Shown: in pieces, positions 1 through 64,000 of the stretch
Numbering within the stretch: position 1 is the stretch's first letter
Layout of the letters: each line of letters opens with the position of its first letter
Source of the DNA: Thermoproteota archaeon
GTDB taxonomy: Archaea > Korarchaeota > Korarchaeia > Korarchaeales > Korarchaeaceae
Direction of reading: 5' to 3'
Assembly (NCBI GenBank): GCA_027491435.1
Contig: JAOZFG010000035.1
Coordinates: 94,393-158,392, forward strand
DNA: 64,000 nucleotides
Program-made: the position numbers and the translations under genes
The notes under the pieces: generated by a model
What the model saw: only the letters and a program-made list of their open reading frames with translations
The model's database searches: none
What the model was told of the DNA's origin: nothing

Positions 1-2
1 TC

Positions 3-281
3 TCCTTCTACGAGATAGATGCGGAGGGCGCTTTAAGGGATGAGGAGGGCAATGAAGTTGGATATGTGGAGGACGGTTACGTCTACGACAATCAAGGGAA
101 TAGGCTAGGCTGGTTGGACGCCTCCATAAGCGATGATTGGCAGATGGAGAGGTTAGAGCAGGAGAGCTCAGACCCCTCAGAAGTCTTCGGCTACTACGAT
201 TGGGGAGCCCAGGTAAATGAGGAGTCTACGGAGACGCCCTACTACGTCACCAAAGAAGATGATGAGGACGAGGAGTACTAA
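3..281 (+). CDS. C-terminal part of an acidic protein of unknown function (5' truncated by window edge)
   Basis: The reading frame is open from base 3, so the GTG at 66 in the ORF track is probably internal and the gene starts before the window. The visible 92 residues hold a loose repeat of the form G-x-V-x-D-x-x-G-x-x-L/V-G (GNEVGYVEDGYVYDNQGNRLGW region), followed by a strongly acidic, Tyr/Trp-rich tail ending in DDEDEEY. There is no membrane segment. I do not recognise the family. Repeats of this Y-D-x-x-G-x-x-x-G type occur in small beta-rich modules, but that is only a resemblance. The next gene follows within about 40 bases on the same strand. Confidence 0.6.
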   Translation, partial: SFYEIDAEGALRDEEGNEVGYVEDGYVYDNQGNRLGWLDASISDDWQMERLEQESSDPSEVFGYYDWGAQVNEESTETPYYVTKEDDEDEEY

Positions 282-318
282 CGACAACTTCTTTTTTCCT
301 GAAAGGTCCCCTTTACCG

Positions 319-906
319 ATGCGTATGAGGGTGGGCGTCCTAAGGAGGTCAGCTCTAGTGGTGGTGGACGTCCAGAAGGACTTCATGCCAGGCGGGAGCC
401 TGCCCGTACCCGATGGAGATAAAGTGGTGCAGCCATTAAACGAAGTTATCAGGGAGTTTCAGGCGAGGAGGCTCCCTATGTTCTTCACCAGGGACTGGCA
501 CCCGCCCAACCATATGTCCTTTAGGGAGAGGGGAGGTTCTTGGCCGCCTCACTGTGTACAGGGAACGGAGGGGGCCGAGTTTCACCCTGACCTTTTGGTT
601 CCAGAGGAGGCTATCGTGATTAGTAAGGCAACCGAGCCGGACAAGGAGGCCTATTCCGGATTCGAGGGAACGGAGCTAGAGAGGCTGTTAAGGGAGAAGG
701 GGGTTAAGAGGCTCTTCATCGGAGGCGTGGCCACGGACTACTGTGTGAGGGCCACCGTGCTAGACGGGTTAAGGTTGGGATTTGAGGTTATAGTCCTGGA
801 GGACGCCGTGAAGGGAGTAGCCAAGGAAACCGCGGAGAAGGCCCTGAGGGAGATGGTGCTCGGCGGGGCCATACTAGCCAGAACCGATGAGCTCCTATTC
901 GAGTAG
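319..906 (+). CDS. pncA: Nicotinamidase (PncA-type isochorismatase-like hydrolase)
   Basis: This enzyme deamidates nicotinamide to nicotinate in NAD salvage. The PncA triad is visible: the N-terminal Asp in VVVDVQKDF (about residue 17), a Lys in VISKATEPDK, and the nucleophilic Cys in GVATDYCVRA. The metal-site motif DWHPPNHMSF with the downstream PPHCVQGTEGAEFH stretch is the usual PncA signature. The ORF track starts at 217, which would overlap the previous gene and add an unrelated basic leader. ATG 319, or ATG 325 two codons later, fits the family length of about 195 residues. The start is inferred; the function is clear from the motifs. Confidence 0.9.
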   Translation: MRMRVGVLRRSALVVVDVQKDFMPGGSLPVPDGDKVVQPLNEVIREFQARRLPMFFTRDWHPPNHMSFRERGGSWPPHCVQGTEGAEFHPDLLVPEEAIVISKATEPDKEAYSGFEGTELERLLREKGVKRLFIGGVATDYCVRATVLDGLRLGFEVIVLEDAVKGVAKETAEKALREMVLGGAILARTDELLFE

Positions 907-914
907 GTGTCCCT

Positions 915-1502
915 ATGAGGAGGGCCCCTCTCGCCTATCGCTTGGTTTACGCTGTCGAGTACAGGGAAGTTTACAGGCCACTCCTGAAGTTCATAGAGAG
1001 GGATGGCGGAAGCGTAGTCGTTGACGTCGGAGGAGGTTACGGGATAGCCAGCGAAATGATAGCTGAACACGTAGATAAGCTGATAATGGTAGAGATAGAG
1101 CCTGAGATGGCCGTAAAGGCTAGAGATAGGTTGTCCAAGTTCGGACACGTCAGCGTGGTCGTGGCCGACGCCTGCCACCTGCCCCTCAGGGATAAGGTGG
1201 TTGACACGGTCTTCTTCTTCGACTCGTTACATCACATAAGGGAGTCCGAGTGCGCCTTAAGAGAGGCGGCCAGGGTTCTCAAGCCCCTGGGTAAGCTGGC
1301 CATATTTGACTTTGATGGGAGCAGGCTCATGACCAAGCTGTTGAGCCTTGTGGAGAAGGCCTTCGGGCTCTGGTCTAGCTTCTATCCCAAGGGAAAGCTC
1401 ATTTCCATGCTTGAAGGGATGAACTTCTCCATAGACTACGTAGAGGAGGGTAAGCTCGGGGAGCTTAACCTAGTGGCCACTAAACTTCCTCAGCGTCGTT
1501 GA
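915..1502 (+). CDS. Class I SAM-dependent methyltransferase
   Basis: A 195-residue Rossmann-fold methyltransferase of the Methyltransf_11 type. Motif I is VVVDVGGGYGIAS (about residues 35-47), followed by the acidic strand-2 end VEIEPEM and the DACHLPLRDKVVDTVFFFDSLHH segment typical of motifs II-III. The substrate cannot be told from sequence; small-molecule or lipid methylation is as likely as anything. It starts 8 bases after the nicotinamidase stop and could be co-transcribed with it. Its 3' end overlaps the convergent small membrane protein gene by 23 bases. Confidence 0.82.
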   Translation: MRRAPLAYRLVYAVEYREVYRPLLKFIERDGGSVVVDVGGGYGIASEMIAEHVDKLIMVEIEPEMAVKARDRLSKFGHVSVVVADACHLPLRDKVVDTVFFFDSLHHIRESECALREAARVLKPLGKLAIFDFDGSRLMTKLLSLVEKAFGLWSSFYPKGKLISMLEGMNFSIDYVEEGKLGELNLVATKLPQRR

Positions 1503-1740
1503 GGGTCATCGGTTTTGACCTCTCCTCCTCTGACCTCTTTTTCAGCAGGTAAACCAGGCCTAACACGAACTTAGCTATTACCGCCGTTATTCCCAGTAAA
1601 TAGAGTGCCAGGGCTATTATCCCTATGATTAACAGCAACAGGACGGCTAAGAGCGCCCATACCCTCCATATAATGGGGAAGAGTATTATCAGGAGAGCTA
1701 CTGTTATAGCTGCCAGAATTAAGGCTACTGCAGTCCTCAT
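1480..1740 (-). CDS. Small integral membrane protein
   Basis: An 86-residue protein made almost entirely of hydrophobic stretches, with two to three predicted transmembrane helices across residues 3-65, followed by a charged tail (KKRSEEERSK) likely in the cytoplasm. I do not recognise a family. It lies one base downstream of the AIM24-type gene on the same strand and is almost certainly translated from the same message, so it may help anchor or assist that protein; this is inference from position only. Confidence 0.6.
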   Translation of the reverse strand: MRTAVALILAAITVALLIILFPIIWRVWALLAVLLLLIIGIIALALYLLGITAVIAKFVLGLVYLLKKRSEEERSKPMTLNDAEEV

Positions 1741-1741
1741 G

Positions 1742-2422
1742 TTAACTCCTCTTGGGGAGGAAGGGCACTATAGCCGCAGCTAGCGCTGGGAGGCTCATGC
1801 TCTGCAGTATAACCCTACCGGGCCCCGTCAACTTGGCCAGGAAGAGCCCTTCTCCTCCAAATAACATTGTTTTTAGGCCGCCTGCCCTCTCGACCTCGTA
1901 CTCCACTGTAGACTCGAAGGCCACGATGTGCCCGGTGTCTACCCTGAGCACCTGCCCGGGCTTCAGGTTGTACTTAATGAAGTCCCCCGCTCCAGTTATC
2001 CACATGGTTCCCACTCCCGTAGCTTTCTGAAGGATGAACCCCTCTCCCCCGAAGAAGCCCGCGCTTAGCCTCCTGGTCAGCGTGGTTGACACGTCTACCC
2101 CCTCTTCAGCCGCCAAGAATGCGCCCCTCTCCAGAATATAGTCAGTGGAACCGTCAAGCTCCAGGGCCATTATCTTCCCAGGATAGCTTCCCGAGAAGGC
2201 CACTATTCCAGGCCCGCCCACGGCCTCATACTCCACTAGGAAGAAAGTCTCCCCGGAGATGACCCTGCTCAGGCCCTTCAATATACCCCCTCTGGCCTTA
2301 GCTTCCATCCTGACGTTGCCAGACATGTGATTTAGCGCTCCGGCCTGAGAGTATATTCTCTCCCCAGGGTTTATCTCAATGATAACCATCTGGAGGTTGT
2401 CCCCTACTATCTTATACCTCAT
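1742..2422 (-). CDS. AIM24/TIGR00266 family protein
   Basis: A 226-residue all-beta protein. Several G-rich repeats are visible (ERIYSQAGALNHMSG near the N-terminus, LSAGFFGGEGFILQKATG mid-protein, MLFGGEGLFLAKLTG near the end), which are the hallmark of the AIM24/DUF124 family. Family members are widespread in archaea and bacteria, and the biochemical role is not settled. There is no signal peptide; the C-terminus has a short hydrophobic stretch. The ORF track begins at a GTG two codons upstream, but ATG 2422 has a GGGAG ribosome site at good spacing. It is cotranscribed with the small membrane protein downstream. Confidence 0.8.
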   Translation of the reverse strand: MRYKIVGDNLQMVIIEINPGERIYSQAGALNHMSGNVRMEAKARGGILKGLSRVISGETFFLVEYEAVGGPGIVAFSGSYPGKIMALELDGSTDYILERGAFLAAEEGVDVSTTLTRRLSAGFFGGEGFILQKATGVGTMWITGAGDFIKYNLKPGQVLRVDTGHIVAFESTVEYEVERAGGLKTMLFGGEGLFLAKLTGPGRVILQSMSLPALAAAIVPFLPKRS

Positions 2423-2450
2423 AAGCACTCCCTCTAAAAAAGAAGGGTCA

Positions 2451-3488
2451 CTATATGTAACCCTTAGCCCTCATCAACTCGGCCAGCAGGATAGCTTGAC
2501 CCGCCGCTCCCCTGACCGTGTTATGGCCTAGAGTTAGTAGGAGCAGGGAGTCCTTAGAGCTGCCCTTGCGAACCCTCCCCACGGTCACTGACATGCCCTC
2601 GCCAGCCCACCTGTCGTACCTGGGCTGGGGCCTGTTGGGCTCCTCCCTGACTACTATCGGCCTCTCAGGAGCCGTGGGCAGGCCCATCCTCTGGGGCTCA
2701 CTTACGTAGTTCGATAAAGCTCTCTTAGCCTCATCTACGTCAACCTCCTCGTCGAACTCTAGGTGAAGGGCCACAAGATGTCCATCTAGCACGGGAACCC
2801 TGACACAAGTTGCTTGTACCTGAAAGTTAGCCATTTCCACAGTCTCTCCATTAAATTTGCCCAAGAGCTTCCTGCTCTCCCTTACCAGCTTCTCCTCCTC
2901 TGAGGGTATGTAGGGGATGAGGTTGTCCACTATGTCGTAGGACGGCACCCCCGGATAACCGGCTCCAGAGAGGGCCTGGTAGCTACAGACATTAACTTTC
3001 CTGACGCGATACTTGTCGTGGAGGGGCTTCATTGGAAGCACAGCCATTGTAGTCGTGCAGTTTGGATCCGTGGCCGCGGGCCCCAGCCCCTCGGCCCTCT
3101 GAACCTCAATCAAGGCCAGGTGGTCTGGGTTCACATCTGGTATGATTAGGGGGACCAGGGGTTCCATCCTGAGGGCGCTGGCGTTGCTTACCAAAGGTAT
3201 GTTAGCTTTCATTATCTCTGGCTCTATCACCTTGGCCTCCGAGGAGGGGAGGGCCGAGAATATGAGGTCTACGCCCTTAAGCGAGGACAGGTCCGTGGGC
3301 TGGACCTCTATCTCAGCCACGTCCTCCGGCAAGGGAGATTCAATCCTCCAGTTGACCGCCTCCCCGTACTTCTTACCGACGCTTGCCTTGCCCGTCAACA
3401 CTGAGATCTCAAACCAGGGGTGCTTGTGGAGCATCTGAACGAACCTCTGGCCTACGGCCCCTGTAGCCCCTAACACGGCTACCTTCAT
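2451..3488 (-). CDS. asd: Aspartate-semialdehyde dehydrogenase
   Basis: Catalyses NADPH-dependent reduction of aspartyl phosphate to aspartate semialdehyde, the shared step towards threonine, methionine and lysine. The N-terminal Rossmann motif GATGAVGQRF is clear. The catalytic Cys sits in DPNCTTT (Cys144), and a conserved His occurs in VLDGHLVALH. Length 345 and the SSEAKVIEPEIM segment place it in the archaeal/fungal ASADH branch, which also includes malonyl-CoA reductases of Sulfolobales. Pairing with aspartate kinase 9 bases upstream favours the amino-acid role. Cytoplasmic. Confidence 0.92.
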   Translation of the reverse strand: MKVAVLGATGAVGQRFVQMLHKHPWFEISVLTGKASVGKKYGEAVNWRIESPLPEDVAEIEVQPTDLSSLKGVDLIFSALPSSEAKVIEPEIMKANIPLVSNASALRMEPLVPLIIPDVNPDHLALIEVQRAEGLGPAATDPNCTTTMAVLPMKPLHDKYRVRKVNVCSYQALSGAGYPGVPSYDIVDNLIPYIPSEEEKLVRESRKLLGKFNGETVEMANFQVQATCVRVPVLDGHLVALHLEFDEEVDVDEAKRALSNYVSEPQRMGLPTAPERPIVVREEPNRPQPRYDRWAGEGMSVTVGRVRKGSSKDSLLLLTLGHNTVRGAAGQAILLAELMRAKGYI

Positions 3489-3497
3489 GGGATCACC

Positions 3498-4661
3498 TCA
3501 GGCCAGCACCGACCTCAAGTGGGTGGCCACCTCTTCCCTCTTTTCCCAGTCCACGAATATGGCAACCCTGTTGTGAACGGTCTGCACCCCGAATATATTT
3601 ATCCCCCTTTCCGCCAAGGGCTCGGTGATCTTACTGACTATCCCGGGGATTTCCTCTATGGCCGCGCCCCAAACCTTTATCATGGCTAGTCCTTCCTTTA
3701 AGGTCACGGCCTTCACCTTGCCCTGATCTACGAGCTTGTGAGCTTCTTCCAGTACTTTTTCCACGTTAGAGTCTACGTAAACTATGGCCGCGTTATCCAA
3801 GTAGCTTATGGATATTGAGTCCTTGAAGTTGTGAGGTATCTTTTCCTTAAGCACTAGGGTTATCATGCTGACCTTCTTAGGGTGAACGTCCACCTCCAGC
3901 GGTGGTATGTACCCGCTCACCACGGTTCCGCCTGACGTCAGCCCCTCCTCTTCTGCCGGGACAACCCTGAGCCTTATCTTAGGAGTTAGGTACCTTAGGG
4001 CCTTATGATGCAGCACTTTAGCCCCTCCTAGAGAGACTAGGAGGGCCTCTGAGGCGTCGAGTTCATCTAGTTTTTTAGCGTCCCTCATGACCTTGGGATC
4101 TGCTGTGAGGACACCGGGGGAGTCCTTGACCAGTATCACCTCATCTGCTTTGAGGCACCTGGCCAGCACAACTGCCGTCGTGTCGGAGCCTCCCCTGCCA
4201 AGGGTAGTGAGTCTCCCATCCCTTGACTTGCCTAAATAACCACAGACTACCGGCACTGAATCCTTTAAGAGAGGCTCCAGGTTTGATATGGTCGCCCCAC
4301 AAGTCCTATGTAGGTCGACGTTCGCGTCGCCGAACCTCTCATCTGTATACACGGGCCAGAAAGGAGAGCTGGGGTCTATGGCCACTGCCTTGACTCCAAG
4401 CCTGTTGAGGGACGCTGCCATCAGCCTGGCAGAGAGTACCTCACCTAAGCCGGCTATGGAGTCCAACATTTCCTCGTCAGCTCCCACTTCCTTACCTAAC
4501 TGTATCAGCCTGTCGGTCTCCCCCTTCATTGCCGATACCACTAACACGATCTTGTGCCCCATTTCCAGCTCTTTCTTCACCTTTTTAGCCATTAGATAGA
4601 AGTCTCTGGGCTTTTTGAGTACGCTCCCCCCTAGCTTAACCACTACCTTCTTTCCCACCAT
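3498..4661 (-). CDS. lysC: Aspartate kinase with C-terminal ACT domains
   Basis: Phosphorylates aspartate as the first step of the aspartate family pathway. The kinase domain (residues 1-260) begins with VVKLGGSVL and contains the nucleotide/substrate motif GRGGSDTTAVVLA. The remaining 125 residues form two ACT regulatory domains, so feedback inhibition by an end product is likely. The start at 4661 follows a GGGGGTGAA ribosome site and overlaps the winged-helix gene by 19 bases, suggesting coupled translation. It forms a two-enzyme unit with asd downstream. Confidence 0.92.
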   Translation of the reverse strand: MVGKKVVVKLGGSVLKKPRDFYLMAKKVKKELEMGHKIVLVVSAMKGETDRLIQLGKEVGADEEMLDSIAGLGEVLSARLMAASLNRLGVKAVAIDPSSPFWPVYTDERFGDANVDLHRTCGATISNLEPLLKDSVPVVCGYLGKSRDGRLTTLGRGGSDTTAVVLARCLKADEVILVKDSPGVLTADPKVMRDAKKLDELDASEALLVSLGGAKVLHHKALRYLTPKIRLRVVPAEEEGLTSGGTVVSGYIPPLEVDVHPKKVSMITLVLKEKIPHNFKDSISISYLDNAAIVYVDSNVEKVLEEAHKLVDQGKVKAVTLKEGLAMIKVWGAAIEEIPGIVSKITEPLAERGINIFGVQTVHNRVAIFVDWEKREEVATHLRSVLA

Positions 4662-4909
4662 TTCACCCCCGACAGGGCCTCAGCGATTATCTCCCCCGCT
4701 TTGGTGAGCCTTACTGGTTCTCCATTACCGAACTCCACCAACTTCAGCTTTCTCAGGTCCCTGAGGGCGAACCAGTAGGACGATAGCGGTATGTTTAACT
4801 TGTTTTCGGCGATCTTAGCCAGGGTGGAGGCGGATACCCTACCGTTGTTTTCCCTTACCAAGCTTATCACTGCCTTCTGCCTCTGGGTTAGTTTGAAAAG
4901 CCCAAACAT
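4643..4909 (-). CDS. Small winged-helix DNA-binding protein
   Basis: An 88-residue single-domain protein. Residues 8-75 form a winged-helix pattern: a first helix LTQRQKAVISLVRENN, a recognition region with LSSYWFALRDLRKLKLVEF, and a wing ending in GNGEPVRLTKAG. No ligand domain is present, so it is probably a simple transcription regulator. It is the first gene of the unit with aspartate kinase and asd and overlaps the kinase by 19 bases, making local control of the aspartate pathway plausible. A strong TATA box lies about 120 bases upstream and a 30-bp tandem repeat sits in the leader between. Confidence 0.65.
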   Translation of the reverse strand: MFGLFKLTQRQKAVISLVRENNGRVSASTLAKIAENKLNIPLSSYWFALRDLRKLKLVEFGNGEPVRLTKAGEIIAEALSGVKWWERR

Positions 4910-4943
4910 AATGAGGGATTCCCTCAGGTTTAAATCAGTCGAT

Positions 4944-4988
4944 ATTGGCGGGACATCACCATCTCCCCTCCAAATTGGCGGGACATCA
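4944..4988. repeat. Two copies of a 15-bp direct repeat, 30-bp period, in the leader of the winged-helix gene
   Basis: ATTGGCGGGACATCA occurs at 4944-4958 and identically at 4974-4988; the bases between also share CATCTCC-type sequence. Only two units are present, so it is not a CRISPR. The period is close to three helical turns, which would suit paired protein binding, but the position downstream of the predicted TATA box would make it either a roadblock-type operator or an RNA element. On the minus strand each unit reads TGATGTCCCGCCAAT. Confidence 0.7.
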
Positions 4989-5024
4989 TCTCCACCTCGC
5001 CTTTTCGCCGTGATCTCCTATTAT

Positions 5025-5034
5025 CCTTATAAAG
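5025..5034 (-). promoter_or_regulatory. TATA box upstream of the winged-helix/lysC/asd unit
   Basis: On the minus strand the sequence reads CTTTATAAGG, a good archaeal TATA box. Transcription would start roughly 25 bases downstream, near 5003, giving a leader of about 90 bases that contains both copies of the repeat at 4944-4988. Position inferred from the usual TATA-to-start distance. Confidence 0.5.
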
Positions 5035-5098
5035 TTATCGTGTGATCCAGATCGAACTTTGACTATTAACTTCGTCATAATTTGTTAATAATTTAAAT

Positions 5099-5518
5099 TT
5101 AGTAGTCCTTAAGGTGAACCGCCTCCACGATGACTGAGGCCTTCCTAATCAGCTCCTCATCTGCCGTCAACAGTATGGCCCTCTCCGATTTAGCCAAGGC
5201 CATGTAAACGGCGTCGTAGTATGTGATGTTACTACTCACTGATAGGAAGATCGCTTCTAATAGTTCGCTCTCCTTCAGCTCCCTCCAAACTTTCAGCTTG
5301 AGGAACGTGTCTAAGGCTGAGGCGGCCTCTTCCTCTTCAATGAACCCTAACTTGACAGCCTTCCAGAGGGAGTTACCGACCTCGTAAACTACTAGGGAGG
5401 GAGCCACTACGTCTATTTCCCCTTTAAGGAAGTCCTCAAGCACTTTAGCAGCTTTATCCGAAAGCTCTTCATTTAATAAGAACCTAGCAGCAACTGAAGC
5501 GTCGAGTACGTACTTCAC
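5099..5518 (-). CDS. vapC: VapC-type PIN-domain ribonuclease toxin
   Basis: A 139-residue PIN domain. The acidic catalytic residues are visible: the Asp in YVLDASVAARF at the N-terminus, a Glu in VVYEVGNSLW, and the Asp residues in TYYDAVYMALA and LLTADEELI. VapC toxins cleave RNA, often tRNA or rRNA, and are held inactive by VapB. The start overlaps the antitoxin stop by 4 bases, the classic antitoxin-first arrangement. The target RNA cannot be predicted. Confidence 0.88.
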   Translation of the reverse strand: MKYVLDASVAARFLLNEELSDKAAKVLEDFLKGEIDVVAPSLVVYEVGNSLWKAVKLGFIEEEEAASALDTFLKLKVWRELKESELLEAIFLSVSSNITYYDAVYMALAKSERAILLTADEELIRKASVIVEAVHLKDY

Positions 5519-5733
5519 CTGCTCCTTCCCTCCCTCACTGTCGAGTCCACGAACCCCCTTGGAACTTTCCTCTTTCCCTCCTTTAGCTCCTTTAACAACT
5601 TTTCAGCCGCTTTCCTCTTCTCTTCTAGCTCTATTCTCCTCCTTATCGCCTCTCTTATGTATTCAGACCAGTTTATCTTAACCTCCCTCATCTTCCTCTT
5701 GAGCTCCTCGTCAATCCTAATTGTTATGCTCAT
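5515..5733 (-). CDS. vapB: VapB-type ribbon-helix-helix antitoxin
   Basis: A 72-residue protein with an N-terminal ribbon-helix-helix pattern (MSITIRIDEELKRKMREV then INWSEYIREAIRRRI), followed by a long basic helix and a flexible C-terminus ending VPRGFVDSTVREGR that would wrap the PIN domain toxin. It probably also represses its own promoter, as RHH antitoxins usually do. First gene of the two-gene toxin-antitoxin operon; the 4-base overlap with vapC couples their translation. Confidence 0.85.
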   Translation of the reverse strand: MSITIRIDEELKRKMREVKINWSEYIREAIRRRIELEEKRKAAEKLLKELKEGKRKVPRGFVDSTVREGRSR

Positions 5734-5918
5734 ACGTTATTACAACTAGTATTTACATTTAAGTTTGGAAGCGACGTTCGCGCCAAGTTAGGCCCGAATT
5801 TACGATAAACGCACTTTGTAGTCCGTTTATCAAACCTTCAAGTATATAGTTTTTGTCGAAGATGATAAAGTTAATTAGCTAACGGGCACCCATATTTCAA
5901 AATACGGAGGTGGTTTAA

Positions 5919-7649
5919 TTGGTCGGAATACTTGAGACCCCCTCCCTCTGGATAATCGGTGCCCTTGTCGCCTATGGCATAGCTTACTCAGTCTACGCCA
6001 AATGGGTCGACGAGAAGATATGGGAGGTCAGCGAGTCGAGAACTACTCCGGCCCACATGTACATGGATGGAGTTGAGTACTTCCCCGTCAGCAGGTACGT
6101 CCTCTACGGGTTCCAGTTCAAGAGCATTGCAGCTTTAGGACCTATACTGGGGCCTTTCATAGCCGTCGCTTACGGCTGGGTCCCAGCCCTGATATGGATA
6201 ATATTGGGTAACTTCTTCATAGGGTGGGTTCAGGACTACAGCGCTATAATGCTTACAGTTAGGAATGAAGGCAGGTCTCTCGGCCCTCTCGTCTATAGCG
6301 TTGCTGGAGAAAGGGGAAGGAAAATACTTCTGTCCTACCTGCTGTTCTACCTGCTCATAATATCAGCGGTGTTCATATACCTGGTCTCCCTGTTCTGGAA
6401 CATATTCCCGGGATCCTTCATAGCCACCTTGGGCATAATGGTGACCGCCTTCATAACCGGGGAGCTCCTCTACAAATATAAGATGGATATATTCGTCGTG
6501 ACTGGTTTGGCCATAGTGCTCACCTTGATAAGCGTCGGCATTGGTACCGTGGTGGCCTGGCCGCCCAAGGACTTCCTGGGCAAGGACTGGACCGTTACCT
6601 TCTGGTCCCTGGTGCTGGCAGTCATACTCTTCTACGGAGCCATAGCTCCGCTGCCTAAGTTCATAACCCCGATGAACTTCGTCTCAGTGTTCCCTGCGAT
6701 AGGCGGGGTGCTCCTAATAATACTCGGAGCCTTGCTCACCCCGATATTTGGGATAACGGTTAACCAGCCCACCTTCAAGGGGTGGTATGTAGAGAACGTC
6801 GGGCCCATATTCCCGATACTCTTCGTCTCCATAGCATGTGGCGCCATATCCGGATGGCACAGCTTAGTGGGCACTTCCACCACTGGAAAGCAACTCGACG
6901 TTGAGACTGACGCAAGGCCCGTTGGAGCTGGCGCCATGCTCACCGAAGGCCTCCTGGCCACTGCAGCCCTTGCATCCTACATGGTCGTCTCCGCCGACGT
7001 GATAAAGGCTGGTAAGATAGGGGCTTTCGTCACCGGGGCTACACTGCTCACCAAGTCCTACCTGGGAGGAGACGTCGCTGCCGCTTACCTCAAGACGTTC
7101 TTCTCTATATTCCTGGTGATATACGCCATAACCGTGCAGACCCTCGTCACCAGGTACTGGCGTGTCTTCAGTGCTGAACTCTTCACCGGAAACTGGTCCT
7201 GGCTCGGCAACAAGTACGTGGCCACTGCGGTCGGCCTTATAATACCCATAGTGTTCGCCCTCTCCGGAAGCTGGATAAATCTCTGGATATACTTCGGAGG
7301 AAGCAACCAGCTCCTCGCCAGCTTAGCCCTTACGTTAGTTGCGGTGTACGTGGTTAGGATGAAGAAGCCAAGCTGGTACGCTGCAGTGCCAGCAATGTTC
7401 ATGACAATAGTCACTTTATCAGCTTTGCTTTGGGAGATATACACGTTCGGCCTTAGCACCTTCGGTATAAAGAAGCCTTTGGCCAAGCCGCCTCTCTCCA
7501 ATTACCCGGCCGCTGCCTGGGCTCTCAACGCAGTGTTCTTCCTGATAGGCATCGCTTTATTCGTTTTAGGCCTCTACATGAGCTATCTCCTCTGGACAGC
7601 CTTCTTCAAGTCCAGAAAAGGGGAAGTAGAGGTTACGGCTAGAGCCTAA
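5919..7649 (+). CDS. cstA: CstA-family membrane transporter
   Basis: A 576-residue polytopic membrane protein with about 15 predicted helices and no soluble domain. The N-terminal signature YFPVSRYVLYGFQFKSIAALGPILGP and the following YGWVPALIW match the CstA family, whose studied members take up peptides or pyruvate during carbon limitation. The conserved GWHSLVGTSTTGKQL segment sits mid-protein. TTG 5919 is preceded by GGAGGTGG at a 5-base spacing, which fixes the start. The substrate is not predictable. The small basic protein and two ArsA-type ATPases follow on the same strand, 44 bases downstream. Confidence 0.9.
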   Translation: MVGILETPSLWIIGALVAYGIAYSVYAKWVDEKIWEVSESRTTPAHMYMDGVEYFPVSRYVLYGFQFKSIAALGPILGPFIAVAYGWVPALIWIILGNFFIGWVQDYSAIMLTVRNEGRSLGPLVYSVAGERGRKILLSYLLFYLLIISAVFIYLVSLFWNIFPGSFIATLGIMVTAFITGELLYKYKMDIFVVTGLAIVLTLISVGIGTVVAWPPKDFLGKDWTVTFWSLVLAVILFYGAIAPLPKFITPMNFVSVFPAIGGVLLIILGALLTPIFGITVNQPTFKGWYVENVGPIFPILFVSIACGAISGWHSLVGTSTTGKQLDVETDARPVGAGAMLTEGLLATAALASYMVVSADVIKAGKIGAFVTGATLLTKSYLGGDVAAAYLKTFFSIFLVIYAITVQTLVTRYWRVFSAELFTGNWSWLGNKYVATAVGLIIPIVFALSGSWINLWIYFGGSNQLLASLALTLVAVYVVRMKKPSWYAAVPAMFMTIVTLSALLWEIYTFGLSTFGIKKPLAKPPLSNYPAAAWALNAVFFLIGIALFVLGLYMSYLLWTAFFKSRKGEVEVTARA

Positions 7650-7702
7650 AATACACCACTTCTTTTTTATTCTTGGGATAGTTCGTAAAGGGGGTGTGTA
7701 TA

Positions 7703-8005
7703 TTGCCATTATTCGGTAGAAAGAAGAAGAGAGAGAAAAAAGATAAGGGGGATGCAGGGGTCAAGGACGCCGTAAAGGGCGTCCTCTACGGGTTTGCAGT
7801 ACATGGGGCTGCAACTGCTGCTCTTAAGACTAGAATGCACATGGAGCACCTGTTTATGCTCATGACGCTGGGAGACATGCTGGGATTCCCGATAATTCCC
7901 CCGTACTACTCGTTGAGAATTCTTCCTTACGTGGTTCCTAACATAAAGTCTTGGAAGGAGAGGCTGTTCAGGGAGAGGGACTTTACCGACCTGTTGAGCG
8001 GCTAG
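7703..8005 (+). CDS. Small basic protein of unknown function preceding the ArsA-type ATPases
   Basis: About 100 residues: a lysine/arginine-rich N-terminus (GRKKKREKKDKGD), a weakly hydrophobic stretch VLYGFAVHGAATAAL, and a segment MLMTLGDMLGFPIIPPYYSL that could lie along or in the membrane. I do not recognise a family. TTG 7703 is preceded by GGGGGTG at suitable spacing, matching the TTG start style of cstA, so I prefer it to GTG 7694. It sits 9 bases before the first ArsA-type ATPase, which suggests a dedicated partner or client of those ATPases; this is inference from context. Confidence 0.6.
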   Translation: MPLFGRKKKREKKDKGDAGVKDAVKGVLYGFAVHGAATAALKTRMHMEHLFMLMTLGDMLGFPIIPPYYSLRILPYVVPNIKSWKERLFRERDFTDLLSG

Positions 8006-8014
8006 GGTGTCTAA

Positions 8015-9016
8015 ATGGTTGGTTTAGCAGAGTTCTTCGAGAGGAAGCCTAACGTAGAAGTGGTGGTCTTTGCTGGAAAGGGAGGTCTGGGCAAGACCAC
8101 CAGCAGCGCCGCCCTAAGTTACCACATGGCCGTAAATGAGGGTAAGAAAGTGCTATGCTTCAGCACAGACCCACAAGCCTCGTTGAGCGACATATTTGAG
8201 AGAGATCTCTTCGGTAAAGGCGTCGTCGAGGTGGCTCCTAACCTCCACGTCGTAGAGATTGACGCCGATAAGAGAATAGCTGAATATCAGCAGGAAATAA
8301 AGCAGAAGATATTAGACATGTACGGCATGGACGAGTTACCCAAGGAGATAGAGGAGTATATAGATAGCACTTCGGCTGAGCCTGCTATGTATGAGTCAGC
8401 GACCTACGATGCCATGGCTGACCTGGTGGCCTCTAAGGAGTACGACCTCTATGTGTTCGACATGCCCCCATTCGGCCATGGAGTTAGGATGGTCGCTATG
8501 GCTGAAATCCTGAGCGCTTGGGTGGATAAGATTGCCGAAGCCAGAAAGGAGGCCGCTGAGTACGAGGAGGTAGCTGCTATATTGAAGGGCGGCGGTCCTT
8601 CAGAGGACTTGGTGCTCAAGGAGTTAGAAGATATAAGGGACAAGATGAACACATTCACTAAGTTGATGACCGATCCGGATAAGACAGCCTTCTTCATGGT
8701 CTTAGTGCCTGAGAAGATGGCTATCCTGGACACTGAAAGGGCTCTGGCCATGTTTAAAGAGTTAGGAATTGAGATGTCTGGAGTGGTCGTCAACCAGATA
8801 TATCCTAGAGAGCTTTTGAGCAGGCCAGACCTGCCGGAGCTACTGAGGAAGAAGATAGAGTCTCAAGAGAAGCACCTAATGGAGATAAGGGAGAAGTTCG
8901 GCAACTTAGTGGCTGCCCTTATACCCATGTTCGATAGGGAGCCCAAGGGCCTTGAAATGATAGCCAAGGTGGCTGAGGAGCTCATGCACTCTAGGAGGGA
9001 GCTCTTATGGTGGTGA
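8015..9016 (+). CDS. ArsA/Get3-family ATPase, catalytically complete subunit
   Basis: A 333-residue SIMIBI-class ATPase. The deviant Walker A GKGGLGKT is at residues 21-28, switch I is TDPQASLSDIF with the expected catalytic Asp at residue 52, and switch II is DMPPFGHGVR, close to the family DTAPTGHTLR. Family members drive arsenite export (ArsA) or insert tail-anchored membrane proteins (Get3). There is no CxxC zinc motif and no arsenite cysteine triad, so arsenite pumping is unlikely. A helical insertion (about residues 165-215) could form a client-binding region. It overlaps the second ATPase gene by 10 bases, which suggests a heterodimer. Confidence 0.87.
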   Translation: MVGLAEFFERKPNVEVVVFAGKGGLGKTTSSAALSYHMAVNEGKKVLCFSTDPQASLSDIFERDLFGKGVVEVAPNLHVVEIDADKRIAEYQQEIKQKILDMYGMDELPKEIEEYIDSTSAEPAMYESATYDAMADLVASKEYDLYVFDMPPFGHGVRMVAMAEILSAWVDKIAEARKEAAEYEEVAAILKGGGPSEDLVLKELEDIRDKMNTFTKLMTDPDKTAFFMVLVPEKMAILDTERALAMFKELGIEMSGVVVNQIYPRELLSRPDLPELLRKKIESQEKHLMEIREKFGNLVAALIPMFDREPKGLEMIAKVAEELMHSRRELLWW

Positions 9017-10044
9017 CGGTCAATAAGGTTTTACTCCCCGAGTTCCTCAAGTCCAAGCCCAACCTGAAGTTCCTGTTCACCGGAGGAAAGGGCGGAGTTG
9101 GCAAGACGGTATCGGCTGCTGGCTTGGCCTACAGGTTCTCCCAAGAGGGGAAGAGAACCTTGCTCGTCTCCTTAAACCCAGTCCACTCGTTGAGTAGCCT
9201 CTTCGCACAAGACCTTAAGGGAGGCGTCATAAAGCCCGTTGAAGGTGCTGAGAACCTCTTCGCCCTTGAGGTGGAGATAGACGACATAGTGGAGAAGTAC
9301 AAGAAGAACATAGCTAGGAGGCTCTCGGAGTTCCTGAAGTGGGCGGACATACCCCTTGACCCTAAGCCGTTCATAGACATAGCCACCACTAACCCGGCGT
9401 TCCAGGAGTCGGCCATGTTCGACAAGATGATGGACGTGGTCCTAGAGCAGGGAGAGGAGTTCGACGTGGTGGTCTTCGACACCGCGGCCGTAGCTAACGC
9501 GGCTAGGCTAATAGGTTTGAGTAAGATATATGGGCTCTGGCTTGAAAGGATGATAAAGAGCAGGGAAGAGGCTCTATCGCTCAGAGTTAAGCTGTCCTTC
9601 AGGAAGGAAAAGGTGATGGAGGAGATAAAGAAGGACCCGCTAATGGCAGATCTCATATCAATGCAGGAGAGGTTTAACAAGGTCAAGCAGATCCTGTTAA
9701 ACGAGGAGAAGACTGCTTTCTTCTTCGTGACGCTCCCCCTGGCCCTGCCCATAGCGGTGGTGAAGAGGTTCATAAAGATGGTAAGAGGGTTCGACATACC
9801 GGTGGGCGGCGTGATAGTCAACCAGATCATACCCAAGAAGGTAGCAGAGGCCACCACCAACGAGTACTTGAAGAACAAGTACAGGGAGCAGCTGGAGTAC
9901 ATGAGGATAATAGAGAGCGATTTAGGCGAGCTCGTTAGGTCCTACATACCTACTTACCCTGGGGAAGTTGTAGGGCTCGATATGCTGGCCAGGCTATCAG
10001 AAGACATGTTCACGTGGGTTCCTGACTTTCTAGATGAGCTTTAA
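9007..10044 (+). CDS. ArsA/Get3-family ATPase paralogue with altered switch motifs
   Basis: A 345-residue paralogue of the preceding gene. Walker A is intact (GGKGGVGKT, residues 26-34), but switch I reads SLNPVHSLSSLF with Asn57 where the family has the catalytic Asp, and switch II reads DTAAVANAAR, losing the Gly-His of the TGH motif. A helical insertion of about 60 residues precedes the KTAFFFVTLP strand. The expected outcome is nucleotide binding with weak or no hydrolysis, so it may be the regulatory half of a heterodimer with its neighbour. The 10-base overlap indicates coupled translation. It overlaps the convergent FdhD gene by 35 bases. Confidence 0.85.
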   Translation: MVVTVNKVLLPEFLKSKPNLKFLFTGGKGGVGKTVSAAGLAYRFSQEGKRTLLVSLNPVHSLSSLFAQDLKGGVIKPVEGAENLFALEVEIDDIVEKYKKNIARRLSEFLKWADIPLDPKPFIDIATTNPAFQESAMFDKMMDVVLEQGEEFDVVVFDTAAVANAARLIGLSKIYGLWLERMIKSREEALSLRVKLSFRKEKVMEEIKKDPLMADLISMQERFNKVKQILLNEEKTAFFFVTLPLALPIAVVKRFIKMVRGFDIPVGGVIVNQIIPKKVAEATTNEYLKNKYREQLEYMRIIESDLGELVRSYIPTYPGEVVGLDMLARLSEDMFTWVPDFLDEL

Positions 10045-10741
10045 CGGGCTTAACCCTCACCCTTTCTTCTCCTGAGTAGACGAGCATCCTGTTTCCCCTG
10101 GCAAATCCTACCAGAGTGATATTGTAAAGCTTGCCCAGTCTGGCCGCCTGAGCTGTGACAGCTGCCTTACTGGCTGCGAACCCAACTGAGCCCTTCCTCA
10201 ATATACCAACTATCCCTCTGGTTATCCTGCAGGAGAGGGCTAGGAAGTGCTCTTCTGGGTTGTACTCCTTAAGGTACATTCTCCCTAAAATTTTGTAGAG
10301 GAGGGTGTGCCTGCTAACGTCCTCCATCACCTCCTTGACCTGACCAGACTTATCGAATATTCCCATTACGTGCGTGGCCCCAGTAACCTTGTGTACTCTA
10401 GAGGAAGCCATCAAGGAGTTCACAGCCTTGAGTATGACTTCAGAATCAAGGATGGGTGCCCTAATAGATCCCCCACTGCCGATCGGCTTGCCCTTGACGT
10501 TGATCAGGTAGGCGTCATCACCCTTTAGAACGCTGACCCTGCTAAGCTCCTCAAGGGAGTACCCATGATAGATAAGCATTCCCGCCACTAGATCCACTAC
10601 ATCCGTTGGTGAGCCGTAGATAGTAATGGAGCTTCCTCCAATTCTGAAGGTAAAAGTTACCTCATTTGCTAGAATGTCTTCTAATTCTCTAGAGGAGCCG
10701 TCAACTACCTCTATCACCTTTACCTTGGACGTAGGCTCCAA
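10010..10741 (-). CDS. FdhD-family protein lacking the sulfurtransferase cysteines
   Basis: FdhD passes sulfur from a cysteine desulfurase to the molybdenum/tungsten cofactor of formate dehydrogenases. The family core is clear: GATHVMGIF, VMEDVSRHTLLYKILGR (cf. EDVGRH), and ITLVGFARGNRMLVYS at the end. The CxxC loop found in E. coli FdhD (TGCGVCG) aligns with IGSGGSI here, so both cysteines are replaced by serine. A lone Cys occurs in LSCRITRG. No formate dehydrogenase is in the window. The role may be cofactor binding rather than sulfur relay. Its start overlaps the upstream membrane protein gene by 41 bases. Confidence 0.78.
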   Translation of the reverse strand: MEPTSKVKVIEVVDGSSRELEDILANEVTFTFRIGGSSITIYGSPTDVVDLVAGMLIYHGYSLEELSRVSVLKGDDAYLINVKGKPIGSGGSIRAPILDSEVILKAVNSLMASSRVHKVTGATHVMGIFDKSGQVKEVMEDVSRHTLLYKILGRMYLKEYNPEEHFLALSCRITRGIVGILRKGSVGFAASKAAVTAQAARLGKLYNITLVGFARGNRMLVYSGEERVRVKPVKAHLESQEPT

Positions 10742-11324
10742 CTAAATCACCCGCCTTCAGAAGGGCCCCTCCCAACACTAGCATAAGCTCTCCTCTCAAG
10801 AGTATTCCTTCTTCTCCCTTGCTCCTTATCGTCCCCAGGAGCAACCCGTAGATCAGGCCGCTGAGCCACAATTTAAGGGAGAGGTCTGATACCGTGACCC
10901 TGAGGAGGGAGGCGCTAACGTTGAGGAGAATTTGATTGAAAGTTCTCCAAATGATTATGAAAAACATGCTTGGAATTGCTGCTAATAACAGGGATATGGC
11001 AATCACTTTAATCCTCCTTAGAAGCTTCAGGTCGTGCACTGAGTATACGATCCTTGACCCCAGGTCGGATCCGCTTTTGAAGGCCAAGAACACGAACAGG
11101 GTGAACAAGGAGGGGGGCTTCACCGCTATCAAGGCGAGCAGGCCCACCAATATCCAGGAGAGAGTGTATATCAAATCTATTGCGTTTCTCTTAGCTAGCT
11201 TAGATCTTGTGACCTTAGCCACTGCCTTGCTAACCAACGACTGAATCAGGTAAGCCAGGGTGGGCAAGAAGTCCATCAAGCCCATTATCACAACTAGTAG
11301 GAAGAAAAGTACGTCAGCTAACAT
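10701..11324 (-). CDS. Polytopic membrane protein, unknown function
   Basis: A 207-residue protein with about six hydrophobic segments (for example FFLLVVIMGLMDFLPTLAY, LSWILVGLLALIAV, VIAISLLLAAIPSMFFIII and LWLSGLIYGLLLG), separated by short basic loops. No family is recognised and no catalytic motif stands out. It lies directly upstream of the FdhD homologue with an unusually long 41-base overlap, so the FdhD start may really lie a little downstream. Divergent from the small helical protein gene that starts 50 bases away. Confidence 0.55.
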   Translation of the reverse strand: MLADVLFFLLVVIMGLMDFLPTLAYLIQSLVSKAVAKVTRSKLAKRNAIDLIYTLSWILVGLLALIAVKPPSLFTLFVFLAFKSGSDLGSRIVYSVHDLKLLRRIKVIAISLLLAAIPSMFFIIIWRTFNQILLNVSASLLRVTVSDLSLKLWLSGLIYGLLLGTIRSKGEEGILLRGELMLVLGGALLKAGDLVGAYVQGKGDRGS

Positions 11325-11373
11325 CGATAAACCTGGAACCTAAACATAAAAAGGGCTCCCTGGGCGTGATGAT

Positions 11374-11700
11374 ATGGATCTGGAGGAGGTCTTCGAAGAG
11401 ATCAGGGAGGTTCATAAGAGGGACCCTGAGAGTGCCCTCTCCCTGATGAAGTCCCTGGCCAAAGAGCTTAAGGAGAGGATTGCCGGTGACTGGGATGGTT
11501 CCGTTCCCCTCTCCCAGTACGCCAGCTCCAGGAAGTATCCGGACTTCTTTCACGAGATGGCTGACAGGATAGAGTGGTCCTTCAAGTTCGTGGAGGAAGC
11601 TACTATTAACGAGCTGTTGATGGCCCTTTCCTCACTAGGATTTCTCATGGAGGTTTACAGGAGGTTGGGGGAAAGTTCAAAAAAGGCTTCAAGTAGATAA
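11374..11700 (+). CDS. Small helical protein, unknown function
   Basis: A 108-residue, mostly alpha-helical, charged protein without membrane segments or recognised motifs. It begins with a heptad-like acidic/basic helix (LEEVFEEIREVHKRD) and ends basic. The first gene of a three-gene run with a Yip1-like and an RDD-SpoIIM membrane protein, 15 bases upstream of the former, so it may be a cytoplasmic partner. An AT-rich stretch (AAACATAAAAAGG) about 30 bases ahead of the ATG suggests a leaderless transcript. Confidence 0.55.
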   Translation: MDLEEVFEEIREVHKRDPESALSLMKSLAKELKERIAGDWDGSVPLSQYASSRKYPDFFHEMADRIEWSFKFVEEATINELLMALSSLGFLMEVYRRLGESSKKASSR

Positions 11701-11715
11701 AGGAGGAGGGTCCAT

Positions 11716-12423
11716 ATGAGCGAGTGGGAAGGCTTCGACTTTGAAGAGGAGGAAGAGATCAGCTATGGTTTCTCGGACTACCTGTTGGCGCCAATAAAGT
11801 TCGCCTCAGGAACCTTTAAGGCCGTGAGGCAGAAGCCCAAGCTCACCTACTGGATAGCTCTTCTGCTCATAGCCACGCTATTCGCTTTGATTCCATCTTA
11901 CATACAGGCCTCTAAGGTAGAGATCAAGGTAGTAGGGGAGGGAGTAAGCGAGGACGTGATCAAAATGGTGGAGGCCACTCAAGAGATGTTCATGAAGAAC
12001 CCAGCCTTCCTGGGAATCACCATATTCATCTCCTCCCTGATAATACAGCTCGTCGGAGGAGTCGTCTACTTCCTCATCAGCAAGGTCATGGGAGGTGAGG
12101 GCTCCTTCAGCTCCCACCTGATGGTTGTGGGCATGACTTCCGTTCCTACAATAGTGATGAGCTTGCTGGAGATACCTTTCTTCATGACCTCGCCGCCCAT
12201 TCAAATAACTATAGATCTGAGAACCGGAAAGAGCCAGGGGGCTGTGGCGAGCGATCCCATGCTTCAGGTGCTCTCAATGTTAATGGCCCTCTGGTCAGCG
12301 GCCGTAATATACTACGGAGCCAAGTATACTTCTAAGCTGGACAGCGATGAGAAGGCCTTGATCGTGGCCTTCATCATGTACCTGGTGCTCATCCTTCCGG
12401 TCATCCTCTCCCTGGTGATCTGA
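11716..12423 (+). CDS. Yip1-domain-like membrane protein
   Basis: A 235-residue protein with an acidic cytoplasmic N-terminus (FDFEEEEEISYGF), then about five transmembrane helices from residue 40 to the end. The arrangement APIKFASGTFKAVRQKPKLTYW leading into the first helix, followed by a helical loop, resembles archaeal Yip1-domain proteins. An AGGAGGAGGG ribosome site precedes the ATG. Its TGA overlaps the next ATG by one base (TGATG), so it is translated together with the RDD-SpoIIM fusion. Function unknown; membrane organisation is a guess from the family. Confidence 0.65.
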   Translation: MSEWEGFDFEEEEEISYGFSDYLLAPIKFASGTFKAVRQKPKLTYWIALLLIATLFALIPSYIQASKVEIKVVGEGVSEDVIKMVEATQEMFMKNPAFLGITIFISSLIIQLVGGVVYFLISKVMGGEGSFSSHLMVVGMTSVPTIVMSLLEIPFFMTSPPIQITIDLRTGKSQGAVASDPMLQVLSMLMALWSAAVIYYGAKYTSKLDSDEKALIVAFIMYLVLILPVILSLVI

Positions 12424-13826
12424 TGAGGTTAGACGCCCCCTTGGGATTGAGGGTCCTAGCACACCTGGTGGACCTGTTGCCGATAACGCTACTCTACATT
12501 GCAGCCTACCTGGCCTTAGGTGAGACCACCTCCTTCCTGGCGCTATCAATTTTAGGCTCAGTTCTGGTGCTCTCTATCGTGCTTTACTTCTCCCTGTTCG
12601 AGGCGTTCTTCTCGACTACCCCTGGGAAGAAGTTGATGAACCTGTACGTCATATCAGCAGATCCCATCGGCCCCCTGGCCCCGAGACAGGCGTTCGTCAG
12701 GAACGTACTTAGGTTCACGGACATCTTCCTGCTTTACCTACCCACCTTTCTGATCAAGAGGAGGATAGGCGATCTTTTGGCTGGAACTGCCGTGGTCTCA
12801 GATGAGCTAGCTACCCTGAAAGTGAGGGGCTTTGAGGAAAGCATAGCTGAGGCCCTCCTCCCTATAGTTGAGAGTAAGCTTGAGAGAACTGATGAGGTAA
12901 CTAAGTCCAAGCTCCTGGAGTTGAGCAGTAAAGCGGAGGTGCCTCCCTTTGTAGAGTCCTTGGACACGACGGATGAGGTAAAGAGGGTGCTGGCCGCCAT
13001 AATTCAGTGGCCTGATAAGTTCAAGAGGGCCTTCACCCCTAAGGAACTATCTCAGACTTACAAGGTGGCATCTCAACTAGCTTATAGGCCTGAGGATAGG
13101 GAGGAGCTACTCGAGATAGCTAAAGCTGTGGAGGCCCTACAACTGACCAAGAGGAGGCCGAAACCCGGTTTATCAGTCAGATCCCTTGGCAGGGCTCCGG
13201 TTGAGTTCAGGCCCTTAATACCATATTTCCTGTTGTCAGCCGCCCTTTTGTTAACTATATCATATCTGGCAGCCATACTAAGACCAGACCCCCTGATTAA
13301 GGCTCTAAGGGAACTCTTCGGGACGACAGACAGGAGAGCCTTAGCCAACACGGCCTACGTCTTCTCTGTGATATTCCTCAACAACATGAGGGTTGTCCTA
13401 CTGATACTAGGGCTAAGCCCAACCGTGGTGATACCCCTACTCATGCTACTGGTCAACGGAATGACAATAGGCGGGCTTCTAGGAACTTATGCAGCTCAAG
13501 GAAAGGCCCTTCAGGCCATACTGCTCATACTCCCTCATGGAGTCCCTGAGCTCACGGCCATCTTTATAGTCACGGCCCTCTCACTTAAGGCGGCTAAGAT
13601 AGTGATACTTCCGCCGAAAATAGGCAGGGTTAAAGCCCTAAGGGAGCTTTTCCTGGGAAGCCTTGAAATACTGGCCGTGGCCACTGCGCTTATACTCTAC
13701 GCGGCTGTGATAGAGGCGGCGATCACCAAACCGCTCTCATCAGATCCCATGAAGGGAGTTGCCTTCTCCCTGGCGGAGGCTCTAGTAATTTACTTCTTCT
13801 TGCTGAAGGCTAGAAACTCCTCTTAA
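12423..13826 (+). CDS. RDD - SpoIIM (DUF95) fusion membrane protein
   Basis: A 467-residue protein with three parts. Residues 1-130 form an RDD domain (LGLRVLAHLVDLLP, FFSTTPGKKLMNLYV, RRIGDLLAGTAVV). Residues 130-265 are a soluble, charged, helical linker. Residues 265-467 match the SpoIIM/DUF95 membrane domain (FLNNMRVVLLILG, VNGMTIGGLLG, LPHGVPELTAIF). SpoIIM works in peptidoglycan remodelling in sporulating bacteria, but archaeal DUF95 proteins have no known role. The fusion suggests the two domains work in one complex. It ends 17 bases inside the convergent prenyl synthase gene. Confidence 0.82.
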   Translation: MRLDAPLGLRVLAHLVDLLPITLLYIAAYLALGETTSFLALSILGSVLVLSIVLYFSLFEAFFSTTPGKKLMNLYVISADPIGPLAPRQAFVRNVLRFTDIFLLYLPTFLIKRRIGDLLAGTAVVSDELATLKVRGFEESIAEALLPIVESKLERTDEVTKSKLLELSSKAEVPPFVESLDTTDEVKRVLAAIIQWPDKFKRAFTPKELSQTYKVASQLAYRPEDREELLEIAKAVEALQLTKRRPKPGLSVRSLGRAPVEFRPLIPYFLLSAALLLTISYLAAILRPDPLIKALRELFGTTDRRALANTAYVFSVIFLNNMRVVLLILGLSPTVVIPLLMLLVNGMTIGGLLGTYAAQGKALQAILLILPHGVPELTAIFIVTALSLKAAKIVILPPKIGRVKALRELFLGSLEILAVATALILYAAVIEAAITKPLSSDPMKGVAFSLAEALVIYFFLLKARNSS

Positions 13827-14637
13827 CGGCGAATTCGGCTATTTTCCTTAACTTTTCTTTAGCTTCGCTATCCTCAAGAGGTTCAAGCCCTCTAAACGCT
13901 TTCTCTATGAAATTATCGGCCAACTCGCTCAAGAAGCCTAGGTCACCTTCCCTTACTAATGAGGAGAGTTCCCTCTCTCCTCCCCAGTCCAGGAGGTCGT
14001 CTTTTATCTGGTAAGCCAATCCTAGGTACCTGCCGTAAGAGGCCATGTTATCGGCCAAGTCTACCCTACCAGCGATTATGGCGCCTAGTCTTGATGATGC
14101 TTCAAAGAGGGTTGCCGTTTTAAGCTCCAGGACCTTTAAGTAGTCGTCTAGGCTTATGGGTTCCCCCTCCCTCATAAGCCTGACCTCCAACAATTCTCCC
14201 TCTGCCATTCTCTTGGAGGCCCAGGAGAGAACTTCCCCGACCTGCTTGTTCTCATACATGCTAGCTACCCTCAACACGAGGGCTAGGATGAAGTCAGCGG
14301 CCAGAATTGCCATCTCCTTACCGTTATCGACGTGAAAGGCGTTCTTCCCCCTCCTCTCAACGTCACCGTCTATTAGGTCGTCATGTATGAGGGAGGCCGT
14401 GTGAATGAGTTCTATGGCCACAGCTGCAGGCTCCGGATTGCCCTTGCCTCCGCAGGCCTCGTGAGACAGCAACAGTATTATTGGCCTGACCCTCTTCCCC
14501 CCTCTCATGAATTTCATCAAGGGGTTGAAAAAGAGGGAGTCCTTCTCCTGAGCCATCAACTCATCTAAAGCTTCGTTCACTCTCTTGGCGTACGGTTCCA
14601 ATGATTTTAGCAAGCGTTCCATGTCACTTGTCTGCAC
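13810..14637 (-). CDS. Short-chain isoprenyl diphosphate synthase (GGPP/FPP synthase)
   Basis: Condenses isopentenyl diphosphate with allylic diphosphates to make the C15-C20 precursors of archaeal ether lipids. The first aspartate-rich motif is LIHDDLIDGD (about residue 87) and the second is YQIKDDLLDWGG (about residue 198). RGGKRVRP is the usual substrate-binding motif. At 275 residues it is shorter than typical GGPP synthases (about 320), with a shortened C-terminal region. Chain length cannot be fixed from sequence. It pairs functionally with the aconitase X enzyme further along, a candidate step of the archaeal mevalonate route. Confidence 0.86.
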   Translation of the reverse strand: MQTSDMERLLKSLEPYAKRVNEALDELMAQEKDSLFFNPLMKFMRGGKRVRPIILLLSHEACGGKGNPEPAAVAIELIHTASLIHDDLIDGDVERRGKNAFHVDNGKEMAILAADFILALVLRVASMYENKQVGEVLSWASKRMAEGELLEVRLMREGEPISLDDYLKVLELKTATLFEASSRLGAIIAGRVDLADNMASYGRYLGLAYQIKDDLLDWGGERELSSLVREGDLGFLSELADNFIEKAFRGLEPLEDSEAKEKLRKIAEFAVKRSF

Positions 14638-14661
14638 AGTCTGTTCCCCGGGAAGGGCCCC

Positions 14662-15405
14662 CTACTCTTCTATAAGTATGCTCCTCCTCTTAACGACTCT
14701 GTCGGCGTACACCACTATTCCATTATCCGTAATTTCGAAGGGATGCCTCTTCATCGAGTGCGCTGTTCCCCTCATCTTCCAAACTATTAGGCTCCTCACT
14801 AGCTCCCCATCCCATTCGTCTAGGTCGAGCCTTATGATCCCGTCGGCGGCGTGTTCCACCCCAGGTCCTCCGAATCCCCTCTCCGTGACGCCGACCTGGC
14901 TTATTAGGATTGAAGTTGTGCCCATCCCAGAGAGCACCTTCTTGAGCAGGAGCACGGTCTTCCTGGCCACCACCGGCTTAGTTAAGTAGAGGGCAGTGAC
15001 AGAGTCTACTACCACCCTCTCAGCTCCAACTTCCTCTATAGCCCTCCTTAACTGGTCTATGAGCGAGTGAACGTCCTCAGGGTCGGCGACCACGTACTTC
15101 TCCCTCTTAGCCGCAGCCCCTATTCCTCCTGTGTAAGCGTCAACTATGGCAAACTTGCCCTCCTCCTCGAAGGGCCTAGGGTCCCAACCGAAGGCCGACA
15201 TGTTTATCCTCACCTGTACTGGGTGCTCCTCCAATGCAACGTAAACGCTGCCTTGACCCTCTTTAAGCCCGTTGTACAGGTACTGCATACCGAAGATCGT
15301 CTTGCCGGTTCCAGGCCCTCCTGACAAGAGGACTACGTTCCTCTCAGGTATCCCACCTTTTAGGATTTCATCCATCCCAGGTATCCCTGTCTTTATCCTC
15401 CTCAA
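14662..15405 (-). CDS. KaiC-domain (RecA superfamily) ATPase
   Basis: A single-domain KaiC-like protein of 247 residues. Walker A is SGGPGTGKT (residues 28-36), followed by a KaiC-type [11 protein letters not shown], Walker [11 protein letters not shown], and a C-terminal region [25 protein letters not shown] typical of archaeal KaiC-like proteins. Such proteins are common in archaea and have been linked to signalling and motility control rather than a clock. Divergent from the nucleotide-sugar dehydrogenase with about 50 bases between; the prenyl synthase lies 24 bases downstream. Confidence 0.82.
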
Positions 15406-15457
15406 ACTGTCACCCCCTATAATCAGGCTTAATAAGATTAAAGTTACGTGGTTCTAG

Positions 15458-16843
15458 GTGATCCTCTTGAAGCCCTTTCCGAATGAAGGGAAGGACCTGA
15501 CTGGCGCCCTGAGGAGGGGCGAAATAACAGTAGCCGTGTATGGGCTTGGACATGTGGGCGCCCCTCTCTTGGCAGCTTGGTTACTCGCTGGGGCTAGGGG
15601 AATAGGGGTTGACGTCGACCCAGAGAAGGTCGACTTGGTGAACTCAGGTAAGAGCCCGGTTATGGAGCCCGGGGTCGATGAGGTTTTCAGTAAGGCCGTC
15701 GAGGAGGGCAGATTAAGGGCGACTACCTCTGGCGCTGACGCCGCCAGCGAGTCGGACGTCATGTTGATAGCGGTGCCCACCAAGCTCTCCGGGGACGGGT
15801 GGCCCAGGAAACCTGACTTAACGCATGTTAAGGAGGTGGCTAGGGAAATAGGGAAAGGGCTTCAAAAGGGTGATTTAGTGATCTTGGAGAGTAGTTCACC
15901 CCCAGGGACCACTAGAAAAGTTCTCAAGCCCATTTTAGAGGATGAAAGCGGGCTTAAGGCGGAGGAGGATTTTGGTTTGGTGTACAGTCCGGAGAGGATA
16001 GCTGAGGGGAGGGCCCTTAAGGACATAGTCGAATCCTACCCCAAAGTAATAGGGGGGATAGGACCTAAGAGCTCGGCTACGGCCTCTGAACTCTATGGGG
16101 TGATCGCATCCAAGGGCGTTATAGAGGTCAGCAACGACCTAGTTGCTGAGTTCGAGAAGTTGGCTGAGGGAATTTACAGGGACGTCAACATAGCTTTAGC
16201 AAACGAGTTAGCCGAGCTTTGCAGGGTTTTGGGCATAGATTATGATGAGGTCAGGTTGGCCGCTAATAGTCAGCCCTACTCTCACCTTCACAGGCCCGGA
16301 ACTGGAGTGGGAGGGCTCTGCATCCCTGTTTACCCCCACTTCCTGGCCTGGGTCGCCAACGAGAATTCAGTAAAGCTGGAGTTGGTTAAGACGGGCAGGA
16401 GGATAAATGAGGAGATGCCGAGGAGGGTTGCTGAACTGGTGGAGCAGGGGATGGAGAGGCTCGGGCTTAAGTATGAGGTCTCTATACTGGGGCTGGCTTT
16501 CAGGGGAGATGTAGCTGATTCGAGGCTCTCCCCAACCTACGACCTGATAAAGGAACTGCAGGATAGAGGGATTTCCGTGAAGGTTGTACACGATCCCCTG
16601 ATAGCAGAAGATCCCCTGCTCGAGGAGCTGGGGGTTGGACTCACCAAGGAGCTAGAGAAGGCGCTCAAGGCGCCCGCTGTGGTTATCTCGACGGATCACT
16701 CCCAGTACAGGATGAAGGCCAGCGAGTTCTTCGGGATGGGTGAGTTCATCCTCCTGGTGGACGGCAGACACGTCATAGAGGTTGATGAAGTTCCTAGGGG
16801 GAAGGCCTACGTTGGGGTGGGAAGGCCCTGGATCATCCCCTGA
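15458..16843 (+). CDS. UDP-sugar 6-dehydrogenase (UDP-GlcDH/ManNAcDH family)
   Basis: Oxidises a UDP-sugar to the uronic acid for surface polysaccharide or glycoprotein glycans. The N-terminal NAD fold has VAVYGLGHVGAPLLA; the central helix YRDVNIALANELAELC is conserved; the catalytic Cys lies in GVGGLCIPVYP, where family members usually have GGHCIP(V/F)D. The C-terminal domain carries LGLAFRGDVADSR. Length 461 is normal. The start is a GTG at 15458. Which UDP-sugar is used is not clear; the GG-x-C-IPV form is nearer to the ManNAc group. No other sugar-nucleotide genes flank it. Confidence 0.85.
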   Translation: MILLKPFPNEGKDLTGALRRGEITVAVYGLGHVGAPLLAAWLLAGARGIGVDVDPEKVDLVNSGKSPVMEPGVDEVFSKAVEEGRLRATTSGADAASESDVMLIAVPTKLSGDGWPRKPDLTHVKEVAREIGKGLQKGDLVILESSSPPGTTRKVLKPILEDESGLKAEEDFGLVYSPERIAEGRALKDIVESYPKVIGGIGPKSSATASELYGVIASKGVIEVSNDLVAEFEKLAEGIYRDVNIALANELAELCRVLGIDYDEVRLAANSQPYSHLHRPGTGVGGLCIPVYPHFLAWVANENSVKLELVKTGRRINEEMPRRVAELVEQGMERLGLKYEVSILGLAFRGDVADSRLSPTYDLIKELQDRGISVKVVHDPLIAEDPLLEELGVGLTKELEKALKAPAVVISTDHSQYRMKASEFFGMGEFILLVDGRHVIEVDEVPRGKAYVGVGRPWIIP

Positions 16844-17405
16844 GGAGCCTCCTCACGAAGCTTATGGTGAATATCTCCAGCAAAGACTCCATGGCTGCCA
16901 AGGCCCCCCACAAGTCAACTTCAGAGGCCACCACTGGCCCATGTCTCCTTATTATCACGGCGTTCACGCCTGACATGGCAGAAGCCACTGCCTCCGCAAG
17001 CTCCTCAGTTCCGTATGGCCTCCAACCTATCACCTTAACCCCTTTGAGCAGTATTTTCGCCTCTTCAGTCCAGTCCCTCTCCTCAAATAGTTCTGAGGAG
17101 GTGAAGAGGTTCGCCATTCCCGTTATTAGGGGGTGATGGCAGTGGAGAACGGCCTTGACGTCCGGCCTCCTCTTGTATATTTGGAGGTGCATCCTCCACT
17201 CAGAGCTCGGCTTTCCTCCCCTAGGATCGCCATCCCACGTCACGAAAACCACGTCCTCAGGGCTCAGGTTCCCCTTGAATTTGCCTGATGGGGTTATATA
17301 GATCCCGTCGTCGGCCCTTATGCTAGCGTTTCCTCCAGCTCCAGTGGTTAGCCCCTTGAGGTGGGCTACCCTCATAACTTCAGCTACCTCGTCGGGATTC
17401 ACCAT
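16833..17405 (-). CDS. Class II aldolase (fuculose-1-phosphate aldolase-like)
   Basis: A zinc-dependent aldolase of the AraD/FucA family. The metal ligands appear as the HCHH pair (VLHCHHPLITG) and the third His in IIRRHGPVVA; the candidate catalytic Glu lies in KPSSEWRMHLQIY. The N-terminal GNASIRADDGIYITPSG is a family landmark. ATG 17405 overlaps the rhomboid stop, so the ORF-track start at 17420 is probably five codons too early. In archaea such enzymes act on sugar phosphates; the exact substrate is not predictable. Its 3' end overlaps the UDP-sugar dehydrogenase by 11 bases. Confidence 0.85.
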   Translation of the reverse strand: MVNPDEVAEVMRVAHLKGLTTGAGGNASIRADDGIYITPSGKFKGNLSPEDVVFVTWDGDPRGGKPSSEWRMHLQIYKRRPDVKAVLHCHHPLITGMANLFTSSELFEERDWTEEAKILLKGVKVIGWRPYGTEELAEAVASAMSGVNAVIIRRHGPVVASEVDLWGALAAMESLLEIFTISFVRRLLRG

Positions 17406-18091
17406 GTGTAGCCCCACCACCAGTACTCTGGGTAACGCCCTTGCCTATACATCCTTACCCTGTCCCTAAGGGGGAGCGACATTACCACTCCAGCTATAAA
17501 GCCGCCTATGTGGGCCCAATAGGCTACCCCTGTCCTCTCCCCTATTAAGGCTGGTATCAACTGCCAGAGGAACCAGAAGCCTATGTAGTACTTAGCGGGA
17601 ATTCTCTCGACCACCACGTAGAAGTAGATGAATACGAGCGTGAGTATGTTGGCCTCCGGGTAAAATATCATGTAAGCCCCCAGGACCCCGCTTATAGCAC
17701 CGGATGCGCCGACCGCAGGTATCATGGAGGTGGGGAACATGACCGTGTGGAGGAGATCTGCTGCTAACCCGGAAATGAGGTAGAAGATCAGGTACTGCAC
17801 TTTGCCATAGGCCGCCTCCACGTTGTCCCCGAATATGTAGAGGTAGAGCATGTTGCCTATTAGGTGAAGCCACCCCCCGTGCATGAACATGGAGGTGAAG
17901 AGCCTGTAGAAGTTGGCCGAGGGGTTGTCCAGGAAAAGGGCTGGTATGTACCCGTACTCGTATATGAGGTACTGGAACCTGTCGGGCCCGCCGGCTATCT
18001 GCCATAGGAACACTATCACGTTGGCTGCGATGAGCATATAGGTGACGTAAGGGGTCTCGGGACTAGGGTTTTCATCCCTATACGGTATCAA
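17399..18091 (-). CDS. Rhomboid family intramembrane serine protease
   Basis: A six-helix membrane protease of 230 residues. The catalytic Ser is in GASGAISGVLGAY and the catalytic His in YWAHIGGFIAG; the MFMHGGWLHLIGNMLYL stretch supplies the oxyanion-site region. The short N-terminus (PYRDENPSP) matches the common archaeal/bacterial form. It cuts membrane proteins within the bilayer; no substrate can be assigned. The downstream aldolase begins inside its stop codon, so they are co-translated. The sRNA gene lies just upstream of its start. Confidence 0.88.
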   Translation of the reverse strand: MIPYRDENPSPETPYVTYMLIAANVIVFLWQIAGGPDRFQYLIYEYGYIPALFLDNPSANFYRLFTSMFMHGGWLHLIGNMLYLYIFGDNVEAAYGKVQYLIFYLISGLAADLLHTVMFPTSMIPAVGASGAISGVLGAYMIFYPEANILTLVFIYFYVVVERIPAKYYIGFWFLWQLIPALIGERTGVAYWAHIGGFIAGVVMSLPLRDRVRMYRQGRYPEYWWWGYTW

Positions 18092-18104
18092 CTCAGAACC
18101 TCCC

Positions 18105-18164
18105 GGGCTCAGCTGACTCTCTTAAGGGCATCGAAGCCCTCTTGCCGAATAGTCATCATCGCCT
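18105..18164 (-). ncRNA. Box C/D small RNA predicted to guide 23S rRNA 2'-O-methylation
   Basis: On the minus strand a box C (ATGATGA, 18153-18159) and a box D (CTGA, 18109-18112) lie 40 bases apart and are closed by a GGC/GCC terminal stem. The sequence directly before box D contains CCTTAAGAGAGTCA, complementary to the conserved UGACUCUCUUAAGG of large-subunit rRNA (near E. coli position 1920). The five-nucleotide rule points to the C of UGAC as target. The D' side (CTATTCGGCAAG) may pair with the nearby CUUGCCGAAUAG-like region. An internal GGGC-TTCGAT-GCCC stands where D'/C' would be. An AT-rich stretch near 18182-18194 could be its promoter. Confidence 0.75.
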
Positions 18165-18208
18165 AGTAAGTAGAGGGCCTCAATAAAAAAATAATGTGAT
18201 GGGAAGAG

Positions 18209-18772
18209 CTACATCCCCTTTATCAGTTTAACGAGTTCCTTTCCTACTTCCCTTCCCCTTCTGGCGGCCTTTATATTCAGGTCTATGAACTGGGGCTTAA
18301 CAAGCATCCTTATCGCTTCTTCTAAGTTTTCAAGCGGAATTATCTCGATGGCCTCGGTAAGGACGCCCAGCATGAACATGTTAGCCACTATTCTATGGCC
18401 TAGCTTTTCAGCCTCATCTGTGGCGGGAACCTTGAATATGAGCCTGGCCTTCCCCTCTACAGGGTCAAAGTACTTGATCATTGAGGAGTCGGCAATTATA
18501 ACGGTCTTTGAGATGTCGTACCTCTTGGAGAACCTGTTCAAAGAGTCCTGATTCATAACGACCCAGAAGTCGGGGGATATCACCTTGGGGTAGTCTATCT
18601 CTTCATCCGAGATAACTACTTCAGACCTAGTGGACCCCAGCCTGGCCTCAGGCCCGTAGGTGTAGGTGGACGCTGCAAAGTAATTGCTGAGCACCGTAGC
18701 TTGAGCTAAGACAGCGCCTGACAGAACTATTCCCTGACCTCCAAAACCGGACAGCATTATTTCAATCCTCAA
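18209..18772 (-). CDS. korC: 2-oxoacid:ferredoxin oxidoreductase, gamma subunit
   Basis: The 187-residue gamma subunit of a four-subunit 2-oxoacid:ferredoxin oxidoreductase. GFGGQGIVLSGAVLAQA near the N-terminus and TYGPEARLGSTRSEVVIS are the standard signatures. The TTG start lies inside the ferredoxin subunit's last codons (11-base overlap). It is the last gene of the alpha-beta-delta-gamma operon. The complex oxidatively decarboxylates a 2-oxoacid to the acyl-CoA and reduces ferredoxin in the cytoplasm. Confidence 0.88.
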   Translation of the reverse strand: MRIEIMLSGFGGQGIVLSGAVLAQATVLSNYFAASTYTYGPEARLGSTRSEVVISDEEIDYPKVISPDFWVVMNQDSLNRFSKRYDISKTVIIADSSMIKYFDPVEGKARLIFKVPATDEAEKLGHRIVANMFMLGVLTEAIEIIPLENLEEAIRMLVKPQFIDLNIKAARRGREVGKELVKLIKGM

Positions 18773-19106
18773 GCCACCACACCCCCTCCTTCACTATCCT
18801 GTCCCTCTCCTCTACTCTAGGAAGCCAGGGCTTCTCGTACTTCTCCTCCACCTCCTTCAGCATCTTCTCCTCTTCCTCGTCTATTATCACCTGTATGGCG
18901 AAGTCAGGACAGTAGAACTCGCACAGGCGGCACCTCCTGCACTGATCCAGCCTCACGGCGACGGGCTTCTTCACTCCCCTCCAGTTTCTCTCCTTAGAGA
19001 TCTCGAAAACGTCCCAAGGACAGGCCCAGATGCAGAGGTAGCATCCTTTACACAGCTTGTCGCTGACTATGATATCTTTTACGCCAACTCCCGGCTTCAT
19101 GTACAT
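18762..19106 (-). CDS. korD: 2-oxoacid:ferredoxin oxidoreductase, delta (4Fe-4S) subunit
   Basis: A two-cluster ferredoxin-like subunit of about 114 residues. The cluster motifs are CKGCYLCIWACPWDVF and CRRCRLCEFYCPDFAI. ATG 19106 follows GGAGGTGATCTC, so the track's GTG at 19121 is actually part of the ribosome site. The same GAGGTGATCTC element precedes the beta gene, indicating matched expression of the subunits. It passes electrons from the thiamine-bearing beta subunit to external ferredoxin. Residues after 85 are a charged helix. Confidence 0.9.
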   Translation of the reverse strand: MYMKPGVGVKDIIVSDKLCKGCYLCIWACPWDVFEISKERNWRGVKKPVAVRLDQCRRCRLCEFYCPDFAIQVIIDEEEEKMLKEVEEKYEKPWLPRVEERDRIVKEGVWWLED

Positions 19107-19110
19107 GAGA

Positions 19111-19965
19111 TCACCTCCCACCCTTCTTCTGAGCCTTCTCGATTATCTTGTAGACTTGCTCGGTGTACTCGGGCCTGTCAGTTCTGTGTAGGAACTCTCC
19201 CACTACTATCTTGCCCTGAAGCTCCTCGGGGCTCATGGTCTTGGCCTTCCCTAGGGGGACTGAGACCTCCTTGAACCAGTCCATCATGTCCCTGGGGTCG
19301 GGCTTGCCTAATATGTACCTGCCAGCGTAAGTGGGGCACTGGAAGACTATCTCTATTGCCGCGAACCCCTTGTGCTTTATAGCCTTCTTTATGCTGTTCT
19401 TAGCTTGCACGAAATGGTAGGTCGTCCACCTGGCTAGATAGGTAGCTCCAGCAGCTTCGAGTAACTTCATCAGGTCGAAGTTAGGCTCTATATTCCCGTA
19501 GGGTGTAGTGTTTGTCCTAGCCCCTTGAGGAGTGGTTGGTGACATTTGCCCTCCGGTGAGCGAGTAAAGCATGTTAGTCGCTATTATGGCGGTGAGGTCC
19601 ACGTTTCTCCTAGCGGCGTGTATTAAGTGGTTCCCACCTATGCCCATGCTGTCCCCGTCTCCCATCACGACTATTACGTTAAGATCTGGTTTAGACAGCT
19701 TCAGCGCTGTAGCGAAGGCTAGAGCTCTGCCGTGAAGCGTGTGAGCGGCGTCCCTTCTGAAGTAGAGGGGAACCCACCCTGAGCAGCCTATGCCCGATAC
19801 GAAGGCAGTTCTCTTCCACTCCTCCTCTCCTAGCTCCTCGAAAGCCATCAGGATCATTCTTTCTATTATTCCTAGCCCACAGCCTGGACAAAAGGCGTGG
19901 GGCATTATCTCGGTTCTCATATACTTCTTAGCAAGATAATGCTCGAAATCCCTCTCAGAGAACAT
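19111..19965 (-). CDS. korB: 2-oxoacid:ferredoxin oxidoreductase, beta (TPP-binding) subunit
   Basis: The thiamine-diphosphate subunit, 284 residues. FCPGCGLGIIERMI supplies cluster-associated cysteines, VVMGDGDSMGIGGNHLIHAARRN is the TPP/Mg motif, and NMLYSLTGGQMSPTTP is the conserved substrate-region segment. Length and composition fit the KorB-like group. Cytoplasmic. Starts 4 bases after the alpha subunit and is separated from the ferredoxin subunit by 4 bases. Confidence 0.9.
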   Translation of the reverse strand: MFSERDFEHYLAKKYMRTEIMPHAFCPGCGLGIIERMILMAFEELGEEEWKRTAFVSGIGCSGWVPLYFRRDAAHTLHGRALAFATALKLSKPDLNVIVVMGDGDSMGIGGNHLIHAARRNVDLTAIIATNMLYSLTGGQMSPTTPQGARTNTTPYGNIEPNFDLMKLLEAAGATYLARWTTYHFVQAKNSIKKAIKHKGFAAIEIVFQCPTYAGRYILGKPDPRDMMDWFKEVSVPLGKAKTMSPEELQGKIVVGEFLHRTDRPEYTEQVYKIIEKAQKKGGR

Positions 19966-19969
19966 GAGA

Positions 19970-21121
19970 TCACCTCGCCACCCTCTTTATAGCTGCTAGC
20001 ACCTCATCAGGGTGGTGTAGTAGTCCTCCCACCTTGGTCAAGGACATCACCTCGGCCATGCCCTTTGAGGCCCTCTCCACTTCCCTCACCATCTTGCCCA
20101 TGTTCATCTCCGGAACCACTATTGCCTTCACTTGAGAGGCCACTTCTTGAACTTTCTTATCGTAGAACGGCCATAGCGTGATCAGTTTTAACATTCCTGC
20201 CTTGATGCCGAGCTTTCTGGCCTCCCTAACCGCCCTCAATGAGGTCCTAGCCGACGAACCGTATGAGATCACAGCTACCTCGGCGTCGTCCAACATGTAC
20301 TCCTCATACATGGATATCTTGTCCACATTCTTCTCTATCTTGTACCAGAGCCTCCTAATGGTCCTGTTAGCAGCTGCGTGATCAGTGCCTATCCTATGGC
20401 CGAATTCGTCGTGCATGACGCTCTCCACCAGGACGTTGTAGCCGTCTCCGAAGGCGGGCATGGGGGTAACCCACTCACCAGGCTTCTTAGGCAGATAGGG
20501 GATGTACTGCTCGGGGGGCACGTCGGGCTTCTTCCTCTCTACAACCTCTATCTCCTCCAGAGGAGGCACCTTAACCGGTTCCCTAACATGTGCGATAACC
20601 TCATCGGCCAGAATGATGACGGGATTCCTGTAGGTCTCAGACAGGTTAAACGCCTTAATCGTAAGGTCGAACACTTCCTGAACGCTTGAGGGAGCCAGCA
20701 CTATTGAGGCGTAATCTCCATGGCTCCCCCACCTGGCCTGCATTACGTCTCCCTGCGAGGGAAGGGTAACCAGACCTGTGGAGGGCCCTCCCCTTTGGAC
20801 GTTCACTAGAACCAGGGGAGTTTCGGTTATTATGGCATAACCTAGGCCTTCCTGCATCAAGGAGAAACCTGGACCGCTAGTTGCGGTCATAGATTTCCTT
20901 CCGCCCCACGAGGCGCCTATGACGGCGAGGATGGATCCGAGCTCATCCTCCATCTGGATGAAAATGCCGCCAACCTGAGGGAGTCTGTAAGACATCCTCT
21001 CAGCAATTTCCGTAGCCGGAGTGATGGGGTACCCGGCAAAAAATCGGCAACCGGCAATTATTGCGCCCTCTACGACGGCTTCATCTCCCTGCATCAGGTG
21101 GACGCCGGGCTCAAGGGACAA
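19970..21121 (-). CDS. korA: 2-oxoacid:ferredoxin oxidoreductase, alpha subunit
   Basis: First gene of the operon, 383 residues. GYPITPATEIAERM, MTATSGPGFSLMQEGLGYAI and VNVQRGGPSTGLVTLPSQGD are diagnostic of the KorA/PorA pyrimidine-binding family and look more like 2-oxoglutarate or branched-chain types than pyruvate. The start is TTG 21121. Together the four genes give a complete 2-oxoacid:ferredoxin oxidoreductase; I favour 2-oxoglutarate, but 2-oxoisovalerate is possible. The adjacent Liv-type uptake system elsewhere in the window would be consistent with amino-acid catabolism. Confidence 0.88.
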   Translation of the reverse strand: MSLEPGVHLMQGDEAVVEGAIIAGCRFFAGYPITPATEIAERMSYRLPQVGGIFIQMEDELGSILAVIGASWGGRKSMTATSGPGFSLMQEGLGYAIITETPLVLVNVQRGGPSTGLVTLPSQGDVMQARWGSHGDYASIVLAPSSVQEVFDLTIKAFNLSETYRNPVIILADEVIAHVREPVKVPPLEEIEVVERKKPDVPPEQYIPYLPKKPGEWVTPMPAFGDGYNVLVESVMHDEFGHRIGTDHAAANRTIRRLWYKIEKNVDKISMYEEYMLDDAEVAVISYGSSARTSLRAVREARKLGIKAGMLKLITLWPFYDKKVQEVASQVKAIVVPEMNMGKMVREVERASKGMAEVMSLTKVGGLLHHPDEVLAAIKRVAR

Positions 21122-21154
21122 CTTTCACACCGGCCTTTTCTCCCCCCAAGGTTA

Positions 21155-21661
21155 CTAAAAATGTTTTCTGGATTTTGATTTAAGCAGCCTCCCCTCCTCG
21201 TCTATCTCCCCATACCTTATGCGAGAGGACTTTAGGGGCCTCCCGTCCTCGGCCTTCACCAAGGGGACTACCACTATTATGAGCTCCTTCAACCCCTTCT
21301 TCTCCCTCTCCTCGTTTATTAGCAGGGCCCTCTCATAAGTCTCAGGAGTTACCACTATTATCTCAGCGTCTTCATCCTCGCTGGCCGGTCCTATTGGGTC
21401 TACTATCCTTACCACGTGAAAATTGACGTTCTTTTTCCTCAGAAAATCTTCAAGCCTCTTCTTCCTCTCCTCGTAGGAGAGAATGAGCTCATTTAGGGGC
21501 TTGCCTGTGAGCAGAGGGCCGTCAGCCAGTCCGATTAGTAAGTCCTCCGCCAAGTAGGAGGCGACCTCCAACAAGCGCCTGTGCCCTTTATGGAGCCTGT
21601 CGAAGGCCCCTCCAACTATAGCTCTCTTAAAAGGCTTCTTATACGGTTTATGGCCTCCCAA
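21155..21661 (-). CDS. coaD: Archaeal phosphopantetheine adenylyltransferase
   Basis: Transfers AMP to 4'-phosphopantetheine in coenzyme A synthesis. The nucleotidyltransferase motif is GGAFDRLHKGHRRLL (HxGH form), with a C-terminal signature region DGRPLKSSRIRYGEID, as in the archaeal PPAT group (COG1019). The TTG start at 21661 has a GGAGGT site 9 bases upstream and lies 46 bases inside the HAD hydrolase gene, an unusually long overlap but required to keep the first beta strand (FKRAIVGGAF). Confidence 0.87.
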   Translation of the reverse strand: MGGHKPYKKPFKRAIVGGAFDRLHKGHRRLLEVASYLAEDLLIGLADGPLLTGKPLNELILSYEERKKRLEDFLRKKNVNFHVVRIVDPIGPASEDEDAEIIVVTPETYERALLINEEREKKGLKELIIVVVPLVKAEDGRPLKSSRIRYGEIDEEGRLLKSKSRKHF

Positions 21662-22260
21662 CGTCCAACTACCTCCGCACCTGACTTGACCAGGGAAGGG
21701 TCGGGTTCCTTAGCGGCTATGTATATTACTTTAACCCCTATAGAGGTTGCCTCTTTTGCTAATTCCTGGTCGGCCGTGACCAGTAGTAATTTACCGCTCA
21801 CCTCCTCTACCACGTCTCCTACGGAGATTTCCTCTCCTATCCAGGCCCTGTCCACCAGGTGGAATAGTCCCAGCCTTATCACCTTCTCCCACTCCTTGAC
21901 AGGGGGCCCTTTAGATATCACACCTACCTTCACTCCCATATCCCTAGCCTGCAATATCAGATCCACGACTCCAGGCATGGGCTTGAGCAGAGCCCTCTTA
22001 ACGTCGTGGTAGGCGACCACTCCTGCGGCTATCACGCCGAAGTCCTCCTTCAGCCCTAGCCTCTTCATCATCTCATTGAAGTGGTAGGGGTAGTCCTCGC
22101 CCTTCTCCTTGACCACCTTTTCTAGGGTCTCTAGAGCCACCTCCTCGTCTATCGGCAGCCCCACATCCCTCATAGCCCTAACAGCCAGCTCCCTAGCCAC
22201 CGACTTAAGGTAAGAGGAGTCATAAAGGACGTCATCAACGTCTAAGAGTAACCACCTCAC
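21616..22260 (-). CDS. HAD-superfamily hydrolase
   Basis: A 214-residue haloacid dehalogenase-type phosphatase. Motif I is LLLDVDDVLYDS, with the nucleophile and acid Asp residues; motif II is VGVISKGPP; motif III/IV is a Lys/Asp region ending LLVTADQELA. A helical cap lies between residues 15 and 95. The substrate is unknown. Its start overlaps the SIS-domain gene stop by 4 bases and its end overlaps coaD by 46 bases, so the three are one transcript. Confidence 0.8.
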   Translation of the reverse strand: MRWLLLDVDDVLYDSSYLKSVARELAVRAMRDVGLPIDEEVALETLEKVVKEKGEDYPYHFNEMMKRLGLKEDFGVIAAGVVAYHDVKRALLKPMPGVVDLILQARDMGVKVGVISKGPPVKEWEKVIRLGLFHLVDRAWIGEEISVGDVVEEVSGKLLLVTADQELAKEATSIGVKVIYIAAKEPDPSLVKSGAEVVGRWEAINRIRSLLREL

Positions 22261-23264
22261 TCTGTAACCACCTTCCCCAACTTCTCAGGTTTGTCGGGGT
22301 CCAACCCCCTCTTAACAGATACGTGATAGGCAAGAAGCTGAAGGGGCACGATCATAACTATTGGGCTTAGCTCACCTAAGTCGGGAGCGGGGAGGTCGCC
22401 CCCTTGACCTACTCTTATTACTGGGGCCCCGTAAGAGGAGACCTTCCTTAACACCTCACCTATGCTCCTCCAGTCGACGGCTATAACTGGAGTTTTCTCG
22501 TTAACCAGCTGTATTGGTCCATGTAGAAACTCCCTGGCCGCAAATCCCGTGTAGTAGAAGTTACAAGTCTCCCTCAGCTTGAGGGCCGCTTCTAGGGCCG
22601 TGGGGTAGTTGGCGCCCTTTCCTAGCACGAACCCGAATTCTCGATCCTTGATGAACTCGGATATAGGCTCAACGTGCCCAGAAGTGCCCTCTATAACCTC
22701 CCTAACCACTCTTGGTATGGATCTGAGCTTTTTCATCAACTCTTCATCCTTAGACAGCTTCACAGACAGCATGTATGCTGCCGCCAACTGAGTGGTGTAG
22801 CTCTTAGTCGCCGCCACAGCTCGCTCCACTCCGGCCTTTGTGAAAATTACCTGATCGCTTACCCTAGCCAAGGTGCTCCCCTCCGTGTTAGTTATCGCAA
22901 TAACTGGGCAATCGTCGCAGACCTTCCTGAACGATTCCACAGCTATTAGCACGTCTTTACTCTCTCCACTCTGGGAGAACGCTATTAAGGAGGAATTCTC
23001 GGCCCTGCTGGGCATCCAGTTGGGTAACTCGGAGGCCTGAATTGCGGTGGCCCTCTTACCCGAGATCCTCATCAGAGCCCTTTGCAACACCAGAGAGGCA
23101 TGATAGCTAGTTCCGCTACCAGTCACGTATATGAACCTCTCGTCCAGAAGTTCCGAAGCCCTCTCCACGGACCCCTCTGACTCCCTTATCGTCTTATCTA
23201 TGGCTTCAGGCTGCTCCATTATCTCTTGAAACATGTACTGCCCTGGCGCCTTCCCACCTACCAT
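22257..23264 (-). CDS. Double SIS-domain sugar isomerase (GlmS isomerase-domain type, no glutaminase)
   Basis: 335 residues that match only the isomerase half of glucosamine-6-phosphate synthase. FQEIMEQPEAIDKTI leads into SIS domain 1 (VTGSGTSYHASLVLQ, IAFSQSGESKDVL), and SIS domain 2 carries FVLGKGANYPTALEAALKLRET and FLHGPIQLV. The N-terminal cysteine of the glutaminase domain is absent. Such stand-alone enzymes act as glucosamine-6-phosphate deaminases or ammonia-dependent isomerases in some archaea. The last residues (LDPDKPEKLGKVVTE) match the GlmS C-terminus. Amino-sugar metabolism is likely; direction unknown. Confidence 0.83.
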   Translation of the reverse strand: MVGGKAPGQYMFQEIMEQPEAIDKTIRESEGSVERASELLDERFIYVTGSGTSYHASLVLQRALMRISGKRATAIQASELPNWMPSRAENSSLIAFSQSGESKDVLIAVESFRKVCDDCPVIAITNTEGSTLARVSDQVIFTKAGVERAVAATKSYTTQLAAAYMLSVKLSKDEELMKKLRSIPRVVREVIEGTSGHVEPISEFIKDREFGFVLGKGANYPTALEAALKLRETCNFYYTGFAAREFLHGPIQLVNEKTPVIAVDWRSIGEVLRKVSSYGAPVIRVGQGGDLPAPDLGELSPIVMIVPLQLLAYHVSVKRGLDPDKPEKLGKVVTE

Positions 23265-23327
23265 AAGACCCGTGCCTCAGGACGCATCTATTATTTATCC
23301 GTAACCGCCCATATTACAGGTGATGCC

Positions 23328-24410
23328 ATGGACGAGGAATCCATATACTTCTTCGGAAAGCTCTCAGAGGCTTTTGGACCTTCTGGATTTGAAGATGAAG
23401 TCTTAAACCTCCTCAAAAGCAGGTATTCTCAGTATGCAGACAGGGTAGTTAGCGACAACCTCGGATCCCTCATATTCGTCAAGAGAGGAACGAGCGATGA
23501 GCCCAAGGTTATGGTCTCCGGGCACGTTGATGAGGTAGGTTTCATAGTGACTAGCGTGGATGATAAGGGCTTCCTTAAGTTCGAAACCCTCGGAGGCTGG
23601 GTTCCCACGACCCTGCCAGCCCATAGGGTGATAGTTAGGGGGAAGAAGGGGGATCACATAGGGGTTATAACCAGCAAGCCCCCACACCTGATGTCCCCTG
23701 AGGAGAGGAAGAAGCCCTTGGAGATAAAGGACCTCTACGTGGATGTTGGGGCCAAGAGCAAGGACGATTTGAAGGAAATGGGCATAAGGATAGGCGATCC
23801 CATGGCCCCGCTGGCCAAGTTCGAGGTCCTCAGGGATGGTAAAGTGTGGCTGGGCAAGGCCTTCGACGATAGGATAGGGGCCTTCATAGGCCTTGAAGTT
23901 CTGAAGGCCTTGAAGGAGGAGGGAATAGCTCACCCTAACACCTATTACGCTGCTGCGACTGTGCAGGAGGAAGTAGGCCTCAGGGGGGCTGAGACAGCGG
24001 CAGACGTGGTTGATCCAGACGTCTTCATAGCCCTTGAAGTCGACATCGCCGGAGACTCCCCGGGAGTACAGCCCTATGAGGCCCCAGCGAAGATGTGTGA
24101 AGGCGTTTCCATACTCACCTGGGACAGGTCCATGATACCCAACAGGAAGTTGAAGGAATTCGTCATAGAGGTGGCTGAGGAAGAGGGGATAAAGTACCAA
24201 CTCTCAGCCGTCAGGGGAGGAACTGACGCTGGTAGGGTCCATTTGCACAAGAGAGGCGTTCCATCTATAGTTTTAGGAGTTCCAACCAGGCACATACATT
24301 CTCACAGCTCTATACTTTGTCCTAGCGACGTTGAGGAGGCGATAAAGCTGATGAAGGCCCTGTTAAAGAGGCTGGACGCTGAGACCGTCAGGGGGTTCAC
24401 CGTCAGATGA
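23328..24410 (+). CDS. M42-family metallo-aminopeptidase
   Basis: A 360-residue dinuclear metal aminopeptidase that trims peptides, usually as a large tetrahedral assembly. Metal and catalytic residues are visible: VSGHVDEVGF, AFDDRIGAFIGLE, TVQEEVGLRGAE, ALEVDIAGDSPG and PTRHIHSHSS. ATG 23328 has an AGGTGAT site; the track start at 23226 adds 34 unrelated residues and overlaps the divergent gene, so it was rejected. Its stop overlaps the aconitase X start by 4 bases. Confidence 0.88.
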   Translation: MDEESIYFFGKLSEAFGPSGFEDEVLNLLKSRYSQYADRVVSDNLGSLIFVKRGTSDEPKVMVSGHVDEVGFIVTSVDDKGFLKFETLGGWVPTTLPAHRVIVRGKKGDHIGVITSKPPHLMSPEERKKPLEIKDLYVDVGAKSKDDLKEMGIRIGDPMAPLAKFEVLRDGKVWLGKAFDDRIGAFIGLEVLKALKEEGIAHPNTYYAAATVQEEVGLRGAETAADVVDPDVFIALEVDIAGDSPGVQPYEAPAKMCEGVSILTWDRSMIPNRKLKEFVIEVAEEEGIKYQLSAVRGGTDAGRVHLHKRGVPSIVLGVPTRHIHSHSSILCPSDVEEAIKLMKALLKRLDAETVRGFTVR

Positions 24411-25813
24411 AGGAGCTTGAGCTTACTCAACCTATTTCTTGGCTTGACGGCGTTGATCCCAGGACTGGCAGGATAATTCAGGAGGGACATCCCCAGAGGG
24501 GGCAGTCCATAGCTGGCAAGGTCCTGAGGATTCCCCACTCCTCAGGGTCCACGGTAGGGGCCTACATATTTTTCGCTTTGAAGGAGTACGGGACAGCCCC
24601 GGCCAAGATAATACTGAAGAAGGCTGACAGCGTGACCATTTCAGCTGAATTAGCTGGCATTCCCGTGGAGATAGAGGGGGGCAAGGAGGTCAGGCTCGAT
24701 GCTGAAGTCCCCGAGGAGTTCAAGAGATTCCTTGAGAGGGAGGCCTCCATAGTCGGAGCTGAGGAGTTCGTTAGAGTGAGATCCGTTCACGTCAGCGGGG
24801 TGTCTTACGCCACCATCGGGGATTGGGGGAGGAAGTGGTTATCTAGGATAAGCGAGAGGGCTAAGGCCAAGGTGATTGCCACTTCCAATCCAGCCGGAAT
24901 GGACATCTTGAATTGGAGGGAAATGGGGGTTCCAGAGGACTTCTCTAGGGGCCAGCTGGAGATAGTTGAATACCTGACGAGGATGGGGGTGATGCCCTCC
25001 CTGACCTGCACCCCATATTTAGCGGGCAACCTTCCCAGGAGGGGAGATCACATATCGTGGGGGGAGTCCAGCGCCGTTGCCTTCGCTAACAGCGTAATCG
25101 GCGCGAGGACCAATAGGGAGGGAGGGGTGAAGACTATAGTGGCGGCCGTAACTGGATTAACTCCCAAGTACGGGATGCATTTGGATGAGAACAGGTTACC
25201 CAACTTGAGGGTTGAGGTTAGCTCCGAGGGATGGAGCTACCTGGATTACACGCTACTTGGATACCTTACAGGAGAAGAGAGCCCGTCTAGCGTCCCTTGT
25301 TACACGATAACAGGGGAGCTAGATGATATAAAGGGTTTAGGGGCAGGAGGCGCTGCCTCCGGATCAATAGAGATGTTTCACTTGGGCTCCTGTCCAGTAG
25401 GCAGGACGCTGAGGTTCTCTCAAAAGGACTTGGAGGAGCTCAGGGAGAGGATGAGCTCCTTCGATGGCGGAACCGACCTCGTGGTAATAGGATGTCCTCA
25501 CCTGTCCCTAAACCAGTTGAGGGAGATCTCCCTCAACCTACTGGGCAGAAAGGCGAAAGTGCCCTTCTGGTTGTACACCTCAAGGGCCGCTTTAGCCCAA
25601 CTTCCCAGGTCCACTTTAGCCTCTCTGGAGAGGGCAGGCGTGAAAGTCTGGGCCGACACGTGCATGGTCGTCTCTCCTCTGGAAAGGATGGGCATCAGGA
25701 AGGTGACCACAAACTCAGCGAAGGCGGCCAAATACTTGAGAAGTCTGAGGGGTTTAGACGTGGAGCTGTTGAGAATTAAAGAAATTGTAGAGAGGTACAC
25801 TAGTCCAGCTTGA
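24407..25813 (+). CDS. Single-chain aconitase X (candidate phosphomevalonate dehydratase)
   Basis: 468 residues joining two proteins that are usually separate in archaea. Residues 1-100 match the small subunit (DUF126): [35 protein letters not shown] including the SGST serine. Residues 110-468 match the large subunit (DUF521): [59 protein letters not shown] and DTCMVVSPL, supplying three cysteines for a 4Fe-4S cluster. The archaeal two-subunit enzyme dehydrates mevalonate 5-phosphate in the modified mevalonate pathway; other aconitase X members act on hydroxyproline. The large-subunit N-terminus is shortened. Confidence 0.85.
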
Positions 25814-27095
25814 GGACTTGCTTGTACCCCTCTAGGTCGAGGAGACCATGTCCTGAGTAGTTAAATAGGATCACCTTCTCTTTACCATCTTCTTTAGCTT
25901 TTAAGGCCTCATCTATGGCTGCCTTTACGGCATGAGCTGTCTCAGGAGCTGGTATTAGCCCCTCAACTTTAGCAAAAAGCGATGCTGCCTTGAAGACGTC
26001 CTCCTGCGGGTAAGCCACTGATCTTATCACCCCCTTGTTCTTCAGCAGGCTGACGGTGGGGGCCGCTCCGTGGTACCTGAGCCCGCCCGCGTGTATGGGC
26101 GGAGGAACGAACTTATGGCCTAAGGTGTACATTTTTATCAAGGGGGTCGTCTCGGCCGTGTCCCCGAAGTCGTACCTGTATTCCCCGTTGGTAAGGGAAG
26201 GTGAAGCTGTGGGCTCCACCGCTACCACATCGTAGTTATCCCTGCCCTCAAGTATGTCCCTTATGAACGGGAAGACTAGCCCGGCGAAGTTGCTACCCCC
26301 TCCCACGCTTCCTATTAGGACGTCTGGCTTTTCGTCAATTGCTTCCATCTGCTTCTTAGCCTCAATCCCTATGACGGTCTGATGGAGTAAGACGTGATTC
26401 AGCACACTGCCCAGAGCGTACTTAGTCTTCTCGTCCTTTAACGCTGCCTCTATGGCTTCGCTTATCGCTATCCCCAGGGATCCCGGGTGTTCTGGATCCT
26501 CTTTTAAGAACTTCCTACCTACCTCAGTTAGCTCGCTGGGAGAGGGGACTACGTTAGCCCCGTAGAGCTTCATCACGTACTTCCTGTAGGGCTTCTGCAT
26601 GTAGGATACCCTGACCATGAAGACTAAGGCTTCAAGCCCGTTCATGGCCGTGGCGTAAGAGAGGGCGCTTCCCCACTGACCAGCTCCCGTCTCGGTGGTC
26701 AGCCTCTCCAGCCCCTCTTTAGAAGCGTAGTAGGCCTGAGCCAGCGCTGTGTTTAGCTTGTGGCTCCCGGTAGGGGACAAATCCTCCCTCTTGAAGTATA
26801 TCTTTGCTGGCGTTCTCAGGTACTCCTCCAACCTCTTAGCCCTATACAAGGGAGTTGGCCTGCCTATTCTTAAGTAAAGCTCCCTTAGCTCGTCAGGTAT
26901 TCTGATCTCCTTCTCTTTTGAGAACTCTTGGTCAACGCACTCCTTCACGAAGAGGGGGTAGAATGCCTCGGGTCCTAATGGCTCCTTGGTAGCGGGGTGC
27001 AACGGGGGCGGCAGGTCAGGCAGGTCAGCCACGATATTGTACCAGAACCTGGGAACTTCATCCTTTGGAAGGTCCACTCTGAGGGCTCCGGTCAT
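25800..27095 (-). CDS. trpB2: Tryptophan synthase beta chain, TrpB2 type
   Basis: A PLP enzyme of 431 residues that joins indole (or another acceptor) to serine. Lys113 in SPTGSHKLN is the cofactor lysine, [11 protein letters not shown] is the phosphate loop, and the extended N-terminus ([18 protein letters not shown]) is the feature that separates TrpB2 from TrpB1. No trpA lies nearby, as usual for TrpB2, which may salvage indole or act with serine. ATG 27095 has a GGAGGTGGTCCT ribosome site. The leader upstream carries a tiny ORF, a hairpin and a palindrome (separate entries). It overlaps aconitase X by 14 bases tail to tail. Confidence 0.9.
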
Positions 27096-27223
27096 AGGAC
27101 CACCTCCAGACGCTTCAAAGTCGACAGCTGCCCTTCTCCTGAAGGAGAGTTTGCTGCGGTCGTCCTAGGCTCCTTAAAGAGTAGGGCCTGCATCAGGGAG
27201 AGGAGCTCAGGCAGAAAGCCAAA

Positions 27224-27238
27224 CTAGATCCCCCACAT
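27224..27238 (-). promoter_or_regulatory. Four-codon leader ORF (MWGI) upstream of trpB2
   Basis: In the trpB2 leader the minus strand reads ATG TGG GGG ATC TAG, preceded by AGGAGGTGTCCT. The ribosome site and spacing nearly duplicate those of trpB2 itself (GGAGGTGGTCCT-ATG). One of its four codons is Trp. This may be a leader peptide sensing charged tRNA-Trp, or a relic of a duplicated start region. Sequence facts are clear; the function is conjecture. Confidence 0.4.
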
Positions 27239-27251
27239 AGGACACCTCCTG

Positions 27252-27271
27252 GGTGCGTTGCACTACGCACC
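27252..27271 (-). promoter_or_regulatory. 7-bp stem hairpin at the predicted 5' end of the trpB2 transcript
   Basis: GGTGCGT (27252-27258) pairs perfectly with ACGCACC (27265-27271) around a 6-base loop. It lies 10-30 bases downstream of the TATA-like CTTTTTAAAG at 27281-27290, so in the mRNA it would be the first structure, immediately before the leader ORF's ribosome site. Confidence 0.5.
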
Positions 27272-27280
27272 TCTGTTTTC

Positions 27281-27290
27281 TTTAAAAAGT
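27281..27290 (-). promoter_or_regulatory. TATA-like box for trpB2
   Basis: CTTTTTAAAG on the minus strand. Transcription starting about 25 bases downstream (near 27258) would give a leader of roughly 160 bases ahead of trpB2. Confidence 0.4.
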
Positions 27291-27310
27291 TTGCGTTCAG
27301 GCTGTTTAGC

Positions 27311-27329
27311 ATTCCTTAAAATAAGGAAT
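27311..27329. promoter_or_regulatory. Perfect 8-bp inverted repeat upstream of the trpB2 promoter
   Basis: ATTCCTTA-AAA-TAAGGAAT. It sits about 20 bases upstream of the trpB2 TATA-like box and 49 bases past the zinc ribbon gene stop. It could be a dimeric regulator's operator acting on trpB2, or a weak 3' structure for the preceding gene. Confidence 0.5.
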
Positions 27330-27377
27330 ACGAACTATACTGTTAACTATTTTTACTATAAGTAGTGAGTAGGGATT

Positions 27378-27641
27378 TTAGTACTCCTCCCCTTCCTCTC
27401 CCCAGAACTCCTCGGTCTCCCACTCCATCTCTTCTTCCTCTTCCCAGATGTCCTCGTCTTCCCTCCAGGCCTCGTCTTCGATGCCTTCCTCTAAGAGGAT
27501 AACTTCCTTAACCTCTCCTCCCTCGATGGTCACCTCGAGCAGAGCTCCGCACTTTGGGCACTGAACTTCCCCCTCGAATTCATCCTCATCGAGGAAGAAC
27601 TCGTAACCGCATGACGGGCAGGTTATCTCCGGCACTGTCAA
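27378..27641 (-). CDS. Small acidic zinc ribbon protein (LysW-like N-terminus)
   Basis: An 87-residue protein. Residues 7-36 form a zinc ribbon CPSCGYEFFLDEDEF...CPKCGALLEV, the same layout as the LysW/ArgW amino-group carrier proteins. LysW, however, is about 55 residues and ends in EDWGE with a modified terminal Glu; here the tail is a long acidic run rich in Trp ending WGEEGEEY. No lysine/arginine biosynthesis genes adjoin it. It could be a divergent carrier protein or a zinc ribbon adaptor. A TATA box (CTTATATAT) lies close to the start, suggesting a leaderless message. Confidence 0.6.
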   Translation of the reverse strand: MTVPEITCPSCGYEFFLDEDEFEGEVQCPKCGALLEVTIEGGEVKEVILLEEGIEDEAWREDEDIWEEEEEMEWETEEFWGEEGEEY

Positions 27642-27665
27642 CCCCGGGATGCTGAGGAGCCACCC

Positions 27666-27675
27666 ATATATAAGC
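27666..27675 (-). promoter_or_regulatory. TATA box of the acidic zinc ribbon gene
   Basis: The minus strand reads GAAAGCTTATATATGG; the TATA core is about 28-34 bases before the ATG at 27641, consistent with a leaderless or nearly leaderless transcript. Confidence 0.5.
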
Positions 27676-27814
27676 TTTCGTGAAGGGTTAGCTCTCTCTG
27701 AGGGTCTTTGTAAAGATGTAGGGGGCCCTTAAGACCATGTCGGGGACGCAACGATTATATCTGGAGTAACTCTCTGTCCATTGGCGTCCGGCGGGAGGGC
27801 AGGGATCTGCAGAG

Positions 27815-28510
27815 ATGCTAGCTCTAGGGGTCTCCGACGTCCATTCCCCAATATGGCTGAGAGAGTTGCAGGAAGAGGTCTCCAAGTGGGAGGACAAGGG
27901 CGTAGACCTCGTGCTCGTGGCCGGCGATTTAACCAATAAGGGGAATGTGGTTTATTATAGGAAGGCTATAAAAGTCCTTCTAAGGCTTGGCGCTAAAATA
28001 GTGGCAGTCTTTGGCAACGATGAATATGAGGAGGTGAAGGACAGGATAAGGAGGGATAACCCGGAGGTTATCTTCTTAGAAGATGAGTCGGTGATCTTGG
28101 AGCTAGGCGGAATGGAGGTCGGCATAGTGGGCTCTAAGGGGAGCTTGGAAACCCCCACCTCATGGCAGAGGAGGCACATCCCTGGAATAGAAGAAATTTA
28201 TGAGGAAAGGGTAAACTTGGTGGGAGAGCTCTTGAGAGGACTTAAGTCCGACCTCAGGATATTGCTAACCCACTACGCCACCACCAGAGAAACCATGAGG
28301 GGTGAGAATCCCAAGATATACAGGTTCCTAGGTCATAGGGGATATGAGAGGTACTTCAGGGAGGGGCTCGTCGACGTGGCAGTCCACGGCCACGTGCACA
28401 ACGGAACGAAGGTTGCTAAGGTTGGAGGCACGATCGTTTATAACGTGGCGTTTCCACTTTGGAGGACCCTGGTGAAGATAGAGTATGGAGGGCTACAGCC
28501 CTTCTTCTAG
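27815..28510 (+). CDS. Calcineurin-like metallophosphoesterase
   Basis: 231 residues of the metallophosphoesterase fold. Motifs in order: GVSDVHSP (D-x-H), VLVAGDLTNKG (GD), VFGNDEYEE (GND, in place of GNH), LLTHYATT and VHGHVHNG. The His of the usual GNH[ED] motif is Asp here, which also occurs in some archaeal branches. The substrate is unknown; family members act on phosphodiesters or phosphoproteins. Its stop overlaps the convergent DHH gene by 4 bases. A GATTATATC element at about 27750 may be the promoter. Confidence 0.8.
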   Translation: MLALGVSDVHSPIWLRELQEEVSKWEDKGVDLVLVAGDLTNKGNVVYYRKAIKVLLRLGAKIVAVFGNDEYEEVKDRIRRDNPEVIFLEDESVILELGGMEVGIVGSKGSLETPTSWQRRHIPGIEEIYEERVNLVGELLRGLKSDLRILLTHYATTRETMRGENPKIYRFLGHRGYERYFREGLVDVAVHGHVHNGTKVAKVGGTIVYNVAFPLWRTLVKIEYGGLQPFF

Positions 28511-29472
28511 TAGTTGGATTTGAGAAATTCGATTAACTTATCAGCCGGGCCCTTTATAAGCCCTATCAGGCAGAGGACCCTCTCGAGAGGGGAAAGGTTC
28601 AGCTTACCCCCGCAGGCGTAAGGATGACCTCCTCCGTCGAACTTCCTGCAGGCCACGCTCAGGTCTTGCCCTCCAACTCCTCGGTAGAGGGAGAACCTGA
28701 CGCAGTTGTACAGCACCAGAACGAAGTCCACCGGCCTAGCCTCCACCAACCTTTTGGAGGCCTGTGAGCCCGGCCCTCCTCTTGGCCTGAAGTCTATAAC
28801 GGCGAACTCTTTACCTGAGGCCGTTCTGTAGAACTTGACCCTGAAAAGGGCTTCCTTTATCCTCTCCTCGTCCCTCTCCATTAATTCCCTAGCCCTCTCC
28901 TCCACCTCAGCTGTGACTATCTCCCCATTTAACAGGTTCTCAGCCACCTTTCTGAGCCATTTACTTCCCCTGCAAACTGTTGCCAGTATTTTGCTCTCCC
29001 TTAAGGAGTAAGTCGCCGTATCGGCGTCGTTAGCAAGTTCCACGAGTTTAGGTATTATGTGGTCTCCGTCAAACACTTCATAGACGAGTTGAGCGGCGCT
29101 GGGAGCTGGCCTAACTATGAAGTTGACCCCGGGCACGTTGACCTCCGGCCACCTGTGGTGATCTATCCAGGTGATCTTCCACCCCTTAGACACCATCTTA
29201 ACGAGGGCCCTTTCCACTTTATCCCTGTTGGAGTCATTTACCCCTATGTCGGTGACGTATAGCTCCCTTCCACTGGCGTGGGCGAGGGATTCAAGCACTT
29301 GGTGTATCTTCCTGGGGGTTGAGAACAGTAGAAGCCCGTCCCCCAACTTCTTTCTGAGCACTACGTAGCTGACCACGCCGTCTAAGTCCGTATGGGTTAT
29401 AAAAATTCTGGAGGGAAGTGTCCCCAGAATCGACTTAAGCTTAAGCTTCAGAAGCCAGGCTTGATATTTCAT
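28507..29472 (-). CDS. DHH-family phosphoesterase
   Basis: About 321 residues. The DHH domain has FITHTDLDGVVSYVVL, YVTDIGVND and TWIDHHRWPE; the C-terminal DHHA1 domain ends with KFDGGGHPYACGGKL. Such archaeal proteins include NrnA-like oligoribonucleases and RecJ-like nucleases. The length and GGGHPYACGG motif favour a small nucleotide or oligonucleotide phosphatase. ATG 29472 is preferred to the TTG one codon earlier. It lies 32 bases inside the glycyl-tRNA synthetase gene end and is likely expressed with it. Confidence 0.8.
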   Translation of the reverse strand: MKYQAWLLKLKLKSILGTLPSRIFITHTDLDGVVSYVVLRKKLGDGLLLFSTPRKIHQVLESLAHASGRELYVTDIGVNDSNRDKVERALVKMVSKGWKITWIDHHRWPEVNVPGVNFIVRPAPSAAQLVYEVFDGDHIIPKLVELANDADTATYSLRESKILATVCRGSKWLRKVAENLLNGEIVTAEVEERARELMERDEERIKEALFRVKFYRTASGKEFAVIDFRPRGGPGSQASKRLVEARPVDFVLVLYNCVRFSLYRGVGGQDLSVACRKFDGGGHPYACGGKLNLSPLERVLCLIGLIKGPADKLIEFLKSNY

Positions 29473-30979
29473 CAAGAGAGGACCCTGCCAGGAACTTCCT
29501 TACAGCATCAGGCAGATCCTTAACCTCCACTCTGACCTGCCTCATTGTGTCCCTGTCCCTGAAGGTTACGGTGTCATCTTCAAGGGTCTGGTGATCCACA
29601 GTAACGCATATTGGTGTGCCTACCTCGTCCATCCTCCTGTACCTCTTGCCTATGCTGCCGGACTCATCGTAGAAGGCGTAGAACCCTTGCTCAATTAGCT
29701 GTCTGTATATCTCCCTAGCCCTCTCCGGCAATCCATCTCTCTTGAGAAGGGGAAACACGGCCACTTCAATTGGGGCTATGTGCCTGGGAAGCTGAAGCCA
29801 AACCCTCTCCTCATCCTCCCTGTAGGCAAGCATCAGCTCGTGGAAGATCACCCTGTCCAGGCCTATGGAGGGTTCGTACATGTGAGGGATCACCTTAACA
29901 CCCCTATCGGTCATAACGCTTAGGTCCTTACTGGAAACCCTCATGTGCCCCTTGACGTCATAATCGGTCCTGTAAGCGTTGTTCACCAGTTCAACCCACC
30001 CCAGGTCTTCAGTGTAGACCTCCAGATCCCAATGGGCCAAAGCGTAGTGGGCCTTCTCCCCCTCTATCAATTCCCTGTACCTTAACCTGTCCAAGGGAAA
30101 GCCCAGAGTTTCATTGAAGAACTTCTGTACCCTAGCCAACCAGTAGGTTATCAGCGGGTTTATAGTGTAGCCGGTCTCAAGCCCCTCCCTAACAGTCATT
30201 TCAGTTATATTACCAGTTTCCCTGTCCTCCCTCTTGAGGAACCTTATCTTGTAGTCCATCAGGGGTTTCAACTTCTCCTCATACTTGCTCTGATCCTCTG
30301 GATCGAAGAATATGTGGAGCTCCAATTGCTGAAACTCCCTCATCCTGATGAGGGTCCTCCTTGGGGAGATCTCGTTCCTGAAAACCCTGCCTACCTGGGC
30401 GAGTATAAAAGGGAGCTTCCCTCTCATGACCATAAAGGAGGTCTTAAACTCGACTACGCTCCCTTGAGTGGTCTCAGGCCTTAAAGCCGCGTTTGGCTCT
30501 TCGGCTTCGGCTCCCACGGCTACGGTAAACATTAGGTTGAACTGTTTTATCTCGGTCCAGTCGAAGGCTCCACACTTGGGACACCTGATCCTGTTTTCCA
30601 GCACCAGCTTCAAGAGCTCTTCATCGGACATGCCTTCTAGGTTTTCCTCTATGCCTAAAGTTTCCTCTATTAACTTATCAACCCTGAACCTGGTGTGGCA
30701 CCTCTTACACTCTATCAGCCTATCGAAGAAATGCTTTAGGTGGCCAGAGGCTTCGAACACCTTTATCGGCAGTATATGAGGGGTCTCTATCTCGTGAGCT
30801 CCTTCAGGGAGGACCAAGTTCATCCTCCAAAGCTTAATTATCTTCTCTTTCATTCTCAGGCCCAAAGGCCCATATACGTAGAAGCCTGCAGGCGCTCCCG
30901 GGTAGAGCTCCCTAGAGGAAGGCCAGAAGAACCCTCTCCTGAAGGCCAAGTCCACTACCTTGTCATAGATCTGCTGCAT
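29441..30979 (-). CDS. glyS: Glycyl-tRNA synthetase (class II, archaeal/eukaryal type)
   Basis: 512 residues, charging tRNA-Gly. Motif 1 region FWPSSRELYPGAPAGFYVYGPLG; a zinc-binding insertion CKRCHTRF...CPKCGAFDW; motif 2 VFRNEISPRRTLIRMREF; motif 3 PSIGLDRVIFHELM; and a C-terminal anticodon-binding domain (IAPIEVAVFPLL, YDESGSIGKRYRRMDEVGTP). Complete and normal in length for archaea. Its start overlaps the end of the phosphoribosyltransferase gene by 17 bases. Confidence 0.95.
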   Translation of the reverse strand: MQQIYDKVVDLAFRRGFFWPSSRELYPGAPAGFYVYGPLGLRMKEKIIKLWRMNLVLPEGAHEIETPHILPIKVFEASGHLKHFFDRLIECKRCHTRFRVDKLIEETLGIEENLEGMSDEELLKLVLENRIRCPKCGAFDWTEIKQFNLMFTVAVGAEAEEPNAALRPETTQGSVVEFKTSFMVMRGKLPFILAQVGRVFRNEISPRRTLIRMREFQQLELHIFFDPEDQSKYEEKLKPLMDYKIRFLKREDRETGNITEMTVREGLETGYTINPLITYWLARVQKFFNETLGFPLDRLRYRELIEGEKAHYALAHWDLEVYTEDLGWVELVNNAYRTDYDVKGHMRVSSKDLSVMTDRGVKVIPHMYEPSIGLDRVIFHELMLAYREDEERVWLQLPRHIAPIEVAVFPLLKRDGLPERAREIYRQLIEQGFYAFYDESGSIGKRYRRMDEVGTPICVTVDHQTLEDDTVTFRDRDTMRQVRVEVKDLPDAVRKFLAGSSLDEISSLASEA

Positions 30980-31544
30980 TGGCCCTCACCCAGTCGATTA
31001 TGACCTTGGGAACCCCTGCTTCGTTTAAAATTATGTGCTCAATTTCTTTTTCGTTCATCCCCTCAGCCTTTAGCTTTCTGCTTAGATATCTGACAGTTTC
31101 CGCATATTCCCAGAAGTAGACCACCCAGGCGTCGGTCTCCTCCACATAATAGTCAGGTCTGACCTTGCTCCAAGGCTTGAAGTGGAGCGTAGCTACCTTC
31201 ACTTCTGAGGCCCCCATATCCTTAACGTGCTGTATTGCCACCAGTAAGCTATCTCCAGTGTCAGCCACGTCGTCGACCAAGAGCACCTTCTCTCCGTCTA
31301 CTCTGGTGTTCAGTGGCTCGGTGACCTCAACTATATCCTTGACCTCTAAGGCTGCGTAGTGAGTTATCCTTATCGCCTTGACCTTGTGTACGTCGAGCAG
31401 GTCGCTTAGCAGCCTAGCTACAACCATGCCCCCTCTAAGGATAGGAACCAACAGCGTTGGCCTATAGCCGGACTCTATTATCATGTCGGCTAACCTCATT
31501 GAGAGCTCGAACGCCCTTTCCGGATCCACCCGCAGGAACTTCAT
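30963..31544 (-). CDS. Purine phosphoribosyltransferase-like protein
   Basis: A type I phosphoribosyltransferase, about 193 residues. The PRPP-binding motif is VLLVDDVADTGDS, preceded by LVPILRGGMVVARLL and the flexible-loop region RITHYAAL. It resembles archaeal xanthine-guanine/hypoxanthine enzymes (COG2236). The track start at 31562 encodes the ribosome site itself (GGAGGTG), so the ATG at 31544 is the likely start; this also removes the overlap with MazG. The last 40 residues (NEKEIEHIILNEAGVPKVI) form a helical extension common in these archaeal members. Purine salvage is probable. Confidence 0.83.
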   Translation of the reverse strand: MKFLRVDPERAFELSMRLADMIIESGYRPTLLVPILRGGMVVARLLSDLLDVHKVKAIRITHYAALEVKDIVEVTEPLNTRVDGEKVLLVDDVADTGDSLLVAIQHVKDMGASEVKVATLHFKPWSKVRPDYYVEETDAWVVYFWEYAETVRYLSRKLKAEGMNEKEIEHIILNEAGVPKVIIDWVRANAADL

Positions 31545-31546
31545 CT

Positions 31547-31837
31547 CTACACCTCCGGGCATGTACAGGGTATGTTACCGCATTTTGGACAGCCCTTTCC
31601 GTACCTGGAGATGAAAGCACCTTCTAAGTCCACTCCCAAGAGGTCAGCTACGCTTAAGAGCCAGGCAAACACATCAGCGAACTCTTCTCTAAGAGATGAG
31701 GGATCTCCATCTCTTATAGCTCTGAATAGCTCACCTACTTCCTCGCCTAGGTGGATCACGGTTCTGTCAACTCCTCTTCTCCTGTCCCTCTTCCCGTAGA
31801 TGTCCCTTATCAGTTTTTGAGCCTCTGATATCCTCAA
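31547..31837 (-). CDS. MazG-like nucleotide pyrophosphohydrolase with C-terminal zinc hook
   Basis: A 96-residue all-alpha NTP-PPase. The metal-binding ExxE...ExxD pattern is seen in HLGEEVGELFRAI and REEFADVFAWLLSVAD. The C-terminus CPKCGNIPCTCP is a small zinc-binding addition typical of archaeal members. It probably removes non-standard or excess dNTPs/NTPs. It ends 2 bases before the phosphoribosyltransferase start and belongs to the run Sec61-beta, MazG, PRTase, glyS, DHH. Confidence 0.85.
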   Translation of the reverse strand: MRISEAQKLIRDIYGKRDRRRGVDRTVIHLGEEVGELFRAIRDGDPSSLREEFADVFAWLLSVADLLGVDLEGAFISRYGKGCPKCGNIPCTCPEV

Positions 31838-31847
31838 GAGCGTTCCC

Positions 31848-32009
31848 TCACAGCAGATGGAGCAATAGTATGGTTACGCCAGTTAGCGCTGACAGGAAGA
31901 CTGGGAACCACTTGGGCACCTTGATACCGCCCGCCTCCTCCGTGCTGAAGGTGAGGATACCCGCAACGGACATGGGCATGTAGTTACCCTTCCTCTTACC
32001 CTTCGGCAT
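31848..32009 (-). CDS. secG: Preprotein translocase Sec61-beta (SecG-type) subunit
   Basis: A 53-residue gene not in the ORF track. The product starts basic (MPKGKRKGNYMPM), continues with the archaeal Sec61-beta signature SVAGILTFSTEEAGG-IKVPKW, and ends in one transmembrane helix (FPVFLSALTGVTILLLHLL). This is the third subunit of the SecYEG/Sec61 protein channel, tail-anchored in the membrane. A clear TATA box (TATAAATTTA, 32041-32050) lies about 32 bases upstream. The stop is 10 bases before the mazG start, so it leads that gene run. Confidence 0.9.
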   Translation of the reverse strand: MPKGKRKGNYMPMSVAGILTFSTEEAGGIKVPKWFPVFLSALTGVTILLLHLL

Positions 32010-32040
32010 AACAACCCCTCGGGGTATTGAATTGCACTAT

Positions 32041-32050
32041 TAAATTTATA
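32041..32050 (-). promoter_or_regulatory. TATA box of the Sec61-beta gene run
   Basis: TATAAATTTA on the minus strand, about 32 bases before the Sec61-beta ATG. The divergent MBL gene begins at 32082, only about 30 bases away on the other side. Confidence 0.6.
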
Positions 32051-32081
32051 GCGACCATCTAGGTTACCGCTCGGAGGCCTG

Positions 32082-32996
32082 ATGAGGGTCAGGTTCAAAA
32101 ACGGCGTAGAGGTTGAGGGCAGGGAAACAAGGATACTCCTGGACCCTTTGAAGACCGAGCCCAACGTGACGGCTTTGATAACTCACGCCCACTCTGACCA
32201 CGTGCCCAAGGACGTCAGAAGGCCTAAGGGCAGGGTGTTAACCAGTAGGGGAACTGCCAACATAATCAGGAGGAGGTATAAAGGCCAAGTTGAGGTAATC
32301 CAGGTGGGTAGGGAGTACAGGATAGGTGAGTTCCTAGTAAGAGCCTATCCAGTGGGTCACATTTACGGTTCAGTAGGCTACCTGATACAGGGCAAAGAGG
32401 CGACCATCTTTTACACTGGAGACGTGAACCCCAGGGGAGCGTTGACGGCTGAAGAACCCGAGATACCTGAAGTCGACGTCCTGATAGTGGAATCAACGTA
32501 TGGCCTCCCCAAGTATAGGTTCCCAGACCAGCTCAGAGTAAGGGCAGATCTGGCCAAGTGGGCGGCAGAGAAAGTTAAACAGGGGAAGAACGCCGTGATA
32601 GAGGCCTACGTGGTAGGCAAGTCCCAGGAGGTGATAGCCACCCTCAACTGGCTCACCAACTTGGAGGTTGTGGTATCCCCCAAGGTTGCGGAGGTCGCCA
32701 GGGCTTACGAAGGGGTTAAGCTTGAGTTCAGCGAGGTGAGGCCAAGAGAACCTCACGTGTACGTCACGGGAAGGGCTAACGGCGATAAGGTTGTGGTGTC
32801 CGGGTGGGTAATAGATTACGGAGGGGGCTTCCCTCTGAGCTCTCACGCCGATTTTGACGGCCTCCTGGACGTAGTAGTCAAGTCGGGGGCCAGGAAGATA
32901 CTTACGGTATACGGGTTCTCTAGGTACTTCGCTGAATGGTTAAAAAATAGGGGAAAGAATGCAGAATTCCTCCGGGAAAGCTGGTTAGTTGTCTGA
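32082..32996 (+). CDS. Metallo-beta-lactamase fold nuclease (SNM1/CPSF-like)
   Basis: 304 residues. Zinc ligands are visible in ITHAHSDHVPK, YPVGHIYGSVGYL, IFYTGDVNPRG and PLSSHADFDGLL; the VESTYGLPKYRFPD segment is characteristic of RNA- or DNA-processing MBL proteins related to Artemis/SNM1 and CPSF-73 (COG1236). It lacks the full beta-CASP insert of the longer archaeal aCPSF proteins. The nucleic-acid substrate is unknown. Its stop is directly followed by the convergent Lrp gene stop. Confidence 0.82.
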   Translation: MRVRFKNGVEVEGRETRILLDPLKTEPNVTALITHAHSDHVPKDVRRPKGRVLTSRGTANIIRRRYKGQVEVIQVGREYRIGEFLVRAYPVGHIYGSVGYLIQGKEATIFYTGDVNPRGALTAEEPEIPEVDVLIVESTYGLPKYRFPDQLRVRADLAKWAAEKVKQGKNAVIEAYVVGKSQEVIATLNWLTNLEVVVSPKVAEVARAYEGVKLEFSEVRPREPHVYVTGRANGDKVVVSGWVIDYGGGFPLSSHADFDGLLDVVVKSGARKILTVYGFSRYFAEWLKNRGKNAEFLRESWLVV

Positions 32997-33494
32997 TCAC
33001 TTCTTCTTGGTGGTTATTCCGGGAATCTCCTCAGGAACAACTGAGGGTCTCTCTTTTATCGTCTCTAGCACTAGGGAAGTGTTGGTGTCCCTGAGCCCAG
33101 GTATGCTTTGTATCTTCCTGAGTATCTCGTTGAGCTCGGACTGGCTTCCAGCTATGACCTTAAGCAGGACGTCGTACTGTCCTGTTATTTCATGGACCTC
33201 AAGGACCGAGTTGCCCAGTATCTCTACGACCTTCCTGGCAACCTCGGAGTGCTTTCCGGGCTCGGTCTCAAGAAGTATTATATACTTGCTACCCTTACCA
33301 AGCTTAGAATGGTCGATGAGCGCCGTGTACCCTTTCACTATTCCGAGCTCCTCAAGCTTCTTAACCTTCTTCATTACTCCGGCAGGGCTCATTCCCAGCT
33401 CTCTAGCTATTTGGGTGTAGGTGATCCTTCCATTATCTACGAGCTTCCGGAGGATCTCTATCTCCTTAGCAGTTATTCCCTTAACTCTGGGCAT
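32997..33494 (-). CDS. Lrp/AsnC family transcriptional regulator
   Basis: A 165-residue regulator: an N-terminal HTH (TAKEIEILRKLVDNGRITYTQIARELGMSPAG) and a C-terminal RAM ligand-binding domain (ILLETEPGKHSEVARKVVE, VHEITGQYDVLLKVIAGS). The last 20 residues are a basic extension (GITTKKK). These proteins bind amino acids and act on nearby or distant promoters. Divergent from the DUF2070 gene with a 125-base spacer carrying a small inverted repeat (TATAG-N5-CTATA near 33530) that might be an autoregulatory site, although it is weak. Confidence 0.87.
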   Translation of the reverse strand: MPRVKGITAKEIEILRKLVDNGRITYTQIARELGMSPAGVMKKVKKLEELGIVKGYTALIDHSKLGKGSKYIILLETEPGKHSEVARKVVEILGNSVLEVHEITGQYDVLLKVIAGSQSELNEILRKIQSIPGLRDTNTSLVLETIKERPSVVPEEIPGITTKKK

Positions 33495-33619
33495 ATTAGA
33501 TCCCTCCCAAGGGCTACCCGCATGTTAACTATAGGGGCACTATACCCTACATTTTTTGTGGGTAGAGAGTATATAAAGTTGCCTCATAAAGAGATGCCTA
33601 GCTGAGGTGATACGGTCCC

Positions 33620-35272
33620 ATGTTAGACGTTGTTCAGAAGAAATCAAAACAAATGTTCAGTATGCCCTCGTTCAGGATTGCCTTATTGACACTAACTCTC
33701 CTATTCACTATTCCAGCGCTCATAGCACATTTTATGGATGAGACAGCCGTTCTCCTCCCCTACTACACATCGTTAATAGTGATAAATTTATTCGTTTACC
33801 TCAATACCAGGGGCTTGAAGGTAAACTACTGGAACGCGAGGAGGAGGGCGTGGTTTTCAGTCTTCGTGACAATGCCCTTATTTATAAGTATATTGTTAAG
33901 TTTACTCCTAAGATATGATCTTTATGTGCTTTCCTATACATCTCTATACCTGCTAATCTTAATATCTGCCACGATAGGATCGATTGACGATATGAAGATA
34001 TTCCTGTCGGAAATATTGCTATTTTCGTTAACGGCCCTTCTCAACTCGATGGATAGTTTTAAGATCTCCTTGATCTCCGGTATCACATCCGTTCTAGCGG
34101 TAAAGCTGATGGGTGGCGTGATAACAGCCATTTCAAAGCCGTTAACTGGATTAGATGGCTTTAAGAGCGTGAAAGCTTTGGCTGAGCTCACTTTAGGGGA
34201 CAGAGGAGAGATATATGAGAAGGCCTTAGACTCGAGGGGCGAGGAGGGGGAGGTCAACCTAGGAGTCATAAGATTTAACAACTCTGTAATTTTAACTGCT
34301 GACTTTCACCCTGGACCCTTCAGGGCGGGGAGCGCTGAGGGACCCGGGATCATACTGAACTCGCTAGAGGAGCTCAACCCCGTGTTTATGAGGGCGGCGT
34401 CTACTCATGAGAGGAACCTGACCATGAGGGCCTACGTTGAGTCCTTGGCCGAAAGGCTCAGGGAACTGGCTGATAGCTCGAAGAGCTGTTGTATTGGGAG
34501 ACCCGTATTCAAGAGAGGCAAGTTTGAGGTTGTGGCGTTTAGGGTAGGGGATCACCTCTACTTCCTAGTGTCAGGCAGGCCCATCGAGAGCATGGAAGAC
34601 ATCCCCCACGAGATCCAAGAGGAAGTGAGCAGGAGGTTAGGGGTGAAGTGCTTCGTAGTTGATAGGCACGACTCCATAGTTGAGGAGGGTTATAAGGTGC
34701 CTCTTCCCGGAAGCGAGCTAGGTGAAGCTCTGATAGAGGAGCTAGTAGAGGCGGGAAGGGAGGCCTTGGCGGAGAGGTGTTATCACGAGGTTTTAGTGGG
34801 TTACGCCTCAGGCAAGCCGGATTGGTCAGCAGTGGGCAGGGGAGGTGTGAGGACACTCGCCGTTAAGGGCGACGATTGGGGCCTCTTGCTCATCAGCGTG
34901 GACGGGAACAACTCACTGCCGGACTTTAGAGACAGGCTCCTGAACAGGCTATCCTCTTATGGACTGATGCCCGTCTTGCTCACCACGGATACCCATGAGG
35001 TGCTGAGAACCAAGGAGCCGTTCAACCCACTGGGCTACAGAGGGGACCAAGAGTCCATGATAGAGTACGTGGAGGAGCTGGCCAAGAGGGCCATTGATTC
35101 GGCCTCCCGATCGGAAGTCCGTTGTAACACCTCCTCCTTCAGGGTTAAGTTTATGGGTAAGCGTGAAATCCTATTATCGGCTGTTACAGTAAGCATCTCA
35201 GCTGTTTACCCCAAGTACCTAGTTCCCTTGGGGCTTCTACCCCAGCTGGCCATCCTACTACTGCTAACCTGA
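33620..35272 (+). CDS. DUF2070 family membrane protein
   Basis: 550 residues: six or seven N-terminal transmembrane helices (to about residue 175), a large soluble domain, and a C-terminal hydrophobic hairpin. The soluble part has the DUF2070 landmarks ADFHPGPFR, AASTHERNLTMRAY and LLTTDTHEVL. The family is confined to archaea and has been suggested to resemble neutral-ceramidase-like hydrolases, but activity is unproven. Promoter element GTATATAAAG at about 33570, ribosome site GAGGTGAT ahead of the ATG. The tRNA-Lys follows. Confidence 0.83.
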   Translation: MLDVVQKKSKQMFSMPSFRIALLTLTLLFTIPALIAHFMDETAVLLPYYTSLIVINLFVYLNTRGLKVNYWNARRRAWFSVFVTMPLFISILLSLLLRYDLYVLSYTSLYLLILISATIGSIDDMKIFLSEILLFSLTALLNSMDSFKISLISGITSVLAVKLMGGVITAISKPLTGLDGFKSVKALAELTLGDRGEIYEKALDSRGEEGEVNLGVIRFNNSVILTADFHPGPFRAGSAEGPGIILNSLEELNPVFMRAASTHERNLTMRAYVESLAERLRELADSSKSCCIGRPVFKRGKFEVVAFRVGDHLYFLVSGRPIESMEDIPHEIQEEVSRRLGVKCFVVDRHDSIVEEGYKVPLPGSELGEALIEELVEAGREALAERCYHEVLVGYASGKPDWSAVGRGGVRTLAVKGDDWGLLLISVDGNNSLPDFRDRLLNRLSSYGLMPVLLTTDTHEVLRTKEPFNPLGYRGDQESMIEYVEELAKRAIDSASRSEVRCNTSSFRVKFMGKREILLSAVTVSISAVYPKYLVPLGLLPQLAILLLLT

Positions 35273-35305
35273 AAAATTTATTTAGCGCAAGTGGGTTAGA
35301 GTCAC

Positions 35306-35379
35306 GGGCCCGTAGCTCAGCATGGAAGAGCACCCGGCTTTTAACCGGGGGGTCGCGGGTTCAAATCCCGCCGGGCCCG
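35306..35379 (+). tRNA. tRNA-Lys (anticodon TTT)
   Basis: A 74-base cloverleaf: acceptor stem GGGCCCG/CGGGCCC, D arm GCTC...GAGC, anticodon stem CCCGG/CCGGG with loop CTTTTAA giving anticodon TTT, T arm GCGGG-TTCAAAT-CCCGC, discriminator G. CCA is not encoded and there is no intron. A TATA-like AAATTTATTT lies about 28 bases upstream. Confidence 0.97.
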
Positions 35380-35415
35380 CAAAATTAATATATTGGGAAA
35401 CTGTCCACTTGGGCT

Positions 35416-35784
35416 ATGAGTTTGGAAGAAGCCCAGCTACTGATAGAACAGGCTAGGGAACAACTGAAGGATGGGGACTTCCTAGACTTCCTCACTAACC
35501 TAAAGAAGTCCATGTTAACATCTATAATGGCCGTCCTAAGGGCCCTTGGAATGACCCCTCCCGAAACTGACAACCTTTTGAGGCTGTACTTGTCAATCCC
35601 CGCCCAGTACAGGCCGGCCATAGGTGAGCCTGAGTTTGAGATATTCGAGTACAAGTACGGTTTGGCCGTCTATAACATGAGCGGAGCTGTCCCTTTAGAA
35701 AAAGAGTTTTTGGAGAGCAGCCTCGACCTAGCTGAGAGGGTGCTCTACTGGGCCCAATCCCTCATTCGAACCTTAGCGCCTTAG
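35416..35784 (+). CDS. Small helical protein, unknown function
   Basis: A 122-residue all-alpha protein without membrane segments. The pattern of long helices (SLEEAQLLIEQAREQLKDGDFLDFLTNLKKSM, then LESSLDLAERVLYWAQSLI) is reminiscent of HEPN or TPR-like helical bundles, but the HEPN RxxxxH motif is not present. Starts with ATG 37 bases after the tRNA. Overlaps the convergent ABC permease gene by 23 bases. No function assigned. Confidence 0.55.
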   Translation: MSLEEAQLLIEQAREQLKDGDFLDFLTNLKKSMLTSIMAVLRALGMTPPETDNLLRLYLSIPAQYRPAIGEPEFEIFEYKYGLAVYNMSGAVPLEKEFLESSLDLAERVLYWAQSLIRTLAP

Positions 35785-36988
35785 CCGGCTCCAGCTGAGC
35801 CGCCTTCATGGCAGGAGGTAGAGCTCCGAGTATTGTGACCAGTAGGGTTGAGCCCGCTATTAGCAGAGCGTAACCAGGGGAAAGCGTTGGAGTTATCATG
35901 AAGACCTGTCTGTGAGGACCTACCTCCTCTGGCCTGAAGAATAAGGAGGTTATCCCCAGAGCTCCCCCGTATCCTAGTAACATCCCCAAGATTATGGCCA
36001 CTGAGCTCATGAGTACCGCTTCAAACAGGAAGGACAGACCTATATCTCCCTTGGAGGCTCCCATAGCCCTCATTACCCCTATTATCCTGACCCTCTCGGT
36101 GACCGCTGTGTACATAGCGTTCATTATTCCTATAGAGGCCACCACTATGGTCATAGCCGCTATGGCCCCGAGGACTAAGACTGACATATTGACCACCTGA
36201 TCCAACTGTTTCTGCATGTCCTTCATGGCCACTATCATTACCTCCTTGCCTATTCCGTATTCTTCCCTCAGCTGATCCACTACGGACTCTACTAGGTTTA
36301 CGTCCTCAACTATGACCGAAAGCCCGTAATAGGCCTTCTTGTTGTATATCTTCTGGTAGATTCTAAGGGCGTACCCCAGCGGCACTATGACCGTGTTGTC
36401 CACGTCTGTCATTATTGAGGTTCCGTAGGGCTCTATTACCCCCACAACCCTGGGCCTGACAGTAAGCCCGACGAGAGGTATCTCAGCCTTGACGTTCATC
36501 CCCAGCAGTATGTAAGGCTCCCCATCAGACAGCCTCTCTGCGAGCCTATACCCTAGAACGGCGGCCTCCTCATTGGAGGAGGCTGGCCAGTCCCCGTACT
36601 TTATCGCTATATCGGGGAAGACATCTGAGACGTACTCCGGATCCACGCCCAGAACCGTGTACTTCTCGCTCTTGCCGAACATGGTGATCTCCATGGGCAT
36701 CTGTATCATAGGAAATACCGCCTCTACTCCATCCATCCTCTCTATCTTGTCTATGTCAGCGTCGTCGAAGATGACCGATCCCCTGGAAATCACGTATATC
36801 AGCCTGAGGCTGCTCCCCTTGAACATCCTCTTTATAGCGAGGCCGTAGCCCTCAGCAAAAGATATGACCGCAGTTAGGGTGAGCACTCCCAAAAAGATTC
36901 CTAGGAGAGTTAGGAAGGTCCTCCTCTTCCTGCTCATCATCGCCTTAAAGGAGAACCTGATTACATCGTTAAACCTCAATCTCCTCAC
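35762..36988 (-). CDS. MacB/FtsX-type ABC transporter permease
   Basis: 408 residues: one N-terminal helix (TFLTLLGIFLGVLTLTAV), a large extracytoplasmic domain (residues 45-265, with the MacB-like GVEAVFPMI and VLGVDPEYV regions), then three C-terminal helices forming the FtsX domain (MSVLVLGAIAAMTIVVASIGIMN, RVRIIGVMRAMGASKGDI). Such transporters often transmit mechanical force or extrude lipids/peptides rather than import solutes. The last gene of a three-gene operon with a CARDB-like exported protein and the ATPase; start overlaps the preceding stop by 20 bases. Confidence 0.88.
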   Translation of the reverse strand: MRRLRFNDVIRFSFKAMMSRKRRTFLTLLGIFLGVLTLTAVISFAEGYGLAIKRMFKGSSLRLIYVISRGSVIFDDADIDKIERMDGVEAVFPMIQMPMEITMFGKSEKYTVLGVDPEYVSDVFPDIAIKYGDWPASSNEEAAVLGYRLAERLSDGEPYILLGMNVKAEIPLVGLTVRPRVVGVIEPYGTSIMTDVDNTVIVPLGYALRIYQKIYNKKAYYGLSVIVEDVNLVESVVDQLREEYGIGKEVMIVAMKDMQKQLDQVVNMSVLVLGAIAAMTIVVASIGIMNAMYTAVTERVRIIGVMRAMGASKGDIGLSFLFEAVLMSSVAIILGMLLGYGGALGITSLFFRPEEVGPHRQVFMITPTLSPGYALLIAGSTLLVTILGALPPAMKAAQLEPAKALRFE

Positions 36989-38528
36989 CCCTCTTGAAGA
37001 TTAGCCTGCCCAGTACCAGCCCCACCAAGATCCCCGCCAAGGCCGCTATGGCCAGGGCGTAGACGTTGTAGCCGCCAGCCTGTTGAGCCTGATTTGTTTT
37101 AGCCTGAGGGGGCTCTACTGTTATCTCCCTGTAAGTCTCCTCCCACTTCTCAGGCGATGCTAGGTACCTCACTTTGACCTTGAGCTTGATAGGTGAACTA
37201 AGCTCGTTAACTGAGCATGTCAGTGAGAAACCGGTGCTCTCACCGTCTCCCAGGCTTCCCACGTAAGAGCTGGAGAAGCAATTTGATCCCTCCATGCTGA
37301 CGTTGATGTGATCAGCCTCCCTGTTCCCTATGTTGGCTAAGAGACCTCTAACCCTCACCCTTCCATTCAGGTAGGACCCTTCCAGCGAGGATATCACTAT
37401 CTTAGCCTGCTCCCTCCTCCCAAAACCTAATGTAAGGGTCGTCTGTTTTTCGACGTCCTCGCCCTCTACGTATTCCTTGTAGGTAAAGGTTAACATCAGC
37501 TCGTATGACTTAGCCTGCTCCGACGGTATGAGCTCTATCTCAACACTTTCACTGTCTCCAGGGGCTAGGTCGCCCAGGTAGTGTAAGCTCGGTCCCACGA
37601 TTGTGACGGTTTTAGAGTTGAGCTGCAACCTGACGTCTCTTGCTTCCTCTCCCCCCAGGTTCTTCACCACTAAGTTTACCTTGCTCAGGGCCCCAGCCTC
37701 CAACATGTCTTGGTCAGTTTCCACAGCCAAGTAAGGTGACTCTTCTCCGCTTCCCTGGTCGCTAGACTCTATAGGTATCTTGAAGGCCTTGGACAAGGTA
37801 ATGGACTTGCCGGCCGACTGGTAAGAAATTGAGACCATTACCACGTCCTCATCTTTGTCTACGCCCTTAGGTACGAGCGCCCCTATGTCGTAGGTTATCG
37901 TCTTGCCAGGGGGTAGTTGGTACATCTGCTGGATCATGGGGTTCAGAACCTTAGCGTACGAAGCAGATACCTGTATCGATGTTATGGTCGCAGTTCCTCT
38001 ACCTGAGTTGTGAATGTTGAGCTTAAGTACAGTTGAGGCACCCTCCAACAGATTTCCGGATAGGGTGAAGGTGATGGTAGAAGCTCCTTCCACCTTAAGG
38101 CCGAACTCCAGCTCGTCGGTGTTGTTCAGTGATGGGCTCGCTCCCATCAAGTCGTAGTTAACCCTAAGCTTGAACTTGTAGGATGAGGAGCCGACAGCAG
38201 GTACGTCCACGTAAAAGGTGGAGTAGAAGGCCTCCCCCTTAGAGAACACGTTTCTACCCAGTTGAAGCGAGGGAATTACCTTGGCCACTCTCCTGCCCTG
38301 GGCGTCTGTTAAGGGAGGTGGTATTTCCAGCTCCAGGTAGTTGACTCTGACCGAGGCCTTAGCCTTCAAGAAAACGGTTAACGGCGTTATTCCCTGCCCG
38401 GAAACAGCCGTACTGGCCCTTTCTGGAGTTCCCCACCAGGCGTTTACCAGCTCGAAATTAGGCTCGGACGCCAAAACCTGATATAGAGGTAACAACAACA
38501 AGATGAGGAGTAAAGCACTACGCTTCAC
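36969..38528 (-). CDS. Exported CARDB/S-layer-like protein with C-terminal membrane anchor
   Basis: 519 residues: signal peptide (LLLILLLLPLYQVLA), then several immunoglobulin-like beta modules of the COG1361/CARDB kind (for example GNLLEGASTVLKLNIHNSGRGTATI and LNLVVKNLGGEEARDVRL type repeats), a Gln/Asn linker, and one C-terminal helix (VYALAIAALAGILVGLVLGRL) followed by basic residues. It sits on the outer face of the membrane and probably acts as the adhesin-like or substrate-presenting partner of the flanking ABC transporter, with which it overlaps on both sides. Confidence 0.78.
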   Translation of the reverse strand: MKRSALLLILLLLPLYQVLASEPNFELVNAWWGTPERASTAVSGQGITPLTVFLKAKASVRVNYLELEIPPPLTDAQGRRVAKVIPSLQLGRNVFSKGEAFYSTFYVDVPAVGSSSYKFKLRVNYDLMGASPSLNNTDELEFGLKVEGASTITFTLSGNLLEGASTVLKLNIHNSGRGTATITSIQVSASYAKVLNPMIQQMYQLPPGKTITYDIGALVPKGVDKDEDVVMVSISYQSAGKSITLSKAFKIPIESSDQGSGEESPYLAVETDQDMLEAGALSKVNLVVKNLGGEEARDVRLQLNSKTVTIVGPSLHYLGDLAPGDSESVEIELIPSEQAKSYELMLTFTYKEYVEGEDVEKQTTLTLGFGRREQAKIVISSLEGSYLNGRVRVRGLLANIGNREADHINVSMEGSNCFSSSYVGSLGDGESTGFSLTCSVNELSSPIKLKVKVRYLASPEKWEETYREITVEPPQAKTNQAQQAGGYNVYALAIAALAGILVGLVLGRLIFKRGEEIEV

Positions 38529-39207
38529 TCAAAATCACCTCCCCCTCTATCTTCCCGTCCTTAATTCTGACTATACGATCTGCCTTCTCTGCCATCTCTC
38601 TATCATGAGTTACCATAACTACAGTCCTGTCCTCCTCAGTTAGGGAAGAGAGCATTTGAACCACCTGAAGGCCTGACGCGCTATCCAAGTTGCCGGTGGG
38701 CTCGTCGGCGAGTATTATCTGTGGATCATTGGCCAGCGCCCTAGCTATAGCTACCCTCTGCTGCTCCCCTCCAGAAAGCTGTAGTGGTTTGTGATAGGCT
38801 CTCTTTCTTAGTCCCACTATCTCTAGAAGCTCCAAGGCTTTCTTCTTCTTGTTTCCCCTGTAGTTGCCGATGGCTAACGCTAATTCAATGTTCTCTAAGG
38901 CCGTCAACCAAGGAACCAAGTTAAACGTCTGGAAGACGAAACCTATCGTCTTCCTCCTCAGCAGCGTAGCTTCCCTATCCCTCAGCTTGGTGGCGTCCTT
39001 CCCCAGGATCATGACGGTGCCTGACGTCGGCTTAGTCAGCAACCCCATTATGCTAAGGAGGGTCGTCTTGCCGCTACCCGATGGGCCCATTATTGACACG
39101 AACTCCCCCTTCATGACCTGCAAATTGATGCCTCTTAGAGCCTCTACCCTGCTCTTTCCCTTGCCGTACACCTTCCTGACGTTTTTCAGGTCGTACACTA
39201 AGTCCAT
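38518..39207 (-). CDS. ABC transporter ATP-binding protein (MacB/LolD type)
   Basis: 229 residues with a complete nucleotide-binding domain: Walker A GPSGSGKTT, Q-loop FVFQTFNLVPWL, signature LSGGEQQRVAIARAL, Walker B IILADEPTGNLD and switch VVMVTHD. The PTGNLD form marks the MacB/LolD subfamily. First gene of the operon, overlapping the CARDB-like gene by 11 bases. It powers the FtsX-type permease two genes downstream. Confidence 0.93.
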   Translation of the reverse strand: MDLVYDLKNVRKVYGKGKSRVEALRGINLQVMKGEFVSIMGPSGSGKTTLLSIMGLLTKPTSGTVMILGKDATKLRDREATLLRRKTIGFVFQTFNLVPWLTALENIELALAIGNYRGNKKKKALELLEIVGLRKRAYHKPLQLSGGEQQRVAIARALANDPQIILADEPTGNLDSASGLQVVQMLSSLTEEDRTVVMVTHDREMAEKADRIVRIKDGKIEGEVILSEA

Positions 39208-39238
39208 AGAGACACCTTCTATTACTTAATTTACTTGC

Positions 39239-39634
39239 TTAATAAACTTTATTATTACCGAGGCTCTGGGCCTGCCTCAGGGCGGCTTCGAACATCCTGA
39301 CGAGGTTAGCCACCTCTTCACCGAGGTTCCTCTCTAGAGATTTGTAGAATATCTCCTCCGCCTCTTCGGCCAAGCCATATTGAATTTCAATCCTGTTTAG
39401 TAAGGAAGAGGCCATTTTAACAACTACCTCGTCTTCATCTGTTGGAGGGTAGCTCTTCAAGCTCTCCTTTATCACTGAGAAGCTTTCTACCATGGCCAGG
39501 TCATCCATGAAAACCTTAGAGTATACCTTGGAGACATCGTCAACAATTTTATCAAGTTGTCGATCGGGCAGAGGTTCACCAGCTTCAGCGAGAGTCCTCA
39601 CCACCTCGAATAACGCCAGTAACCTGTACCCCAT
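39239..39634 (-). CDS. Small helical protein, unknown function
   Basis: About 131 residues, soluble, acidic and fully alpha-helical (MGYRLLALFEVVRTLAEAG..., EEVANLVRMFEAALRQAQSLG). No family recognised. ATG 39634 is preferred over the TTG three codons earlier because neither has a clear ribosome site and ATG is the better initiator. It lies 31 bases upstream of the ABC ATPase on the same strand and may be a small partner of that operon. Confidence 0.5.
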   Translation of the reverse strand: MGYRLLALFEVVRTLAEAGEPLPDRQLDKIVDDVSKVYSKVFMDDLAMVESFSVIKESLKSYPPTDEDEVVVKMASSLLNRIEIQYGLAEEAEEIFYKSLERNLGEEVANLVRMFEAALRQAQSLGNNKVY

Positions 39635-39643
39635 AGGGATCAA

Positions 39644-39869
39644 ACTTAGGCGGAGGGGCGGGCTTATTAAGATTTATTTGGTGAGGGATTCCGGATTTTT
39701 AATGAATACTATTATAAATTAAAGAAGTATCGTTAAATTAAGCTGTTAATTTAGCCTTAATGGGTTAATTATTTGGGGAATAGATTGCAGGAGGTACTGC
39801 TTTATTACTAAGATAGATATATCATGTCGGTTCGATCATACGCCTCACTTAATAGCGTGTAATTCAAAG
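39644..39869. other. AT-rich intergenic region between divergent genes
   Basis: About 226 bases with no convincing ORF. Contains several TTAAT-rich short repeats (TTAAATTAAGCTGTTAATTTAG) and likely carries the promoters of the divergent helical protein and hisD. Nothing else recognised. Confidence 0.5.
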
Positions 39870-39875
39870 GTGCCT

Positions 39876-41078
39876 ATGCTAGGACCCTTAGATGAAATGA
39901 GCCCCTGGAAGCCCCCAAAGCTGCCGGTGGATAAGGTAGTTCCAATAATAAGGGAAGTCAGGGAGAGGGGCCTTGAAGCCCTCAGGGAGTTCAGCATAAA
40001 GTTTGATGGAAAATTCCCAGAGGATGTCTACGGGAAGCCCGTTCCGGGAGAGTTGCCGGATTTCATAAAGGAGGCTGTGAGTAGGTTGGAGAGGTGCTCC
40101 TACAAATTCTTGGACTTCCAGCCTTGCGAAGTTGGAGGCTTTCGAACTAGGTTAGAGGTAATCAAGGAGGGCTCGTTGAAGGAACCGGTGAGGAGAGTTG
40201 GCATATACGTTCCGGGAGGTAGGTATCCTCTGCCCTCATCTCTTATGATGGCCTCCATCCCGGCCAAGGCAGCTGGAGTTGATGAGCTGGTAGTCGCAAC
40301 TCCTCCCAGGGAATCCCCCCTCATAGAGCACCTGGCCAGTGAGCTCGGGGTTAGAGAGGTGCTCAGGGTTGGAGGAGCCCATGGAGTGGCGGCCCTAGCC
40401 TTCGGCATTCCCGAACTTGGACTGGAGCCAGTTGACATGATAGTTGGACCTGGAGGATCTTATGTTACTGCCGCCAAGAAGGTGTTAAGTGATATGGGGG
40501 TCGTCGAGATAGATTTGATAGCGGGGCCCAGCGAGATAGTTGTTGTAGCTGATGAAGGCGACCCAAGAACCCTAGCCTTGGATCTTCTAGCCCAAGCAGA
40601 GCATGGACCTGATTCCCCTTCGCTCTTACTCACGACGGATAGAAAACTAGCTGAGGAGGTACTAAGGGAGGTAAACGCCATGAAAGGGGACCTCTCAGTT
40701 AACCTGAGGGCCGCTTATGGTGATAAGGAGAAGATAACCAAGGTAGTTAACCGCATCATGCCTGAACACCTGGAGATATTCGGGGAGTTTCCTGCCATGC
40801 TGGCCGGAGCCGTGTTCAAGGAGGTTGGCGTGGTTTTCGGGGATTACGGCATGACCGGTGCCAACCACATACTCCCGACGGGCTCATCCCTACTGGAGAG
40901 GCCGGGCCTGAGCCCACTTACCTTCCTAGGCTACGATGGATCCTACTACTACCTCCAGGAGGGCGACTTCTCAGCCCAATCCTCAGTGGCCGAAATCACG
41001 GCGGCGTTCGCCAGGGTTGAGGGGCTTGAGTTCCACGCCAGGTCTGCTGAGGCGAGGATTAATAAAGGCGGGAGTTGA
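39876..41078 (+). CDS. hisD: Histidinol dehydrogenase
   Basis: Performs the last two oxidations of histidine synthesis, NAD- and zinc-dependent. RVGIYVPGGRYPLPSSLMM, RVGGAHGVAALAFG, MIVGPGGSYVTAAKK, DLIAGPSEIVVVAD and LLAQAEHGPDSPSLL are all family motifs; the catalytic His pair lies in IMPEHLEIF and TGANHILPTG. The ORF-track GTG at 39870 and ATG at 39876 are both possible; I chose ATG. It overlaps the hisS region, with hisS initiating about 18 bases past the hisD stop. Other his genes are not in the window. Confidence 0.92.
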   Translation: MLGPLDEMSPWKPPKLPVDKVVPIIREVRERGLEALREFSIKFDGKFPEDVYGKPVPGELPDFIKEAVSRLERCSYKFLDFQPCEVGGFRTRLEVIKEGSLKEPVRRVGIYVPGGRYPLPSSLMMASIPAKAAGVDELVVATPPRESPLIEHLASELGVREVLRVGGAHGVAALAFGIPELGLEPVDMIVGPGGSYVTAAKKVLSDMGVVEIDLIAGPSEIVVVADEGDPRTLALDLLAQAEHGPDSPSLLLTTDRKLAEEVLREVNAMKGDLSVNLRAAYGDKEKITKVVNRIMPEHLEIFGEFPAMLAGAVFKEVGVVFGDYGMTGANHILPTGSSLLERPGLSPLTFLGYDGSYYYLQEGDFSAQSSVAEITAAFARVEGLEFHARSAEARINKGGS

Positions 41079-41095
41079 TTAGGGGGGTGAAAACT

Positions 41096-42373
41096 TTGCC
41101 CAGGATACCTAGGGGTTTCAGGGACTTCCCTCCGCCGGTGATGATACTTAGGAAGGAGGTGCTCTCCAAGATAGAGGAGATCTACAAGAGGTTCGGATTC
41201 GATCCGCTGGAGACTCCAGTACTGGAGTACTGGGAAACTGTAAAGGGTAAGCTGGGGGAAGAGGCTGAGACAAAGCTCATGTTCATCTTCCCAGACTTTC
41301 TGAGCAAGGAGTGGTACACCCTAAGGTACGAGCTCACTTTTCCGCTGGCCAGATTCGTGGCTATGCATCCGGAGCTCCCTCTTCCCTTCAAGAGGTACCA
41401 CATAGGCAGGGTTTGGAGGCATGAAGAGCCTCAGAGAGGAAGGTACAGAGAGTTCTGGCAGTGTGACGCTGACGTCGTCGGTAGCTCCTACCCGGAGGCC
41501 GATGCAGAGGTCATAGAGCTTAACGTGGAGGTTTTCAGGGCCTTTAACTTCCAAGACTTTGTGGTAAGGCTGAACGACAGACGTTTACTCACAGGTATAT
41601 TTGAGGAGGAGTTGGGAATAAGGAACCCAGTGCCTGTGTACAGGACAATAGACAAACTGGACAAGATAGGTGAAGACGGGGTTAGGGCCGAGCTCCTGGC
41701 CAAGGGCATGCATGAGGGGGTGGTTGACAGGATAATGGGGATAATCTCAGTAAAAGGTTCTCCTAAGGAAGTCCTAGAGGAAGCCTCCAGGATAAAGAAC
41801 GAGAAGGTCTCATCTGGAGTGGATCACCTGACCCAGGTAGTGGAGATGGTGGAAGGGCCCATTCAGGTGGACCTCTCATTGGTTAGGGGCCTTGAGTACT
41901 ACACCGGCCCAGTCTTCGAGACTGTGATAAAGGAGCCCAAGATAGGGTCTGTGGCTGGAGGAGGGAGGTACGATAGGCTGATAGCTCTCTACTCAGACAG
42001 GGATGTGCCAGCTACTGGAGTGAGCATCGGCGTTGAGAGGCTAATAGATGCTGGGCTGGAGCTGGGCATCTTCAATCTGGAAAAGAAGAGTTACGTTCAG
42101 GTGTATGTCATATCCATGAAGAGGGAGAGTTGGCCCTACGCCTTGAGGGTCGCCAGGAAGCTTAGAAAAGAAGGGATCTACGTAGCTGTGGATCTAATGA
42201 GGAGAAGCTTTAGGTCTCAGAAGGAGCACGCTAAGAAGTTGGGGGTGAAGGTGTTGGCCTTCATTGGCCCCAAGGAGGTGGAGGGGGAGAGGGTAACTCT
42301 ATACAGGGAGGACGGGACCAGGGTTGAGGTTACTCTGTCAGAACTCACCTCTAAGGTTAAAGAGCTTCTCTAG
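41096..42373 (+). CDS. hisS: Histidyl-tRNA synthetase
   Basis: 425 residues. Class II motif 2 is GRVWRHEEPQRGRYREFWQCDADVVG; the histidine-specific motifs are LVRGLEYYTGPVFE and AGGGRYDRL; the C-terminal anticodon-binding domain (VQVYVISMKRESWPYALRVARKL) is present, which favours a true synthetase over the HisZ regulatory paralogue. The track start (TTG 41075) lacks a ribosome site; TTG 41096 has GGGGGGTGA 5 bases upstream and gives MPRIPRGFRDF, the usual N-terminus. Its end overlaps the convergent nuclease gene by 36 bases. Confidence 0.9.
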   Translation: MPRIPRGFRDFPPPVMILRKEVLSKIEEIYKRFGFDPLETPVLEYWETVKGKLGEEAETKLMFIFPDFLSKEWYTLRYELTFPLARFVAMHPELPLPFKRYHIGRVWRHEEPQRGRYREFWQCDADVVGSSYPEADAEVIELNVEVFRAFNFQDFVVRLNDRRLLTGIFEEELGIRNPVPVYRTIDKLDKIGEDGVRAELLAKGMHEGVVDRIMGIISVKGSPKEVLEEASRIKNEKVSSGVDHLTQVVEMVEGPIQVDLSLVRGLEYYTGPVFETVIKEPKIGSVAGGGRYDRLIALYSDRDVPATGVSIGVERLIDAGLELGIFNLEKKSYVQVYVISMKRESWPYALRVARKLRKEGIYVAVDLMRRSFRSQKEHAKKLGVKVLAFIGPKEVEGERVTLYREDGTRVEVTLSELTSKVKELL

Positions 42374-42991
42374 GTCGGGCAAGAAGTCGAGGCCTACGTG
42401 GGCTATGTTATCAACTATCTCGTCCAGGGAGTCCAGGAAGTAAGGGAAGTTGTAGAGAGGAACGACGGCCACCTGGCCCTCGCTAACGTCCTTAACTGAG
42501 AGCCAGCTCACTATTACAGGGACTACTTGGGTTCTCCCCTCCCCCTTCCTAGCGCTTGAAAGGAGCTTTACCAGCAATTCCAACTTCCTGTGCACCTCTC
42601 TCCTGGACCTGTTCACCAGGAACCTGAGGGTTCTCCTAGACCACATCTTACACTCCACCAGGATTACCCTTTGGTCCATGAACGCGAGGACATCTATCTC
42701 CATCCCTTCTCCCTGAACCTCCTTTCTCACGCCCCTCAAGCACTGGTAGCCTCTACCTTCAAGTATTCTGGAGCAGAGGTCCTCGAACTCCCTCCAGTTG
42801 AGGATCGCAGCTGCCTTCTCCTCGGGAACTCCTAGAGAGATCAGCAGCTCAACCAAGGCTAGGGGATCAGGAGGAATCCCAAGGACGTCCCTTATTAGCT
42901 CCTTCAGCGGGAAAGCCAAGGACTCGTAGTCCCCTATAATAAGCTTATGAAGCTCTTTGATGGCCAGCCTTCTAAGATCCCTCTCCAACAT
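42338..42991 (-). CDS. PD-(D/E)XK superfamily nuclease, restriction-like
   Basis: 217 residues. A helical N-terminal region is followed by a nuclease core: WREFEDLCSRILEGRGY (helix with Glu), then MEIDVLAFMDQRVILVECKMW, giving the D...E-x-K active site. The layout resembles Mrr/archaeal resolvase-like endonucleases. No methyltransferase partner is present, so it is not an obvious restriction system; DNA repair or RNA/DNA processing is possible. Downstream of DUF1641 on the same strand, 23 bases apart. Confidence 0.72.
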   Translation of the reverse strand: MLERDLRRLAIKELHKLIIGDYESLAFPLKELIRDVLGIPPDPLALVELLISLGVPEEKAAAILNWREFEDLCSRILEGRGYQCLRGVRKEVQGEGMEIDVLAFMDQRVILVECKMWSRRTLRFLVNRSRREVHRKLELLVKLLSSARKGEGRTQVVPVIVSWLSVKDVSEGQVAVVPLYNFPYFLDSLDEIVDNIAHVGLDFLPDLEKLFNLRGEF

Positions 42992-43014
42992 CGGTAAAAA
43001 AGGAAGTGAGGGTT

Positions 43015-43359
43015 TTAATCTTTAGCGGCCCTTCCCAGGGCCTTAAGCAGTTCTATCATTATGCCTAGCCCCCTTTGGAAGTCTTCATCCCTCAAAGCTC
43101 CCAACAGGGAGGAAAGCCCGGCTTTCGGGGGGTTCATTAGGGCCTTGTCTAGCTCAGGATCCTGTAAGGCCTTCTCCAGCACGTCAGGTAAGTCTGTGCT
43201 CACTAGCCCGTTCAGGAGCTTCATTAGCACAGACATTGTTTTGCTGAGCTCTTCTATCATCTGATCGTTCATCATATCCATTATCATCCTGTAGGAGTTC
43301 AAGATATCGGACAGAGCTTCCACATCCTCCTTACTCAACTTAGCAAACTCCTCGCTCAT
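43015..43359 (-). CDS. DUF1641 family protein
   Basis: A 114-residue helical protein. The region LLNGLVSTDLPDVLEKALQDPELDKAL and the closing GLGIMIELLKALG match DUF1641, a family often encoded beside sulfide:quinone oxidoreductase-type or formate dehydrogenase genes in archaea and bacteria. Here it follows the flavoprotein by 12 bases, which supports a shared complex. Its molecular role is not known. Confidence 0.75.
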   Translation of the reverse strand: MSEEFAKLSKEDVEALSDILNSYRMIMDMMNDQMIEELSKTMSVLMKLLNGLVSTDLPDVLEKALQDPELDKALMNPPKAGLSSLLGALRDEDFQRGLGIMIELLKALGRAAKD

Positions 43360-43371
43360 GGTATCACCCCT

Positions 43372-44556
43372 TTACATAAGGCCCTTCAAAGTAGTGTCCC
43401 AGTAAATGTAATAGTACATCCTGTAGAGCCTCCACCCTAGCCTGCTTGGCTGGAACGGGCTGAGGGGTACTCCGTACTTCCAAACGGCCAGTGAGGCCGT
43501 TCCCCTGGAGGCTGCAGTTGGCGCGGAGCCTACGTAAGGGCATCCCATGTGTCCCCTGTAGTATACCTTCTGCTCTATTCCCTCCAACTCCCTAGCTAAG
43601 TTCTCCCCGACCACGAAGGCCTGGAAGTGGGCAGTTACACCCATCTTCAATATCTCCTTAGAGCCAGCGTCGCCGGCCACGTAGACGTCATCGTAGTTCC
43701 CGGCCGGACCCCTGTACTGCAGGGTCTTTTTGTCGTTGGGCACCCATCCTTCCTCATCGGCTATGCTGAGGCCCCTGAGGGATCCTACGTGAGGTGGGAC
43801 TGTTATCAGCAGGTCGTATGAGTACTCATCCCCGTTCTTACCCACTACAACCTTCCTCTCCGGATCTACGTGGTCGTACTTGAATTCCCTAACGTCGTTG
43901 ACTCCCCTTTCCTTGAGGTTAGCGGTTATGTTGGAGTTGTAAGCTGGAGGCCCTATGTTGGGTAGGGGCCATAGCAAGGTGATGTCGAACTTATCCCTCT
44001 CCTTATAGGCCCTAAGATAGTCATCCAGCATGACCGTAAACTTGCTGGGGGCCCCCGGACAGGCTATGGGCATCTTGGGGACGAAGACTACTATCTTACC
44101 CTCTTTCATGGCGTTTATCTTCCTTCCCAGTGCCTTGGCATCCTCTAGGGACGTATAGAAGGTATTGAGGTCCTTCTCTAGGCCAGGAACTGCCTTCACG
44201 TCGAAGGAGGCTCCGGTGGCTATGACCAGGTAATCGTAGGTGAAGGCCTTCCCCCCTCTTACCTTAACCTTTCTATCGGCCAGATCCACGTCCACTACCT
44301 GGAAGTCAGGCCCCAGATAGGTCTTGAGCCTGGGGCTCAGGTAGTATCTCCTATGCCTTGTTAAGTCGTCGTCTGCAAAGTAGCCAAAAGGGACAAAGGT
44401 GAATCCTGCTTGATTATGAGCTATTTCATTTTTATCTAGAACGGTGATAGTAAGTTCACCTTTCGCTATTTTCCTCCTGAACTCCCTAGCTAGTTTATTT
44501 GCGACCATAGCCCCTACCGCTCCGGCTCCTAGGATCAATACGTCTTTATGAGGCAT
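43372..44556 (-). CDS. Sulfide:quinone oxidoreductase-type flavoprotein
   Basis: 394 residues of the FAD/NAD(P)-disulfide oxidoreductase fold. VLILGAGAVGAMVANKL binds FAD, YLVIATGASFD and DDVYVAGDAGS are the usual second and third FAD motifs. Cys166 (MPIACPGAP) and a C-terminal Cys in GHMGCPYVGSAP are placed like the SQR catalytic pair, and the C-terminus ends with amphipathic aromatic helices that could dip into the membrane. It likely moves electrons from sulfide to quinone. ATG 44556 has AGGGG upstream; the track's 48-residue N-terminal extension is AT-rich non-coding sequence. Paired with DUF1641. Confidence 0.8.
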   Translation of the reverse strand: MPHKDVLILGAGAVGAMVANKLAREFRRKIAKGELTITVLDKNEIAHNQAGFTFVPFGYFADDDLTRHRRYYLSPRLKTYLGPDFQVVDVDLADRKVKVRGGKAFTYDYLVIATGASFDVKAVPGLEKDLNTFYTSLEDAKALGRKINAMKEGKIVVFVPKMPIACPGAPSKFTVMLDDYLRAYKERDKFDITLLWPLPNIGPPAYNSNITANLKERGVNDVREFKYDHVDPERKVVVGKNGDEYSYDLLITVPPHVGSLRGLSIADEEGWVPNDKKTLQYRGPAGNYDDVYVAGDAGSKEILKMGVTAHFQAFVVGENLARELEGIEQKVYYRGHMGCPYVGSAPTAASRGTASLAVWKYGVPLSPFQPSRLGWRLYRMYYYIYWDTTLKGLM

Positions 44557-44807
44557 AATAACCCCTGAGCCGGGCCTTAGCGTAAAAATTAAAAAGATAG
44601 TCATTGAATAATGATAATTAAACAATAGATAATTACATATCGTTTTAATCATATTTCTGTTATCATGATTATCTTCATTGAATATCCATTCGATAGTCAA
44701 ATAGACCTCACTTTATGTCTCAACTTTACCACCGGTTCGTTACTACTGTTATAACATTATGTTCAAGTGTATATTAATATTAATATTTATGTATATATTT
44801 AACAAAT
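44557..44807. other. AT-rich intergenic region upstream of the flavoprotein gene
   Basis: About 250 bases, very AT-rich (for example TATTAATATTAATATTTATG). It likely holds the flavoprotein promoter. No gene seen; the ORF-track extension of the flavoprotein through here is not credible. Confidence 0.5.
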
Positions 44808-45362
44808 CTGTCAACTTGAAAGACTCTATCATCAACCACTGAGCATTTCTTGGTCATCAGGCTATCAGCTGTGCTGGCTACCTCTAAGACGTGTGGTAAC
44901 GGGTTTGAAGTTGTGTGAATGCCGTTATATGCAACGCTTGCTTAAATAGGTTCAACCCCCTTAGTCTGCTTTTAAATTCTCTATAACCCCTAGCGAACTC
45001 CTTAGCCCCGCTCATCATATGTCTAACCAAGGAGGCCCGACACGTCCTTACCGACTTATCTGTAATGACTGCCAATGCTTCCCTCCTTCTGAGAAGGGCT
45101 AGCCTCGTCCCAACCACTACCATCCTTTACCAAGCTAGATTGGTGGCTTCTGGCCAGCATGTCCAAATTAAGAAAGGGTTGCTGTCTGTAGGAGACCGCT
45201 CTAGGGAGTTGAGATTCCCTTTCAGTTTCATAGCGTCAGCGGATCCTGTTATAACTCTTTAAGTTGAAACCCGTATACTACTCCAGAGGTAACGGTACGA
45301 TCAAAGCCATAGTTGAAAAATGCTTTGTCAGCGGTAGACTTTGAGACTGCCTAAGTTGACAG
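44808..45362 (-). mobile_element. Decayed insertion sequence, copy A (DDE transposase remnant)
   Basis: A 555-base element bounded by CTGTCAACTT (44808-44817) and its inverse AAGTTGACAG (45353-45362). Internally the minus strand has a broken coding region; an open fragment (44884-45123) includes ALAVITDKSVRTC and RHMMSG. The DNA is clearly homologous to copy B at the right edge of the window (shared CGCTCATCA-x-x-TGTCTAA, AACGCTTGCT). By comparison with copy B's VVDETVVNF and ALDPETGFLA it once encoded a DDE transposase, possibly IS6-like. No flanking duplication remains. The many stops and small size show it is dead. Confidence 0.7.
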
Positions 45363-45388
45363 CTCCCTTCAATGATGATCGGTTTACT

Positions 45389-45997
45389 TCAGCCCCTACA
45401 AAGAGGTTGCTTCATTAAGGATTCTAGAGGGATTTCTTCGCCGCCTCTAACCACTTGACATCCCTTCCATCCCACTATCAGCCCTCCCTTGAAGGTTAGT
45501 TTTACGTCTCCACACTCCAGTTTCCCCGGCCTTTTTGTGTAAACTAGAATCAGCCCGTCAAGCTTGAGCCCGGAGCCCTCGGACAACCCATCAACTTCTA
45601 TGACATCTGGCACCTTAGCCTGAGCACATGGAACTTTCAGCCCCTTATCTCCAACCTTCACGAATTCCCCTCTGTCCAGAACGATTAGAAGAATTGGGCT
45701 TTCCAGGTAAATGCCCCTCCTCCTCATGGGGTAGCTCACTTCCTTGCTCCCTACCAGCATGGTCTCGTTGAACTGCTCACCTCCTGGTGAGAAGACCCAG
45801 TGTCTCACCAAGACGGCACACTTGTCAGCGCATCCCAAGACTCTGGCCTCCAAAGCGTTAGATCTAGTCCCACTGAAGCAATTGGACCCAGGCCAGTTGA
45901 CCTCCAGCGGGCAGACCCTAATCCCTCTTCTCCCGCTGACAAAAGCTGCTAAGAAAAGGAGAGCCACGAACATCATGAAGATCATTAAACGTTTCAC
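45389..45997 (-). CDS. Cysteine-rich secreted protein, unknown function
   Basis: 202 residues with a clear signal peptide (MIFMMFVALLFLAAFVSG) and a basic start. The exported part has about nine cysteines (RVCPLEV, NCFSG, GCADKCAV, VPCAQA, LECGDV, GCQVV, PLCRG), probably in disulfides, and no further membrane helix. Beta-rich in character. No family recognised. It lies next to the decayed insertion sequence and divergent from the asparaginase-like gene, with no operon partner. Confidence 0.6.
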   Translation of the reverse strand: MKRLMIFMMFVALLFLAAFVSGRRGIRVCPLEVNWPGSNCFSGTRSNALEARVLGCADKCAVLVRHWVFSPGGEQFNETMLVGSKEVSYPMRRRGIYLESPILLIVLDRGEFVKVGDKGLKVPCAQAKVPDVIEVDGLSEGSGLKLDGLILVYTKRPGKLECGDVKLTFKGGLIVGWKGCQVVRGGEEIPLESLMKQPLCRG

Positions 45998-46053
45998 ACG
46001 AATCTACGTAGAGCATTCATTTAAGGGTTGACCTCAACTACTGCCGGGTTATT

Positions 46054-46920
46054 ATGGAGCCGGCCATAATAGTACACGGTGGGGCCTGGAGCATCCCCGA
46101 TTTCCTGGTAGAGCCTAACATTAAGGCCATTAGAAGGGCTGTTGAACGCGGTTATGAGATACTTAACTCTGGAGGAAGTGCCTTGGACGCTGTGGAAGAG
46201 GCAGTGGTCATAATGGAAGACGATCCTAGCTTAGACGCTGGTTACGGCTCATTCCCCAATGAGGAAGGCCTTGTGGAGATGGACGCCATAATCGTAGACG
46301 GCAGGACTCTGAAGTTCGGATCCGTAGCCTCCGTGAAGAGGGTCAGAAACCCAATAAGGTTGGCCAGACTAGTGATGGAGAGGACTGAAAATCATATGTT
46401 CGTCTCTGAAGGAGCTGAAAAACTCGCTGAGTCTTTTGGGTTGGACCTAGTTGATCCTCAGTCATTAATAAGCGAGTTTGCCTTGAGGGTTGTTAGGGAT
46501 TCTGGGACCGTCGGGGCGGTTGCCATAGACTCTCGGGGAAATATGGCCGCTGCCACATCCACCGGAGGCATAATAAGGAAGAAGTCGGGGAGAGTTGGTG
46601 ATTCTCCCCTGATAGGGTGTGGTGCTTTCGCTGACAACCTTATTGGAGCTGCGAGCGCCACGGGGAAGGGAGAGCCCATAATGAGGGTCATGCTATCCAG
46701 ACTAGCTGTGGACTTTTTGGCTAGAGCCCCTCCCGAGGAGGCCGCCAAGATGGCGTTGGAGGTCATGCTGAAAAGGACCGGTGGAAGGGGAGGGATTATA
46801 CTGATTAACAGCAGAGGAGATGTGGGATTCGCTCACACAACCAAGAGAATGGCTGTGGCCTACGCTAAAGATGGTGAGGTGAAGGCGTTGGTCAGCGAGT
46901 TACCTCCCGCCGAACACTAA
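46054..46920 (+). CDS. Isoaspartyl peptidase/L-asparaginase (Ntn hydrolase)
   Basis: 288 residues of the plant/EcAIII-type asparaginase family, which cuts isoaspartyl dipeptides and removes damaged protein residues. IIVHGGAWSIP is the N-terminal signature, GYGSFPNEEGLVEMDA the oxyanion region, and the autoproteolytic nucleophile Thr lies in RDSGTVGAVAIDSRGN. The C-terminal subunit contains STGGIIRKKSGRVGDSPLIG. Normal in length. Its end overlaps the convergent tldD gene by 21 bases. Confidence 0.9.
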   Translation: MEPAIIVHGGAWSIPDFLVEPNIKAIRRAVERGYEILNSGGSALDAVEEAVVIMEDDPSLDAGYGSFPNEEGLVEMDAIIVDGRTLKFGSVASVKRVRNPIRLARLVMERTENHMFVSEGAEKLAESFGLDLVDPQSLISEFALRVVRDSGTVGAVAIDSRGNMAAATSTGGIIRKKSGRVGDSPLIGCGAFADNLIGAASATGKGEPIMRVMLSRLAVDFLARAPPEEAAKMALEVMLKRTGGRGGIILINSRGDVGFAHTTKRMAVAYAKDGEVKALVSELPPAEH

Positions 46921-48255
46921 ATTCTTCACCCTTATGTGGGGCGCTCCGGTGGTGACCGGGACGTATTGGCCCTCCTTCCCACAGAAACCTGGGTCCATGG
47001 CCACGTCATCTCCGACAGCATCTATGTTGTGGAGCACTTCTAAGGTAAGCCCAGCTATGGCCACCTCTCTAAGCCTATGCTTCAGCTCTCCCCTCTCTAT
47101 CCACCAACCTCCCTCAGCCTTGAACATGAACTGCCCCTTCTCAGGGAGTACGTAGCCGTAAAGGGAGCCGAAGGCGTATATCCCCTCTTTTATCTCGGAT
47201 AGCATCTCCTCGAACTTCCAAGTCCCCTTGTCGATGAAAGTGTTGGACATCCTGACTATAGGGGGATTTAGCGAGTCCATGGCCCTGGCATTCCCTGTGG
47301 GCTCCGCCTTCAGTTTTGAGGAGGTCTCCAGGCTGTGCATGTAGCCCATCAGGATCCCATCCTTGACTATGTGTTTTCTCCTGGCTCTAGAGCCCTCATC
47401 GTCGAAGAAGTAGCTTCCGAAAAGGCCAGGGATCGTCGGGTCGTCTATCACGCTCACCTCCTCTATCCCCACCTTCTCCCCCAACTTACCCTCTAATACG
47501 CTCATTCCCTCTAGTACGGAGTCAGCCTCAGCAGCATGCCCGAAGGCCTCGTGAATAAATACTCCGGCTAGCTTAGGCCCCAATATAGCTGTAAAAGCGC
47601 CCGCGGGTGCTGGTTTAGCTTTGAGTGATTCAATTGCTCTTCTGGCGGCCTTCTCCCCTATATCGAGATCCTTAAAGAGCTCTAAGCCCTTTGTCCCTCC
47701 TTTAGACTCGAAAGCGCTCTCTGTCACACCATCCTCATAGGAGAACACGTAAGCGTACATTATAACGTAGGGCAATTCCTGCTCAACGTTAGTACCCAGC
47801 GAGTTAATTACTCTCCTCCTCACCCTGGCGTCTCTGTAAACTATGTTTATGTTCCTGACCTTGTCCAGCTTAGCCTGCTCCTCCTGTTCCCTGGCTAGCT
47901 TAAGCTTCTCCTCGTTAGAGATCTCCCAAGGGGGAATTTCAGCCTTAACCCTTTCCCTCCCCGTGAAAGTAGGCCAGTCAACTTCAATCGGCTCATTTCC
48001 CCTGGATGATACCTTAGCCAGCTTGAACGCCCGATCAACAGCTTCTTTAACCTCAGATAGGGATCCAACAGTTGCTAGGCCCCATCCCCCTCTGTAAAGC
48101 ACCCTCACCCCTACGTTGTAGAACGTACCCGTTGAGTTCTCCCTGACGACTCCATCCACGAGCTTTATCCCGGTATCGCTCTTGACCTCCTCCCTAACCT
48201 CAACGAAATCCGCGCCTAAATCAAGTCCGTAGGAAATAGCGTCCTCCAATTCCAT
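46900..48255 (-). CDS. tldD: TldD/PmbA family metalloprotease, TldD subunit
   Basis: About 451 residues. The metal-binding motif HEAFGHAAEAD identifies the active TldD subunit; the C-terminal TMDPGFCGKEGQYVPVTTGAP-like end and the central GLELFKDLDIGEKAARRAIE are standard. TldD works as a heterodimer with inactive TldE/PmbA, degrading peptides; no tldE is next to it here. ATG 48255 is preferred to the TTG five codons upstream. Downstream of htpX on the same strand, 41 bases apart. Confidence 0.9.
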   Translation of the reverse strand: MELEDAISYGLDLGADFVEVREEVKSDTGIKLVDGVVRENSTGTFYNVGVRVLYRGGWGLATVGSLSEVKEAVDRAFKLAKVSSRGNEPIEVDWPTFTGRERVKAEIPPWEISNEEKLKLAREQEEQAKLDKVRNINIVYRDARVRRRVINSLGTNVEQELPYVIMYAYVFSYEDGVTESAFESKGGTKGLELFKDLDIGEKAARRAIESLKAKPAPAGAFTAILGPKLAGVFIHEAFGHAAEADSVLEGMSVLEGKLGEKVGIEEVSVIDDPTIPGLFGSYFFDDEGSRARRKHIVKDGILMGYMHSLETSSKLKAEPTGNARAMDSLNPPIVRMSNTFIDKGTWKFEEMLSEIKEGIYAFGSLYGYVLPEKGQFMFKAEGGWWIERGELKHRLREVAIAGLTLEVLHNIDAVGDDVAMDPGFCGKEGQYVPVTTGAPHIRVKNLVFGGR

Positions 48256-48296
48256 GTGTAGGTGTACCAAGAGGCCCTTTTAAAAATTAGTGAGAT

Positions 48297-49211
48297 TTAT
48301 CCTTTGGCCAGTTCTTCCAGCCTCCTTATCCTGTCCTCTGGCCTGGGGTGGGTGGAGAAGATGCTCATTATCCTTTCGGCCAGAGTCACCTCTCTTTCAA
48401 GAAGTGCCCTCACAGCGGGATCGACGTCCCCCACCTGCAGGGGGTCTGAGAAGAGCAACGCTCTGGCTGAAGTCAGGTTAGGCACCTCCTTAAGATTAGT
48501 GTGAGTGACTATCTTTGCTAAGGCTCTCTGTAGCTTCCTGGCCCCGTTTTCAACTACTAAGGCTGAGTGGGCATCTGCGTAGAATTCCCTCAGCCTGCTC
48601 AACCTCAAAGAGAGCAAATAGAGGATGAACGCCAGGATGGACAGCAGGACCCCTATTAGGGGACCCCAGTTTTCTTCTCTGTCGTCCCTATAGGCGGCTG
48701 ACCACATGAGAGCTCTCCCTAGATAGTAAAGCATCGAGGGTAAGGCCGTGGCTATCATCATGACGTGCATATCCCCGTGCTTAATGTGGCCTATCTCGTG
48801 GCCTATGACTGCCTCTACCTCGTCCTCATCTAAGTACCTGAGGAGCCCTTCAGTCACTGCCACCCCGTATCCGTAAATGGGGCTACCGAACGCGAAGGCG
48901 TTGGGCGTTGAGAATGGGGCTATGAACACCTTGGGCATAAATCTTAGCCCGCTCCTCTTGGCTACTCTCTCTACAGTCCTGTATAGCCAGGTGTTATCCT
49001 CTGGCTTCACTTCCCTAAGCCGATACATGGCTTGAAGCATGTAGGGTGAGACCAGCCACATGAAAACGTTGAAGCCCAGGGCCAAGGCTATGCCCCACAC
49101 TATGCCGAAGGTTGTACCCACTATAAGGGTGAAGGCCATCACGAAGAGGCCTATAATTAGAGCCATAGTCAACATCATGTCTAGCTTCAACCTTAGTAAG
49201 CTCATTTTCAT
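48297..49211 (-). CDS. htpX: HtpX-like M48 membrane metalloprotease
   Basis: 304 residues. Two N-terminal helices (MMLTMALIIGLFVMAFTLIV, FGIVWGIALALGFNVFMWLV), the zinc motif AVIGHEIGHIKHGD, two more helices, then the third ligand region LREFYADAHSALV. This is the usual HtpX plan, a membrane protein quality-control protease with its site on the cytoplasmic face. GAGGGGAC precedes the ATG. It is followed by tldD, giving a small proteolysis unit. Confidence 0.9.
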   Translation of the reverse strand: MKMSLLRLKLDMMLTMALIIGLFVMAFTLIVGTTFGIVWGIALALGFNVFMWLVSPYMLQAMYRLREVKPEDNTWLYRTVERVAKRSGLRFMPKVFIAPFSTPNAFAFGSPIYGYGVAVTEGLLRYLDEDEVEAVIGHEIGHIKHGDMHVMMIATALPSMLYYLGRALMWSAAYRDDREENWGPLIGVLLSILAFILYLLSLRLSRLREFYADAHSALVVENGARKLQRALAKIVTHTNLKEVPNLTSARALLFSDPLQVGDVDPAVRALLEREVTLAERIMSIFSTHPRPEDRIRRLEELAKG

Positions 49212-49736
49212 GGCAGTCCCCTCCTCTCATAAATTTAGGCATTCAGTACTTAAGTCTTGAAATGGGTTGCGAAGACAGGAGGGCCCTAATCCCTAGTCTG
49301 CCAGCAATTTATCAATGTTCAAGACCATAAACGTTGATTAGCACCTGTTAAAATTAGAACACTCGTCAAATATCATAAAATATGAGACTAAAGTTACTTG
49401 ATTAATTCAAATACGACAGTTAGCTTCCCCGTTGCCATTGTACTAATTACCTAAAATTTATAACTTGAATATACCTTGCCCGCATATCTGTAATACATTC
49501 AAAATAATTAGTCTTATTATTAAATTAAATTTCCTTATAATTAAATTAATCCATTTTTTATATAATTTAACTATAGTTATCTCCACCACATACGTCGCAA
49601 GCTATTCGTTCATATTTTTAAATAATACTAGGTGCCCTCCTACCATATTCACGTGTTATACAGCTAGTGAGATATCAAGTAGCATTTTGCTAAGCTTGAA
49701 AGATACATTTATTATATTCATATTCCAGCATGTAAT
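49212..49736. other. AT-rich intergenic region upstream of the octaheme cytochrome
   Basis: About 525 bases without a believable gene (the 93-codon ORF at 49465 is AT-driven and of low complexity). Contains repeated ATTAAATTAA tracts near 49510-49550 and a TATA-like TTTATTATA at about 49709-49717, 20-28 bases before the cytochrome ATG, pointing to a leaderless transcript. The length is unusual for this gene-dense window and leaves room for regulatory sites. Confidence 0.5.
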
Positions 49737-51725
49737 ATGCAGCTGATGATGGCAAAACCTGCTAAACCCTCGAGGCTGCTCCTGTTATCTATTGTCTCCA
49801 TATTGCTGCTGGCAGCTTCCGCCTCGGCTTTACAGGTAATAGCTTCGGGTGGAGGCAAAACCCCCTTTGGAGATCTCGATGCTATAAAGGCTTCAGCTGA
49901 TGAGGCGCTAAGCAAGGCCAGCCCCGAAACTAAGGCATGTCTCGAATGTCACGCCAACCCTAACGTAGTAAAGATGCAGGCCCATTACTATGACTGGCTT
50001 AGAAGCAAACACGCTTGGTCCACTCCGCCTGAACTTAACGATTACTACAGGGAGATATTCGGAGAGGAAGCTAACTTAGCCCCTAAGTTTGCCAACTATC
50101 AGTACAACGTGGGTTGCTACGAGTGTCATGGTATGTTCGCTGACCCAGATAGGCCAGACGTTATAGACCACCACGGGTATAAGATAGTGGTCGACGTCAC
50201 CCCCAAAGATTGCCAGCAGTGCCACTACAAAGAAACTAAGGAGATGAGCTGGTCTAAGCACGCTTTCGCTGCACTTAACGCCAACTTAAAGCCCTGGTAC
50301 ACTCTAGTTCTTCAGAAGACTTATGGGGATGAAGCTAAAGCTGAGTACGACAAGTTGTACAAGGAGGTTGTGGAGTGGCCTTTCTACAAGAAGTACGCTA
50401 AGGCTTTCTACCAGGGAGATCCCAAGGCTGTCAACGCCAGCAAATACTACTTCTACGGGGACAAGTTCAAGTTCGTGTCAACTCTATACCCATCCCATGG
50501 GATGCTCACCCACGAAGCTGGGGGCAACTTAACCGCCAACTACCTGGGAGTCGACTACCACTTCATAATGGAACACCCGAAGTACAACAACAGCTATGTC
50601 TACCTGGCTTGTATGGAATGCCATGGAAGCGCCGTACTGCCTGCAAAGCCCAACGCAATAGTGGGAGTTGACGCCCCCTACGCTAAAGTTGACGGAACTC
50701 CCGAGATGGTACTACTTGGGTGGCCTAACAACGGGGCCGGCAGGGTGAACCCAGACGGTAGTTTGGGAAGCTGTGCCACCTGCCATACCAGGCACACCTT
50801 CAGCATAGAAGAGGCCAGGAAGCCACACACTTGTGGTCAATGTCACTTGGGATATGACCACCCGCAAATAGAGATATACGAGGAGAGCAAGCATGGAAAC
50901 ATATACGACTCCGAGGGAGAGAACTGGAACTGGGAGAACCTGCCGTGGAGGCCTGGCATAGACTTCAGAGCCCCGACCTGTGCTACTTGTCACATGAGCC
51001 ACTTAGTGGATGAAAACGGCAAGGTGATCGTTGAGGGGACCCATGACTTAGGAGCTAGGCTGACTTGGGAGATTCAGGCCAAGTGGAGCTTCGGTCAGTC
51101 GTACTACCCTGACCCGCTGAACAACAAGTTCGCTAAGAAGAGGCCCGACTGGAAGAACCCGTTAGAGCTGGGTAACGCTGCCTTATCATCCCCCGACAAC
51201 CCGAGGGGGAGGATGATGAGCGTCTGCAAGTCGTGTCACGCCAGCGACTGGGTGTACAGTTACTTCACCTGGTATGACAGCGTGAATACAGACTACAACA
51301 TAACTTGGGAGTACACCAGAGCCCTACTCAAGAAGGCCTATGAGAAGGGAATACAGGTGGATAGGAAAGGTCAGACGATAATGGGCAGGAAGGCTCTAGG
51401 AGATGACACCGACGAGTACATGGAGATAATGTACTATTACATATGGCACCATGAGGGCAGGAGGTGGAGGATGGGCGCTTCAATGATGGGACCAGACTAC
51501 ACGCACTGGCTCGGTATAGTTGACACCGTCATGGATAAGCTCGGCAGGATGACCGCTTACTACGAGACTCAGCTCAAGATAAAGCAACTTGAGGCCAAGA
51601 TATCTTCAAGCGCCAAGTCCCCAGTGACCCAGGGAGTCAACATGTTCAACTTCCTGGCGGTTGGTCTAGCAATAATAGCCATACTCCTCGTCTTGGCTGA
51701 CATCCTAATCAGGAGGAGGAAATAA
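49737..51725 (+). CDS. Octaheme c-type cytochrome of the hydroxylamine oxidoreductase (HAO) family, membrane anchored
   Basis: 662 residues with an N-terminal signal peptide (LLLLSIVSILLLAASASA) and a C-terminal helix (FLAVGLAIIAILLVLADIL) followed by RRRK, so the haem domain faces outside and is held to the membrane. Eight CxxCH motifs occur: CLECH, CYECH, CQQCH, CMECH, CATCH, CGQCH, CATCH, CKSCH. The spacing, the GTHDLGARLTWEIQA segment and the C-terminal HHEGRRWRMGASMMGPDYTHW block are HAO-like. The Tyr in PDYTHW may match the HAO tyrosine that crosslinks the active haem; this needs alignment. Hydroxylamine oxidation, nitrite reduction and sulfur-oxyanion chemistry all remain possible. The Ccm genes follow. 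Confidence 0.88.
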   Translation: MQLMMAKPAKPSRLLLLSIVSILLLAASASALQVIASGGGKTPFGDLDAIKASADEALSKASPETKACLECHANPNVVKMQAHYYDWLRSKHAWSTPPELNDYYREIFGEEANLAPKFANYQYNVGCYECHGMFADPDRPDVIDHHGYKIVVDVTPKDCQQCHYKETKEMSWSKHAFAALNANLKPWYTLVLQKTYGDEAKAEYDKLYKEVVEWPFYKKYAKAFYQGDPKAVNASKYYFYGDKFKFVSTLYPSHGMLTHEAGGNLTANYLGVDYHFIMEHPKYNNSYVYLACMECHGSAVLPAKPNAIVGVDAPYAKVDGTPEMVLLGWPNNGAGRVNPDGSLGSCATCHTRHTFSIEEARKPHTCGQCHLGYDHPQIEIYEESKHGNIYDSEGENWNWENLPWRPGIDFRAPTCATCHMSHLVDENGKVIVEGTHDLGARLTWEIQAKWSFGQSYYPDPLNNKFAKKRPDWKNPLELGNAALSSPDNPRGRMMSVCKSCHASDWVYSYFTWYDSVNTDYNITWEYTRALLKKAYEKGIQVDRKGQTIMGRKALGDDTDEYMEIMYYYIWHHEGRRWRMGASMMGPDYTHWLGIVDTVMDKLGRMTAYYETQLKIKQLEAKISSSAKSPVTQGVNMFNFLAVGLAIIAILLVLADILIRRRK

Positions 51726-51790
51726 AAATCCACCTTTTTTCCCTCCCCATTCAACACAATTTTTTTATCTGAGGGCCGTTAACACACCCT

Positions 51791-52843
51791 ATGAGAAAAA
51801 TTCTCTTGGGCCTGCTGGGCCTCCTTTACCTAGCTGACGCTATCCTGCTGTTCTATTCAACGACATCCGGCCCCTTTCCCTCTGTAGTTCCCCTAGGAAC
51901 TCCCACAGCATATAGGAACATATATGTTCACGTACCAATATCCATCTCAACCTACCTGGCGTTTACCCTCGGCTTCTTGGGCGCCCTAGCCTACCTGACT
52001 AAGGGACAAGACAAGTTCGAGAGGTTGGCCCATGTTTCCATAATCTCCGGCATAATATTGGGGGCCTCGACCCTAGTTACTGGGATGATATGGGCGAGGG
52101 AGTCCTGGGGAGCTGCTTGGAACTGGGACCCTAGGGAGACGGGCATACTCTTCATGTGGCTGGCCTTCTTAGTCTACTTAGCTATAAGATCCAGTGTGAC
52201 AGACCCTGACGTCAGGCCGAAGATATCGATGGCCTTCGCCGTAGCTGCTTACTCTACCATACCCCTGAGCTTCGTTATACCTTATGTGATGCCCAGCCTC
52301 CACCCAACTGCACCTCAAACCAGCATGTTCCTCAAGAGCGGCCTGACGAAGGCGCTCTTTTCGGCTAGAATGGCGGTTGTTAACCTAGGCGTGTTAGCCC
52401 TGATAGTTCTGGCTTGGAGGAAGAAGGTTGAGAAGGTCAGGTACCTAGCCATCCCCCTCCTGACAGCGTCACTAGCTGTCTTGGCCCTACAGCTCCCAGC
52501 GAATCTGGCCAGTAGTAGCCCCTCATCTGGAGAATTCAAAGCGGTGGTGATGGAGGGGAACTACAACGGATCCTTCCACCTTAAGGTGTTGGCAGGGGGG
52601 AAGGTTTACGAGTTGATTTACGACGGGGAGCCCCCAGTCAAGCCAGTAAAGGTGGAGTTTCAGGGGAAGGAGTTTCTGACCTTGGAGAAACACTGGGTGC
52701 TGGTGAAAGGGGTCGTTAGAGACTCCCTAATAGAGGCCAGCTCACTGAAGCTCATCAATTACTGGGGTGTTTCAATTAACGCACTTATATATGCTCTAAC
52801 GGTCCTTTCCCTCTTGGTGATGGCAGAGAGGGAGGGCTCATGA
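51791..52843 (+). CDS. ccmC: CcmC/CcsA-type haem-handling membrane protein with extra exported domain
   Basis: 350 residues. The tryptophan-rich haem motif is WGAAWNWDPRETG, with flanking histidines in NIYVHVPIS and SLHPTAP, as in CcmC, which presents haem to CcmE. CcmC is normally about 240 residues with six helices; this one adds about 90 residues outside the membrane (GSFHLKVLAGGKVYELIYDG...) that look like a small beta domain, plus a seventh helix. The extra domain could replace a missing partner. The start of ccmE lies inside its final codons (4-base overlap). Confidence 0.82.
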   Translation: MRKILLGLLGLLYLADAILLFYSTTSGPFPSVVPLGTPTAYRNIYVHVPISISTYLAFTLGFLGALAYLTKGQDKFERLAHVSIISGIILGASTLVTGMIWARESWGAAWNWDPRETGILFMWLAFLVYLAIRSSVTDPDVRPKISMAFAVAAYSTIPLSFVIPYVMPSLHPTAPQTSMFLKSGLTKALFSARMAVVNLGVLALIVLAWRKKVEKVRYLAIPLLTASLAVLALQLPANLASSSPSSGEFKAVVMEGNYNGSFHLKVLAGGKVYELIYDGEPPVKPVKVEFQGKEFLTLEKHWVLVKGVVRDSLIEASSLKLINYWGVSINALIYALTVLSLLVMAEREGS

Positions 52844-53253
52844 AGAAGGGGTTGTACGTCGCCGCGGGCATACTCGTTATGATGGTCCTCATAGGCTACC
52901 TGGCGATCACCTCCAGCTCCTACGTTGACGTGAGCGAGCTCAAATCCTACAGAGATGGGTCAGTTGTGGCCGTGAAGGGAAGGGTTGCCGATACCAAGCT
53001 TAATCCGGAAAACGACCTGGTGATCTTCGTGCTGGAGGGCGAGGATGGCTCCCAGCTCTACGCAACCTACAGCCTGTCAAAGTTCATAAGCCAGTATGGG
53101 GCCCCTCCGGGGCATAGCACTGTGGAGCAGAACGTGGTCATGAAGGGGGTGTATCACCCTAGGCCTCAGGGGAGGGTGCTAGGTTACATGGACATCCAGG
53201 AGATACTGCAAGGTTGTCACAAGGCCTACGAGGCCCCTCCGGCTACGGGATGA
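52840..53253 (+). CDS. ccmE: CcmE haem chaperone, CxxxY type
   Basis: 137 residues: one N-terminal membrane anchor (GLYVAAGILVMMVLIGYLAI) and an outside OB-fold beta barrel (VVAVKGRVADTKLNPENDLVIFVLEG, NVVMKGVYHP). In the Escherichia type, haem attaches to a His in HxxxY; here the position reads CHKAY (C-x-x-x-Y), the variant described for archaea and some sulfate reducers. CcmE carries haem from CcmC to the ligation machinery. Overlaps ccmC and ccmA by 4 bases each. Confidence 0.8.
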   Translation: MKKGLYVAAGILVMMVLIGYLAITSSSYVDVSELKSYRDGSVVAVKGRVADTKLNPENDLVIFVLEGEDGSQLYATYSLSKFISQYGAPPGHSTVEQNVVMKGVYHPRPQGRVLGYMDIQEILQGCHKAYEAPPATG

Positions 53254-53888
53254 GCATGCTCTCTTACAAGGGCGTCTGGAAAAGGTACTCTCAAGACTAC
53301 GTGCTCAAGGACGTCAACTTGGTGTTAGGGGAGGGGGAAGCGGTGCTGGTGATGGGCCCTAATGGTTCGGGGAAGACCACCCTGCTGAAGTTAGGGGTGG
53401 GGTTGATTAGGCCTTCTAGGGGAGAAGTGAAGGTAGGGGAGATCGACGTCAGATCTCCCGAGGCTAAGAGGTTTCTTGGATATTTGCCCCACTCCCCTCC
53501 CCTTTATTTGGACCTAACGGTCAGAGAGAACCTTAAGTACTACGCAGGCCTTCATGAGATGGAAGATCTACCTGAGCACGTTTTAGAGGCTCTAAAGGGC
53601 TTTGGCCTGGACAGGTTCCTCGATAGAAAGGTAAGAGAGCTTAGCTATGGCTGGAGGAGAAGGGTAGATGTTCTGAGGGCCATAATAGGGCTTCCTAGAG
53701 TGCTCCTAATGGACGAGCCTTTCTCAGGTCTGGACTTGAACGGTAGGAACTTCATGGTATCTTTAATGGAGGGACTAAAGTCGGAAGGTACCTCCATGAT
53801 TTTCACAACTCCCTACGGGGAGGTGCCTGCAAAGGCCGACAGGGTGTTGGAGATAAGGGGAGGTAACCTCGTTGAGCTTAAAGGTTAG
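53250..53888 (+). CDS. ccmA: CcmA, ATP-binding subunit of the haem-release ABC transporter
   Basis: 212 residues. Walker A GPNGSGKTT, signature LSYGWRRRVDVLRA (the LSYG-x-RRRV style common in CcmA), Walker B VLLMDEPFSGLD. It drives release of holo-CcmE with CcmB. ATG 53250 overlaps the ccmE stop as ATGA; the track's GTG at 53214 would add 12 residues encoded within ccmE. The switch-loop His is replaced (TTPYGE), which may indicate a modified ATPase cycle. Confidence 0.85.
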   Translation: MSMLSYKGVWKRYSQDYVLKDVNLVLGEGEAVLVMGPNGSGKTTLLKLGVGLIRPSRGEVKVGEIDVRSPEAKRFLGYLPHSPPLYLDLTVRENLKYYAGLHEMEDLPEHVLEALKGFGLDRFLDRKVRELSYGWRRRVDVLRAIIGLPRVLLMDEPFSGLDLNGRNFMVSLMEGLKSEGTSMIFTTPYGEVPAKADRVLEIRGGNLVELKG

Positions 53889-54510
53889 GAGGATCATCTG
53901 GAAGGACCTATTAGTTGAGGTCAGGAACCTACCAGAGCTGGGCAGTGCCGTGGTCTTTTCAGTGGCGTCGTCAAGCCTTCTAGGCTTCTCGGTAAGCAGG
54001 CTTTCCGTGGATCCTCTGCTCATTCTCACCGTCGGCTTGATTATGGTGGAACTCTTCCTGGCCGTCTTCACGTCACTGATGGGCGTGGTAAAGGAAGAGG
54101 AGACGGGAACCCTTGACGGGCTCAGGTCAAGCCCCGTAGATCCATCCACCGTTTTCTTGGCCAAGCTAGCTGTCAACATCATACTCCTGGAAACCCTAAC
54201 CTCCATATCTCTAGTGGCCACCCTCCTCTTCTCAGGAACTGTTGAGGGGTATCACAAGCTCGTTCTCATGATACTCTCTCTGGGAATTTACCTGGCGGCC
54301 ATCTCCTCGTTCTCCTCAGCCCTCTCAATATACCTTCAGGCAAGGGGGGTACTCCTGCCTACCATGATACTAGTGCTCAGCTTGCCGGCCATCCAGGAGG
54401 CCCTAGCTTTCATGCTAAGGGAGGAGCCACTGAGTCCCCTGTTGCTCTCCCTCTCCGGACTTGCCTTCACGGGCATAGCTTCCTGGCTATCAGTTTACGT
54501 ACTAGACTGA
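53872..54510 (+). CDS. ccmB: CcmB, membrane subunit of the haem-release ABC transporter
   Basis: 212 residues with six helices. The cytoplasmic N-terminus IIWKDLLVEVRN and the loop VVKEEETGTLDGLRSSPVDPSTVFLAKL are CcmB hallmarks (EE-x-G-TLD-x-L). TTG 53872 is preceded by GGGGAGGT. It pairs with CcmA, with a 17-base overlap. CcmD, CcmF and CcmH are not found in the window, so ligation factors must lie elsewhere or be replaced. Confidence 0.85.
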   Translation: MSLKVRRIIWKDLLVEVRNLPELGSAVVFSVASSSLLGFSVSRLSVDPLLILTVGLIMVELFLAVFTSLMGVVKEEETGTLDGLRSSPVDPSTVFLAKLAVNIILLETLTSISLVATLLFSGTVEGYHKLVLMILSLGIYLAAISSFSSALSIYLQARGVLLPTMILVLSLPAIQEALAFMLREEPLSPLLLSLSGLAFTGIASWLSVYVLD

Positions 54511-54547
54511 ATTTTTTATCGAAGTTATCTAGGGTTCCCGGGGTAGC

Positions 54548-55495
54548 ATGAGGGCTAGAATTCCGCTACTTATCATGCTAGCTCTATCCCTAGCGTTAAC
54601 CAGTTCTGTGGGTCAACCGGTCTACTTCCTCGATCTAGAGCCTGGGACCTACCTAGTCTACAACCTAACAGGGGTATATAACGGGATAAAGAGGTATGAG
54701 GTCGTGGGAAAGGCCGAGGTTGATGGTAGGCCGTGTACCCTGGTCAAGTCCTTCCTATTCGTCAAGACAGAGAATAAGCTCTTCCAGCAAGGGGCTTCCC
54801 TCAACTCCACCTTCTGTTACGATGATAAGGGGAGGCCCATCCTAGAGGATGTTTTAGTGCCTGAACAGCTGAACTTCTCAGTCAGGAGGGTTAAAACGAA
54901 GTACTGGTGGCAGGACTGGCAAGTAGCCAAGGCCCAGGTAAGGATAGAGTACAGCGTCAACGGGACAATCATAAAGGAGTACTTGGTGGACGCCAAGAGG
55001 ATGGTCGTGGTTCACGAGGGTAAGGAGTACCCTTTCTCTTGGGAGAACCTAACCTCGGTGCTACCTTATACCCCTAGCGCCCTGATGGAGCCCCACATAG
55101 ACTTGTCCCTAGACTTCAAATTGGGGATGAAGAAGTTCGTGTCCATGGGAGGGGACAATGCCACCCTAGAGGTGGTGGCGATAGACGAGGTACAGACCCC
55201 TGTGGGGACTTTTCTTTGCTACAGGCTAGTGATAAAGGGGTTCGACAGGGGCATCCCCTACGAGTCGACTGTGTTCGTGACTAAGGACAGGCCCAGGATA
55301 ACCGTGTTCTACGTAACCGAGTCGGAAGGCATAAAGCAGTCCGGCTTCCTAATAGATGCAAACCTGAGGAGAGAGGCAAACCTTTACTACGGGGCCTTGG
55401 TAATGCTCGTGGTGCTCGGTTCGATAATTGGTTACAAGTTCGTAGCTGGCTTGAAGAAGGAAAAGGGGGGAAAGAAGAGGGGAGAAGGTGGTTAG
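54548..55495 (+). CDS. Exported, membrane-anchored protein of unknown function linked to the cytochrome cluster
   Basis: 315 residues: signal peptide (LLIMLALSLALTSSVG), a beta-rich outside domain, a C-terminal helix (GALVMLVVLGSIIGYKFVAGL) and a Lys/Gly-rich tail. Three cysteines occur in the outside part (RPCTLVK, STFCYDD, FLCYRLV); no CxxCH. No family recognised. It follows ccmB by 37 bases and completes the run started by the octaheme protein, so it could be a redox partner, a thiol-handling protein or a scaffold. Its stop overlaps livM by 4 bases. Confidence 0.6.
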   Translation: MRARIPLLIMLALSLALTSSVGQPVYFLDLEPGTYLVYNLTGVYNGIKRYEVVGKAEVDGRPCTLVKSFLFVKTENKLFQQGASLNSTFCYDDKGRPILEDVLVPEQLNFSVRRVKTKYWWQDWQVAKAQVRIEYSVNGTIIKEYLVDAKRMVVVHEGKEYPFSWENLTSVLPYTPSALMEPHIDLSLDFKLGMKKFVSMGGDNATLEVVAIDEVQTPVGTFLCYRLVIKGFDRGIPYESTVFVTKDRPRITVFYVTESEGIKQSGFLIDANLRREANLYYGALVMLVVLGSIIGYKFVAGLKKEKGGKKRGEGG

Positions 55496-56604
55496 CCCTC
55501 AGACTGACCTTCTTTCTGTTTCTTGAACTCTATAAGCTCTTGAACTGCCTTCTCCACTTCCTCCTCCACCTGCATAGACAGCTCTACTGCTGGTGTCCTA
55601 ACTGGACCCTCAGGTACTATCCCTTCGGGCTTGAACATGAGGACCAGTATTATGATCACCCCTATTAGCACGTACTTCAGGTAGGTGATGTCGAACTCCA
55701 CTATGACCCCCATCATGGCGAAGAATGATGGACTGATGAACATGTCCAGAACCATCATGATGAGAGTGCCCAGCACCACGCCTTTGTTATTGGCCATTCC
55801 TCCGAGTATCACCATGCTGAGCACTATGAAGGTCACCAGTGGAAGGAAGTCGTCTGCCACCACACTCTGCAGGTAGAAGGTCCTCAGAACCCCGGCTATA
55901 GCGGCTAGGCTACTGCCTATTATCAAGACTACACCTCTTACCTTGGGAACCTCCTTGCCCAAGGCCATGGCCGCTATCTCATCGTCCCTTATGGACTTGA
56001 GAAGCCTTCCGTAAGGTGACTGGACGAGCCTCTCAGTGTATATGTAGATGAGGGCCGCAAACACTAACACGAGGGCCGTATAAATGACGCTCCTAAGATG
56101 GACGTTTTCAATCCATTTGAACGGGTTAGCCACTCCGGTAAGCCCTGTTAGCCCGCAGACCAGCCACTCCTCATTCCTCGCTATTATCCTCCCTATTTCC
56201 CCTATGAATATCAGGGTTATAGCCAGGAAGTCCTCCTTAAGTCTCAGAGCTGGGTAGGCCCCCAAGTAGCCGAAAAGTCCACCTATTATGGCTCCCAATA
56301 TCAGGGAAACCACGAAGAGGCTCATAGATATCTCAGGATGTGCTATGGCGAAGTCTCCCCTGATGTTGGCCGCTTGCCCCGAGCAATAACCGGCTGTAGA
56401 GCCTGAGAAGAAGTCCAGCGCCCTAGCCGTCAGGACCCCTGCCACGTACGCTCCTATTGACATGAAGAAGACGTGCCCGAAGTTGGGCACTCCCGCGTAC
56501 CCGTACTCCAGGTTGAGGCTTAGGGACATTATCAGGTAGATTGAGAAGAGTATCAGAAACGATGATATGAAGGGGATGTAGTTCAGCAGGAAATCCAACT
56601 GCAT
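55492..56604 (-). CDS. livM: Branched-chain amino acid ABC transporter permease LivM
   Basis: 370 residues with about ten helices. The N-terminus SLNLEYGYAGVPNFGHVFFMSIGAYVAG and the coupling loop LLKSIRDDEIAAMALGKEV are LivM signatures. A loop of about 40 residues with two cysteines (AGYCSGQA region and LVCGLTGL) faces outside. The last gene of the five-gene importer; livH ends immediately upstream. Imports branched-chain or related amino acids with LivK, LivH, LivG and LivF. Confidence 0.9.
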   Translation of the reverse strand: MQLDFLLNYIPFISSFLILFSIYLIMSLSLNLEYGYAGVPNFGHVFFMSIGAYVAGVLTARALDFFSGSTAGYCSGQAANIRGDFAIAHPEISMSLFVVSLILGAIIGGLFGYLGAYPALRLKEDFLAITLIFIGEIGRIIARNEEWLVCGLTGLTGVANPFKWIENVHLRSVIYTALVLVFAALIYIYTERLVQSPYGRLLKSIRDDEIAAMALGKEVPKVRGVVLIIGSSLAAIAGVLRTFYLQSVVADDFLPLVTFIVLSMVILGGMANNKGVVLGTLIMMVLDMFISPSFFAMMGVIVEFDITYLKYVLIGVIIILVLMFKPEGIVPEGPVRTPAVELSMQVEEEVEKAVQELIEFKKQKEGQSEG

Positions 56605-57531
56605 TCACTCACCCTTCCCCATCTTCCTCTTAATCCACCCTATAACGTCAATGCCAGCCAGGCCAGTCGGTTTGAAGAGGAACACTACCACTATTATTAT
56701 GAAGGAAACTAGAGGCCTGTAAGCTGTGTTCACGTAGAAGAACTCGTTAGCTATTGATATTCCCAAGTTCTCCGCCAGACCTATTATGATACCTCCTGCT
56801 ATGGTCCCCCAGAAGCTAACGAGTCCGCCCAATATTGAGGCGGCGAATATCCTGAGCAGGGCCTGCCAACCAGCCTCTGGCGTCAGGACTGAGTACGCTG
56901 ACCAGAGGCCTCCGGCCACCCCTGTAATGCCACCGGCTATCACCCACATTATCCTCCTGAGCCTGTAGATCCTTATCCCTGAGACCCTAGCTAGGTCCTC
57001 GTTGTCAGCCATGGCCCTCAGGGCCTTTCCCACCTTAGTGTAGTGGAACATGACGTGAAGCAGTATGACGCTGATTATGGTTACGGGGAATATCCAGAGG
57101 TGCATCGTCGTTATAGCTGCCCTCCCAACCTGAGAGACTATTTGAATGTCAGCTTTAGTCTGTATCGTTATTATGCCATTCAGGTCGGCGTATATGTAAA
57201 GTATGTACCTAACTATGAGGCCTATGCCTATGCTGGCGACCAGCAGGTATAGAGTTCTGGACCCCCTCCTGGTCAACGGCTTGAAGACCAACTCGTCCAT
57301 GGCCAAGGCCAGTAAGGCCGAGGCGAAGAACGCTGCCACTAAAGATTCAGCTAGGCCGAAGCCCATCCAGTTTACTAGTAGGGCAGTCACGTAACCCCCT
57401 AAAGTTACCAGCTCTGCGTGGGCGAAGTTAGCTATTTTCGTGACTGAAAAGCTCATAGTGAGCCCAAGGGCCATAAGGGTGTACAAGCTACCCAAAGTGA
57501 GAGAGTTCATAAGGGGCACGGATATGTCCAT
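56605..57531 (-). CDS. livH: Branched-chain amino acid ABC transporter permease LivH
   Basis: 308 residues, about eight helices. Family features: GSLYTLMALGLTMSFSVTKIANFAHAE at the start, the coupling loop ALRAMADNEDLARVSGIRIYR and the C-terminal VVFLFKPTGLAG. Directly abuts livM and follows livF by 4 bases, so the permease pair is made together. Confidence 0.92.
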   Translation of the reverse strand: MDISVPLMNSLTLGSLYTLMALGLTMSFSVTKIANFAHAELVTLGGYVTALLVNWMGFGLAESLVAAFFASALLALAMDELVFKPLTRRGSRTLYLLVASIGIGLIVRYILYIYADLNGIITIQTKADIQIVSQVGRAAITTMHLWIFPVTIISVILLHVMFHYTKVGKALRAMADNEDLARVSGIRIYRLRRIMWVIAGGITGVAGGLWSAYSVLTPEAGWQALLRIFAASILGGLVSFWGTIAGGIIIGLAENLGISIANEFFYVNTAYRPLVSFIIIVVVFLFKPTGLAGIDVIGWIKRKMGKGE

Positions 57532-57535
57532 ATAA

Positions 57536-58255
57536 TCACCTCTTACCTAAGAAGGCCTCAACAAACTTCTCGTCCGCCAGGAGTTCCTTTCCGGGTCCCT
57601 TCATGACCACCCTACCTCCAGCCATCACGTAGCCCATGTCACATAGGTTAAGGGCCCTCTTGGCGTGTTGCTCAACCAGCAGGATGGTAACTCCAGATGC
57701 GACTATCTCCTTTATCTTGGTGAATATCTGAGTGACTACCTTTGGAGCCAGTGCAGCGGCCGGCTCGTCCAAGAGGAGTACCCTGGGCTTGCCCATCAAT
57801 GCCATAGCCATCGCCAACATCTGCCTCTCTCCCCCGCTTAACGAACCAGCCTTTTGCTTTTTCCTCTCTCTGAGTATTGGAAACACCGAGTATATTTCCT
57901 CCAAGTCCGCTTTCACCTGCTCTTTATCAGTCCTAGCGTAAGCCCCCATTTCAAGGTTCTCTTCGACCGTTAAGTTGGGAAATACGTTGTTTACTTGTGG
58001 TACGTAACCTAGCCCTATTCTAGCCCTCTCCTCGGGCAACATCTTAGTTATATCCCTACCTTCGTAGATTATCTGTCCCTTGAACACCCTGGTTAGCCCG
58101 AATATCGTCTTGAGGAACGTGCTCTTCCCAGATCCGTTAGGGCCTACTATCGCGGTTATTTTTCCTCTCTCTATGTCTATATTAACGTCTTGGATGATGA
58201 TTGCCTTACCATAGCCGGCGGTGATGCCCCTAGCCTGAATAATCGCATCGGCCAT
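57536..58255 (-). CDS. livF: Branched-chain amino acid ABC transporter ATPase LivF
   Basis: About 239 residues. Walker A GPNGSGKST, Q-loop GYVPQVNNVFPNLTVEENL, signature SLSGGERQMLAMAMAL, Walker B VLLLDEPAAAL and VEQHAKRAL are all LivF-type. ATG 58255 sits one base after the livG stop with GGTGAGTG upstream, which is a better start than the GTG at 58264. Confidence 0.93.
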   Translation of the reverse strand: MADAIIQARGITAGYGKAIIIQDVNIDIERGKITAIVGPNGSGKSTFLKTIFGLTRVFKGQIIYEGRDITKMLPEERARIGLGYVPQVNNVFPNLTVEENLEMGAYARTDKEQVKADLEEIYSVFPILRERKKQKAGSLSGGERQMLAMAMALMGKPRVLLLDEPAAALAPKVVTQIFTKIKEIVASGVTILLVEQHAKRALNLCDMGYVMAGGRVVMKGPGKELLADEKFVEAFLGKR

Positions 58256-58256
58256 A

Positions 58257-59015
58257 TCACTCACCCAGGTAAGCGTCTATAACCCTCGGATCCTTGTACA
58301 CGCCTTCTGGATCTCCATCGTATATTAGCTCGCCGTAGTTCATCACCATCACCCTCTCAACGTAGTCGAAAAGTATATCGAGCCTGTGCTCTATTATCAG
58401 GAAGGTGAGACCGTACTCGTCCCTTAGCCTGACTATATGGGAGAAGATCTCCCTAGCTAGCTTGGGAGCCACCCCTGCGATGGGCTCGTCTAGTAGGAGC
58501 AACTTAGGCTCGGACATCAGGGACCTGGATATTTCGGTGAGCTTCATCTGACCTCCGCTCAACTCAGTGGCCCAATTATTTCTCACCCTGAAGAGCTGGA
58601 ACTCCTTTAGGGTAGATAAGGCTTTTTTAGCGTTTTCAGTCTCCTGATCCCTCCACAGGTGATGGAAGGGAGCTATCCAAGGGTTTTCTCCCTTTTGATG
58701 TCTGAAGGGCACCATCGTGTTTTCGATTACCAACATTTTATGGAATAGCCTCGGAACCTGAAAGCTTCTGACTATACCTTTGTGGTATATCTCCCAAGGG
58801 TCTAGTCCAGTTATGTCCTCTCCCTGGAAGTAGACCTTCCCCTTGTTGGGTTTGTATATCCCGGAGATCGTGTTTATCAGAGTTGTCTTTCCTGAACCGT
58901 TAGGACCTATTAATCCCACTATCTCGTGCTCAGATACTTTAAAAGAAACGCCGTCCACAGCTCTAATACCGCCAAAATATTTTGCGAGTCCTTCTACCCT
59001 AAGAAGCTCGGCCAT
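58257..59015 (-). CDS. livG: Branched-chain amino acid ABC transporter ATPase LivG
   Basis: About 252 residues. Walker A GPNGSGKTT, the LivG-specific GIVRSFQVPRLF, signature ELSGGQMKLTEISRSL, Walker B LLLDEPIAGVAP and IEHRLDILF. ATG 59015 follows GGTGGATAAA, so the track's GTG start three codons upstream is doubtful. Heterodimer partner of LivF. Confidence 0.93.
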   Translation of the reverse strand: MAELLRVEGLAKYFGGIRAVDGVSFKVSEHEIVGLIGPNGSGKTTLINTISGIYKPNKGKVYFQGEDITGLDPWEIYHKGIVRSFQVPRLFHKMLVIENTMVPFRHQKGENPWIAPFHHLWRDQETENAKKALSTLKEFQLFRVRNNWATELSGGQMKLTEISRSLMSEPKLLLLDEPIAGVAPKLAREIFSHIVRLRDEYGLTFLIIEHRLDILFDYVERVMVMNYGELIYDGDPEGVYKDPRVIDAYLGE

Positions 59016-59061
59016 TTTATCCACCTAAAACCAGTCTGATAAAGGAAAAATGAGGGAAAAA

Positions 59062-60402
59062 TTAGGGCTGCTCGAACAGGGTGACGGCCTTGGTGGTGCC
59101 GTCGTACTTACCTATCGGGACGAAGTTCCAAGTCCCGTCGGGCAACTTCCTCGGAGCCACTATGTCGTAAATGGGTACGGCAGCATCTCCATACTCGTCG
59201 AGCAGCTTCCATCCGGTAACGCCGTAGAAGTGCTTGGCTATCACGGGCAGGATCTTCTGGAAAGCCACCCCGTCATACTTGTGGGCTACGAGCACGGTCA
59301 GACCGGCTATCCAGGCGGCGTCGTAGGCGTAGAACGTGTAAGTGCTGGCCTCGGGCGACTCGCCAAACTTCTTGGTGTACTCCTCTATGAACTCCTTGAC
59401 CAGCGGGTTGTCCTTAGAGCCCACGGCTGGCGTGGTCGCCATGAAGTGGACCTTCTGCAGGAAGAGGGCTATGTCCTCCTTAGACTTGGGCGGCAGGAAG
59501 GTGGCCCTCTTCATTGAGTCGGGACCGAACCACCTGACCTTGCTCAGGGTCGGATCAAGCCTGGCAGCCTCAAGTATCTTGATTCCATCGTCGTCGAAGG
59601 CTATTATAAGCACCCCAGTCTCAGCGTCGGCGCCGAACTTGTTCACCGCGTTGCTAGCCCTCTCAACGTCAGCGCTCAGGTCAGGCTGGGTGTGGTCGTA
59701 TATTATCTTCTCAACCTGTCCTCCGAGCTTCTTGAAGTTCTCCTCAACCAGGTCAGCGAGCCCCTTACCATAGTCGTCGTTTCTGGCCAGTATGACCAGC
59801 TTCTTTATGCCCTGCTGCCATATTATGTTGGCGAGGGCCGGACCCTGATACTTGTCAGGTGATGGAGCTCTAAAGCAGAAGTCACCCTTAACCATGGCAG
59901 CAGTGCCGGTGCTGCTCGGGCTTATGGCAGTTATCTTGTTGGTCTTAAGGAAGTCAAGGACGGCCTTACACTCGCTGGTAGCAAGAGGACCAACTACCAT
60001 CTTCACTCCAGCGGAGTTAAGCTTCTCCAGGGCAGCTATGGCACCCTCAGCGCTGGTTTTAGTGTCCTCATGAATGTACTTGAGCCTGACGGGAGAGCCC
60101 GCCTCCTCCAACATCTTGTTGATCTGTTCAATGGCGAGGATGGCTCCATTCCTCCTCCTCGGCCCGTCTACAGCATACCCTCCGGTTACGGCGATAGCTA
60201 GACCTATAACATATTCCTTCTGCTCAGCTGGTTTGGGCGGAGCGGTCCCAGCGGCGCCGGTCTTTGTTATGGTGGTAGTTACAGTTACAGTTTTAACACC
60301 TCCAGTGGCGGCGGCAGGAGCCGAAGGCTTTGCCATATAACCTATTCCTATACCCAACAGGAATACCACTATAAGGAGTACTCCCCAGACCTTTGTGTCC
60401 AT
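59062..60402 (-). CDS. livK: Substrate-binding protein of the Liv-type ABC transporter
   Basis: 446 residues. One N-terminal helix (GVLLIVVFLLGIGIGYMA), then a Thr-rich linker (TVTVTTTITKTG) typical of archaeal lipo- or membrane-anchored binding proteins, then a type I periplasmic-binding fold (YVIGLAIAVTGGYAVDGPRRRNGA at its start, VVGPLATSECKAVLDFL). It captures the solute outside the cell for LivHM. First gene of the operon, transcribed from an AT-rich region with a TATA-like TTTATAAAAG at about 60473-60482. Confidence 0.9.
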   Translation of the reverse strand: MDTKVWGVLLIVVFLLGIGIGYMAKPSAPAAATGGVKTVTVTTTITKTGAAGTAPPKPAEQKEYVIGLAIAVTGGYAVDGPRRRNGAILAIEQINKMLEEAGSPVRLKYIHEDTKTSAEGAIAALEKLNSAGVKMVVGPLATSECKAVLDFLKTNKITAISPSSTGTAAMVKGDFCFRAPSPDKYQGPALANIIWQQGIKKLVILARNDDYGKGLADLVEENFKKLGGQVEKIIYDHTQPDLSADVERASNAVNKFGADAETGVLIIAFDDDGIKILEAARLDPTLSKVRWFGPDSMKRATFLPPKSKEDIALFLQKVHFMATTPAVGSKDNPLVKEFIEEYTKKFGESPEASTYTFYAYDAAWIAGLTVLVAHKYDGVAFQKILPVIAKHFYGVTGWKLLDEYGDAAVPIYDIVAPRKLPDGTWNFVPIGKYDGTTKAVTLFEQP

Positions 60403-60800
60403 AGTATCACCTCATTTGCGATCCCCTGGTAAGGGGGACCTCCAGAAAGGCCAAGGAACTCCTGAAACCGAACTTTTATAAACGTTTTGTAAAAAAATTC
60501 TCTTTTTGGAATAACGGATAAGATTTTTTATAATGACTTAAATTATTAAAACTTTTATTCTAAAAAATTGGGATAATGAACATCAGTTGAGTTCGGATTA
60601 GGATAAAACAACTTGTTTATAGAGTTGTGGCGGTTGTCGAATTAGGTGATTACGTCTCGCATGTATATTCAAAAATAACTTACTATATAGTTGTACTTTA
60701 CTTAACATTTAACTCAAATTCACCGTTATAAAAGCCTAATAAGGATTCTTATCCCCTTTTTTGTACGAAAGATTTATAAGCTAGATAATGCAGCTCTATA
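60403..60800. other. AT-rich intergenic region between livK and the candidate ncRNA
   Basis: Almost 400 bases with no ORF of note. It holds the divergent livK promoter on the left and, on the right, the BRE/TATA element GAAAGATTTATAAG (60767-60780) serving the candidate ncRNA. A small inverted repeat (ATAAG-GATT-CTTAT) lies at about 60740. Confidence 0.5.
60771..60780 (+). promoter_or_regulatory. BRE/TATA promoter of the candidate ncRNA
   Basis: CGAAAGATTTATAAG gives a purine-rich BRE followed by a TATA box. A start about 25 bases downstream falls at 60801-60804, exactly where the hairpin begins. Confidence 0.55.
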
Positions 60801-60898
60801 CTCGGGGGGTGAGAGGATGTGGGTGGGAGGTCCGATAGGACCTTAGCACCCTACTCTCACCTCCTCTCATAAAATAAGCAACAATGGCTTTTTTGTGT
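60801..60898 (+). ncRNA. Candidate structured small RNA, family not recognised
   Basis: The region folds into one long interrupted hairpin. Outer stem GGGGGGTGAGAG (60804-60815) with CTCTCACCTCCT (60854-60865), two G-U pairs; internal loop GATGT/TA; middle stem GGGTG (60821-60825) with CACCC (60847-60851); internal loop GGA/TTAG; top stem GGTCC (60829-60833) with GGACC (60838-60842) and a GATA loop. A strong TATA box lies 25 bases upstream, and AAGC-N7-GCTT followed by six T forms a likely terminator. It does not overlap any gene and is separate from EF-2 by about 120 bases. It is not a tRNA, and it lacks clear C/D or ACA boxes. Confidence 0.55.
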
Positions 60899-61020
60899 AA
60901 GTGATTTCTGCTTCCAGAGGCGATTAGACCAACTATTTACTAAGTCGGCGCGACGATTGCTCACTAAAAAGTTTTTTAACCCCGAGGGCACGCTTAGCTT
61001 GACCGAGAGGGTGATGGTGT

Positions 61021-63240
61021 TTGCAGAAGTACAAGAAGATCGTTGAGCACCTTAAGGATCTCATGAGGGATCCCCGGAACATAAAGAATATCGGCATTAT
61101 TGCCCATGTAGACCACGGGAAGACCACTCTATCTGATAACCTGCTTTCAGCCGCTGGAATGATAAGCGATAAGATGGCCGGAGAGATGAGGGCCCTGGAC
61201 TACCACGAAATAGAGCAGGCCAGGGGCATAACCATAAAGGCCGCCAACATATCGCTTTACTACCAGAAGGACGGCAAGGAGTATGCAATAAACATGGTAG
61301 ATACCCCAGGACACATAGACTTCACTGGTCACGTCACTAGGTCTCTCAGGGTTATAGACGGCGCCATAGTCGTGGTCGACGCTGTAGAGGAGGTTATGGT
61401 TCAGACTGAAACTGTGACCAGGCAGGCCCTTGAGGAGAGAGTGAGGCCCCTTCTCTTCATAAACAAAGTTGATAGGCTGATTAAGGAGCTCAAGCTCACT
61501 CCTCAGGACGTTCAGAAGAAGATAATGAGGATAATAAGGGAGTTCAACGATCTGATAGATGCTTACGCTGAACCCGAATTCAAAGACAAGTGGAAGGTAA
61601 GGTGGGACAACGACAGCGTGGCCTTTGGCTCGGCCCTTCACGGATGGGGTCTGACTAACTCAATAGCCGCCAAGAAGGGGGTAAAGTTCACCGACATAAT
61701 AAAGGCTTATGAGGAAGATCCCTCGGGAACCATCCTCAAGAAGGAAATACCGGTGCACGAGGCCTTGCTGGACATGGTAGCGCTGCACGTGCCTAACCCG
61801 ATAGAGGCTCAATCCTACAGGGTTGACAGGCTTTGGAAGGATAAGCACGATGAGGAGATCCTGCAAGCTTTAAAGACCTGCGATCCCAACGGCCCCTTGA
61901 TAATAGGTATAAACGCCGTGAAAGTGGATCCCCACGCCGGCATTGTCGTGACAGGAAGGGTGTTCAGCGGAACTTTAAGGGAGGGACAGGAGGTCTACCT
62001 ACTAAACGCCAGGAAGGCTCAGAGAATTCAGCAAACCAGCATTTACATGGGTCCCTACAGGATAAGAATGGAGGAGATACCTGCTGGCAATATAGCCGCT
62101 ATACTGGGACTCACCTCAGCCAGCAGCGGTGAAACGGTGGTTGACCCGTCAATAAAGGAGAGGGTTGAAGCAGGATTCGAGGCGATAAGGTATGTGACGG
62201 AGCCCGTGGTTACCGTGGCTGTGGAGGCTAAAAGGCCCCAGGACCTGCCTAAGCTAATAGACACGATAAGGAAGCTAACGCTGCAGGACCCCAACCTGGT
62301 CATGATACACAACCAGGAGACTGGGGAGATCCTGCTCAAGGGAACTGGAGAGCTACACCTAGAGATATCCCTGTACGAGGTGAAGAAGGCCGGCCTAGAG
62401 TTCGAGGTTAGCGAGCCCACTGTGGTTTATAGGGAGAGCATAAAGGGGACTAGCGACGTTGTGCTAGCCAAGTCTCCCAACAAACTCAACAGACTGTGGG
62501 TCACCGCTTCTCCTCTGCCTGAGGAGGTGGTGAACCTAATTAAGACCAGGGAAGTGCACGAGAGGATGGATAGCAGGAGCATAGCCAAGGTGCTCAGAGA
62601 GAAGGGAGGCATGGACACTGAGGATGCGAGAAACGTTTGGAAGATTGATGAGGAGAACTACAACTTGCTGATAAACAGGACTGTTGGAGTTCAGAGGCTC
62701 GACGAGGTCAGAGAGATATTGAAGCAGGGGTTCATGTGGGTCATGAGGGAAGGCCCCCTGGCTGGGGAACCTGTTATGGGAGTGGCCATAAGGCTAGTTA
62801 ACGCCATGATACATGAGGATCCTGCCCATAGGGGCCCAGCTCAGCTGACCCCCACCATAAGGAGGGCAATATTCGGGGCTATGCTCAGCGCCGACCCCGT
62901 GCTCCTGGAGCCCATATACGAGATACAGGTCTCCACACCGCCAGAGCTTATAGGTGCTGTAATTTCCCTCATATCCCAGAAAAGAGGAAAAATTATAGGA
63001 GTTGAGGAGAGGGGTAGAATAAGCATAGTGAAGGGGTACATACCAGTCAGAGAAACCTTGGGAGGCTTCAGCAATGAGATGAGAGGCGTCACCAGCGGAA
63101 GGGCGTTCTGGCAGACTAAGTTCTCCCACTGGGAGCCTTTACCCAAGAGTTTAATGGAGCAAGTAATCATGGAGATAAGGAGAAGGAAGGGAATGAAAGA
63201 GGAGATACCTAGGGCAGAGGAGTACATGGACACTCTGTAA
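61021..63240 (+). CDS. fusA: Translation elongation factor 2 (aEF-2)
   Basis: 739 residues. The GTPase domain has G1 AHVDHGKTT, G2 GITIKAANI, G3 DTPGH and G4 FINKVDRL; domains II-V follow in normal order. The diphthamide loop region IHEDPAHRGPAQLTP keeps the target His, although its flanks differ from the usual LHEDxxHRGPAQxxP by the leading IHEDPA. The only in-frame start is TTG 61021 (a TGA lies three codons upstream), with GAGGGTGA as ribosome site. Drives ribosome translocation. Confidence 0.95.
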   Translation: MQKYKKIVEHLKDLMRDPRNIKNIGIIAHVDHGKTTLSDNLLSAAGMISDKMAGEMRALDYHEIEQARGITIKAANISLYYQKDGKEYAINMVDTPGHIDFTGHVTRSLRVIDGAIVVVDAVEEVMVQTETVTRQALEERVRPLLFINKVDRLIKELKLTPQDVQKKIMRIIREFNDLIDAYAEPEFKDKWKVRWDNDSVAFGSALHGWGLTNSIAAKKGVKFTDIIKAYEEDPSGTILKKEIPVHEALLDMVALHVPNPIEAQSYRVDRLWKDKHDEEILQALKTCDPNGPLIIGINAVKVDPHAGIVVTGRVFSGTLREGQEVYLLNARKAQRIQQTSIYMGPYRIRMEEIPAGNIAAILGLTSASSGETVVDPSIKERVEAGFEAIRYVTEPVVTVAVEAKRPQDLPKLIDTIRKLTLQDPNLVMIHNQETGEILLKGTGELHLEISLYEVKKAGLEFEVSEPTVVYRESIKGTSDVVLAKSPNKLNRLWVTASPLPEEVVNLIKTREVHERMDSRSIAKVLREKGGMDTEDARNVWKIDEENYNLLINRTVGVQRLDEVREILKQGFMWVMREGPLAGEPVMGVAIRLVNAMIHEDPAHRGPAQLTPTIRRAIFGAMLSADPVLLEPIYEIQVSTPPELIGAVISLISQKRGKIIGVEERGRISIVKGYIPVRETLGGFSNEMRGVTSGRAFWQTKFSHWEPLPKSLMEQVIMEIRRRKGMKEEIPRAEEYMDTL

Positions 63241-63530
63241 ACCTTTACACTTTTTCCTTAAATTATAAACTTCCTTTCTTTTTAAAACATTCCATATGAA
63301 GGTGAGGTATGAAACCTTAGCTCTTTCAAAGATGACTAGTGGTTAAATTCACAACCTAGCCAGCAGGAGAAATGGGCTGATCATCCAAGACTTTAATCCG
63401 CACCCCGTCTAGCTGGATTGCTTAGACACTCATGAGCCGGCCGTAAGTTATCAGCATGCCAATTCTGATGAAGAAAACTTAACGAGTTACTCCGCTTAGA
63501 ATCAAGAGATTGGAGTTAGCAAATGAGGTG
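63241..63530. other. Intergenic region after EF-2
   Basis: About 290 bases. T-rich stretches (CTTTTTCC, TCTTTTTAAAA) directly after the EF-2 stop probably terminate it. The rest has higher GC and no gene that I can support; CTGATGA at about 63466 resembles a box C, but no matching box D follows. Confidence 0.45.
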
Positions 63531-64000
63531 CTGTCAACTTAAGGCCACCTCCACGCTTTAACGCCAGCGTGAGCATTTTCTACATTCGGGGCCTGACACA
63601 AGGTACTGGCTCTCTTGAAGGTCATGTGGCTGACGAAGTTTAGAGGACATGAATCGAAGCCTTCCCAGCTGTGTTGAGCAGGTAACGCTTGCTGTGAATA
63701 GACGTCGAATCCCCTAAGCCTGTCTTATGGCCTATGACCTTAACGTAGCTCCTCTCGCCACCGCTCATCACGTGTCTAAGGCAAGGGAGGCTGCAGCACG
63801 CCTGTACCAGCTTCACCCGTGATGACCGCTGACGCCCCTCCCCCTTGACCTTCTTAGAAGGCCCTGGCATCGCCCCAGCTCCTTCCTTCGGTAAGCTCAA
63901 GCTAGAAAGCCTGTCTCAGGGTCCAGCGCCACCCCAGTAAACCTTACAGCGAAGTTCACAACTGTCTCGTCCACGACAGCCACTCCCTTGCTTTTAACAG
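63531..64000 (-). mobile_element. Decayed insertion sequence, copy B (DDE transposase pseudogene, runs off the edge)
   Basis: The left end is CTGTCAACTT (63531-63540), identical to the end of copy A. The homologous core includes AACGCTTGCT and CGCTCATCACGTGTCTAA. On the minus strand, reading in from the window edge, one frame gives VAVVDETVVNFAVRF then ALDPETGFLA, followed by a stop and then AYRRKEL: the start of a DDE catalytic domain, with the Asp in VVDET as first ligand. Later parts fall in other frames, so the gene is broken by stops and frameshifts. The right end lies outside the window. IS6-like affiliation is tentative. Confidence 0.7.

Follow-up and report, generated by a model that had tools for sequence, protein, structure and literature searches.

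The octaheme cytochrome c of the archaeon Ignicoccus hospitalis (IhOCC, Igni_0955; PDB 4QO5) reportedly is membrane-associated, lacks the tyrosine cross-link and reduces nitrite and hydroxylamine. For its relative epsilonHao, PMC9213671 cites in vitro reduction of nitrite to ammonium, and a native hydrogenase was reported to reduce Igni_0955 (PMC4429474). Recent work calls it unclear what hao genes do in archaea (PMC13140500). Here we analysed a stretch of 64,000 nucleotides (the window) from an archaeal MAG (1.64 Mb, 99.5% complete; hereafter the host), which encodes an octaheme HAO-family cytochrome c. The protein is a member of an archaeal branch, probably of the known reductive kind, and we delimited this branch to vent Desulfurococcales and the host genus.

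The octaheme gene and its family

The octaheme gene was located on the plus strand of the window (49737-51725, ATG start, stop codon included) and encodes 662 aa. The protein contains eight CxxCH motifs: CLECH at aa 68 (49938-49952), CYECH at aa 127 (50115-50129), CQQCH at aa 159 (50211-50225), CMECH at aa 292 (50610-50624), CATCH at aa 346 (50772-50786), CGQCH at aa 366 (50832-50846), CATCH at aa 415 (50979-50993) and CKSCH at aa 497 (51225-51239). CMECH, the fourth motif by alignment with Nitrosomonas HAO (NeHAO) and IhOCC, marks the predicted catalytic haem. In 2000 shuffles of the same residues the number of CxxCH motifs had a mean of 0.02 and a maximum of 2, and no other ORF of at least 60 aa in the window contained more than one. 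The hydropathy profile revealed a Sec-type signal-like segment at the N-terminus (aa 1-32, 49737-49832), peaking at aa 14-32 (LLLLSIVSILLLAASASAL), and a single C-terminal transmembrane (TM) segment (aa 640-658, 51654-51710; hydropathy 3.0, model helix 635-661) followed by basic RRRK. Two HAO-like blocks were also recovered, GTHDLGARLTWEIQA starting near aa 434 and GASMMGPDYTHW starting at aa 580; hence the haem motifs, signal peptide, TM helix and blocks listed in the initial annotation were all present. The gene is not an assembly artefact, because orthologues exist in six further species of the host genus (five full-length and one split across two contigs, with 76–83% identity over the main segments).

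Membership of the HAO family, as annotated initially, was borne out by both sequence and fold. The protein matched Pfam PF13447 (E 1.2e-21), and its best PDB match was 4qo5, the I. hospitalis protein (E 9e-65), followed by 6h5l, NeHAO and KsHAO. The AlphaFold2 model, calculated without haems from 45 window and locus sequences (mean pLDDT 80, pTM 0.77), again retrieved 4qo5 first in Foldseek (E 1.2e-24, TM 0.69 by target), then 6h5l, NeHAO, KsHAO and HDH, with rmsd values of 6–9 Å to the known HAOs over long gapped alignments. The eight motifs follow the HAO order. A homotrimer with seven bis-His haems and a five-coordinate haem 4 is predicted, and the candidate His ligands H92, H145, H175, H353 and H386 were conserved in the alignment of relatives.

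A grouping with octaheme tetrathionate reductases (OTR), named in the initial annotation as the outcome that would contradict it, was not recovered: the protein had no match to TIGR04315, no OTR appeared in the Foldseek list, and BLASTP against the host's own OTR gave no meaningful match. ONR and MccA were rejected in the same way, with no sequence match and no entry in the Foldseek list. The host OTR is a second octaheme protein of the TIGR04315 family, encoded on contig C39 (L105:3325-4971, minus strand), with hydrophobic segments at both ends.

Phylogenetic placement and branch architecture

We used only the gross separation from the careful tree of 53 rows, since its reference rows were fragments rebuilt from PDB alignments, with long branches. 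The host genus and Desulfurococcales formed one clade (100/100), and the closest sequences outside the host genus belonged to Pyrodictiaceae and other Desulfurococcales. The next branches were Hydrothermarchaeota with Nitrospirota (90/79) and then the IhOCC group (89/95). An enclosing clade of 49 rows (100/100) included Campylobacterota and gammaproteobacterial epsilonHao-like proteins; NeHAO, KsHAO and 6h5l lay outside it. A quick tree of 85 rows recovered the same query clade, but with the IhOCC group further out. The protein was placed with epsilonHao and apart from cross-linked HAO, on an archaeal branch of its own outside the Campylobacterota epsilonHao, and neither tree grouped it with NeHAO or KsHAO. 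The tree called for at the outset put the query among the Tyr-lacking clades.

Structurally, the branch stands out mainly for a helical insertion before the predicted catalytic haem. It enlarges the segment between haems 3 and 4 (50226-50609), is mostly helical, and comprises helices 185-194, 198-207, 215-225 and 229-235 in the model. The spacing of the two motifs was 133 residues in the query, 132–133 in the genus, 123–160 in Desulfurococcales, 88 in Hydrothermarchaeota and mostly 44–72 elsewhere. The spacing between haems 1 and 2 was 59 in the query, 54–58 in Desulfurococcales and 54–56 in the IhOCC group, against 27–30 in almost every other clade member.

A C-terminal TM segment was found in the host genus, Hydrothermarchaeota, the archaeal homologue at L008 and Desulfurococcales, where it follows a long stalk (none was seen in L016), and in none of the bacterial clade members that were checked. 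Since most of the archaeal homologues found have the anchor and the bacterial ones checked lack it, it fits a role in retaining the protein on a cell with a single membrane. The permanent anchor proposed initially was thus present, but the direct quinone contact read from it fits no better than such retention. The octaheme proteins of the Hydrothermarchaeota loci L017 and L018 end in VCGP-TM-RR(K), which resembles archaeal CGP-CTERM sorting tails rather than a plain anchor. The L008 protein (1324-2754, minus strand), from another archaeon, is a more HAO-proper octaheme cytochrome whose motif reads NPDYMHWYG and in which Asn replaces the catalytic Asp.

Maturation operon, neighbours and redox partners

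The octaheme gene is adjoined by a variant System I maturation operon, also on the plus strand. It encodes a CcmC/CcsA-like haem-handling membrane protein of 350 aa (51791-52843; PF01578 E 3e-24; TIGR01191 ccmC E 2e-15, below cut-off), a CcmE-like protein of 137 aa (52840-53253), a CcmA-like ABC ATPase (53214-53888; PF00005; TIGR01189 E 1e-35, just below cut-off) and a CcmB-like permease (53872-54510; PF03379 E 5e-10, over cut-off). The CcmE-like protein had no Pfam match and was assigned by its position and by a CxxxY motif (C126 to Y130) that was invariant in 6/6 homologues. Further along the operon, relatives encode a thioredoxin-domain protein and CcmF, both of which are encoded on another contig in the host, so that CcmA, CcmB, CcmC, CcmF and a CcmE with CxxxY are all present. 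Directly after ccmB, where relatives have the thioredoxin-domain gene, the window encodes a protein of 315 aa that is hydrophobic at both ends and matches no family (54548-55495, plus strand).

The operon adjoined the octaheme gene in 7/7 gene-bearing species of the host genus. PF01578 was detected in 8 of the 16 genus species, seven of which carry the octaheme gene, and the other 8 species had neither; the 16 species are related, and these counts are not an independent-sample statistic. The eighth species with PF01578 has a split-Soret cytochrome in the octaheme's place: in G002, a split-Soret family dihaem cytochrome (L102:12160-12840, minus strand) heads the Ccm operon. The same cassette was found in the Desulfurococcales locus L015, divergent from the octaheme gene. 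The host also encodes a dihaem cytochrome (L106:4710-5693, minus strand), and the window contains a flavoprotein resembling type III sulfide:quinone reductase about 5 kb upstream of the octaheme gene (43372-44700, minus strand; NF049943 E 4e-72, below cut-off).

In the sister clades, NapA genes adjoin or lie close to the octaheme gene in Hydrothermarchaeota (L018 and L021, with NapG and NapH in L018) and in Nitrospirae (L024). The Desulfurococcales neighbours of the octaheme gene are genes for tetrahaem, DsrO-like FeS, NrfD and monohaem proteins. The Desulfurococcales gene set at L014 resembles a Pyrodictium delaneyi complex that includes the octaheme protein Pyrde_0496 (PMC8105010). Directly downstream of the L018 octaheme gene lies a COX1-superfamily protein (9595-10782, plus strand; PF00115), possibly a nitric oxide reductase. 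A large protein of 727–865 aa follows the octaheme gene at three Desulfurococcales loci (L013:6029-8257, L014:10357-12537 and L015:10153-12747), without a Pfam match in L014 and L015.

No recognisable nitrate reductase was detected in the host genome, and the best scores of its two PF00384 proteins mark these as formate-dehydrogenase-like; the relative G007 encodes a DMSO-reductase type II/NarG-like protein, and the octaheme-bearing G005 and G008 had a single PF00384 match each. NapC/NrfH (PF03264), the type of quinol-oxidising partner expected for epsilonHao, was absent from 16/16 genus species, and NrfD was not found in the host. These three absences argue against a complete ammonification pathway in the host; unless it uses another substrate, the enzyme would depend on nitrite supplied externally. 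The electron donor could be a formate dehydrogenase (contig C36) or a hydrogenase, the latter by analogy with Igni_0955. Co-occurrence with Hcp (hydroxylamine reductase) was rejected as a functional clue: 7/16 species have Hcp, only 2 of these carry the octaheme gene, and the two genes are uncorrelated.

Catalytic pocket, function and known systems

The initial annotation had taken the Tyr of PDYTHW for the residue that cross-links the catalytic haem. This Tyr is Y588, in the block GASMMGPDYTHWLG (aa 580-593, 51474-51515), which also contains M583, H590 and W591. In NeHAO the context of the cross-link is ...AHVNPGGWTY(467)TEGW in chain numbering; Tyr467 aligned with His590 by HMMER (via an archaeal HAO), MAFFT and HHalign (in both directions), and Y588 aligned with Trp465 by all three programs. 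The epsilonHao convention, in the wording quoted in PMC8940962, requires a Trp in place of the Tyr and a Met eight positions upstream, and the query has both, as W591 and M583; His at the key site of reductive enzymes has also been described (PMC12758564). Both conventions place the site elsewhere than at Y588, and no Tyr occupies that position, a result that the initial annotation had itself named as speaking against its proposal. Across 82 relatives from the Tyr-lacking epsilonHao-type clade, position 588 was Y in 66, W in 12 and F in 4, M583 was conserved in 82/82 and W591 in 80/82. Since the Tyr in PDYxHW occurs family-wide in non-cross-linked octaheme cytochromes, it does not serve to diagnose a P460 site, which corrects a tempting residue-level inference, and nothing supports a bond of Y588 to haem 4. 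The pair Asp374-His375 (50856-50861) corresponds to Asp267-His268 of the NeHAO catalytic pocket, with D in 82/82 and H in 80/82 relatives (D-V in IhOCC).

With moderate confidence, we consider the protein a membrane-anchored reductive octaheme cytochrome, similar to epsilonHao and without a Tyr-haem cross-link, that most likely reduces nitrite and/or hydroxylamine. A reductive enzyme is favoured by the missing cross-link Tyr together with the NapA nitrate reductase, tetrahaem quinol-oxidase, DsrO-like FeS, NrfD and monohaem neighbours of the sister clades. The family, clade, haem motifs, Asp-His pair, lack of a Tyr at the cross-link site, anchor and ccm linkage come directly from the computations; the trimer, the haem ligation, the direction of catalysis, the N-oxide substrate and the donor are inferred. 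The signal peptide would export the protein, the adjacent Ccm operon would load its haems, and the one C-terminal helix would keep it on the outside of the cell's only membrane. A membrane or surface donor may then pass electrons to the chain of seven predicted bis-His haems, which would carry them to the predicted five-coordinate haem 4. There Asp374-His375 could help to protonate the bound N-oxide (nitrite and/or hydroxylamine most likely) during its reduction towards ammonium.

We weighed this reading against three others. An oxidative enzyme of the HAO/HDH kind, in which Tyr588 would cross-link haem 4 of the neighbouring subunit to give a P460-like hydroxylamine or hydrazine oxidase, would explain the HAO fold, the retained Asp-His pair and a Tyr only 2–3 residues from the canonical position. 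This P460-like reading of the initial annotation is extremely improbable and was rejected on alignment and tree: Y588 matches a Trp of NeHAO, its position is Y, W or F among Tyr-lacking relatives, the cross-linked enzymes lie outside the query clade, and of the His or Trp reported at the key site of reductive HAOs the query has both. Reduction of a sulfur species (sulfite, thiosulfate, polysulfide or tetrathionate) on the HAO fold seems unlikely. A type III SQR-like gene 5 kb away, an OTR-type octaheme in the same genome, DsrO/DsrP-like subunits among the Desulfurococcales neighbours and a host without a recognisable nitrate reductase would suit it, and other HAO-family proteins, from vent Desulfobacterota, have speculatively been assigned a sulfur role (PMC9213671). 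The same paper, however, states that no role of the HAO family outside the nitrogen cycle had been suggested before, the nearest non-Thermoproteota relatives are linked to NapA, and N-oxide-active HAOs share the catalytic Asp-His pair. We regard it as distinctly improbable that the protein is mainly an electron conduit, for example to extracellular acceptors such as Fe(III) oxides, and not a small-molecule reductase. Its external, membrane-anchored position, the long stalk of the Desulfurococcales homologues and the presence of Pyrde_0496 in both nitrate- and ferrihydrite-grown P. delaneyi (PMC8105010) are compatible with a conduit, but the residues of the catalytic pocket are fully conserved and Pyrde_0496 was compared by gene-set resemblance to L014 alone.

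We also advance, as a tentative and rather doubtful extension of the reductive reading, that the clade of the host genus and Desulfurococcales, with its haem 3-4 insertion and C-terminal anchor, may be a distinct archaeal terminal reductase, which in the host might be fed by a surface donor (formate dehydrogenase or hydrogenase) without NapC/NrfH or NrfD and act on an external N-oxide or a non-nitrogen substrate. In this branch a TM-anchored enzyme is accompanied by a haem-maturation operon of its own, in a host without recognisable nitrate reductase.

Among known systems, IhOCC shares with the query its archaeal origin and a long haem 1-2 loop (56 versus 59 aa), but has Asp-Val instead of Asp-His, Lys for His175 and Met for His92 in the alignment, lacks the haem 3-4 insertion and falls in a separate small clade; the query is thus not a member of the IhOCC subgroup. 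EpsilonHao of Campylobacterota and relatives has the same WHHxGRRxRxGAxMxGxDYxHWxG block, the Trp and Met marks and the Asp-His pair, and likewise no cross-link Tyr. The Campylobacterota genes that we found lie behind a tetrahaem gene, whereas the query has a TM anchor, larger segments between haems 1 and 2 and haems 3 and 4, and no NapC/NrfH partner in its genus. The Kuenenia Kustc0457/0458 complex (PDB 6H5L), named as reducing, has the HAO fold and no cross-link Tyr, but is distant, lies outside the clade and has His where the query has Met583. Nitrosomonas HAO (1FGJ/4FAS) has eight haems in the same order, the Asp267-His268 pair and the same fold, but differs in Tyr467 (His590 or Trp591 in the query) and in His459 (Met583). 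Finally, the hao genes of Pyrodictiaceae (PMC13140500) and the HAO cluster of Kletzin 2015 (PMC4429474), archaeal entries given as annotation only, belong to the same broad archaeal family as the protein described here.
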